A DNA stretch of 27,367 nt from a virus. The position numbers were made by a program, and so were the translations under genes. The stretch lies in IMG/VR virus record IMGVR_UViG_3300021090_000367, positions 1-27,367 of that record, one strand, 5' to 3'. Numbering within the stretch: position 1 is the stretch's first letter; every line of letters starts with the position of its first letter. Positions 1 through 27,367 of the stretch are shown in pieces. The notes below the pieces were generated by a model. It was given only the letters and a program-made list of their open reading frames with translations, was not told where the DNA came from and did no database searches.

Positions 1-34
1 CCCAGTCGAGCACCTTTTTTAAGGAGAACCGTTC

Positions 35-448
35 ATGTCGAATGCAGTCACCAGCACAGGGATCCTTGTCAAGCGCGCATTGTTCGCTACGCCTGCCGTC
101 TTTACGACGATTGGCGAACTCACGTCCGTTACACCGGGCGGCATGTCGCGCAACAAGATCGAAACGTCCACGCACAATGACGGCACTGAAAGTCACGTGT
201 TGGGCATTCTGCGTCAGGACGATCCGCAGCTGAAGATCAACTTCTTGGACAGCGAAGCCACGCACACAGACATCTTGGCGGACATTGCGAACAACGTTAA
301 GAACGCATGGCAGATCCTTTTTCCGTCCGGCCACACACGCACGGGCTTCGCATACGTGCAGATGTTCAAGTTCGACGACGCGCCCGTTGACGGCAAGCAG
401 GGTGCATCGTTGGCTCTGACATGGGCGGGCGTCGTCGTCGAAGCGTAA
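35..448 (+). CDS. Putative tail tube (major tail) protein
   Basis: A 137-residue protein preceded by a strong ribosome binding site (AAGGAGAA at about 20-27). I assign it as the tail tube protein from position and size: it lies directly before a two-frame tail assembly chaperone and a tape measure, the conserved siphovirus order. The sequence is rich in short beta-strand-like stretches (around residues 58-70 and 105-135), as expected for the tube fold, and has no membrane segment or signal peptide. Tail tube monomers polymerise as hexameric rings around the tape measure. No diagnostic motif is visible, so the call depends on synteny. A decoration or minor tail protein is the alternative. Confidence 0.7.
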   Translation: MSNAVTSTGILVKRALFATPAVFTTIGELTSVTPGGMSRNKIETSTHNDGTESHVLGILRQDDPQLKINFLDSEATHTDILADIANNVKNAWQILFPSGHTRTGFAYVQMFKFDDAPVDGKQGASLALTWAGVVVEA

Positions 449-456
449 ATCGTGAT

Positions 457-475
457 GTGGGGCGAATAGCCCCGC
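457..475 (+). terminator. Short stem-loop between tail tube and chaperone genes
   Basis: A GTGGGGC / GCCCCGC stem (one G-U pair) closes a GAATA loop in the 54-bp gap after the tail tube stop. No T tract follows, so it is more likely an attenuator or mRNA 3'-end stabiliser than a full terminator. It could help make tube transcript exceed chaperone transcript. Confidence 0.4.
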
Positions 476-502
476 ATTACCAACAATAGAAAAGGAGACG
501 CA

Positions 503-916
503 ATGTCCCAGCCATTGCTAACCGCAGCGCAGATACGCACTGCGGTTGACTTGAAAGAAGAAACCGTCGAAGTCCCCGAATGGGGCGGTTCCGTTCGTCT
601 TGTCCAGATGACTGCCGCCGAATCGCTTGCGTTCATGAAGGAAACCGATACGCAGGCGGGCGCGGAAAACGGGATCTTCCTGATGCTGTCCTACTCCGCG
701 CGTGACGAAGCGGGCGCACGCGTCTTCACGCCTGAAGACGTCGAAGAACTCAAGAAGAAGAACTTCAACGTGTTGAACACGCTGCAGCGCAAGTGCATCG
801 CGTTAAACAACAACGGTGCTGCGGCAAAGGCGGCACTAAAAAAGGACTTGAGCGGAACGGCGATCGACGCTTCGCCTTCCGCTATGCCCGCGATTACTTC
901 GGAATCTGGGACGTAG
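503..916 (+). CDS. Tail assembly chaperone, short form (G-like)
   Basis: A 137-residue, charged, mostly helical protein with a good ribosome binding site (AAAGGAGACGC just upstream). Its place between tail tube and tape measure, together with an overlapping -1 frame entered through a canonical slippery site, identifies it as the short tail assembly chaperone, the functional analogue of lambda gpG. Such chaperones coat the tape measure before the tube polymerises and are absent from the mature virion. Residues 1-114 are shared with the longer frameshift product; the last 23 residues are unique to the short form. Sequence similarity to gpG was not tested; the call rests on architecture. Confidence 0.82.
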   Translation: MSQPLLTAAQIRTAVDLKEETVEVPEWGGSVRLVQMTAAESLAFMKETDTQAGAENGIFLMLSYSARDEAGARVFTPEDVEELKKKNFNVLNTLQRKCIALNNNGAAAKAALKKDLSGTAIDASPSAMPAITSESGT

Positions 917-1191
917 ACGGCTTACTTGCGGCGATGCCGCAAGCGTTGTTAGAAGAATGGAAAGCCTTCGACGAACTTGAACCTGACGGGCAATCGCGCA
1001 CAGATTGGGGATTCGCGCACGTCGTGCAAGCGATCATGCGAACCAATAAGCCGCTACTTGATTTCATGTTGCCGTTCGGTGATTTCGAAAAACCGGCAGC
1101 AGAACCGCAGTCGATCGCGACTCAAGAAAAGCTTATTGACGCGTGGATCTTCGGTAGTAACGCGATCCTTCAACGTGGAAGAAAGGGTTAA
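503..1191 (+). CDS. Tail assembly chaperone, frameshifted long form (GT-like)
   Basis: Ribosomes that slip -1 at 838-844 leave the short frame after 114 codons and continue in the -1 frame from 844 to the stop at 1189-1191, giving a fusion of about 229 residues. The added 115 residues are acidic and Trp/Phe-rich, with a helical character typical of the T domain, which recruits tail tube protein to the chaperone-coated tape measure. The T frame has no convincing start of its own: the first ATG, at 793, is internal to the G frame and has no ribosome binding site. The stop lies just before the GTG of the tape measure gene. Lambda gpGT is the paradigm. Confidence 0.85.
838..882 (+). promoter_or_regulatory. 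Programmed -1 ribosomal frameshift signal, A AAA AAG plus stem-loop
   Basis: The heptamer A AAA AAG occupies 838-844, with AAA and AAG as zero-frame codons of the chaperone gene. After a 7-nt spacer, GCGGAA (852-857) pairs with TTCCGC (877-882). With C858 bulged, GGCGA (859-863) pairs with TCGCC (872-876) around an 8-nt loop. A Shine-Dalgarno-like AAAGG lies at 826-830. Slippery site, 3' hairpin and upstream SD-like element repeat the layout of the E. coli dnaX signal. Slippage gives GGA as the next codon (844-846) and keeps the -1 frame open to 1191. Confidence 0.92.
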
Positions 1192-1193
1192 GC

Positions 1194-3527
1194 GTGGCTG
1201 AAATTGCCCCGATTCATGGGCTAATTGAACTCACCGACAACTTTACAAGCGAACTAGGGCTTGCAAGGGCTGCGCTTAGCAATTTCACCAAAGAGAACCA
1301 GCAATCTTTGACGGCGGTTGCCGTCGTCACCGGCACCGTTGCGGCCGGTATCGCGGCGATCGGTGTGGCCGCAATCGAACTCGGTAAGCGCGGATCTGAC
1401 GTCAACGATCTGCGCGCCACGATCGAACAGTTTGCAGGCGGTGCCAACGAAGCGAAAGCGGCGATGGATGCCCTGCGCGCAGGCACGCTAAATACTGTTG
1501 ACGACTTCACGCTTGCGTCAAATGCCGCGCATCTTCTGAGCACTGGTGTAAAACTCACGGCGGCGGATTTCGGCACACTCGGAGAAGCGGCATTTGTTCT
1601 GCAAAATCGCGGTCTTGGTGGCACTGCTGAACAACTGAAACTAGTGAGTGATGCGCTTGTTACTGGGAGAACACGCGCGTTAGCAATGTCGTTGGGTGTC
1701 ATCGCCGTTGACGACGCTGAAGAAGCATACGCGAAGACGCTTGGTGTTACGGCGGAACAGCTGTCAGAAAGCGGGAAAGCGGAAGCGAAGCGCATCGAAG
1801 TGCTTCGCATCCTTCGCGAAGCAACGGTTGCAGCGGGCGAACAGCAACGCGACTTTGGCGAAGAATTCGAGTTCGCATCGGCGCAGGTTCGCAACTTCAT
1901 CGACGATCTAGGTTCGTCAATCGCATCGTCTGACGTGTTCTCTGCTGGATTGCGCGCCGTTGGTGAAGCGGTTGCTGGTGCCTTCGATAACAACAAGGCG
2001 AAGGCAATCGAGAACATTACCAGCTTGCTTGAAGATGGTGCGGTCAAACTGATCGACTTGGGACAAGTCGCGATTACAGCTGCACGTATTTTTGAAGGTT
2101 CGTTCGGCGGTGTTCGCACTGTCATCGCGTTTGTCTCAACTGGAATCGTCGGTGTTGCACGTCTGCTTGCCGAAACAATCGCGGTTGCGGCTGGTGCGGC
2201 TGCAAAGCTGCATTTGATTTCGCCTGAAACGTTGTCAGAAATTCAATCGTCGCGTGAAGAACTTCGCGGTATGCGTGCGGATCTTGCACTGCAGACGGAA
2301 GAAGCGGCAGCTAGTGTTTTAGGCCATACGAAGTTTGGCGAAGCACTTGATGTGCTCAGCCAGAATATGAACGACGTGCGAACCGCGATGATGGCGGCGA
2401 AGAACGCGACTGGAGAACAGACGGAAGCGTCGGGCGCGTCGGCGGAAGCAGCTGCAGCCAATGCCGCCGCGCAAGCGGATCTCACGTCCAAGATGATCGA
2501 TCAAACCAAAGTCGCTGCTGCGATGACAAAGAGCAGCAAGGAACTCAGCACGATTTGGGACGATTACTTTAAGGCGGTTGCGCGGTCGTCTGGCACGTCA
2601 CGCGATCAACAGATCGCAGACATTGAGGCAACATTCAATTCGCAAGTTGCTTCGTTGGACCATCTTGATCCACTGTTCAATGAGAAATACAAGGCTCTGC
2701 GTGCGACTGCGAACGCAAACCTGACCGCTATTAGCGTCGACTGGGATAGCGTTCGCGATCGAAGCATCGAAGCCTTGCAAGAAACCGCAGACAAGGCACA
2801 CGAAACTTACGAAGCGATGATTGATAGCGGGTTGCACTTCACCCGCGAAGTTCTGGACGAACAGTTGAAGAAGTGGAAGGATGCGCAGGCGGCTGCAAAC
2901 GGCTGGGGAACGGACGCGAAAAAGGCAGTTGCTGATGTCACCAAGGAAGTCAAGATCCTTGATAGTGCTTGGGCAGATAACGCGGCTGCAGCAGCTGCGT
3001 CGATCAACGGAACAACGATCATGGTTCGCACGTTGCACGGTGACTTGATCAGCCTGCAAGAAGCGATGAAGTTGAAGCAGACAGGCGGCAGTTTCGATGT
3101 CACGTCTGCGAACTTTGGGCAAGCACTCACGGATTACTTGACAAAAGGCGGCTTTACATCGGGTTCGGAAAATCGACAGTTCCGCGATCCGATGGGACTG
3201 GCGAAGAAGGGCTATTCGTTTTCTGAAGTCATCAAATACGCCTTCGATCCGAAACAACAAGGAACGCTACCACCACCACAAGGCCCGCGCATTCCGGGTT
3301 TCATACAAGGCGGAACGGTAGATATCAAGGTTGGCGAAGGTGGGCCGGAAACAGTGCGCGTCCCACTCGGATCCACCGTGTATCCAACCGGCACGGGTCC
3401 GAGCGGTGGAACGCAAGTCGTTAACTTGAACTTTCAGGTGAACGGAACAGCCGTGCAAACCGCCGAAGCGATCAAGAAAATCATCATGTCGCAGCTGAAA
3501 TCAGTGCGGCAATTCGGTTCGGCTTAA
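1194..3527 (+). CDS. Tail tape measure protein
   Basis: A 777-residue protein starting at GTG, with GAAGAAAGGG just upstream and a 2-nt gap from the chaperone stop. It is the longest gene apart from the tail hub and follows the chaperone pair, as a tape measure must. Its composition is Ala/Glu/Lys/Gln-rich and largely alpha-helical, with hydrophobic stretches near residues 42-63 and 305-340 and long amphipathic coiled-coil-like regions (about 350-600). The C-terminal part (about 680-777) changes to Gly/Pro/Thr-rich sequence. Tape measures set tail length, and their hydrophobic segments may insert into the host membrane during DNA ejection. At roughly 1.5 angstrom per residue it implies a tail a little over 100 nm long, which is a rule of thumb only. 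Confidence 0.88.
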   Translation: MAEIAPIHGLIELTDNFTSELGLARAALSNFTKENQQSLTAVAVVTGTVAAGIAAIGVAAIELGKRGSDVNDLRATIEQFAGGANEAKAAMDALRAGTLNTVDDFTLASNAAHLLSTGVKLTAADFGTLGEAAFVLQNRGLGGTAEQLKLVSDALVTGRTRALAMSLGVIAVDDAEEAYAKTLGVTAEQLSESGKAEAKRIEVLRILREATVAAGEQQRDFGEEFEFASAQVRNFIDDLGSSIASSDVFSAGLRAVGEAVAGAFDNNKAKAIENITSLLEDGAVKLIDLGQVAITAARIFEGSFGGVRTVIAFVSTGIVGVARLLAETIAVAAGAAAKLHLISPETLSEIQSSREELRGMRADLALQTEEAAASVLGHTKFGEALDVLSQNMNDVRTAMMAAKNATGEQTEASGASAEAAAANAAAQADLTSKMIDQTKVAAAMTKSSKELSTIWDDYFKAVARSSGTSRDQQIADIEATFNSQVASLDHLDPLFNEKYKALRATANANLTAISVDWDSVRDRSIEALQETADKAHETYEAMIDSGLHFTREVLDEQLKKWKDAQAAANGWGTDAKKAVADVTKEVKILDSAWADNAAAAAASINGTTIMVRTLHGDLISLQEAMKLKQTGGSFDVTSANFGQALTDYLTKGGFTSGSENRQFRDPMGLAKKGYSFSEVIKYAFDPKQQGTLPPPQGPRIPGFIQGGTVDIKVGEGGPETVRVPLGSTVYPTGTGPSGGTQVVNLNFQVNGTAVQTAEAIKKIIMSQLKSVRQFGSA

Positions 3528-3541
3528 AGGAGATCGGTATC

Positions 3542-4096
3542 ATGAGTTTGCAATCGTGGCAAGAAACGTTGATCACGTCGCAGGTTGATGGCGCAGCACT
3601 GACCGCCGCTGCCGCTGCGACGTGCATTCCAGCCGCTGCGAAATACACCTTTCCACCGAATTCGTTTGCGATTGGCAAGCAGTATCGGGTTAAGGCGTCG
3701 GGTCGTATTTCGTCCGTTATCACGACTCCCGGAACGGCGCGATACGATCTGCGGCTTGGTGGCACGGTGATCTTCGACAGCCTTGCGATTCTGCTTGACA
3801 CGGCGGTTGCTGCAACTACCGTCGGTTGGCTGCTGGATATTTTACTGACGTGCCGCGCGATCGGGGCAACGGCAAACTTCATGGGGCAAGGGCTGTGGAC
3901 GTCCTACAATATCTTGGGCACTCCGGCCACACCGCCGAAGGGTGCGTTGTCAGCGATCTTGCCGTGGAACAGTGCGCCTGCTGTGGGCGGTAACGTCGAC
4001 TCGACGACGTCGTTGCAGCTGGATATGTTTTTCACGCAGACCGTTGCCACGGGTTCGATGACGGTGCATCAGTATTCCGTTCAGGCGTTGAACTAA
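3542..4096 (+). CDS. Putative small tail protein
   Basis: A 184-residue protein with a strong ribosome binding site (AAAGGAGATCGG) 15 bases after the tape measure stop. It is rich in Ala, Thr and Gly, with alternating hydrophobic residues suggesting a beta-sandwich; no signal peptide or enzymatic motif is seen. The stretch around residues 45-75 (Gly/Arg/Ser/Thr, then a regular strand pattern) resembles virion structural proteins in general. Position between tape measure and tail hub makes a distal tail or tail-tip component likely. No family is recognised, so the role is inferred from context alone. Confidence 0.6.
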   Translation: MSLQSWQETLITSQVDGAALTAAAAATCIPAAAKYTFPPNSFAIGKQYRVKASGRISSVITTPGTARYDLRLGGTVIFDSLAILLDTAVAATTVGWLLDILLTCRAIGATANFMGQGLWTSYNILGTPATPPKGALSAILPWNSAPAVGGNVDSTTSLQLDMFFTQTVATGSMTVHQYSVQALN

Positions 4097-4106
4097 GAAG
4101 ATCGCC

Positions 4107-7100
4107 GTGCCCTTTACTCCGTTTCGTGGCCCCCGTCGCATCGGCCCTGGGGCTGTTTCCACAGGTGCCGCGTCGTTTAGCACGCAACCGATCGTTGCGT
4201 CAATTACGCCGTCGATTGCGCGCACTGCAGGCGGCACCGCCGTTACGATTTCCGGGTCAGAGTTTCACACCGACTCAGAAGGCGCACCGCCACTTGTCTT
4301 CATCGGCGCGTTTCAAGCTACAAACGTTGTCGTTGTAGACGCGAACACAATTACCGCTGATTCGCCAGTTGCGAACGTAACAGGCACGGTCGACGTTACC
4401 GTTACGACGATCGGCGGTAGCTTTACACTCAATCAAGCCTTCACGTTTTACGCGTCTACCATTTCGAAAGTTACTCCGGCTTTCGCTAACATCATCGGCG
4501 GTGTTGATGTTGTTGTTGAGGGTTTCAACTTCATTACTGGTAGCACGATCACGTTTGGCGGTGCCGCTGTTACTGCCACAACTTTCATTGACAGTGAACA
4601 TTACCTAGTTACCATCCCGAATCATGGACAAGGGTTCGTTGACGTCACGATCGTTGATATCGGCGGTGCAACATTCACGCTGCCGAACGGGTTTCAATAC
4701 ACACTTCTTACGCGTGGGAATGACATTCGCAGACAGCCCGGCATCACGATCAACGACGCACTGAACAACTCGCCTAACACAGCGACAGCCGCGATCGACG
4801 GAGCTAGCAACATTCCAGTTGTTGGCGAAGAATTTCAGATCATTGACACATTTGACGGATCACGGCTGCTCTTTGCCGGTTCGGTGCAAACTGTGGCGAT
4901 GCGTTACGAAGGGTTGATAGATCAACTAGTGTATGACGTCACAGCAATTGATTTTACGTATCTCCTGAACAAGTATCGCCCGTTCGGTAGTTACATTGCT
5001 GTATCCGCTAGTGGTATCGTCACCGATCTGATCCAGCGATATGCACCCGGTTTTTCGACAGCGTTTGTGCAGACCAATCTAGCGAAGGTGTCCTTTCAGT
5101 TCGATGGATCGAAAGATCTTGCAACGTGCTTGAGTGACATCGCGGCTGCGATTGGCGGCGGTCACTGGTATGTTGATTACAATCGAGTGCTGCACTTTTT
5201 TCACATCGTTCCAAGCGGCATTCAGATTCCGGAGTTTCCGCAGAGCGTTGTTCAATCAACGTCTACCACGCCACCTGTCATCACGCAAGGCGCGTCGATT
5301 CCGTCGTCATTCAGCTTCGCTGCTGGATGGTATATGTTCCAAACAACAAACGTATACAGCAACGATGTTGAGTCGATCTTAGGGCCACTCAGTGCGCCGA
5401 TCTATCTTGATGGCACGCACATACTCAACTTTTTTAACGTCGAAGTCGGTGTTGCTGTCGGTGCGCTGACTGTTGATAAGCGGCGAATTTATATGCGGCA
5501 GTTGTTACCGACGCCTGCACATTCGTCGGTCGAAACAGTTATTCCGTTCTTGCAGGTTGAGGATAACACCACTACGACGTTTACCACGTATTTCAAAGAT
5601 ACAGGTGTGAGTTCAGGCGTATTGGTGAACATTCCGGGCACCGAACCACTCCCGCGCAAATCGTTTTCTGCTCGCCCGGCTGCTCCGTCGAGTCCGCCCA
5701 GCCCAAACTATGTGCAAGGCAATGGTCCTGGCGGTGCGTGGCAATTCCGCGTAGCGTATCTCTATCAAGACGGGTCTGTGTCCTACGCCAGCGTTGGAAG
5801 TTTTGTGTTACGAGTCGGTGTGACGGTCGTTGCAGGTTTAGGTATCGCGTCGTTTTCTATGAACGGCGTTCCTATTGGTCCAGACGTGAACGGCGTGCCG
5901 GTGATCGCCCGTTTCATTTACCAAGCACTTGCGGGTATTAGCGGCACGCTTGCGGAAGCGAACGCTTTCATTAATACCGCTATGCCGGATTGGTCAACGG
6001 CAACGTCGTTTTGGATGATGGGGGATAACTCCAATACCACGATCGACGACTTGCACGCTGGCGGCACCTTCGGGAATAAGAGTCTGTTTGGACGCGGACA
6101 GAAAATGTATCTGGATCAAGTGTCTGGCGGATCCGTGCTTGAACCGGATCCGATCCCTGTGTGGCCGAATCCCGATGGTCCATTTCTGGAAGGCGCAGAC
6201 GCGCCCGACGACATTGACGATCTTGATTTGCAGCTGATTCGTAATCCGCAAGTCACGGTGAACACCGACGTTTCGCAGCTGCGCAATCGTATCTTCGTCA
6301 AGGGACGTGGCAGCACGGCGGCAGAAGCCGCATCACTAGGCGCGACGTCGATCCTTGTGGCAGATGGCAACGCGTTTTCTCTCAATGGTGGTAAAGTCAT
6401 CATTGACAATGCGCAAGTTGTCGACTACGTCACCGTGTCAGGTGTTGACAACGTCTATACGTTGGAACTTGCCGGGAGTCTGACTGCGTCGATTGTGTCT
6501 GGTGACTCAATCGTCAACTTCATGCAAGTTGACGACGTTGCCGCACAGGCGGAAATGGGCAACATTGAACGCGATGCCAACGGCGTTGTTACAGACGGCG
6601 TGCATGAATACACGGTCGTTGACGGTTCGTTGAAGACGCAGTTTCAACTTTACATGCGGGCGTTCGCTGAACTGGAACTGTTCGCACGCCCAATCGTCAC
6701 GCTCAATTACGCCACTCGGGATCCGAAGACGCGCAGCGGTAAGACGGTGCATGTTGCGTTGACGAATCCACCGATTTCAGGAGATTTTCTCATTCAGAGT
6801 GTGTCGATCGATCAGGTGCATGACGAAGCTGATGATTCACTTATGCCGCGTTACAACGCGCAGGCGTCCAGCGTTCGTTTTGACTTGAACGATCTGCTGC
6901 TGCAGATCTTGAAAGGTGGCATTCAAGGCGGATCGTCTTCAATAGGTATTATCGGTTCAGCGGTCGATCAGGTGCCGGAACCTGTGTCGTCTGGGATCTT
7001 TGCTGCGACGGTAGACATTACGCCTGCGGAGTTCCAATTGCTGTTCACGGTGCCAAAACAAATCGTGGCGGGCATTCCGGACAAGATTATCATGCCGTTG

Positions 7101-7400
7101 ATGGCTTACGCCTACATCAATGTTACGGCTGCAATCGCCACAACTCCGCAATCGCACTTCCGGTATATCAGTGCATCGCCGGGTCCGAGTGACACCAATT
7201 TCTTTACTGCGCAAGCTTTTACGCCAGGGGCGGTGCAAGAGAATTTCTTGACGCATCCTGTTGTATTGCAATCCACAGCAGGCATTCGATTCGCTGGCGG
7301 TGCCGGTTTCGAATATCACTTTACAAATCAAGCCGTGAGTGGTGGCGCTGGATCGTATGCGCGTGTCACGTTGTTGTATACGATTATGGACATACCGTAA
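4107..7400 (+). CDS. Large tail hub / tail-tip protein with IPT/TIG repeats
   Basis: A 1097-residue protein with a GTG start 10 bases after the preceding stop. Two consecutive IPT/TIG-type Ig-like domains are visible near the N-terminus (about residues 31-113 and 116-198), each with the P-x-x-x-x-x-G-G-x-x-V-x-I-x-G-x-x-F pattern followed by a Phe-Gly strand. Residues of about 205-375 resemble tail hub or baseplate modules (a DALN/FDG region, then a YLLNKYRP-like segment). The rest is beta-rich with FN3-like pieces around 410-510 and 530-580. Size and position, just before a tail transglycosylase, suggest the Tal/gpJ-like hub that contacts the host. The IPT/TIG domains probably bind surface glycans. 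Hub identity is inference; the IPT/TIG call is stronger. Confidence 0.72.
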   Translation: MPFTPFRGPRRIGPGAVSTGAASFSTQPIVASITPSIARTAGGTAVTISGSEFHTDSEGAPPLVFIGAFQATNVVVVDANTITADSPVANVTGTVDVTVTTIGGSFTLNQAFTFYASTISKVTPAFANIIGGVDVVVEGFNFITGSTITFGGAAVTATTFIDSEHYLVTIPNHGQGFVDVTIVDIGGATFTLPNGFQYTLLTRGNDIRRQPGITINDALNNSPNTATAAIDGASNIPVVGEEFQIIDTFDGSRLLFAGSVQTVAMRYEGLIDQLVYDVTAIDFTYLLNKYRPFGSYIAVSASGIVTDLIQRYAPGFSTAFVQTNLAKVSFQFDGSKDLATCLSDIAAAIGGGHWYVDYNRVLHFFHIVPSGIQIPEFPQSVVQSTSTTPPVITQGASIPSSFSFAAGWYMFQTTNVYSNDVESILGPLSAPIYLDGTHILNFFNVEVGVAVGALTVDKRRIYMRQLLPTPAHSSVETVIPFLQVEDNTTTTFTTYFKDTGVSSGVLVNIPGTEPLPRKSFSARPAAPSSPPSPNYVQGNGPGGAWQFRVAYLYQDGSVSYASVGSFVLRVGVTVVAGLGIASFSMNGVPIGPDVNGVPVIARFIYQALAGISGTLAEANAFINTAMPDWSTATSFWMMGDNSNTTIDDLHAGGTFGNKSLFGRGQKMYLDQVSGGSVLEPDPIPVWPNPDGPFLEGADAPDDIDDLDLQLIRNPQVTVNTDVSQLRNRIFVKGRGSTAAEAASLGATSILVADGNAFSLNGGKVIIDNAQVVDYVTVSGVDNVYTLELAGSLTASIVSGDSIVNFMQVDDVAAQAEMGNIERDANGVVTDGVHEYTVVDGSLKTQFQLYMRAFAELELFARPIVTLNYATRDPKTRSGKTVHVALTNPPISGDFLIQSVSIDQVHDEADDSLMPRYNAQASSVRFDLNDLLLQILKGGIQGGSSSIGIIGSAVDQVPEPVSSGIFAATVDITPAEFQLLFTVPKQIVAGIPDKIIMPLMAYAYINVTAAIATTPQSHFRYISASPGPSDTNFFTAQAFTPGAVQENFLTHPVVLQSTAGIRFAGGAGFEYHFTNQAVSGGAGSYARVTLLYTIMDIP

Positions 7401-7936
7401 TGACCGTTAATATTCACAACGGCGAAATCGTCAACGTCGCAACCAGTTTCAAGTTGGATCCGGATCTGCTGACGGCGCAAATTCGTGTGGAATCTGCGTT
7501 CCATGAATGGGCATGGAACCCGGAACCGCATTACCGTTACCTGTGGAACGTGCGAACCAACAAGCCGTTTCGTCTGTTGACCACGGCTGAACAGACATCG
7601 CAACGCCCGCCTGCTGATTTCCCTTGCTTCGCGGGCGATCCTGATCAAGAATTTTGGGCACAACAGGCGTCGTGGGGACTCATGCAGATCATGGGCGGTG
7701 TGGCCCGTGAACGTGGCTTCAAGGGCCATTACCTGACGACGTTGTGTGATCCGGCAACCAACCTCCGAATCGGCTGCGGATACCTTGCTGACCTTGTCGT
7801 CTGGGCAGACGGTGACGTGATGCAGGCATTAGCCGCCTACAACGGCGGCAAGCGCGGCAACTCGACTCCCCCATTTCGCAATCAAGAATACGCTGACAAA
7901 GTGTTTGCGGCGCGCACGACGATCTTGCGCCCGTGA
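7400..7936 (+). CDS. Lytic transglycosylase (SLT family), tail-associated
   Basis: A 178-residue enzyme whose ATG overlaps the tail hub stop (TAATG at 7399-7403), implying translational coupling. It has SLT-fold signatures: catalytic Glu31 in RVESAF, SWGLMQI at 91-97, NLRIGCGYL at 121-129 and AYNGG at 146-150. Lytic transglycosylases cleave the MurNAc-GlcNAc bond of peptidoglycan without hydrolysis, leaving 1,6-anhydro-MurNAc. An insert of about 50 residues separates the catalytic Glu from SWGLMQI and is longer than usual. There is no signal peptide. The tail location suggests local wall opening during DNA injection, although a role as endolysin cannot be excluded because no other lysin is seen in the window. 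Confidence 0.85.
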   Translation: MTVNIHNGEIVNVATSFKLDPDLLTAQIRVESAFHEWAWNPEPHYRYLWNVRTNKPFRLLTTAEQTSQRPPADFPCFAGDPDQEFWAQQASWGLMQIMGGVARERGFKGHYLTTLCDPATNLRIGCGYLADLVVWADGDVMQALAAYNGGKRGNSTPPFRNQEYADKVFAARTTILRP

Positions 7937-7955
7937 CAGGATAAAGGAACCGCTG

Positions 7956-8441
7956 ATGAAGCACACGTTCATAACGATCGCGTTTCTGCTGTGGAGTGCC
8001 ACAGTATACGCGCAGGCCGCACCTGATACGTTGCGAATCACGGCAACGGATAAATTCGCTTGGACCGCCAGCGACGACGAAGGCAAGACGTTCGGCGATC
8101 CGCCTGTGCAGCTGGTAACAGGGTATCACTTGGAATTCTTCTTGAAGTCCAACGTGACGATCACCGGCACGACGGCTGCGCCGATCTTTGTGCCGAAAGC
8201 CGGTGCCACAGCATCGTTGCTGTTCAACAACATCGCACACACCGCACCCGATGTCACTAGGGAAGAAATATCGACGCAAACTCTTTCGACGTTCATCGGT
8301 GTGAACGTGAACGTTGAATATGTCGCGTTCATGCGTGCGGCGGGATCCGGAGGTATCTCAATCCTATCGAACGGTGTTGGCCCTTTTGGCTTACTGGCGG
8401 CACCGAAAGCCCCTGCCTTTCGAATCCGCCGCATTCCGTAA
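7956..8441 (+). CDS. Signal-peptide protein with FN3-like segment; host of candidate frameshift
   Basis: The start is placed at ATG 7956, behind ATAAAGGAAC, because the protein then opens with a clear Sec signal peptide: Lys-His, a hydrophobic core of about 12 residues, then VYAQA before a likely cleavage site near residue 20. The 161-residue zero-frame product has an FN3-like pattern: W-x-x-S-x-D-x-G around 34-41, GYHLEF near 54, and a terminal SNGVGPFGLLAAPKAP segment. A signal peptide is unusual for a tail-region gene and suggests periplasmic or surface delivery, for example in adsorption, superinfection exclusion or lysis. The final 17 codons overlap a second frame entered by a candidate -1 slip. 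The protein is not assigned to a named family. Confidence 0.72.
   Translation: MKHTFITIAFLLWSATVYAQAAPDTLRITATDKFAWTASDDEGKTFGDPPVQLVTGYHLEFFLKSNVTITGTTAAPIFVPKAGATASLLFNNIAHTAPDVTREEISTQTLSTFIGVNVNVEYVAFMRAAGSGGISILSNGVGPFGLLAAPKAPAFRIRRIP
8381..8430 (+). promoter_or_regulatory. Candidate programmed -1 frameshift signal, C CCT TTT plus stem-loop
   Basis: The heptamer C CCT TTT at 8381-8387 has CCT and TTT as zero-frame codons, fitting X XXY YYZ. After an 8-nt spacer, GGCGG (8396-8400) pairs with CCGCC (8426-8430). A 3x3 internal loop then leads to CGAAAG (8404-8409) paired with CTTTCG (8417-8422) around a 7-nt loop. The -1 frame is open from 8318 to the stop at 8714-8716, so slippage gives one continuous 253-residue protein. 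No upstream SD-like element is seen. Confidence 0.6.
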
Positions 8442-8449
8442 CGATTCAG

Positions 8450-8716
8450 GTGATCGATTGGTCACGCGCCGTTTCGATTGGCGCACGCGGGCGGATACTG
8501 TTTCAGTTGGTGAACGATTTTCCGATTGTGCAGCTGCAAGTTCGTTTAGGATCGCAAGTCATCGGGGAAGTCATCGGCACTGAGTTACGCGACGTCGGTG
8601 CGTTGTATTTCTCAGTGCCACGGGTTAACGGCGTTTACAATGTCACCATCTTCGCGAAAGACTCGACAGGATGCGAAGCACTCACAACCGCCGCACGTTC
8701 TGTCACCGTGCAATAG
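8450..8716 (+). CDS. Ig-like domain frame, probably the C-terminal part of a frameshift product
   Basis: This frame codes for a beta-rich module of 88 residues if it starts at GTG 8450, but that codon has no ribosome binding site. The open frame continues upstream through sensible sequence (TGGTES, then PPHSVTIQV) back to the slippery heptamer at 8381-8387. Slippage there would give 144 residues of the signal-peptide protein plus 109 from this frame. The pattern of a hydrophobic strand, PIVQLQV, a Gly-rich turn, LYFSVP, NG-x-YNVTIFAKD, then a terminal VTV strand is that of an Ig-like fold. Optional Ig-like domains added by -1 frameshifting are an established feature of phage structural proteins. 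Independent translation by coupling at the TAA (8439-8441) remains possible. Confidence 0.6.
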   Translation: MIDWSRAVSIGARGRILFQLVNDFPIVQLQVRLGSQVIGEVIGTELRDVGALYFSVPRVNGVYNVTIFAKDSTGCEALTTAARSVTVQ

Positions 8717-8775
8717 GCTGGATCATGGCGAAACTGCCTGCAATCAATATCACTGTCGTCGTCAAGAAACACAAG

Positions 8776-8798
8776 AGACGGTGTAATAAAAACCGTCT
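8776..8798 (+). terminator. Stem-loop, possible weak terminator
   Basis: AGACGG (8776-8781) pairs with CCGTCT (8793-8798) around an A/T-rich 11-nt loop and is followed by TGCCCTGATTCTTT. It lies between the Ig-like frame ending at 8716 and the gene at 8875. The T-rich tail is imperfect. The segment CGTCTTGCC also follows or closes three other hairpins in this window. Confidence 0.35.
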
Positions 8799-8874
8799 TG
8801 CCCTGATTCTTTGGACGTTTGGCCCAGTCCGAGAACAGAACATCAACGGGCCTTCAACCGGAGCACACAACATC

Positions 8875-9204
8875 ATGAACCAGCTGACCGAAACACAGTT
8901 CGTCGAAGGCACCGTCACGCCGACGACCAAGAAGGGCAATCCCGCCGAAGTTCACACGCCGGTTTTTTCGTCGTCGAACGACGCGGTTCTGAAAGTGGAA
9001 ACGGATCCGGTGAATCCGTTGGGCGTGAAGGTCAGTGCGGTTGCGCCCGGTGCGGCGCAGGCAGTGTTGACCTTTGACTCGGATCTTGGCGACGGCGTCG
9101 AAACCGTCGTGCTGTCGGCGGATTTCACCGTGATCGCAGGCCGCGCGGTCGGCGGCACGTTCGTCTTCGGCGCACCGCAGGAACAGCCGGAAATCCCGGC
9201 GTAA
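8875..9204 (+). CDS. Ig-like (Big_2-type) virion-associated protein
   Basis: A 109-residue protein with the bacterial Ig-like (Big_2) pattern: KKGNPAEV near 19-26, SSSNDAVLKV near 33-42, VSAVAPGAAQAVLTF near 52-66 and a closing VVLSADFTVIAG strand near 80-91, then an Ala/Gly/Pro tail. Small free-standing proteins like this occur near tail or capsid genes and are thought to decorate virions and bind carbohydrates weakly. The ATG at 8875 has GGAG 11 bases upstream. An in-frame ATG at 8725 would add a very basic 50-residue extension, disfavoured because it crosses the stem-loop at 8776-8798 and its ribosome binding site is weak. This is the last + strand gene before the convergence point. Confidence 0.72.
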   Translation: MNQLTETQFVEGTVTPTTKKGNPAEVHTPVFSSSNDAVLKVETDPVNPLGVKVSAVAPGAAQAVLTFDSDLGDGVETVVLSADFTVIAGRAVGGTFVFGAPQEQPEIPA

Positions 9205-9210
9205 CAGAAA

Positions 9211-9231
9211 CCGGGTGAGTCGATCACCCGG
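9211..9231 (+). terminator. Perfect 8-bp hairpin after the last tail gene
   Basis: CCGGGTGA (9211-9218) pairs perfectly with TCACCCGG (9224-9231) across a GTCGA loop, 6 bases after the stop at 9204. No T tract follows. It is probably a 3'-end stabiliser or the first element of a tandem terminator with the larger stem-loop that begins 4 bases later. Confidence 0.5.
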
Positions 9232-9234
9232 CTA

Positions 9235-9294
9235 GAACGGCGGTGCGCGGGTTACTGCTGGGTATACTGCGCGCACCGCCGTTCGTTTTATTCT
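9235..9294 (+). terminator. Strong terminator between convergent gene blocks
   Basis: GAACGGCGGTGCGCG (9235-9249) pairs perfectly with CGCGCACCGCCGTTC (9270-9284), a 15-bp stem around a 20-nt loop, followed on the + strand by GTTTTATTCTT. This is a convincing intrinsic terminator for the tail operon. It sits exactly where the + and - blocks meet. The stem would also fold in transcripts from the other strand, but there the 3' flank is not T-rich. The T-rich tract overlaps the last codons of the - strand gene ending at 9288. Confidence 0.85.
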
Positions 9295-9677
9295 TGGACG
9301 TATTGCTGACACGACGCGCAGAGTTTTCCCGGTGCAACGTGTTCTTCGTGTTCAACACAATGTGCCGCCAAGATGAATCTTTGCGCGGGCATTCCGAACA
9401 CGGTAACGTCGACCATCTTGAAACGCAGTCCATACATGGCCGCTTGAGGATTGATGATCGCAAGCACGCGTTCTGCTTGCACCCGTGACCATTCCCCACG
9501 TGGATCGACGGTCAATTGTAATGGGTTCATCGGTTGTCGCACCAATTGCCAAAGCCAGTGTCGTTTTTGACCGGGTCCACGATGATCGCGACAATACCAC
9601 AGTGCAGCGTCAATCAATCTCCGAATCATCGCGCAAACACGCGCGTTCCACTCGGAGAACTTCGAAACCGCCAACAT
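9288..9677 (-). CDS. Hypothetical protein with C-terminal Cys/His cluster
   Basis: A 129-residue protein, last gene of the leftward block. The C-terminus holds AHCVEHEEH followed by LCASC (about residues 105-123), a plausible zinc site (Cys-x2-His, then Cys-x2-Cys). The middle part (VQAERVLAIINPQAAMYGLRFKMVDV) looks like an alpha/beta segment. No family is recognised. The start is uncertain: ATG 9677 lacks a clear ribosome binding site, an in-frame TGA lies a few codons upstream, and ATG 9629 is a possible shorter start giving 113 residues. The 167 bp upstream hold only a hairpin and no convincing gene. Confidence 0.6.
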   Translation of the reverse strand: MLAVSKFSEWNARVCAMIRRLIDAALWYCRDHRGPGQKRHWLWQLVRQPMNPLQLTVDPRGEWSRVQAERVLAIINPQAAMYGLRFKMVDVTVFGMPAQRFILAAHCVEHEEHVAPGKLCASCQQYVQE

Positions 9678-9812
9678 CGACCGTCAGGCTTGCCCGTGGT
9701 GCGGCTTTCTAGCCTTGCCGTGACCCTTTGCACGTCGCCCGCCTGCCTTCCTTATAAGCCCGCCTAAGCCTACTTCCGCTTAACTTTCGCCCGCCGTGCA
9801 AAGACGGGCAAG

Positions 9813-9834
9813 ACGGCGCAGTTGGTTGCGCCGA
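9813..9834 (-). terminator. Hairpin downstream of the coiled-coil gene, likely terminator
   Basis: Read leftwards, CGGCGCA pairs with TGCGCCG around a 6-nt loop, followed by TCTTGCCCGTCTTT. It lies about 12 bases past the stop of the gene ending at 9845, in the intended direction. The T tract is interrupted by CCCG, so termination may be partial. Confidence 0.5.
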
Positions 9835-9844
9835 ATTCCGAGTG

Positions 9845-10150
9845 TTACGGTTCTTCCCGACGTTCGATCAGCTGGTGAATGGCCGCGATTTCGAACCCAA
9901 GTGCTTCGATGGTGTGATCTGCCGCCATGATGTCATCCTGCGCCGTCAGAAATGTTCGCTGTGCTTTGTCTTTCATGGCAACGGAGATCGCAACCAGCTG
10001 CGATTTGTGTTCGATCGTGCGTTGCAGTTCTTCACTGCTGAACGTGGCGTGTTCTGATTGAACCCGCTGCGTCAACGATGCGCGCCCGTCTGGCGCGTTA
10101 CGGCCACTCTGCGTCGTCGTCGTCGGTTTCGTCTTCGTCGTCTTCTTCAT
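9845..10150 (-). CDS. Hypothetical helical protein with Lys/Thr-rich N-terminus
   Basis: The start is placed at ATG 10150 because GGGGAG lies 9 bases upstream; a longer frame back to 10246 only reads the acidic gene out of frame. The 101-residue product has a disordered Lys/Thr-rich N-terminus (about residues 1-20) and a long predicted helix or coiled coil (about 38-101: EELQRTIEHK onwards, ending RREEP). The first 53 bases, ribosome binding site included, lie inside the acidic protein gene in another frame, so the two are probably coupled. No family is recognised. A structural or DNA-associated accessory role is possible. Confidence 0.62.
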   Translation of the reverse strand: MKKTTKTKPTTTTQSGRNAPDGRASLTQRVQSEHATFSSEELQRTIEHKSQLVAISVAMKDKAQRTFLTAQDDIMAADHTIEALGFEIAAIHQLIERREEP

Positions 10151-10256
10151 CTGTGTCGTCTCCCCAGTTGTCATCATCGTCGTCGTTGTCTTCAGGATCG
10201 TCGTCAGTATCCATGACGACGACAACGACGTCTTCAAGATCGTCATCGTTTTCCAT
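10098..10256 (-). CDS. Extremely acidic 52-residue protein
   Basis: Below 60 codons but with one of the best ribosome binding sites in the window (CTAAAGGAGACGGC before the ATG at 10256). By my count 24 Asp and 8 Glu make up 32 of 52 residues, with a pI near the minimum possible. There is a hydrophobic LEDVVVVV patch near residues 7-14 and two Trp. The composition recalls small phage DNA-mimic or histone-like-protein-binding inhibitors such as Ocr-type antirestriction proteins, but no homology is claimed. It is followed by an overlapping gene and preceded by a zinc-knuckle gene. Repetitive GAC codons suggest local expansion. Confidence 0.72.
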   Translation of the reverse strand: MENDDDLEDVVVVVMDTDDDPEDNDDDDDNWGDDTDEEDDEDETDDDDAEWP

Positions 10257-10266
10257 GCCGTCTCCT

Positions 10267-10425
10267 TTAGGCTGTTACCTGTTTGGATTTACACTTCAAG
10301 CACGGGCAATCAGGCGGCACGGGTAATCGAGTCTTGCCGCACAAACATACCCACTTGCCAGACAACAGATCATGAATGAACGGCACGTGATCACAATTAG
10401 CGATCTGTTCGTCCAAATCGCGCAT
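10267..10425 (-). CDS. Small zinc-ribbon-like protein
   Basis: A 52-residue frame starting at ATG 10425, 2 bases after the stop of the SbcC-like ATPase gene (TAGTCATG), so probably translated by coupling since no strong ribosome binding site is present. Candidate zinc ligands are Cys11, His13 and His18, then the CLCG pair (27 and 29) and the CPCLKC cluster (40-45). The CxC and CxxC spacing near the C-terminus resembles treble-clef or zinc-ribbon knuckles. It probably binds zinc and may contact nucleic acid or the neighbouring ATPase; the function is unknown. Its stop lies 10 bases before the acidic gene, whose ribosome binding site overlaps the stop codon. Confidence 0.65.
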   Translation of the reverse strand: MRDLDEQIANCDHVPFIHDLLSGKWVCLCGKTRLPVPPDCPCLKCKSKQVTA

Positions 10426-10427
10426 GA

Positions 10428-11792
10428 CTAGTTGTGTCCGTCTTCGATGAACACCGACACTTCGCCCGCGTTCTTCGTGACGTATTCCATGAGGATTTGC
10501 CCGCCCGCCTTTTCGGCGGCGTCGGCAATCAGTGCCATGCTGTCATCGTCCAGCGCATTGCCGTTCTTGATGCACAACAGCTTCAGATCAGGATTCATTT
10601 TGAAGCCGATTGCCACGCTGACCCGGATCTGTTCGGCGGTCGATGCCTGCTTCAAGGCAATGTCATTGAACGTTACGACGCCGGTATGCGAGATCCCCAA
10701 GCCGTCAACAGGGAACTTGGTATCTCGAATCGTCTTCGCGCGCAACGCATCAAGTCGCGTTACTTCGGCGTCTTGTTCGTCGTATTGCTTCTGAATCGCG
10801 ATCACCTGATTCATGACGGCACGGCGTGCGACGTTCGCCCGAATCTTGCTGTTCGTATCTTCCACGACGTGAACACGTTCCTGAATTGCCGTCGTGTCAG
10901 GAATCGCAATCAACGCATGGTGCGCGGCGGTTTGCAGTGCGTTGACCTTGTCTTCTTGCGCGGAGTATGTCAGATGCCCGACGTTGATCGCCTTCACAGC
11001 GATTTCAAGCTGTTGTTGTAGTTCAGCGATTCGGACTCTGAGTGCATCCGCACTGGCAACAGCGGTATCGATCTGCTGTTGCATCGCACCAAGACTGATG
11101 CGCGCTTCCATCGCAACTTTTTCAGCAGTGGCGGCGGTCTGTCGTGCCACTTCTGCCGCGTCGGATTCGGCCATCAACGCGGCAAGTGATACTTCTTCGT
11201 CAGGCACGCCGTCGTATTTCGGCATGGCGTCAAGCAGCACTTGTTGATCTTTATGCTGCTTGTTGTAAACGGCACGGCGGTCGTAAGCGATGCTGCGCGC
11301 TTCATCGTGTGCTCTGAAGTCCAGTCCAACCAGCTTCCGCAGAACTTCGGCTTGGTCACGTTCTTCGGCGTCGTTGAACGCCGTAGGATCAAACGACAAA
11401 TTGCTGATGACACTGTCAAGCAGACGCTGCGCGGAGTCTTGCTTCACACCGTCTTTGTTCTTGACGATCAGGCGTGATTTCGTTTCGCCGTAAGCCGGAT
11501 CACCGGACGCTGGTTGCTCCGTTAGCAAGTCACGCCAGAATTCGCGGCGCACCTTCAAGGCGTCAAGATCCAGTTCGACGAATCCGCGCTGTTCTCCGCG
11601 CTTCAACGGTTCATCAGGGCACAGGGCTTTTCCGCCCAACGCCATTGCGACGGCATGCAGCACACTGGATTTGCCTGCGCCGTTCTTGCCGCCGATGGTC
11701 AGCAGCCGTTTTCCGTTTTCCCACGTGAATTCAACGGCGGTCAGACGCAGAATGTTTGACGCCTGCAGACTGACGACGCGCAAGTTTTCCAT
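10428..11792 (-). CDS. SbcC/RecF-like ABC ATPase
   Basis: A 454-residue protein with a Walker A loop GGKNGAGKSS at 34-43 and an N-terminal strand pattern typical of SMC/RecF/SbcC ATPases that lean on DNA ends. A coiled-coil region spans about 205-330 and is much shorter than in SbcC. Near the C-terminus there is a degenerate ABC signature (STAEQIRVSVAIG, about 383-396) and a Walker-B-like segment at 403-417 ending in three Asp. Such phage ATPases act in recombination, repair or end processing, often with an SbcD-like nuclease, which is not found in this window. The ribosome binding site CAAGGAGACAGC is strong and a consensus -10 lies about 60 bp upstream. A RecN-like role is an alternative. 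Confidence 0.8.
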   Translation of the reverse strand: MENLRVVSLQASNILRLTAVEFTWENGKRLLTIGGKNGAGKSSVLHAVAMALGGKALCPDEPLKRGEQRGFVELDLDALKVRREFWRDLLTEQPASGDPAYGETKSRLIVKNKDGVKQDSAQRLLDSVISNLSFDPTAFNDAEERDQAEVLRKLVGLDFRAHDEARSIAYDRRAVYNKQHKDQQVLLDAMPKYDGVPDEEVSLAALMAESDAAEVARQTAATAEKVAMEARISLGAMQQQIDTAVASADALRVRIAELQQQLEIAVKAINVGHLTYSAQEDKVNALQTAAHHALIAIPDTTAIQERVHVVEDTNSKIRANVARRAVMNQVIAIQKQYDEQDAEVTRLDALRAKTIRDTKFPVDGLGISHTGVVTFNDIALKQASTAEQIRVSVAIGFKMNPDLKLLCIKNGNALDDDSMALIADAAEKAGGQILMEYVTKNAGEVSVFIEDGHN

Positions 11793-11851
11793 GCTGTCTC
11801 CTTGACCTTTTAAGATGGCGCGGGTAATGCGCGCTGATAACGTCGTGAGAT

Positions 11852-11857
11852 ATTATA
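11852..11857 (-). promoter_or_regulatory. Possible promoter -10 (TATAAT) before the SbcC-like gene
   Basis: Read leftwards the 95-bp gap contains a perfect TATAAT. I find no good -35 at the usual distance (GGACGA or ACGACG only) and no TG extension, so it may need an activator or be fortuitous. It would give a leader of about 50 nt before the ribosome binding site at 11793. Confidence 0.4.
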
Positions 11858-11887
11858 CCGCTTTTGCGTGCGGTCGTCGTCCGATGT

Positions 11888-12058
11888 TCATTTTTTGGAC
11901 GTTTGCAAACGGCACTCTTCGATCAACGCCCGCGCGTCGGATATTGCGTATAACCGCAAATCTTCTTCTGACCGCCCGGTAACACGTTCACGATCTTCAC
12001 GCATGTATTCAGCAAAGATCGGAGCGGCGACAATAGCAAGGAGTTCATGATCTCTCAT
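11888..12058 (-). CDS. Hypothetical 56-residue protein
   Basis: A frame of 56 codons whose ATG (12058-12056) overlaps the stop of the preceding gene (ATGA), implying coupled translation. The product is strongly charged and predicted helical: a hydrophobic LLAIVAAPIFAEYM stretch (residues 6-19) precedes an Arg/Glu-rich helix and a Ser/Lys tail. The pattern is too short and polar for a stable membrane span. Codon use is like its neighbours. No family is recognised. It is the last gene before the 95-bp gap upstream of the SbcC-like ATPase, so it probably ends a transcription unit. Confidence 0.6.
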   Translation of the reverse strand: MRDHELLAIVAAPIFAEYMREDRERVTGRSEEDLRLYAISDARALIEECRLQTSKK

Positions 12059-12270
12059 GGACCAACTCTGATTTCAAGATGATGAACCGGCACAACGCCG
12101 ATGACTTGCGAACGGCGCGGGTCAGCAGTCATCGAATACTTGCTGATGATCTGAAACGTGTTCCGTTCGTCGCTGGGCGTGATCTGCGCGATGAAATTGT
12201 CATCTTCCCAGATTTCGATCACCTGTGCGCCTAAACGAAAGGAGTGCGCAGCGACACGGAACATAATCAT
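12055..12270 (-). CDS. Hypothetical small beta-rich protein
   Basis: A 71-residue protein with ribosome binding site GGAAGG 7 bases before the ATG at 12270. The sequence alternates hydrophobic and polar residues (FRLGAQVIEIWEDDNFIAQI, about 11-30, then HHLEIRVGP at the end), suggesting a small beta-barrel or sandwich. No signal peptide or metal motif is seen. It overlaps the upstream 77-residue frame by 71 nt and the downstream gene by 4 nt (ATGA). No family is recognised, but regular codon use and both couplings support a real gene. Confidence 0.62.
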   Translation of the reverse strand: MIMFRVAAHSFRLGAQVIEIWEDDNFIAQITPSDERNTFQIISKYSMTADPRRSQVIGVVPVHHLEIRVGP

Positions 12271-12433
12271 TAGAACGCCTTCCGTAAGGGTGCTTGGCTT
12301 CTGTCTTTGCCGTGTTGGCGAACATCACGACTTTTTCGCCGTTGATGTTCCCAGACCAATAGGTTTCACCGCGCTTTGTGGTCTTACTAGAGATCCACAA
12401 CGCACCGATCTGATTCTGTCTCCCGACTGGCAT
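12200..12433 (-). CDS. Small conserved-looking protein (GALW...GEKVVMFANT family)
   Basis: A 77-residue frame with ribosome binding site AAGGG 7 bases before the ATG at 12433. Residues 9-46 follow a pattern seen in many small phage and plasmid proteins: IGALW, then K-T-x-x-x-G-x-x-Y-x-S-G, then GEKVVMFANT, then K-T-E-x-K-H-P. These resemble DUF736-like small beta proteins of unknown function. After the KHP motif the sequence becomes Arg/Cys-rich and overlaps the next gene by 71 nt, which is unusual, so the natural C-terminus could have been changed by a small frameshift. A +1-shifted reading would stop at TAA exactly at the next gene's ATG. Confidence 0.6.
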   Translation of the reverse strand: MPVGRQNQIGALWISSKTTKRGETYWSGNINGEKVVMFANTAKTEAKHPYGRRSNDYVPCRCALLSFRRTGDRNLGR

Positions 12434-12704
12434 GCATCAACCCTTCAAAGCGTGTTTTGTAAAGTGCTGCGCGCTGCAGGTAGAACGACGCGTCATCGTC
12501 GACGGAGCACCGCAGCGCAGAATCTAAATCACGTCGCCAGCAATAGTGCAGCTGCAGCGCGTGTGACCACGTCACGAACACCGATTCCGCTATTTCGATC
12601 CAGTCGTCCAGTTCGTCAGCGACGTCTTCTGCGACGTCGGCCGGTATCTGGTCGTCTAGCAAATCGAACAGCGACGGCGTTAAATCAACTTTGCTTTTTG
12701 CCAC
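12387..12704 (-). CDS. Hypothetical acidic helical protein
   Basis: The coding signal begins at about 12704, where a GTG opens a 105-residue protein. The longer frame back to 12836 reads a zinc-knuckle gene out of frame and is rejected. The product has a very acidic patch (DLLDDQIPADVAEDVADELDD, about residues 14-34) and then an amphipathic helical region with Trp and His residues. It overlaps the upstream zinc-knuckle frame by 20 nt and runs 47 nt into the downstream 77-residue gene. AAGG lies only about 3 bases before the GTG, so re-initiation after the upstream stop is more likely than direct loading. No family is recognised. Confidence 0.55.
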   Translation of the reverse strand: MAKSKVDLTPSLFDLLDDQIPADVAEDVADELDDWIEIAESVFVTWSHALQLHYCWRRDLDSALRCSVDDDASFYLQRAALYKTRFEGLMHASRETESDRCVVDL

Positions 12705-12819
12705 AGTCCTTGCATTGACATTGTTTCGCACCGCACCTAGGGCACGAATCGCCGTAAACGCCTTGCCAACGGTGCCCACAGGCCGCGCACGCGCGTTGCT
12801 CCGTCTGCTTGCTGTCCAT
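12685..12819 (-). CDS. Small zinc-finger protein
   Basis: A 44-residue frame from ATG 12819 with seven cysteines in an ordered array: CAAC (11-14), CPRC (26-29), then CQC and CKDC (34-40) followed by Lys-rich sequence. Two CxxC knuckles separated by 11 residues form a typical zinc-ribbon arrangement, and the third cluster may add a second site. The basic C-terminal tail suggests nucleic acid contact. GGGA lies about 4 bases before the ATG. An alternative ATG at 12861 would add 14 residues (MTRQQLCWRVGWEY) but would put a 12-bp hairpin inside the coding region. Confidence 0.6.
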   Translation of the reverse strand: MDSKQTEQRACAACGHRWQGVYGDSCPRCGAKQCQCKDCGKKQS

Positions 12820-12831
12820 GTATTCCCAACC

Positions 12832-12859
12832 GACACGCCAGCACAATTGCTGGCGTGTC
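12832..12859 (-). terminator. Perfect 12-bp inverted repeat, possible attenuator or terminator
   Basis: GACACGCCAGCA (12832-12843) and TGCTGGCGTGTC (12848-12859) form a perfect stem with a 4-nt loop, 13 bp beyond the stop of the gene ending at 12873. Read leftwards no T tract follows, so it is not a classical intrinsic terminator. Its position, 12 bases before the ATG of the zinc-finger gene, suggests mRNA processing, or partial occlusion of translation initiation. A dimeric-protein operator is also possible given the perfect dyad. Confidence 0.6.
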
Positions 12860-12872
12860 ATCAAACGCGGTG

Positions 12873-13709
12873 TTACATGTCTTCGGGATCGCCTTGCCCT
12901 GTGGGCTGTCCGGTGCCGTCTCCGGCCGCTGCAGCTTCCGCCGCCACGTCGGCCGCGTCGTCGGTGCGATCGATTTCGATCTTGAGATCCTTGTATGTCT
13001 TCGCCAGATCGCTGATCGATGCGCGCACGTCACGCGGCGTGATGCCGTCTTGATCCAGATTGAAACCGCCCCACTCAAAGCCCTTGTCGGACTGCATCTT
13101 CGTCGTCAACTTGAAGACGCGTGCCCATGATGGCGGATTCGCGATGATCTTGTCGCCGATCTTGATCGGAAGACGCAACATGCCGTTCAACTTGAACGCG
13201 TTGCTGATCTGTGTGCTCTTGAAAGAGAACACAACGACTTCCATATGATCCGGAAGCCATAGCAGGTAATCGTAGAAGTGAACGGCGATCGGCTTCAACC
13301 GCGAACCGTCTTCCTTCGTGCGCCACAACGTGCGGGGATCCCCCTCGGGAACGTTCAGTTCGACGACTTTCAATTCTTCGTCGAATTCGATCCAGTGGGA
13401 TCCGAGTGATGCGATCACGACGAAGCGCAGGCTGCGCCCGTAAATCTGGTTGCTCAGTGCGTTGAACAGATCGAGTTCTTCAAGCCCCTTGATCTGCTTC
13501 AAGTTGTCCGGCTTGCGTTGCGGACTGCCGGACTGACAGAGCAGCAAGCGCGGCGGCTTGACGTCGTTTGCTCCAATCAGTTCGGTGCCCTTGCCCGCGT
13601 CGGCGATCAGATCCGAAAATTCGTCGTTGGCTTGTGTGGCCGGAACTTGCGCGGCGGCTGTGTCAATCGCCGTGGCGGCTGTCTTCGTGAGTTCATCGGG
13701 AGTGGGCAT
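12873..13709 (-). CDS. Conserved-looking phage protein, possibly ssDNA-associated
   Basis: The start is placed at ATG 13709 behind ACAAGGAGCACAG; the 25 codons further upstream have no ribosome binding site. The 278-residue protein opens with an Ala/Thr-rich linker (residues 1-40). It continues with a motif seen in uncharacterised phage replication-region proteins: D-V-K-P-P-R-L-x-L-x-Q-S-G-S-P, then a Gly/Leu region and LSNQIYG. A mixed alpha/beta core follows (RFVVIASLGSHWIEF, then the YDYLLWLP region), and the protein ends with an acidic Gly/Gln/Pro tail (GDPEDM), as in many ssDNA-binding proteins. The acidic tail and location between helicase and zinc genes suggest ssDNA binding, which is inference; no catalytic motif is seen. 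Confidence 0.6.
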   Translation of the reverse strand: MPTPDELTKTAATAIDTAAAQVPATQANDEFSDLIADAGKGTELIGANDVKPPRLLLCQSGSPQRKPDNLKQIKGLEELDLFNALSNQIYGRSLRFVVIASLGSHWIEFDEELKVVELNVPEGDPRTLWRTKEDGSRLKPIAVHFYDYLLWLPDHMEVVVFSFKSTQISNAFKLNGMLRLPIKIGDKIIANPPSWARVFKLTTKMQSDKGFEWGGFNLDQDGITPRDVRASISDLAKTYKDLKIEIDRTDDAADVAAEAAAAGDGTGQPTGQGDPEDM

Positions 13710-13737
13710 CTGTGCTCCTTGTCGAGTGTGGAACGAA

Positions 13738-14469
13738 CTAGAACGCGTCGTCATCGCTGATCGGTTTGTCGTCTGATGATGCAACCTCCGTCTTCATCGG
13801 CGTATAAACGATCGACGTGCGGACGTAGGTTTTGACGCCTTCCGGATCGCTGTCGCCGTTCAGTAAACGAAGCTTGACCATGTCAAGCAATGGCTTCGCG
13901 GGAAGTTCCATCTTGCCGCGCAAGCCGTTATCGTAACACCAATCGCGAAACTTGTCTTTGTCGTTCGCGAGTGGAAACGGAGCACCCTGCAACCGGATGT
14001 TGTCTCCGTTCGTCATCTTCAACGCGTTGTCAGATGCACCGAAGGCACCCCATGCGGGATCCTTCTTCGTGTCGTTGTTGGCGATCAGCATCTGCGACAC
14101 GGCTTCAAGGGCCAGATTGGCACGGAAGGCCGCTGCTTCGACCGTGGCGACGTCGGCGCGAGCGATCACATACCTAGCCGCCAGCTGCTGCGCGTCGAGC
14201 CTGCGCCAACCCTGACCGCCGCAGAAGCCGCACACGGGCAAGCTTAGCTTGTCTTCTTCCGACAGCTGCGGATCTGCCACACGGGCAGATACTTCGACGA
14301 ACGACAGCGGGCGGTATCCTGTGCCGTAGCACTCCGCGCACGTGCGCATTCGGATCTTTTCGTCTTCGACTTTCGCTTGATAGTCGAGATCAGACGGCGG
14401 CAGCGGCGGCAGATTGGGCAACAGGTGATCGTATTTACCGGGCTTCTTTTTCGCAGGTGCTTTCGCCAT
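13738..14469 (-). CDS. Hypothetical protein with DnaJ-type zinc knuckles
   Basis: A 243-residue protein starting at ATG 14469, with ribosome binding site AAGGAG 5 bases upstream. Its ATG overlaps the stop of the preceding gene (TGATG). It has a basic N-terminus (MAKAPAKKKPGK), a Pro-rich linker, and two CxxC-G-x-G knuckles (Cys44/Cys47 in CAECYGTG and Cys80/Cys83 in CGFCGGQG) that can form one zinc site like the DnaJ Cys-rich domain. The remainder is helical; the C-terminus ends in a highly acidic SDDDAF tail like that of ssDNA-binding proteins that recruit partners. The acidic tail next to helicase genes suggests a replication or recombination accessory. No family is named. Confidence 0.68.
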   Translation of the reverse strand: MAKAPAKKKPGKYDHLLPNLPPLPPSDLDYQAKVEDEKIRMRTCAECYGTGYRPLSFVEVSARVADPQLSEEDKLSLPVCGFCGGQGWRRLDAQQLAARYVIARADVATVEAAAFRANLALEAVSQMLIANNDTKKDPAWGAFGASDNALKMTNGDNIRLQGAPFPLANDKDKFRDWCYDNGLRGKMELPAKPLLDMVKLRLLNGDSDPEGVKTYVRTSIVYTPMKTEVASSDDKPISDDDAF

Positions 14470-14729
14470 CACGTCTCCTTGATGTATGTGTCAGGCGGAA
14501 TGAACGTCGCGCCTTCCTTCAATTTCTGTTCGTGCAGCTGTTGCATCGTCATTGCGGCACGCTGCGATTGTAGCATGAGCGATTGAAAACAGATCCTAAA
14601 ATCTTGCTTGAATCGTCCATACGCGACAACCGCCCGCTTTCGATTAACGTCGATTTCGATGCGATAATGGCGGCGGACACCGCCTAAACAGCGTCCGCGC
14701 TTTGCCTGTGAACGTCTTCGCTTGTTCAA
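14469..14729 (-). CDS. Hypothetical basic protein
   Basis: An 86-residue frame starting at TTG 14729 with GGAG 10 bases upstream, in the end of the UvrD-like gene. The N-terminal 25 residues are strongly basic (Arg/Lys), followed by an alternating strand pattern (HYRIEIDVNRKRAVVAYGRF) and a helical, Gln-rich C-terminus (LQSQRAAMTMQQLHEQKLKEG). Codon use is good from residue 20 on. Its stop overlaps the next ATG (TGATG). An internal extended -10 element near 14575-14567 could instead drive a short form from ATG 14552 (27 residues) or serve only the downstream gene. No family is recognised; the start is uncertain. Confidence 0.55.
   Translation of the reverse strand: MNKRRRSQAKRGRCLGGVRRHYRIEIDVNRKRAVVAYGRFKQDFRICFQSLMLQSQRAAMTMQQLHEQKLKEGATFIPPDTYIKET
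14567..14575 (-). promoter_or_regulatory. Candidate extended -10 promoter (TGCTACAAT)
   Basis: Read leftwards, TGCTACAAT at 14575-14567 matches an extended -10 (TGnTANAAT). No convincing -35 is seen, which extended -10 promoters tolerate. Predicted transcription would start near 14560, just before an in-frame ATG at 14552, and would serve the 243-residue zinc-knuckle gene and the genes beyond. Confidence 0.4.
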
Positions 14730-14736
14730 CTGTCAA

Positions 14737-16248
14737 TCACTCCGGGTGAACGTAAATCAAGGAGTTCTTCGCGCGGGTGATCGCAACGTAACAGATGTTC
14801 CGTTCTTCCTGATTGTTCGTGCGCAGCGACTTCGCCAACACAAACACGCGGTTAGCTTCAAGCCCCTTCGCGCGATGCACAGACGAACACGTGACGATGT
14901 CTCCCGCGCCGATGCCCTTGTCAGCGAACAGCGTTTCAATGCGGTCGATGACGTCTGACACGCTGTGCGCGTTGTCCGTCAACGACAACAGCATGTCAGC
15001 CTTGTCGTTGATTTCGTCAAGCAGCGTGATATACGGCGGGTTTTCCTTGTCCTTGCCTTCGAACTTGACATCAAGCCGCGTCTTTTCGCGAATGCGCCAC
15101 GCTTCGATCCCGCGCAGCAGTTCCGGAATGCTGCGCGCCTTCATCTGTTGCAGCAGCGTTACAAGACCCTTGCCGATGTTGCGACCATTGATGCGCGCAC
15201 GCTTGCCGCTGCGCAGAAGCGAAATCGCAATCGACACAAGCGGCGCGTTACTGCGCGACAGGATGAAGTCTCCCGGCTGCGCTTCCTTCTGCAACGCATC
15301 AATGACAATGTTGCGCACTTCGCCTTCCGGGTTGTCGTCGCCTGCTTGGAAGTCGGGAACGAACACTTGCGCTTCACGAACGACCGCTTTGCAGCAGCGA
15401 TACGTTACGTTTAACGGGAGTTCAACCGCGTTTAGTTCAGTCTTGAGACGGTCAAGTGCTTCGCTGTCCGCGCCGCGAAATGCGAAGATCCCTTGTTTAT
15501 CGTCGCCGACGACGATCACCCGTTTCGCCACTTTGACAGCAATTTCAAGCTGCGTCGGGTTCATGTCCTGCGCTTCGTCAACAATGATGTCATCGACCAC
15601 TTGCCGCAACCAACCGTTGCGCACCGGCAAGAACAGCATGTCACTTCCGTCGATGCCTGTCTCCGTTGGTTCTTTCGACGCGGCATATTCCATCGCGTCA
15701 AGGGCCTTCTGTTCGATGAACACCAGATCGAAACCTTCCGCGATCATCGGCAACGTCGGTTCACACTCAAAACGGATGGCAAGATCCGTCAGATCCCCGA
15801 TCATGCGGGCGTGTGCGCTGATCTCCCGCCCTTTGGTGTGAAGCTTGGTGATCAGCTTCTTGACTTCCTTCGGCGTGCTAGCATCGCAGACTGCAGCGGT
15901 AACGAAGTCTGCGCGCTTCGAATCCTTCATGTCTTCGACTTGCACGTTAGGCCACATACGACGAACGACGCGCAGGCCGATCGCGTGAAGCGTAGCAACG
16001 GTCACGTCGTATCCGACGAACCGCGTTGACAGTTCGTCTGCAATCGCCCGACCGAAGGCGGCAACCGCGATCACACGCTTCGGATCGGCGCGCAAGAGAC
16101 GACGCACCGCTTCACAAATCGTGGTCGTTTTCCCCGTGCCCGCCCGTGCGCGAACAACAAGATTGATCAGATAGAAATTGATGAAGTGGTCGAAAATGTC
16201 GATCTGTTTGCGTGACCAATCCTGAATCGTCGTGGTAGCTGCTGACAT
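14737..16248 (-). CDS. UvrD/PcrA-like superfamily 1 DNA helicase
   Basis: The start is placed at ATG 16248 behind AAGGGAGATAGA, giving 503 residues. SF1A motifs are visible: Walker A ARAGTGKTT (34-42), motif II VDEAQD (223-228), motif III GDDKQGIFAFRGAD (248-261), motif IV-like TYRC (282-285), motif V near VHRAKGLEANRVF (about 462-474) and motif VI YVAITRAKNSL (487-497). SF1A enzymes unwind DNA 3' to 5' in repair, recombination and replication restart. At 503 residues it is shorter than UvrD (about 720), with reduced 1B and 2B subdomains, typical of phage versions. A Dda-like or RecD2-like role cannot be excluded. It ends 8 bases before the next start. Confidence 0.9.
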   Translation of the reverse strand: MSAATTTIQDWSRKQIDIFDHFINFYLINLVVRARAGTGKTTTICEAVRRLLRADPKRVIAVAAFGRAIADELSTRFVGYDVTVATLHAIGLRVVRRMWPNVQVEDMKDSKRADFVTAAVCDASTPKEVKKLITKLHTKGREISAHARMIGDLTDLAIRFECEPTLPMIAEGFDLVFIEQKALDAMEYAASKEPTETGIDGSDMLFLPVRNGWLRQVVDDIIVDEAQDMNPTQLEIAVKVAKRVIVVGDDKQGIFAFRGADSEALDRLKTELNAVELPLNVTYRCCKAVVREAQVFVPDFQAGDDNPEGEVRNIVIDALQKEAQPGDFILSRSNAPLVSIAISLLRSGKRARINGRNIGKGLVTLLQQMKARSIPELLRGIEAWRIREKTRLDVKFEGKDKENPPYITLLDEINDKADMLLSLTDNAHSVSDVIDRIETLFADKGIGAGDIVTCSSVHRAKGLEANRVFVLAKSLRTNNQEERNICYVAITRAKNSLIYVHPE

Positions 16249-16294
16249 TCTATCTCCCTTGCGGCGCGCTATTTTGTCGCGCCGACTTGCGCGT

Positions 16295-16468
16295 TTACTT
16301 CGCCGAAAGAAAGGGAAGCCCGGTGACGCGATAGCGGTTGCCCTTCGCATCTTCGACGTCGACCGTTCCGAACGGCCAGACGCGAACGATCGTCATTGCG
16401 AAACCACGAACGATCATGGTTTGACCCTTCTTCGGTGCTGCCTGCGTCGTCGTCGTCTTCTTTGCCAT
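16295..16468 (-). CDS. Hypothetical 57-residue protein, predicted leaderless
   Basis: A 57-residue frame with ATG at 16468. It has a Lys/Thr-rich N-terminus (MAKKTTTTQAAPKK), then a compact beta-strand-rich part (MIVRGFAMTIVRVWPFGTVDV, then NRYRVTGLPFL) resembling a small SH3-like or OB-like barrel. The ATG follows a TTGACT-17-TAGAAT promoter by 6 bases, so transcription should begin at or next to the ATG and no ribosome binding site is present. The same arrangement, with the same flanking repeat, precedes the 55-residue gene upstream. The other frame over this region (71 codons) lacks such support. No family is recognised. Confidence 0.7.
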   Translation of the reverse strand: MAKKTTTTQAAPKKGQTMIVRGFAMTIVRVWPFGTVDVEDAKGNRYRVTGLPFLSAK

Positions 16469-16474
16469 ACAGAG

Positions 16475-16503
16475 ATTCTATCAACGTTGGTTTTACAAGT
16501 CAA
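16475..16503 (-). promoter_or_regulatory. Sigma-70 promoter, leaderless type (copy 1)
   Basis: Read leftwards: TTGACT (16503-16498), a 17-bp spacer, TAGAAT (16480-16475), then CTCTGT and the ATG at 16468. Spacing is ideal and each hexamer differs from consensus at one position. The normal start site, about 7 bases past the -10, falls on the A of the ATG. The element lies in a direct repeat shared with the promoter at 16719-16747. Confidence 0.85.
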
Positions 16504-16514
16504 CGAAAAAGAGC

Positions 16515-16538
16515 GGCAAGACGGCAATTCAAAATTGC
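16515..16538 (-). terminator. Hairpin preceding promoter copy 1
   Basis: Read leftwards, GCAATT pairs with AATTGC around a 3-nt loop (16538-16524), followed by CGTCTTGCCGCTCTTTTT. It lies 7 bases past the stop of the 55-residue gene (16545), so it could end that transcript just before the next promoter. The stem is short and A/T-rich. Confidence 0.45.
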
Positions 16539-16544
16539 ACGGAA

Positions 16545-16712
16545 TTACGCGGCTTCGATCCGCTCAATGTGCAGCGCGTTCAGCACGTCATACAGACGAT
16601 TGATCGCGGTCTGGTTCTGGATCGCCGGAATGCCCGTCAGGTGCGCAGCGGCGTTTTCGCGGTGCCGAAGTTCCGTGGTCGCTTCGTCGATTCGCTGCGT
16701 GGTGTTTGCCAT
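16545..16712 (-). CDS. Hypothetical 55-residue helical protein, predicted leaderless
   Basis: A 55-residue frame with ATG at 16712. The sequence is predicted to be a helical hairpin: TTQRIDEATTELRHRENAAAHL, a Gly-Ile-Pro turn near residues 27-29, then NQTAINRLYDVLNALHIERIE. There is no signal peptide, metal site or membrane span. As for the neighbouring 57-residue gene, a TTGACT-17-TAGAAT promoter ends 6 bases before the ATG and no ribosome binding site exists. Its last codons (GAAGCCGCG, stop) are part of the direct repeat and match the end of the SNF2-like helicase gene. No family is recognised; a small dimeric regulator or inhibitor would fit but is speculative. Confidence 0.68.
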   Translation of the reverse strand: MANTTQRIDEATTELRHRENAAAHLTGIPAIQNQTAINRLYDVLNALHIERIEAA

Positions 16713-16718
16713 ACAGAG

Positions 16719-16747
16719 ATTCTATCTCACGTTTATTTACGAGTCAA
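16719..16747 (-). promoter_or_regulatory. Sigma-70 promoter, leaderless type (copy 2)
   Basis: Read leftwards: TTGACT (16747-16742), a 17-bp spacer, TAGAAT (16724-16719), CTCTGT, then ATG at 16712. Hexamers, spacer length and the CTCTGTATG start region are identical to copy 1, while the spacer sequence has diverged, which points to selection on the promoter and start itself. Confidence 0.85.
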
Positions 16748-16758
16748 CAAGAAAAGCA

Positions 16759-16782
16759 GGCAAGACGGCAATTCAAAACTGC
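16759..16782 (-). terminator. Hairpin preceding promoter copy 2
   Basis: Read leftwards, GCAGTT and AATTGC (16782-16768) can pair with one mismatch, followed by CGTCTTGCCTGCTTTTC. It lies just after the SNF2-like helicase stop at 16791. It corresponds in position to the hairpin at 16524-16538. Confidence 0.35.
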
Positions 16783-16790
16783 ACAGAATG

Positions 16791-18467
16791 TCACGCGGCT
16801 TCGGTGAGTTCAGACAGCCGGGCAACCCATGCTTCTTGCGTCCAATTGGCGATCTGTTCCTTGTCTCGACGGGCCTGCACGATGACGGCATCATACGTTT
16901 TCTGACCCTTTGGCCCGACAGCGACGATGTCATAGTATTCAACAGGCGACGTCTGACGCGGTCCATACACGCGATCCCCGGATTGCAGGAACTTCCGCAA
17001 GCTATGGTCATACGAGTAATTCACGCTGGTGTGAGACGCCGACATGTCAAGCCCGAAGCTGCCTGTTCCCAGCGTGCCGCACACCAACACCGGGCCTGCA
17101 GGCGCAGTGCGCGGATCAAGGATCGCTTTTGCGTGCGCGCGATCCTTCTTGGATTGCCCGCCGTGCATTCCGGCAACGATCATCGTCGGAAACTTCTTCG
17201 TGGCTTCAAAAACAATGCGCAGCGTTTCCGGCATGAAGCGGGACCACACCACCATTTTCAGATTGGGATCCTGTGCAAGCTTGCTTTCGATCAGCCACAA
17301 CAGCACGTCTAATTTTTCGCGGCCAAGTTCCTGCACCCTCGAAACCGGCTGCGCGGCACCGATGCCCGAACCTTCGCAATCTTCACACCCGCTGCCGTCG
17401 CAGTTCGGGCACACGGGATCTAATCCTGTGTCTTCGATCCCGCCGATGAACCCGCCTGTGATTTGTGACAGACGCATAAACTTTGTGATCGCTTGCTGCG
17501 AAATACTAGCAAGCCCGTTTTCGAGTTCATACACCATGTCATCACGCATCTTGCGATACGCGTTCCATGCGGCGGATCCGAGTGTGGCGGTTAACGTAAC
17601 CGGCTTCAACTTTACCGGCATGTCATCGCAATCAATCTGCAGACGGCGCACGGTGAACGGCTTGAACCGCGCTTGTAAATCGTCGATGTTCTTCCACGCA
17701 ACGATCTTCATGACCGCTTTACCGTAAGGCGTTAAAACAGGTTTCTGAGTTCTGGCACTGACAACAGGTTCTTGAACGGCGTAACGTGACTTGAAATGCG
17801 TGATGAATTTGCATTCAAGAACGGACTGATGAAGCATGTTACCTTGAGAAAACATATGGATCGGCGTATCCATAGGCGTCCCGTTCATCAGCAGAACGCG
17901 CCCGCACTTCTGCCGCAACGTCAGACAGGCATCAAAGGTTTCTGAATCGTGATTCGTGATCGCCCCTGATTCGTCGAGAACCAACATGGTTTTTGGCCCG
18001 CAGTATTTCAGCAGCGTCTTCAGGATTTCTTCGTTCTTTTTCTTGGCGTTCTTCGGGCGGTAAGGCCGCATGAATTCATAATTGGTGACAATCCAGCGCA
18101 GCGGTTTCGTTTGGTTGTCGGGCAATGCGTCAGGACCGACGCGCCACTGATGCACGTCGCTGTGAAACTCCGTCACCAACGCAGGCGTTTTCAACCACAG
18201 GTGTTCAAGGAGTTCGCCGCCCAGTGCATCGGCAGTCGGACCAACCCAAACGCTGCGCACAGGTTCCGGAGCAATGACGATGACACGATCGATGATGCCA
18301 CGATCGTAAAGGAACTGCGCCGCGTCGATCGCGATCTTGGTTTTGCCGGTTCGCATTTCGGATGCGATGAAGAACCACGGGCGATCAACGACAGTCTGTG
18401 TGTCGATGTATTGATGTTTGAACGGCGTCAATCGCGAGTGCGACCAATCCAACATCTGCGCCGTCAT
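16791..18467 (-). CDS. SNF2-like superfamily 2 helicase/ATPase with zinc-knuckle insert
   Basis: The start is placed at ATG 18467, overlapping the stop of the membrane protein gene (ATGA), giving 558 residues. SF2 motifs: Walker A SEMRTGKTK (36-44), motif Ia-like IVIAPEPV, motif II LDESG (164-168, in place of DEAH/DEAD), motif III MNGTP (194-198), and motif VI QSGDRVYGPRQ (495-505). The C-terminal lobe matches SNF2-type phage helicases. CPNCDGSGCEDCEGSG (353-368) adds a four-Cys zinc knuckle between the lobes. Such proteins translocate on duplex DNA and help replication or recombination-dependent initiation. The DESG form of motif II also occurs in other SNF2-like phage proteins. Confidence 0.87.
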   Translation of the reverse strand: MTAQMLDWSHSRLTPFKHQYIDTQTVVDRPWFFIASEMRTGKTKIAIDAAQFLYDRGIIDRVIVIAPEPVRSVWVGPTADALGGELLEHLWLKTPALVTEFHSDVHQWRVGPDALPDNQTKPLRWIVTNYEFMRPYRPKNAKKKNEEILKTLLKYCGPKTMLVLDESGAITNHDSETFDACLTLRQKCGRVLLMNGTPMDTPIHMFSQGNMLHQSVLECKFITHFKSRYAVQEPVVSARTQKPVLTPYGKAVMKIVAWKNIDDLQARFKPFTVRRLQIDCDDMPVKLKPVTLTATLGSAAWNAYRKMRDDMVYELENGLASISQQAITKFMRLSQITGGFIGGIEDTGLDPVCPNCDGSGCEDCEGSGIGAAQPVSRVQELGREKLDVLLWLIESKLAQDPNLKMVVWSRFMPETLRIVFEATKKFPTMIVAGMHGGQSKKDRAHAKAILDPRTAPAGPVLVCGTLGTGSFGLDMSASHTSVNYSYDHSLRKFLQSGDRVYGPRQTSPVEYYDIVAVGPKGQKTYDAVIVQARRDKEQIANWTQEAWVARLSELTEAA

Positions 18468-18667
18468 TTGCGAAACAACGCCTTGATCAAGTTGATCACA
18501 GAAGCTATCGGCCAACAACCCGCGATCAACAACGACACAATCAACCGTTCACGCTGATCGGATCCGTCGATTGACCGCACGACTAGAACGGCATAGCTGA
18601 AGAACAACCACACGACAGCAAGTGCCGCGTAGATCAGCCACCAAGGAATGAATACGTTAAACGTCAT
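18464..18667 (-). CDS. Small membrane protein with two transmembrane segments
   Basis: A 67-residue protein with ATG overlapping the ThyX stop (TAATG at 18669-18665). Two hydrophobic segments are clear, about residues 6-30 (WWLIYAALAVVWLFFSYAVLVV) and 42-62 (LIVSLLIAGCWPIASVINLI), with a charged loop (DGSDQRER) between and a Lys/Arg tail (KALFRK). Both termini would lie on the same side; positive-inside rules put the C-terminus in the cytoplasm. Size and two spans fit a class II holin, but this spot inside a replication operon is unusual for one. An inner-membrane exclusion protein or replication anchor is possible. No family assigned. Confidence 0.68.
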   Translation of the reverse strand: MTFNVFIPWWLIYAALAVVWLFFSYAVLVVRSIDGSDQRERLIVSLLIAGCWPIASVINLIKALFRK

Positions 18668-19509
18668 TACGCCCCTGCTGCGCGTTGACCTTGAACGAAC
18701 AGTTCCCAGGTTCGCGGATATCGCTGCGCGATGTATTCTCCCACGATGTTTGCAAAAAGTCGAATTTCAAGCTGCGCGTCGGGTGCCATGCGCAGCGTCA
18801 AGAACGCCAACCAGTTTCGAAGGTTGGTGCTGGCGCGCATCCTTGAATAACGCCCAACCGGGAGATCAGCGCACACGCCCGGCAATCGTGCAATCTCTTT
18901 CGGAATGCCGATGGTCAAGCCGTCCTGATATACGCGTTCGGCGTATGCGTAAACGTGCCCAAGGGCATCAAGCCAAGCCAACACTTCATCGTGTGTCGGC
19001 ACGCGATTCCCTGTGGCGTTTGCTTGCCGGTTGGTGCCTGCAACGACGATGCACCGATCGATCGTTGGTATGTAGTTCATGTCAGGCAGCGGCGTATAGC
19101 GCGCACTCATTTCGTTATAGCTCTGCGTGCGGTGCCGGTGCCACTCACGGAATACGAAGATCGGTGCCTGCACTTCGATGATCATGCCCGCCATTTCGAA
19201 CGGCGTTGCATGCTTCTTGGTGTAGAGACGGCGCAACAGTTTCTTGTCTCCCGGATCTTTGCCGGTGCCTTCGCACGTCGTGCAGTCCTTTCGCGACTGT
19301 TGGTGAACACGGCTGATGTAAAGCCCATCGTGCCAACCAATCGCGTTAGCTTTTACACAGGCTTTACAGGATCCGCCGCCCCAACCTTCAAAACCTTTGT
19401 TGGTCGACATGCGGGCCGCTTCAACGATCCGTTCGTCGCTTCCCCAGTGTTCAACGACGCCGATGTATCCGTGATCTAACACGTCACGGCGATCCAACAA
19501 TTCAGACAT
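18667..19509 (-). CDS. thyX: FAD-dependent thymidylate synthase ThyX with zinc-knuckle insertion
   Basis: A 280-residue protein from ATG 19509 (AAGGAG 5 bases upstream, TGATG overlap). It carries the ThyX signature RHRxxSxNExSxR (RHRTQSYNEMSAR, residues 125-137) and the flanking HATPFE and REWHRHR context. ThyX methylates dUMP to dTMP using methylenetetrahydrofolate with FAD and NADPH, unlike ThyA. Between the N-terminal AARMS element and the KKHATPFE segment there is an insertion of about 50 residues with Cys48, Cys51, Cys76 and Cys79, a probable zinc knuckle absent from typical ThyX. The start, signature and C-terminal helix appear intact, so it is probably active. Confidence 0.92.
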   Translation of the reverse strand: MSELLDRRDVLDHGYIGVVEHWGSDERIVEAARMSTNKGFEGWGGGSCKACVKANAIGWHDGLYISRVHQQSRKDCTTCEGTGKDPGDKKLLRRLYTKKHATPFEMAGMIIEVQAPIFVFREWHRHRTQSYNEMSARYTPLPDMNYIPTIDRCIVVAGTNRQANATGNRVPTHDEVLAWLDALGHVYAYAERVYQDGLTIGIPKEIARLPGVCADLPVGRYSRMRASTNLRNWLAFLTLRMAPDAQLEIRLFANIVGEYIAQRYPRTWELFVQGQRAAGA

Positions 19510-19781
19510 CACGACTCCTTAAACTCGACGCGGATACCATTTGCATACGTGGCGATCCGAATGAGCATGCCGAACAACTCTGATTCGATCACAGCTGGCG
19601 GTCTTGCCATGAAGAACCCTTCTTCGCTGTGGAACTGCAAATACGCTTGCAGTTCAACGTATTCGTCAGGTGGAAAGTAAACGATGTTCGGTTGCCGCCC
19701 CGTGAGATTGTTGTATCGGTAAGCGATAATGCGAACACGATCCAACACTGGCAAATAATCGAACAACGTTAACTTCGGCAC
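19509..19781 (-). CDS. Hypothetical 90-residue protein
   Basis: The start is placed at GTG 19781, directly after the TAA of the preceding gene (TAACGTG); the longer frame back to 19847 overlaps that gene out of frame. The product has an alternating hydrophobic pattern (LTLFDYLPVLDRVRIIAYRYNN), a polar loop, PDEYVELQAYLQFHSEEGFFMARPPAVIES and a closing strand, suggesting a small alpha/beta domain. There is no ribosome binding site other than coupling to the upstream stop. Its own stop overlaps the ThyX start. No family is recognised. Confidence 0.58.
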   Translation of the reverse strand: MPKLTLFDYLPVLDRVRIIAYRYNNLTGRQPNIVYFPPDEYVELQAYLQFHSEEGFFMARPPAVIESELFGMLIRIATYANGIRVEFKES

Positions 19782-19782
19782 G

Positions 19783-20154
19783 TTAGCCGCCGTCGTCGCC
19801 AGAAGCGGCAACACCCTCGGATTCTTCCTTGCGGCGGGCGCGATCATGCATTCGTTCCGACAACAGCTGCAGATCCAACGGTTTCAGAAAACATGATTGA
19901 CAGATGTAAAGTTCTGTCATCAACACTTTCGATTCCGGTTTGTCCATCGCGATCGTAAAACCGGAATCACCGAAAGTCGTGAAGTTCTCAAGCAGTCCGG
20001 CAGATGCTTTCCCTTGAAAGAATTGGTTCATGCCGAACAACTCATTGACTGCCGCCACGTTGACAACAGCCACGCTGAAACGAACGACTTGAAACAACGT
20101 GTTGACAGGCCCGTTGCAGTTGTCGCACGGGCGCAAATCCAATATGCGCGGCAT
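19783..20154 (-). CDS. Hypothetical protein with paired CxxC motifs
   Basis: The start is placed at ATG 20154 (MPRILDLRP), with GGAG 5 bases upstream in the end of the previous gene. The 123-residue product has CDNC near residues 10-13 and CQSC near 84-87, a two-knuckle zinc site framing a beta-rich middle (NTLFQVVRFSVAVVNVAAVNELFG). The C-terminus is basic then acidic (RARRKEESEG, then SGDDGG). The layout resembles small zinc-ribbon proteins in phage early operons. No enzymatic motif is seen. It is followed immediately by a GTG-start gene, suggesting coupling. Confidence 0.62.
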   Translation of the reverse strand: MPRILDLRPCDNCNGPVNTLFQVVRFSVAVVNVAAVNELFGMNQFFQGKASAGLLENFTTFGDSGFTIAMDKPESKVLMTELYICQSCFLKPLDLQLLSERMHDRARRKEESEGVAASGDDGG

Positions 20155-20156
20155 CG

Positions 20157-20396
20157 TTACTCCTGTTCCGGTTTCCGAGGGTGTTTCTTCCACACGCCGT
20201 CAGACCCTTTGATCATCTTAATCGTTGTCGGCGGCACGATGAAGGGTGTTTCTTCGCCGTATTCGACGGCGTTGCTATAGATCGGTCGTCGTCTTTTGGC
20301 TTCCTTCAGCATCCGTTCTGCTTCGTCCTGCAGTGCTTCCTTCATCCGCGCGGCGATCAGTTTCCGCAAGGCGTCGATCGATTTCCCTGTTGACAT
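20157..20396 (-). CDS. Hypothetical basic helical protein
   Basis: A 79-residue frame with a Lys/Arg-rich N-terminal helix (LRKLIAARMKEALQDEAERM), then a strand-like segment (YSNAVEYGEETPFIVPPTTIKMIKG) and a basic tail (KKHPRKPEQE). Its 5' 122 bases overlap the end of the DUF3310 gene in another frame; codon use is good in both. Neither ATG 20396 nor the internal ATGs at 20345 and 20312 has a ribosome binding site, so the true start could be internal and expression may rely on coupling. Its stop lies 2 bases before the next ATG. No family recognised. Confidence 0.58.
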   Translation of the reverse strand: MSTGKSIDALRKLIAARMKEALQDEAERMLKEAKRRRPIYSNAVEYGEETPFIVPPTTIKMIKGSDGVWKKHPRKPEQE

Positions 20397-20694
20397 ACCA
20401 TGCGGCTTTCTTCAAGTCGTCGATGTCAAGCGCGTCCGGCTTGAACCCTGCGCGCAAGATGTATTTGATCGCATTGCCAAGTGAGAACTTCAGATCCCAC
20501 GCTTCGATCACCTTGATCGCTTCGTAAGGGTTATCGCCGCCGCCGTAGTGCGCGGGATGATTGACCTTTTCGACGCGTCGATCGTCTGCTGCGATCTGTG
20601 TGACTCTGTCACGGAACCGCGTTTGTTCGGCTTCGCCGCGCGCAATGGCGTCGTTGTCGAACGTCATTCGAAGTCCGGTAACGTCACTTGCCAT
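20275..20694 (-). CDS. DUF3310 family protein (putative nucleotide kinase)
   Basis: A 139-residue protein with the DUF3310 core: VNHPAHY (44-50), G-D-x-P-Y-E-A-I, then EAWDLKFSLGNAIKYILRAGFK (about 64-85) and DIDDLKKAAWYVNREI (90-105). Members are common in phages and often annotated nucleotide kinases by analogy with T7 gp1.7, a dTMP/dGMP kinase of unusual fold. The phage also makes dTMP through ThyX, so a kinase would complete that route; this is inference. The last 34 residues (Asp/Arg/Thr-rich, after REIDRRL) lie in the 122-bp overlap with the next frame and exceed the usual family end. AAGG lies 10 bases before the ATG. Confidence 0.8.
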   Translation of the reverse strand: MASDVTGLRMTFDNDAIARGEAEQTRFRDRVTQIAADDRRVEKVNHPAHYGGGDNPYEAIKVIEAWDLKFSLGNAIKYILRAGFKPDALDIDDLKKAAWYVNREIDRRLAETDRRADEGSTAGRSRTDAEGSQKTTTDL

Positions 20695-21235
20695 TGATTC
20701 GCACCTTCAAAAGAACATCACTGATGATGCGCCACAATTCTTCGACTGGGAATGCGTAGCGATTGAAATTGTTGTCAGGGCTTTCGCCGTGATGCACGAA
20801 GACGCGTGGTGACGGTCCACTTTGCGCTAACGACGGGCCTGTCTTTTCGATGATGGATACAGCTAACCCACGCGGCTTCGATTCGTGAATCGCCAACGAC
20901 GGCATGACATAGTAATCACCAGCTGTGTAAACATTGACGCTAGTGATTTCCATTGTGACGCGTTCGCCTGTCGGCTGTAACACCGTGTCTTCTTTATCAC
21001 GGATGACTGCGCGGTGTGTCATATATGCGCCTTTTGGATCGGGTATTGCCTCAAGGCGCACGTCTTCCAAGTTGCCCATCAAGATCCGACTACGAAAGCC
21101 GAACGTGTGATCGTGCAGCTGCGTTGACACGGTCTGTCGTGGGATATCCGGGTGTCCCCAGATATGCAGACGTCGTGTGGGCGTCATATCAAGTTGAATG
21201 AAGCCGTTCCCATGCACGCGCGGAACGTATTGCAT
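20684..21235 (-). CDS. Cupin-fold phage protein
   Basis: A 183-residue protein with ribosome binding site AAGGAGACGTC and ATG at 21235. It matches the cupin layout: a first motif with HIWGHPDIPRQ followed by STQLHDHTFGF (His41 and His43 as candidate ligands, then a Gly-containing RSRILMG), and a second around YYVMPSLAIHES (His117). Cupins bind Fe or another metal and include dioxygenases, isomerases and binding proteins; the substrate here cannot be told. Proteins with this HDHTFGF pattern occur in several phages with unknown role. It overlaps the DUF3310 gene by 11 nt. The metal ligand set looks complete but the fold call remains a prediction. Confidence 0.62.
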   Translation of the reverse strand: MQYVPRVHGNGFIQLDMTPTRRLHIWGHPDIPRQTVSTQLHDHTFGFRSRILMGNLEDVRLEAIPDPKGAYMTHRAVIRDKEDTVLQPTGERVTMEITSVNVYTAGDYYVMPSLAIHESKPRGLAVSIIEKTGPSLAQSGPSPRVFVHHGESPDNNFNRYAFPVEELWRIISDVLLKVRINGK

Positions 21236-21244
21236 GACGTCTCC

Positions 21245-22063
21245 TTAGTATTTCTTGCCGCCGTCAAGCAGCCGATGCGCGTGTGAGTGGTCGACGCGTG
21301 TTGCATTGAATGCCATTTTTTCGTCAAAGACGTCGCCCGCGTCAGGAATCAACCCGCCGCAAATGTCAGCAAGACGGATAATCGCGTCGATGATTTCAAC
21401 GTCGAACATCTTGCGATTCGTCAACTTGTCATCCATGAGCGTTTTGCGGTGCCCTTCCATCGCACGCGCAAGCACCTTGACGACTTCCATGAGCAGGATC
21501 CCGTATTGCGGCGTGCCTTCGCCAGCTTCCGCCAGTTCGGAAACGGTCAGCATCAGGAGTTCACCGACGTTGCGCGTGAGTGGTTCGCCGCTACTGATAT
21601 CGATCCACCACTTCGCGTTTGCGTCATGCACGCGATTCGCAAGCACTGTCAGTAGATGCCCGACGCCGTCGATCTGATCCCACTCGAAAGCCAGCGTAGC
21701 GATCAAGTCGTCTGCGCTGTCGAAGACGCATACACCTGGCAATTTGTGAAAGACGTTGGTGATTGCGCCCAGCAGAAAGATCGGTTTTCCGAGTGCTTGC
21801 GCATACCCGACTTCGTTGTGTCTGCCGCCTGTGCCGTGGTTGCCCCACATTGCCGGGTTGATAAACACAACAGCATCGGCGGCACGAACATCTTCGTAAT
21901 CCCATCGCGCTTCTTGCGCGGTGCCCATCACCTTACCGACGCGATCGTTGTCGATCCATCGCGACGTGATGACGAAGCCCTTGTGTAGCAGCTGATCTCG
22001 CATGAACACGGCTTCGCTTTGCATTTGGCTGCTTGTCGCGATATACACCTTGCGAATCTTCAT
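21245..22063 (-). CDS. Nucleoside 2-deoxyribosyltransferase-like / MazG-like NTP pyrophosphohydrolase fusion
   Basis: A 272-residue two-domain protein. Residues 1-130 follow the nucleoside 2-deoxyribosyltransferase/DUF4406 pattern: VYIATS start, RDQLLHKGFVITSRW, then DYEDVRAADAVVFINP (55-70), GGRHNEVGYAQALGKPIFLLG (79-99). Residues 140-272 match phage MazG-like all-alpha NTP pyrophosphatases: KWW, SELAEA (175-180), MEGHRKTLMDDKL (202-214), DVEIIDAIIRLADICGG (221-237), ending DHSHAHRLLDGGKKY. A 21-residue segment (181-201) splits the usual SELAEA-MEG junction and reads like a repeat of it. MazG domains hydrolyse non-canonical or excess NTPs. The pair suggests base exchange plus dNTP clean-up in one chain. 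Ribosome binding site AAGGAGACGGAG; ATG overlaps the upstream TAA. Confidence 0.8.
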   Translation of the reverse strand: MKIRKVYIATSSQMQSEAVFMRDQLLHKGFVITSRWIDNDRVGKVMGTAQEARWDYEDVRAADAVVFINPAMWGNHGTGGRHNEVGYAQALGKPIFLLGAITNVFHKLPGVCVFDSADDLIATLAFEWDQIDGVGHLLTVLANRVHDANAKWWIDISSGEPLTRNVGELLMLTVSELAEAGEGTPQYGILLMEVVKVLARAMEGHRKTLMDDKLTNRKMFDVEIIDAIIRLADICGGLIPDAGDVFDEKMAFNATRVDHSHAHRLLDGGKKY

Positions 22064-22404
22064 TACTCCGTCTCCTTGGGGTTGCGCGTGCGTAGGTCAT
22101 CGCTGATTAACCGAAGGAGGTAAGCGGAAATCGATCGACGATTGCGCCTGCACTCTGCGACGACGGCGGCTTTGATGTCTTTTGGAACGTTGACGCCGAT
22201 GAAGGCGAATAGTTCTTTGCTACGTGTTTTTGGATTGTCGCTGCGGGTGACGTTGTTTTCTTTCAGAATCTGTTGTATCCGCTGTGACGTCAACTGAAAC
22301 GCGGTCGCAATTTGTTCAAGGGTGTTGCCAGCCCTATAGCAGATCACGATTTGTTGATCGCGTGTCAACGTCGTTCGAAGTCGCTGCAGCGGAGACTTCG
22401 CCAC
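22063..22404 (-). CDS. DNA-binding regulator with HTH and ribbon-helix-helix-like domains
   Basis: A 113-residue protein from GTG 22404 (AAGGGGATCTA upstream; TAGTG overlap with the preceding stop). Residues 12-50 form a helix-turn-helix resembling sigma-70 region 4 or a small homeodomain-like HTH (LTRDQQIVICYRAGNTLEQIATAFQL, then TSQRIQQIL). Residues 67-106 fit a ribbon-helix-helix (FIGVNVPKDIKAAVVAECRRNRR, then SISAYLLRLISDDL). A two-domain HTH-RHH protein is plausible as a transcription factor for the early or middle phage block. Its target sequence cannot be read from the window; the perfect dyad at 12832-12859 is a candidate. Confidence 0.75.
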   Translation of the reverse strand: MAKSPLQRLRTTLTRDQQIVICYRAGNTLEQIATAFQLTSQRIQQILKENNVTRSDNPKTRSKELFAFIGVNVPKDIKAAVVAECRRNRRSISAYLLRLISDDLRTRNPKETE

Positions 22405-22574
22405 TAGATCCCCTTTTCGACCACGATGACGACGCGGCCCGGATGCGCGTCGATCCGCTGCACGTTGGTTCGGATGATTGGTTTGTTTTCGTCAATACCG
22501 ATCTGAAAATCAACCCAATCTTTCGGCGGTTTCGTCTTGAGTTCTGCGATCAGCTTTTCTACTGTCTTTCTCAT
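22404..22574 (-). CDS. Hypothetical 56-residue protein
   Basis: A 56-residue frame from ATG 22574 with AAGGCGGC upstream; its ATG overlaps the preceding stop (ATGA). The sequence has a basic N-terminal helix (MRKTVEKLIAELKTKPPK), then a WVDFQIGIDENKPI strand segment, and a final beta-rich stretch (RVVIVVEKGI) typical of a small beta-barrel or beta-alpha-beta unit. No cysteine or catalytic motif. The stop (TAG) overlaps the next GTG. Codon use agrees with its neighbours. No family is recognised. Confidence 0.66.
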   Translation of the reverse strand: MRKTVEKLIAELKTKPPKDWVDFQIGIDENKPIIRTNVQRIDAHPGRVVIVVEKGI

Positions 22575-23134
22575 GCCGCCTTCCTGTCTGTGAGTTCGTT
22601 TCCGTATTGGTTCCAGCCGTTACGCAATTTGCGCGCGAACAATTCGCAGTAAGGCCCTTCGCGCAGCCGTTCGACAATGCTATAGAACGCTTGCGGCTTT
22701 TCCGAGTGTCGCCCGGTTGGGGCTTCGAAGATGCTGCGCACAGACTTGTCAAGCGTCTTGGGCTTGCCAGACGTCGCGATCAAACACACTTCGTGTTCGT
22801 TTCTTACGTGACGTCCCATGCCGAAATGTCGCTTGCCGTGACGCGTCAATTTCTTCCACACGATTTCGGCTTTTACTTCGAAGTCCCATGCTTCGACGAC
22901 GTCAAACGCTTCTTGTTGCATCGCGGCCACACGCCACAGAAACAACGTTGACGTCTCATACAGCGGCGGCAACGGAAACCGTTTGATGTCTTCAACGGTC
23001 ATCGTCTTGTAATGCGTCCGCGCACCGCGTGTATCGTCGCCTAGCTGATCGTCGAAGTGCCACGGCGGGTCAGCGACAAGCACCCTGACGCGTTCCTGCT
23101 GCCCGTATACGGGGATTTCTGACGGTAGCAGCAT
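22571..23134 (-). CDS. MT-A70 family adenine N6-methyltransferase
   Basis: A 187-residue protein with the MT-A70 catalytic motif DPPW (22-25) within VLVADPPWHF and the following FDDQLG region. Further signatures are TLFLWRV (63-69), the W-x-K-x-x-x-x-x-x-x-x-G-x-G-R segment (93-108: WKKLTRHGKRHFGMGR), and a late APTGRHSEKP (138-147). The family transfers methyl from S-adenosylmethionine to N6 of adenine in DNA. In phages such enzymes modify progeny DNA and can protect against host restriction; no cognate nuclease is seen, so it is an orphan methylase. The ATG at 23134 follows the previous stop by one base, implying coupling. Confidence 0.9.
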   Translation of the reverse strand: MLLPSEIPVYGQQERVRVLVADPPWHFDDQLGDDTRGARTHYKTMTVEDIKRFPLPPLYETSTLFLWRVAAMQQEAFDVVEAWDFEVKAEIVWKKLTRHGKRHFGMGRHVRNEHEVCLIATSGKPKTLDKSVRSIFEAPTGRHSEKPQAFYSIVERLREGPYCELFARKLRNGWNQYGNELTDRKAA

Positions 23135-23135
23135 G

Positions 23136-23351
23136 TTACGGCTTGCCCAGCTGACAACAGGAACACTGCGGGCGTTCGATGGCGCTACGTGGAACCCAGA
23201 TAATGACTTCTAAGAACGCGCCGTCTTTGTTGGCGACTTCGCTAACCGCGCAATACTGGTTGATAGACGCGATGGGATACAACGCTGTAGCCGCGTTGCG
23301 GTATTTCTGCCATCGTTCTTTTTGCGCGTCACGTTCTTCTTGTCTTGTCAT
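23136..23351 (-). CDS. Hypothetical 71-residue protein
   Basis: A 71-residue frame starting at ATG 23351 immediately after the previous TGA. It has a strongly charged helical N-terminus (TRQEERDAQKERWQKYRN, residues 2-19) and a second part with YPIASINQYCAVSEVANKDGAFLEVIIWVPRSAIE (25-59) suggesting a strand-rich fold. It ends with three clustered Cys (PQCSCCQLGKP), possibly half of a zinc site or a dimer contact. No ribosome binding site is seen, so translation is probably coupled. No family recognised. Confidence 0.6.
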   Translation of the reverse strand: MTRQEERDAQKERWQKYRNAATALYPIASINQYCAVSEVANKDGAFLEVIIWVPRSAIERPQCSCCQLGKP

Positions 23352-23594
23352 TCAATCACGTCGACTTTCTGTCGTGCAATGACAGCCGCAAGCTTGCGGC
23401 CCGCCTACATGCTGCACGACGACAACCGCAGCGGTGCCGTCGTGCAGCATTTGAAATCGAACAATCAACCCAAAGTGCCCGTTAACCGTTGTGCGAATCC
23501 GATGCAGCATAGCGTTTTTGCATGCTTGCATCAGTTTCGGATCGTCGATCGCAATCGTGACGTCATCGTAATACTTCAAGCCGGGGATCATCAT
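23352..23594 (-). CDS. Hypothetical 80-residue protein
   Basis: An 80-residue frame whose ATG overlaps the DnaN stop (ATGA, 23594-23591). The sequence has an amphipathic core (KYYDDVTIAIDDPKLMQACKNAMLHRIR), then GHFGLIVRFQMLHDGTAAVVVVQHV, which looks like a strand-turn-strand, and a Cys/His end (CGCHC). Alternating polarity suggests a beta-rich fold with a possible metal site at the end. Its stop abuts the next start. No family is recognised; its link to DnaN is by operon position only. Confidence 0.6.
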   Translation of the reverse strand: MMIPGLKYYDDVTIAIDDPKLMQACKNAMLHRIRTTVNGHFGLIVRFQMLHDGTAAVVVVQHVGGPQACGCHCTTESRRD

Positions 23595-24667
23595 GTTCGC
23601 ATCTGCATGATCACGTTAACGAATTCTTCGCCGTCAGACCACAGTGCAGGCGTTTGCGGTCCGCCGAACGCAGCAGTGACGTTCGCACCCGATGCGTGTG
23701 ACAGGAACTCAGACAAAAAGGGCCACTCAAACGCAATCTTGAGATCAGGCCCGCTGTATCCGACGGTCACGTGTTCGGATGCATCGCCGACTTGCGCGTT
23801 AGCGGCGGCAATTGATGCGGAGTTAGCAGACAAAGACAGGACGATCCCGCGTTGATCACCAGCTGCTAAAGAGACGCGCTTGAGTGCCGACAACATTGCT
23901 GCACGTGGCACGTCGGCAACGTTGTCGTTCGTTAGCGGAATGATTCGCTTCACGTTGGGAAAAAGACCGTCCACCATACGCGACGTCAGCACGTTGTCTT
24001 CAGCAACGAAGAACATTTGATGTTCCGCCATGACGAACATTAAGTCTTCGTGCGCTTCGTCCATCAACAGGACGTCTAGCGTTTTTGTCGGCACGATGAT
24101 TTCAAGTGCAGGCCCTGCGACGTCGCGTGTGGAAACCGCCAACGATACCCGCTTGCCGTCTGTGGTCGTCAGAGCAAGTGTGTTGGCAGTCAGCGTCATC
24201 AACGCGCCATTCAAGAAATAACGCTTGTCGCTTTCACTGATCGCGTATCGAACACGCTTGACCATTTGCTTAAACGCTTCGCCCGGCAGCAGCATCCCGC
24301 CAGCAGGCACGATGGGCAGCTGTGGGAATTCAATTGCTGCCATCGACTGCAGGCGCATCTTGAACGCACCCGCCGCAATGCGCACGTGCGACTTATCAAG
24401 AAAAATATGTGTCTCACCCTCGGAGATCTGCGACATGACATCAAGCAGCGACTTGACAGGCACGGCGATTACACCGGGTGTTTCGATCGTAGCTTCACAC
24501 GTGGTAGTGATCGATACGTCAAGGTTTGTCGTTGACAAGGCGACTTCGACACCTTCGGCCCGGATCAAGACGTGCGTTAAGATCGGCAAAATGGACTTCT
24601 GAGACACAATCCGTGAAACCAATTTCAATTTCTTCACGAATGCGCCTGTGTTCACCGTGATTTTCAA
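23591..24667 (-). CDS. dnaN: DNA polymerase III beta subunit-like sliding clamp
   Basis: A 358-residue protein matching the bacterial beta clamp: LVSRIVSQKSILPILTHVLIRA (residues 17-38), LSTTNLDVSI (44-53), VIAVPVKSLLDVM (66-78), and a C-terminal FVNVIMQMRT resembling the YVIMPMR end of DnaN. Three structural repeats of about 110-120 residues can be discerned. The clamp encircles DNA and tethers the polymerase; a phage-coded copy next to a family A polymerase suggests a dedicated replisome, though no clamp loader is seen. The start is TTG at 24667, overlapping the upstream TGA (TTGA), with GGTGA 5 bases before it. The slightly short length is within range. Confidence 0.9.
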   Translation of the reverse strand: MKITVNTGAFVKKLKLVSRIVSQKSILPILTHVLIRAEGVEVALSTTNLDVSITTTCEATIETPGVIAVPVKSLLDVMSQISEGETHIFLDKSHVRIAAGAFKMRLQSMAAIEFPQLPIVPAGGMLLPGEAFKQMVKRVRYAISESDKRYFLNGALMTLTANTLALTTTDGKRVSLAVSTRDVAGPALEIIVPTKTLDVLLMDEAHEDLMFVMAEHQMFFVAEDNVLTSRMVDGLFPNVKRIIPLTNDNVADVPRAAMLSALKRVSLAAGDQRGIVLSLSANSASIAAANAQVGDASEHVTVGYSGPDLKIAFEWPFLSEFLSHASGANVTAAFGGPQTPALWSDGEEFVNVIMQMRT

Positions 24668-25101
24668 GCCGTCACCGGGTAGTGTATCGAGTGGACGAAG
24701 GCCGATAGCCGCGCGAAGTCGAAGCCTTCAAAGATCTGTTCAGGCTTGATGCGTAACGCTTTGCCGTCTTTCTTATAGACACGATCCGGATGCACGATCC
24801 ATGTCTGCATCAAGTCGCCATGTTCAAGGAAAATCACATACCGGCAATAGGCGTGCATCGCGATCTTGCGGCACGTGATTTCTTGAACACCCGGTGATGA
24901 AAAATCAGGTGTGGCGTGTTTGAACTCCCAATGTGTGCTTAGCTTGTTGCCGTGAACGGCGATATCAGGATATCCGGACTTACGAACGTCCTGATGCAAC
25001 ATGACGAAGAATTCACGTGCGGTGTATCTGTAACGGAAGTCATAGACGAACAGGGCTTTGAGTTCGTCTTCGCGCTTTTCAATTCGCATCGAAGCTGACA
25101 T
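24664..25101 (-). CDS. PD-(D/E)XK-like nuclease
   Basis: A 145-residue protein with a plausible PD-(D/E)XK core: GYPDIAVHG (Asp46), then EFK (Glu59 and Lys61) after a strand (LSTHWEFKHA), followed by VQEITCRKIAMHA, a helix that usually carries a conserved Gln or Lys. Small enzymes of this type in phages act as Holliday-junction resolvases or recombination nucleases. Its place next to DnaN and the polymerase, in a block with helicases, supports recombination. The start is ATG 25101 or 25089; neither has a ribosome binding site, and translation is probably coupled to the overlapping upstream gene. The stop overlaps the DnaN start. Confidence 0.65.
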   Translation of the reverse strand: MSASMRIEKREDELKALFVYDFRYRYTAREFFVMLHQDVRKSGYPDIAVHGNKLSTHWEFKHATPDFSSPGVQEITCRKIAMHAYCRYVIFLEHGDLMQTWIVHPDRVYKKDGKALRIKPEQIFEGFDFARLSAFVHSIHYPVTA

Positions 25102-25291
25102 CGGCGAACGTGCGCCGCAACGTGTCGTTGACGCGAAGTGTGATGACGCGATGTATTTCTATGTTCTTCAAGGAGAACACTTCACGTTCCAGTTCCATCA
25201 ACGCAAGGTGCGCCGCACGCGTTACGGTGATCGTCCAGTCAATGCACAAAGAAACATGGACCCGCGTGTTAGCCTTACCCGGCTTCGTCAT
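25079..25291 (-). CDS. Hypothetical 70-residue protein
   Basis: The start is placed at ATG 25291, 17 bases inside the end of the preceding gene; the longer frame back to 25375 adds 28 residues of out-of-frame reading. The 70-residue product is basic at the start (MTKPGKANTR) and then alternates strands and a helix (VHVSLCIDWTITVTRAAHLALMELEREV, then NIEIHRVITLRVNDTLRRTF), compatible with a small alpha/beta DNA-binding domain. There is no clear ribosome binding site. It overlaps the nuclease gene by 23 nt. No family recognised. Confidence 0.55.
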   Translation of the reverse strand: MTKPGKANTRVHVSLCIDWTITVTRAAHLALMELEREVFSLKNIEIHRVITLRVNDTLRRTFADVSFDAN

Positions 25292-25463
25292 CTTCAGGCG
25301 GGAGTTTCGCAGCTTCGTCGGTGTGTTCATCGCACAAATGCCGATACTTTCGAACGCGGTTATTGTCGTCGTCACGAACGATGATGTAGCCTGTTGCCTT
25401 GCCGCAATACTTCGCAGGGAACGTGCAAGGTTCAGACAGCAGCCAACAACACGTGTGTTTCAA
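25275..25463 (-). CDS. Small Cys-rich protein, possible zinc binding
   Basis: A 62-residue frame starting at TTG 25463 with GAAGGGTGA 4-5 bases upstream. Candidate metal ligands are Cys5, Cys6, Cys13, Cys20, Cys44 and His47 (CDEH). The middle holds an alternating GYIIVRDDDNNRVRKYRH strand pattern, and the tail is acidic (PPEDDEAG). The Cys/His arrangement resembles small ribbon or knuckle proteins of early phage operons. The rare TTG start is supported only by the ribosome binding site. About 110 bp without a gene lie upstream. Confidence 0.58.
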   Translation of the reverse strand: MKHTCCWLLSEPCTFPAKYCGKATGYIIVRDDDNNRVRKYRHLCDEHTDEAAKLPPEDDEAG

Positions 25464-25573
25464 AATGTCACCCTTCGGACTACCGATCCAGCGTGGCCGG
25501 ATACTACCCGCAATCGCGTGGATTAGTTCTCACACCGCGCCTAGTTTCCCATCGGGTTTATGGGCAGCGTAAC

Positions 25574-25693
25574 TTAGAAGAACGGAACGGGTTGACTTGC
25601 AAGATGAACAAGGTAATTGACGGCAGCAACCCATCCCAGCACCGCCAGCGATCCGACGACGGCCCAGAACAACAGGCGCAACGCCTTCTTCAC
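25574..25693 (-). CDS. Small single-span membrane protein
   Basis: A 39-residue frame from GTG 25693, overlapping the stop of the upstream gene (GTGA). It has a basic start (MKKALR) and one strong hydrophobic span (LLFWAVVGSLAVLGWVAAV, residues 7-25), with a short polar tail. The charge pattern puts the N-terminus in the cytoplasm. Together with the preceding two-span protein it forms a pair of tiny membrane proteins at the head of a transcription unit. A holin/antiholin pair or inner-membrane exclusion factor is possible but not supported by motif. Confidence 0.58.
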   Translation of the reverse strand: MKKALRLLFWAVVGSLAVLGWVAAVNYLVHLASQPVPFF

Positions 25694-25851
25694 CGATGTT
25701 GAACCTTGCTGGCAAACCAAAAGAACGGCAACGCGATCCAGCACAACACCGCGCCTTGCAGGATCGTCGTGATGTTATCGGACGGCGCAGCGATCACAGC
25801 ACCCGTGACCACGAACACCAACCCGATCCCAATCAGGACTTTGAATAGCAT
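25690..25851 (-). CDS. Small two-span membrane protein, holin-like
   Basis: A 53-residue protein from ATG 25851 with CAAGGAGTTCCA upstream, a strong site; a longer frame adds 13 residues from ATG 25890 but lacks a ribosome binding site. Two hydrophobic segments are visible, about residues 4-20 (KVLIGIGLVFVVTGAVI) and 28-46 (ILQGAVLCWIALPFFWFAS), joined by a polar APSDN turn, with a basic KVQHR tail. Small size and two spans fit a holin or a regulatory membrane protein; a replication-block position is against lysis. It is the first gene after the long leader. Confidence 0.62.
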   Translation of the reverse strand: MLFKVLIGIGLVFVVTGAVIAAPSDNITTILQGAVLCWIALPFFWFASKVQHR

Positions 25852-26125
25852 TGGAACTCCTTGAAAGAATGCACGCCGTTCATTTCTCATGAGCAGACGA
25901 ACGGCGAAGACTGCGCTTGTTCGGCGATCACCCTTTATCTCTTTGCCCGTATAGTTTCTGCATCTCTCATTATCGGCATAGCGTATCGTTTTCGCATGTT
26001 GGTTGTTCTAACACGCGCGTAACAACTGCCGCTGTTACGTGTCATCGACACACCGCCCAACCAAGCTGAGCGCAACGCACAGGGTGTTCTAGCCACGGGC
26101 CTAGCGAGCCTTACCCGCCGAAAGG
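25852..26125 (-). other. Long untranslated leader without recognisable gene
   Basis: This stretch lies between the predicted start site of the promoter at 26133-26161 and the ATG at 25851. I see no tRNA, no gene above 20 codons and no known riboswitch. A 64-66 nt element at 25999-26064 folds as TTGGTTG/CAACCAA outside and ACACG/CGTGT plus TAACA/TGTTA inside. A second inverted repeat lies at 25874-25906. Together they suggest a structured leader RNA or a small untranslated RNA. Confidence 0.55.
25874..25906 (-). terminator. Inverted repeat in the leader, possible attenuator
   Basis: CGCCGTTC (25874-25881) and GAACGGCG (25899-25906) form an 8-bp stem. Read leftwards, TGCATTCTTTC follows, then the ribosome binding site of the 53-residue gene. 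A smaller CTCATGAG dyad (25886-25893) lies in the 17-nt loop. It could act as a transcription attenuator for the whole downstream block. Confidence 0.45.
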
Positions 26126-26132
26126 TGAACGG

Positions 26133-26161
26133 ACTTTACACGGTGTTTTATGGTAAGTCAA
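26133..26161 (-). promoter_or_regulatory. Sigma-70 promoter downstream of the polymerase gene
   Basis: Read leftwards: TTGACT (26161-26156), 17-bp spacer, TAAAGT (26138-26133). Spacing is ideal and the -35 is the same TTGACT as in the two leaderless promoters. It lies about 25 bp beyond the polymerase stop and would transcribe the long leader, the membrane proteins, nuclease, dnaN and beyond. Confidence 0.78.
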
Positions 26162-26186
26162 GCTTGATTTTCAGGCTTTTACCTAA

Positions 26187-27367
26187 TCATTTTGCTTCGG
26201 CCCAATTGTGCCCGGTGCCTGTCTTCCATCGAATAGGCACCAGCAGATCGAACGATTGGACGTTCAGCAGTTCGTTAATGCGGTCTGCGCTGGCGACGTC
26301 TGGCACGTCTCCGGTAACTTCGTCATGAACCGTCATGCGCATCGTAAAATTGAGTGCTTTGCGGTTCGCGTGGAGTTCGACAAGCTTGCGTTTCATGATG
26401 TCCGCAGCGGACCCTTGAATGATCGCGTTCAATGCCTTGTGGATCTTGTATTCAGTGGGGAAGCGTTGACGACGTCCAAGCAGCGTCTTCACATATCCAC
26501 GGTGCTTGAACTCACGGTGCAACGCATCGCCGCGATTGCAATACTTGTTGCACTCCGGCATTGCCAAATGCATTGCTTTGCGTGCCAACGAATCTGCTTC
26601 CGGCATTTCGCGTGCGTAGATCTCTTGAATCTCCCGCGCACGGGTCAGCAGCGGCGATGAACGCTGCGCCTTCATCCGTCGAATGTCTTCGCCTTGTTCT
26701 TCCGTGATGAAACCCAGCATGACGGCGATCTTGACTAACCCGCCGCCGTAAATCTTCATGAAGTTGAAAGACTTCATGCTGACGTAGTTGAAGTCAGGCC
26801 GATACGCGGTAATCTTCGGGTGCATGTATCGGTGAAACGACATGGCCGGATCGTCGCGATACGCGGCCAACACCCTCGGATTCTTCGCGTGATTGGCGAA
26901 CAGCCGATATTCGATCTGCTCTGCGTCACCACCTAAGAACAAGCCGCCTACATCGCGCGTTTCTTTCCCTGGGATATAAAGTCGTCGCGGGTCATACAGA
27001 TCGCCGAACACTTCGAAATGGTTGTCATGGTTCGGCACCTGTTGCACATAGGCGGCGGAAAATCGGCCGCTGATAGTTCCGCTATCGCCTTTGTCGTCGG
27101 CGTATCGTAGTTGATTGAACTCGACGCGTAAGATGCCGTCTGCGCCTACGTTTTCCGAGTAGGGGACATACACTTTACTGCGGAGTGAATCTAGTTGCGC
27201 AGCGAAACGCGCCTTCTTGATCGTCGGGTGTTCGATTGGCGCTAAGACAGAGTCTTTGAACGTCGGCTTGTCGGTTGGTTGGCCGGTGTATTTGTCTCTG
27301 CGGAACGTCAATGGAATCTTGTAACGTTCGAACAGCCGGATCCACGATGCGTCCGTATCGTCGAAGT
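26187..27367 (-). CDS. polA: DNA polymerase family A, C-terminal part (truncated by window edge)
   Basis: About 392 residues of the C-terminal polymerase domain are visible; the frame stays open to the window end, so the N-terminus lies outside. Family A motifs: a motif A variant DAEQIEYRLFANHA (in place of DYSQIELR), motif B KSFNFMKIYGGG (K-x3-F-x3-YG pattern), and motif C MTVHDEV with the catalytic Asp. The thumb/fingers region around SGRFSAAYVQQVPNHD is also typical. The enzyme synthesises phage DNA, probably with the encoded clamp. The first Asp of motif A is retained, so catalysis should be intact despite the altered second position. The stop TGA is followed within 25 bp by a promoter. 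Confidence 0.9.
   Translation of the reverse strand, partial: FDDTDASWIRLFERYKIPLTFRRDKYTGQPTDKPTFKDSVLAPIEHPTIKKARFAAQLDSLRSKVYVPYSENVGADGILRVEFNQLRYADDKGDSGTISGRFSAAYVQQVPNHDNHFEVFGDLYDPRRLYIPGKETRDVGGLFLGGDAEQIEYRLFANHAKNPRVLAAYRDDPAMSFHRYMHPKITAYRPDFNYVSMKSFNFMKIYGGGLVKIAVMLGFITEEQGEDIRRMKAQRSSPLLTRAREIQEIYAREMPEADSLARKAMHLAMPECNKYCNRGDALHREFKHRGYVKTLLGRRQRFPTEYKIHKALNAIIQGSAADIMKRKLVELHANRKALNFTMRMTVHDEVTGDVPDVASADRINELLNVQSFDLLVPIRWKTGTGHNWAEAK

Follow-up and report, generated by a model that had tools for sequence, protein, structure and literature searches.

A candidate programmed −1 frameshift predicted to append an Ig/FnIII-like domain to a probably exported phage protein

Known frameshift-added domains and the tail-gene locus

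Ig-like domains added by frameshifting are known from phage virion proteins, including the T3 major capsid protein, those of Lactobacillus A2 and Listeria A118, A500 and PSA, and the SPP1 major tail protein (Fraser et al. 2006; reviewed in PMC5009743, PMC6669499), as the initial annotation of our locus had pointed out. It was suggested that such arrangements arise when mobile domains happen to land in frame or out of it (PMC5009743). The locus described here resembles these systems in that a frameshift late in the base gene would give access to an optional C-terminal beta-sandwich. It differs in that the base protein carries a putative signal peptide and has no match to any virion family, and in that the base gene and its slip site are kept in a second, divergent phage. 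Neither the mechanism nor the type of domain is new; the differences are the signal peptide and a site conserved between divergent phages. A literature search, largely without subscription papers, returned no report of a phage in which frameshifting is combined with a signal peptide and Ig-like domains, although absence from the literature is unproven.

Two further systems invite comparison. Tail assembly chaperone genes of the G/GT type also rely on a −1 slip at an X XXY YYZ heptamer, and both sites of this type seen here are ordinary. In the window, the 27,367-nucleotide stretch of DNA analysed in this study, A AAA AAG lies at 838-844 in the chaperone gene (503-916), with a −1 frame that runs to 1191 and matches Phage_tail_T. 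The L055 contig has A AAA AAC at 4717-4723. The candidate frameshift described below has another heptamer, gene and product. The second system is that of West Nile virus, whose NS1 protein is secreted. Its NS1' form extends NS1 through a frameshift at C CCU UUU (PMC11507841), identical to the heptamer in the window, but this is a eukaryotic RNA virus with an unrelated protein and serves as an analogy only.

The window is an IMG/VR virus record with a tail-gene block in the rightward direction. The order is major tail protein, tail chaperone, Phage_tail_T, a presumptive tape measure protein (777 aa; assigned by position and size), g3542, a 1097-aa protein with TIG domains and an SLT transglycosylase, directly followed by the gene at 7956-8441. 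The transglycosylase (7400-7936) is 60% identical to copies in L003/L004 (6001-6480) that stand before genes unrelated to the frameshift gene, so it moves independently of that gene. The 184-aa protein of g3542 (3542-4096) has no family match and is unusually conserved (84% identity in the related phage introduced below, 47-69% in other viral contigs, L055-L060). Where its homologs extend further (L056, L058 and L060), the downstream genes are different and likewise unrelated to the frameshift gene.

Slip site and reading frames in two divergent phages

The zero-frame gene (7956-8441, plus strand) encodes a 161-aa protein that begins MKHTFITIAFLLWSATVYAQA and ends at a TAA stop (8439-8441). 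As first annotated, a slippery heptamer C CCT TTT lies in its reading frame, at 8381-8387 on the plus strand (codons GGC CCT TTT GGC), and this is the sole X XXY YYZ motif in the ORF. Across all window genes such heptamers occur in frame at 11 of 7839 codon positions. The −1 frame continues for more than 17 codons past the stop at two of the 11, the tail chaperone site and the CCCTTTT site, for 90 codons in both cases. Motifs of the form H_HH.U_UU.Y, which covers CCCUUUU as well as the CCCUUUC of the related phage, were among the most efficient in E. coli tests (Sharma et al. 2014, PMC4066793). The −1 frame is open across the join, as had been claimed, from 8318 to a TAG stop at 8714-8716. The −1 part of the long product (8381-8716, plus strand) comprises 111 codons and the TAG, and the joined product has 253 aa.

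Viral contigs were searched using the fusion, the Ig part, the downstream gene, the tail gene, g3542 and the transglycosylase. This yielded one other carrier, L002 (IMGVR_UViG_3300036859_000414, equivalent to L048/L049/L054), which was reached via the transglycosylase query; in these searches only two genomes carry the gene. No relative of either part was found among INPHARED phages or in genome_contigs; the sole INPHARED match, a portal protein at E = 10, was rejected as chance. L002 has the same genes in the same order after the transglycosylase, and its proteins are 36-45% identical to those of the window (36% for the signal-peptide gene, L002 4251-4715, and 45% for the −1 part, L002 4655-4990). 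Its heptamer, C CCT TTC (4655-4661), shares one alignment column with C CCT TTT. The zero-frame stops are homologous (TAA at 4713-4715 in L002), leaving tails of 17 residues past the slip codons in both phages. The −1 frame of L002 is interrupted by a TGA at 4643, so that it opens just 9 nt ahead of the heptamer, and it has no ATG, GTG or TTG before 4814, which is already inside the domain. A frame change within the 22 codons 4646-4713 is therefore the only ordinary route to the domain in L002. Separate genes are thereby excluded for L002, and it becomes very unlikely that either record contains a sequencing error.

An error of one base can look like a frameshift, and both records are metagenomic assemblies. 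We therefore weighed whether the gene truly has one frame, broken by a mistake in sequencing or assembly or by a frameshift mutation of recent date. However, two independent contigs with about 40% protein identity break in the same column and have homologous stops and equal tails, and stretches of three or four T are not the kind of homopolymer that is prone to errors. We consider this explanation extremely improbable, sequencing error in particular being rejected through L002. Transcriptional slippage was set aside, as a run of four T is too short for it.

Coding signals also change frame at the heptamer. In both phages, a codon-usage score trained on the other genes is positive for the zero frame ahead of the heptamer and negative beyond it, and the −1 frame shows the reverse. 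Between the window and L002, mismatches in the zero frame before the site concentrate at third codon positions (0.66 versus 0.51 and 0.36 at first and second positions), as they do in the −1 frame past the stop (0.74 versus 0.48 and 0.35). The third-position bias is absent from the 18-codon overlap, where four of the 18 aligned −1 residues are conserved. Poor conservation is expected of a linker, yet it does not help the case for frameshifting. Each long product has only two cysteines, both in the −1 part; in both phages the first lies between the slip site and the zero-frame stop and the second follows 86-87 residues on. That both phages place a linker cysteine ahead of the zero-frame stop suggests that this stretch is translated in the −1 frame.

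These observations also bear on whether the Ig part could be a second gene, translated by re-initiation after the zero-frame stop. The window offers GTG 8450, 9 nt past the stop, and non-standard codons stand at homologous places in the two phages (ATT 8444 in the window, ATA 4718 in L002). The module was originally described as lacking its own ribosome binding site, and ahead of the domain core, GTG 8450 is indeed the only usual start codon that the −1 part contains; it has neither a Shine-Dalgarno sequence nor a counterpart in L002. Instead of two genes with clear starts, L002 shows the opposite, with no start for the second frame ahead of 4814. Re-initiation would moreover leave the conservation of the heptamer without a reason, as well as sit poorly with the cysteine and open −1 frame kept upstream of the stop in both phages. 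We therefore judge it quite improbable.

A stem-loop (8395-8431, plus strand) is the likely stimulator of the putative frameshift in the window. It begins 8 nt past the heptamer and has the predicted 5 + 6 bp separated by a 3x3 internal loop, plus one extra U-G pair. GGCGG (8396-8400) pairs with CCGCC (8426-8430) and U8395 with G8431, and past the internal loop CGAAAG (8404-8409) pairs with CUUUCG (8417-8422). In L002 the stem begins 5 nt past the heptamer. The window stem has a folding energy of −15.5 kcal/mol (z −1.7) and is moderately unusual, but not exceptional within its own gene: an equally good stem occurs in 1 of 150 dinucleotide shuffles and at 18 of 240 other positions of the gene (5/150 and 2/233, respectively, for L002). 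In addition, a Shine-Dalgarno-like GGAG precedes the L002 heptamer by 13 nt, a spacing inside the stimulatory range given in PMC4066793. No Shine-Dalgarno-like stimulator stands at the right distance upstream of the heptamer in the window; a GGAGG of this kind ends at 8353, too far away, and was rejected.

The gene after the frameshift product occupies 8725-9204 in the window and 4987-5451 in L002. Its start is probably ATG 8725 (GTG 4987 in L002) rather than that of MNQL at 8875, since the ILWTFGPVxEQ stretch is conserved and changes in it are mostly synonymous. In L002, GTG 4987 overlaps the −1-frame stop as GTGA. Translational coupling may link this gene to the end of the predicted frameshift product.

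The base protein and its predicted added domain

The short product consists of a putative signal peptide, an N-terminal domain and the 17-residue tail past the slip site. The gene itself has no convincing match in Pfam, PHROG, NCBIfam or PDB sequences, and the structure model of the N-terminal part (pLDDT 39) gives no usable fold. Inspection of the sequence and hydropathy identified a putative Sec signal peptide, MKHTFITIAFLLWSATVYA (7956-8012, plus strand), that is probably cleaved before Q20. The predicted site reads VYA|Q in the window, with Ala at −1 and Val, which is allowed, at −3. In L002 it reads ASA|Q (...SASA|Q), and A19 and Q20 are kept.

As proposed, the base protein is probably Sec-exported. 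A positively charged start, a hydrophobic core and an A-x-A-like site recur in L002, but the sequence itself is different, and export is deduced from these features. Frameshifting might instead be real and the protein unsecreted, its hydrophobic N-terminus being that of a virion or membrane protein and the added module one more Ig-like domain on a particle protein. The known frameshift-added Ig domains are on virion proteins (PMC5009743, PMC6669499), and the gene lies within a late tail-gene block after the 1097-aa TIG-domain protein and the transglycosylase. We think this unlikely, given that signal-peptide features persist in L002 despite the different sequence and that the protein matches no virion family.

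The −1 part had been annotated as an Ig-like module, and structure prediction agrees. An AlphaFold2 model built from two sequences has seven main strands (pLDDT 68) and, together with structural matches, supports an Ig/FnIII-like beta-sandwich fold for 8438-8713 (plus strand). The top match, with a VIA-align Z of 9.7 and an rmsd of 2.1 Å over 90 residues, is the FnIII-like N-terminal domain of Serratia marcescens chitinase A (1edq). At 14% identity to the added domain, it shares only the fold, with no implication for function. Further structural matches are FnIII, PKD and Ig domains; Pfam and PHROG gave no match for this domain. The first strand of the model begins at the zero-frame stop, which makes the overlap an interdomain linker and means that the frameshift would add exactly one domain. 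The two cysteines could form a disulfide in an oxidizing compartment.

Proposed mechanism and implications

Wherever the protein ends up, the two genomes make programmed frameshifting at this site very likely. We also favor, with good though lesser confidence, the fuller reading in which a phage protein, probably Sec-exported, optionally gains a C-terminal Ig/FnIII-like domain through a programmed −1 frameshift. Most ribosomes would translate C CCU UUU without slipping and terminate at UAA 8439, producing a 161-aa pre-protein. A minority, delayed by the stem 8 nt downstream, would slip one base back, with tRNA-Pro shifting from CCU to CCC and tRNA-Phe from UUU or UUC to UUU. The slipped ribosomes would read the linker and then the Ig-like domain, giving a 253-aa pre-protein. 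The two pre-proteins share the signal peptide, and both should be exported. We infer slippage itself, the role of the stem, export and the disulfide from sequence.

Given that the gene follows the transglycosylase and that the added domain has a predicted Ig/FnIII-like fold, the protein may bind the cell envelope or surface. We tentatively propose a cell-envelope or surface-binding accessory protein that acts with the lytic transglycosylase encoded just upstream, although we hold this role to be doubtful. We give roughly even chances to the broader interpretation that frameshifting sets the ratio of two isoforms of an exported envelope protein, with and without a disulfide-stabilized Ig-like domain, and that this would be the first case outside virion proteins.

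At such a locus, standard gene callers would likely give only the 161-aa protein and an orphan fragment. A slip site kept in two divergent phages, on an exported-looking protein, would show selection for making both extended and unextended forms. If this is true, more kinds of phage protein than now recognized would be known to be diversified by recoding.

Follow-up and report, generated by a model that had tools for sequence, protein, structure and literature searches.

A duplicated promoter and start codon, probably giving leaderless mRNAs, in front of unrelated small genes of an uncultured bacterial virus

The cI gene of phage lambda is a leaderless phage gene when it is expressed from PRM, and the distance from the -10 box to the ATG in PRM is 6 nt. 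The promoter-stem-loop (PeSL) cassettes of T4-like phages, reportedly described by Arbiol in 2010 and Comeau in 2014, are said to be mobile and to shuffle small genes. In phage PY54 the mRNA 5' ends of both cI and cro were mapped to the AUG, and these leaderless genes have strong promoters (PMC4488713). The T4 cassettes are cited in passages of PMC4503421 and PMC5931544. In cluster K mycobacteriophages some of the genes have SAS and ESAS repeats at their starts, in part with an upstream inverted repeat, and the 13 bp SAS, GGGATAGGAGCCC, which contains a ribosome-binding site, is thought to act in translation initiation (PMC3203893). The -10 box stands directly before the ORF in 21% of the primary starts of S. 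coelicolor (PMC4895711), and about 25% of M. tuberculosis transcripts are leaderless (PMC8485053; PMC12340547).

The locus described here lies in a linear IMG/VR virus record of 27,367 bp, IMGVR_UViG_3300021090_000367, from an uncultured bacterial virus, and the whole of this record, probably a genome fragment, is what we call the window. Its cassettes combine two known kinds of element, leaderless phage genes and mobile promoter cassettes, and we know of no system in which a promoter is duplicated together with the start codon that directly follows it, leaving no leader. Lambda cI and PY54 cI and cro have the same host-type promoter and a start at the A of the AUG, in the window only a predicted one, but those are single regulator genes with mapped starts, while the window repeats the promoter and the ATG before unrelated small genes. 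The PeSL cassettes are similar in that a repeated intergenic promoter is located beside different small genes, in the window as well as in its relatives G006 and G009. However, the window has no terminator-like stem-loop, and the start codon is part of its cassette, with no leader before it. As with SAS and ESAS, the window repeats stand at gene starts with an inverted repeat upstream, but they are promoters lacking a ribosome-binding site, and the 13 bp SAS with its ribosome-binding site was looked for in the cassette sequences and was absent. In L008 (3161-3704 and 7572-9822) we observed a recurring start-associated sequence, CGTAAGGAGGATCACATG with variants, containing a stop, a ribosome-binding site and a start, which is reminiscent of the cluster K SAS. 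Leaderless genes of Actinobacteria and Deinococcus-Thermus also have the -10 box adjoining the ORF, and the -10 type of the window is reminiscent of Actinobacteria, but those are host genes with no duplicated cassettes.

The plus strand of the window carries apparent tail genes, and the minus strand a replication block with DNA polymerase A, beta clamp, ThyX, a SNF2-type helicase, a UvrD-like helicase and others. In the direction of the minus strand, the SNF2-type DNA helicase (phrog_62, 16791..18518) is followed by a 78 bp gap, the small gene sm55, a 76 bp gap, the small gene sm57, a short gap with AAGGGAG, and the UvrD-like helicase (phrog_1967, 14737..16247), for which AAGGGAG is an ordinary ribosome-binding site. 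Just ahead of that site there is a GC-rich hairpin, GGCGCGACAAAATAGCGCGCC, at 16262-16284, with no T run and a fold that is not above shuffles. The replication genes have only about 25–34% protein identity to database phages, the matches are distant and mostly to siphovirus-type phages, and no T4-type gene set was seen in the 27,367 bp fragment. Close kin were recovered by alignment-based searches, of which those with helicase alignments were the productive ones: G001 (L091), G002 (L092), G006 (L298), G007 (L296), G008 (L297), G009 (L299) and G010 (L300). The UvrD alignment search gave distant relatives only, single-sequence searches with the helicase and with sm57 found nothing, and a search for a prophage or host record of the helicase was also negative. 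An actinobacterial host was suspected from the TAGRNT form of the -10 boxes and from matches to Arthrobacter and Gordonia phages, but a WhiB gene was looked for and not found.

The two direct repeats are about 115 bp long, lie on the minus strand with a start-to-start distance of 244 nt, and are 81% identical (95/117 aligned columns). A sequence-only reading had noticed the duplication and put its length at about 95 bp. The alignment makes it longer, because each copy starts within the final codons of the gene before it (GAAGCCGCGTRA, stop included), and it extends through ATGGCAAA of the next gene. The gene ends within the repeats are GAAGCCGCGTGA in the helicase and GAAGCCGCGTAA in sm55. Copy 1 (16698..16812, minus strand) contains the helicase 3' end and stop, an upstream dyad, a T-rich stretch, the promoter, CTCTGT and ATGGCAAA, and copy 2 (16454..16566, minus strand) a helicase-like 3' end that gives sm55 its stop, a dyad, the promoter, CTCTGT and ATGGCAAA. 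The upstream element is GCAGTTTTGAATTGC in copy 1 (16768..16782, minus strand), an imperfect dyad, and GCAATTTTGAATTGC in copy 2 (16524..16538, minus strand), a perfect 6 bp dyad, and both are possible operators. The RNA folding of the two gaps was ordinary, with z of -0.07 and -1.1 against shuffles and no T run after a stem. The folding not being significant, a stem-loop or terminator reading of the repeats was dropped.

Both copies have TTGACT-17-TAGAAT-CTCTGT-ATGGC, and in a scan of the window with no mismatch allowed TTGACT-17-TAGAAT was found at just these two sites, so the identity of the elements reported earlier was borne out. With up to 3 mismatches, TAGAATCTCTGTATGGC was confined to the two repeats, and 0/100 shuffles gave two matches. 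The 17 nt spacers agree at 8/17 positions ungapped, and at 12/18 with a compensating +1/-1 gap. With 9/17 positions changed and the gaps compensating, the spacing is conserved while the sequence shifts. Diverged spacers between fixed hexamers, spacing and start had also been part of the sequence-only reading, and this holds, except that the hexamers, taken by themselves, show no significant excess of identity over the remainder of the repeat (12/12 vs 83/105 identical, p=0.12). Taken together with CTCTGTATG they are (21/21 vs 74/96, p=0.012). The exact cassette sequence was found in no other record of the IMG/VR and bacterial genomes searched, which means that what recurs is an architecture within the lineage and not a widely shared sequence.

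Promoter 1 (16719..16747, minus strand) and promoter 2 (16475..16503, minus strand, with TG before the -10 box) were the top sigma70-like sites in the 18 kb scanned, with 10/12 matches each. The -10 box is 6 nt from the ATG at both sites, and by sigma70 geometry RNA polymerase should thus begin at the A of the AUG, at 16712 and 16468, a prediction that agrees with the start proposed earlier. In both -10 boxes the TAG is a stop codon in frame with the small ORF and 12 nt ahead of its ATG, so neither ORF can begin farther upstream. There is no usable Shine-Dalgarno sequence at either start, the anti-Shine-Dalgarno pairing being -2.8 kcal/mol (12 nt away) and 0, where random sites have a median of -1.7. 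AAGGAG with a pairing of -8 to -9 kcal/mol is present at many genes of the window, and the earlier statement that the genome otherwise uses strong ribosome-binding sites is broadly right.

Both small ORFs look coding, judged from a codon usage of 0.37 and 0.33 bits per codon, with a training median of 0.28 and at most about 0 in the other frames. The 55-residue sm55 (16545..16712, minus strand) is predicted to form a helical hairpin, it has no alternative ATG inside the ORF, and its last residues, IEAA, and its stop are supplied by cassette copy 2. The 57-residue sm57 (16295..16468, minus strand) is, with low confidence, a small beta-strand protein with no clear homolog; there was none above shuffles in G006, and the fold search gave no match below E=0.1. 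It has an in-frame internal ATG at codon 18 (16417) with GAAGAAGGG 7 nt upstream (-5.3 kcal/mol), and dual initiation is therefore possible. In E. coli, mRNAs are known that combine a 5'-terminal AUG with a second, downstream start of the Shine-Dalgarno type (PMC4965119). The codons ahead of codon 18 also score as coding. The possibility that sm55 and sm57 are paralogs was ruled out, as their products are alike only in MAN/MAK, and the downstream genes are, as had been claimed, unrelated.

A sister virus, G006 (IMGVR_UViG_3300021090_000045), has an identity to the window of 67% for the helicase, 66% for uvrD and 76% for the methylase. In this virus uvrD follows immediately after the helicase with no sm55 or sm57 between them, so the two small genes are either extra in the lineage of the window or lost in the sister, and the two genomes are compatible with both. 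The gap is 90 bp and contains TTGACA-17-AATACT and an ordinary GGAG before uvrD. A homology of this gap with the cassettes was suggested by GTGCAGTTT right behind the stop, but local alignments just as good were obtained in 127 and 209 of 2000 shuffles, which is not significant, and the homology was discarded. Scanning for ORF starts 6–8 nt after a -10 box revealed a repeat pair at another locus of G006, TTGACA-17-TAGAGT-6-ATG at 31392 and 30835 on the minus strand. These are direct repeats of about 89 nt, each starting at the stop of the preceding gene (TCGTAG, TCGTAA), and they precede products of 97 and 96 residues that are apparently unrelated. To judge from the sequences, the design is that of the window, while the locus, the sequence and the genes are all different. 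A TGCAC-N5-TGCAC motif is located upstream of the promoter in both of these cassettes and also in the helicase-uvrD gap of the sister.

Two further features of the window are missing from G006. One is an exact 23 nt inverted repeat, CGGGCGTGTGCGCTGATCTCCCG, at 15806-15828 and 18859-18881, which joins the coding regions of uvrD and thyX and has a chance expectation of about 5e-6. The other is a stretch of some 720 bp that separates the polymerase from the next conserved gene (25460-26185), holding a promoter-like TTGACT-17-TAAAGT at 26161, about 240 nt without an obvious gene, and then a 66-residue ORF.

The sister does have a relative of sm55, a 101-residue protein (L373:13844-13539) encoded about 17 kb from its helicase, with an ordinary AGGAG ribosome-binding site. 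Residues 1–51 of sm55 are 42% identical to residues 40–91 of this protein, in its C-terminal half, with a score of 83 as compared to 50 for the best of 60 shuffled queries over all reading frames. The homology sets in at the ATG of the cassette and extends to ER51, directly before the IEAA and stop of copy 2. Since these limits match the borders of the repeats, sm55 sits between the copies, with its ATG from copy 1 and its stop from copy 2. The two genomes are compatible with an ancestral state of either 55 or 101 residues. It is conceivable, though doubtful, that the cassettes serve as a gene-birth device, in which a fragment between two of them would gain a promoter and ATG on one side and a stop and the next promoter on the other, and be expressed at once, as a leaderless gene, with no ribosome-binding site having to evolve. 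By this device sm55 would have been made from a gene like the one for the 101-residue protein, and it would have been reused in the relatives. A similar scar is present in L091, where a 56-residue gene is followed by 25 bp that repeat the 3' end of the helicase gene, together with its ribosome-binding site. In L092, a 72 bp repeat (11184-11255 and 11576-11647) consists of the in-frame 3' end of a gene and a strong hairpin and terminates a 54-residue ORF. By eye it truncates the start of an apparent metallophosphoesterase (IADQHFGHG), for which Pfam gave no match. The near-identical repeat in L092 may also be an assembly error; the window repeat, only 81% identical, is too diverged for that.

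G009 has four TTGACA-17/18-TAGAAT promoters within 1.35 kb, with an ATG exactly 6 nt after each, and the genes behind them, of 91, 75, 66 and 63 residues, are mutually unrelated. Three of the four cassettes are 73–80% alike from -45 to +6, with little in common beyond the promoter region. G008 has several such promoters at 6–8 nt, two or more of them at exactly 6, and one precedes an apparent ATP-dependent DNA ligase (by eye). With 20–53% identity, these do not seem to be recent copies of each other. The same promoter scan showed no leaderless-type promoters in G001, G007 and G010. Among promoters with at least 10/12 matches in the window and its relatives, an ORF-ATG was found at offset 6 in 10/22 (offsets 3–30), and in the relatives only in 8/19. 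Under a uniform null over offsets 3–30 the latter has a P of about 1e-7, or 0.0016 after repeats in the same genome have been collapsed. Nearly all these promoters have G as the third base of the -10 box, which at offset 6 makes the box itself a TAG stop in frame with the ORF. As the 6 nt spacing recurs before other genes in G006, G009 and G008, it is not the coincidence of one duplication. A search of related phages for the cassette in front of other small genes, as the sequence-only reading had proposed, thus recovered the architecture in these three viruses, and not the exact sequence.

A wider sample of IMG/VR, consisting of stretches with TTGACA-17-TATAAT and any ATG 2–30 nt downstream, gave 170 sites. 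Among these, ORF-ATGs were found 14 times at offset 6 and 9 times at offset 7, as compared to 1.1 per offset at 9–19, and permuted triplets and GTG/TTG had no comparable peak at offset 6 in the same sample. An older locus set with looser promoters showed a weaker excess, 8 at offsets 6–7 (P 0.017). The peak implies that the leaderless geometry, as read from these sites, is a general phage feature, sharpened in the lineage of the window. In five of the IMG/VR sequences (L211, L233, L234, L245, L270) TATAAT was seen 6–7 nt ahead of the ATG of apparent T4-type replication genes, by eye a clamp loader, primase, RNase H and DNA polymerase, which suggests that some T4-like phages may have leaderless replication genes. 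Another viral contig of IMG/VR, L013, has a CRISPR-like array at 2650-3700, with the 36 nt repeat GTATCAGAGGCAGCTCATAGCCTTACAATATGAGAC every 71–76 nt or so.

We consider it likely that a leaderless promoter cassette has been copied within the genome, expressing different small genes. Each repeat would be self-contained, consisting of the end and stop of the preceding gene, the upstream element, a promoter of host type (sigma70/SigA) and the start codon. RNA polymerase would begin at the A of the AUG, the small gene would be made from a leaderless mRNA, and ribosomes would recognise the 5'-terminal AUG with no need for a Shine-Dalgarno sequence, while the in-frame TAG of the -10 box would block read-in from the preceding sequence. 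Promoter and start codon move together, and a copy set behind a stop codon could therefore turn any following coding piece into a gene. The cassettes would have been copied locally in the lineage, with a different small gene each time, and in the window the piece sm55 would have come to lie between two copies, one giving promoter and ATG and the other the stop and next promoter. We infer from sequence where transcription starts, that translation is leaderless and that recombination spread the cassettes. The earlier idea of a portable expression cassette gains support from the sister locus without small genes, the sister's own pair, and the relative of sm55 with an ordinary ribosome-binding site elsewhere, as far as the architecture is concerned.

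The promoters could also be real with translation not being leaderless, if transcription starts a few bases inside the ATG or past it, or if most ribosomes come by way of read-through mRNA; sm57 would then be translated from codon 18 and sm55 weakly or not at all. The ribosome-binding site of the internal ATG, the known dual-start mRNAs of E. coli (PMC4965119) and the promoter-like site in the helicase-uvrD gap of G006, which precedes uvrD with a leader and Shine-Dalgarno sequence, are all consistent with this. However, no other ATG is available to sm55, whose homology begins right at that of the cassette, the first codons of sm57 look coding, and the exact 6 nt spacing is kept in three relatives, which makes this reading improbable. 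Even less probable is that the repeats are chiefly binding sites of a viral regulator, duplicated for shared regulation and not for portability. The upstream part with its dyad, GTGCARTTTTGAATTGCCGTCTTGCC, is conserved as well as the promoter, and the TGCAC-N5-TGCAC motif of the sister occurs at three places, but the upstream elements differ among the viruses, the G009 cassettes share little outside the promoter region, and the common denominator is the promoter and its distance to the ATG. Such a role is compatible with the cassette explanation rather than exclusive of it.

A simple tandem duplication at this locus, in which one copy decays and the promoter is conserved only through the short time elapsed, would fit repeats that are adjacent, in the same orientation, 81% identical overall and with hexamers not significantly better kept. 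But the genes behind these cassettes are unrelated, and the duplicated unit is thus the signal and not the gene. Furthermore, the spacing was preserved through compensating gaps, both ORFs look coding, and the same kind of event took place separately in G006 and G009, and we give this explanation the least weight of all.

The recurrence of the leaderless cassettes in the relatives, together with the 6–7 nt peak in IMG/VR, suggests that leaderless genes are likely commoner in phages than one would gather from the few textbook examples. Gene callers that require ribosome-binding sites may miss such genes or place their starts wrongly. Phages keep gaining small genes of obscure origin, and these newcomers must somehow come to be expressed. 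With a promoter, a start codon and an upstream stop of its own, and no need for a ribosome-binding site, a unit of this kind would solve the problem in one step, and the cassettes look like a reusable means by which these viruses bring newly gained small genes to expression.
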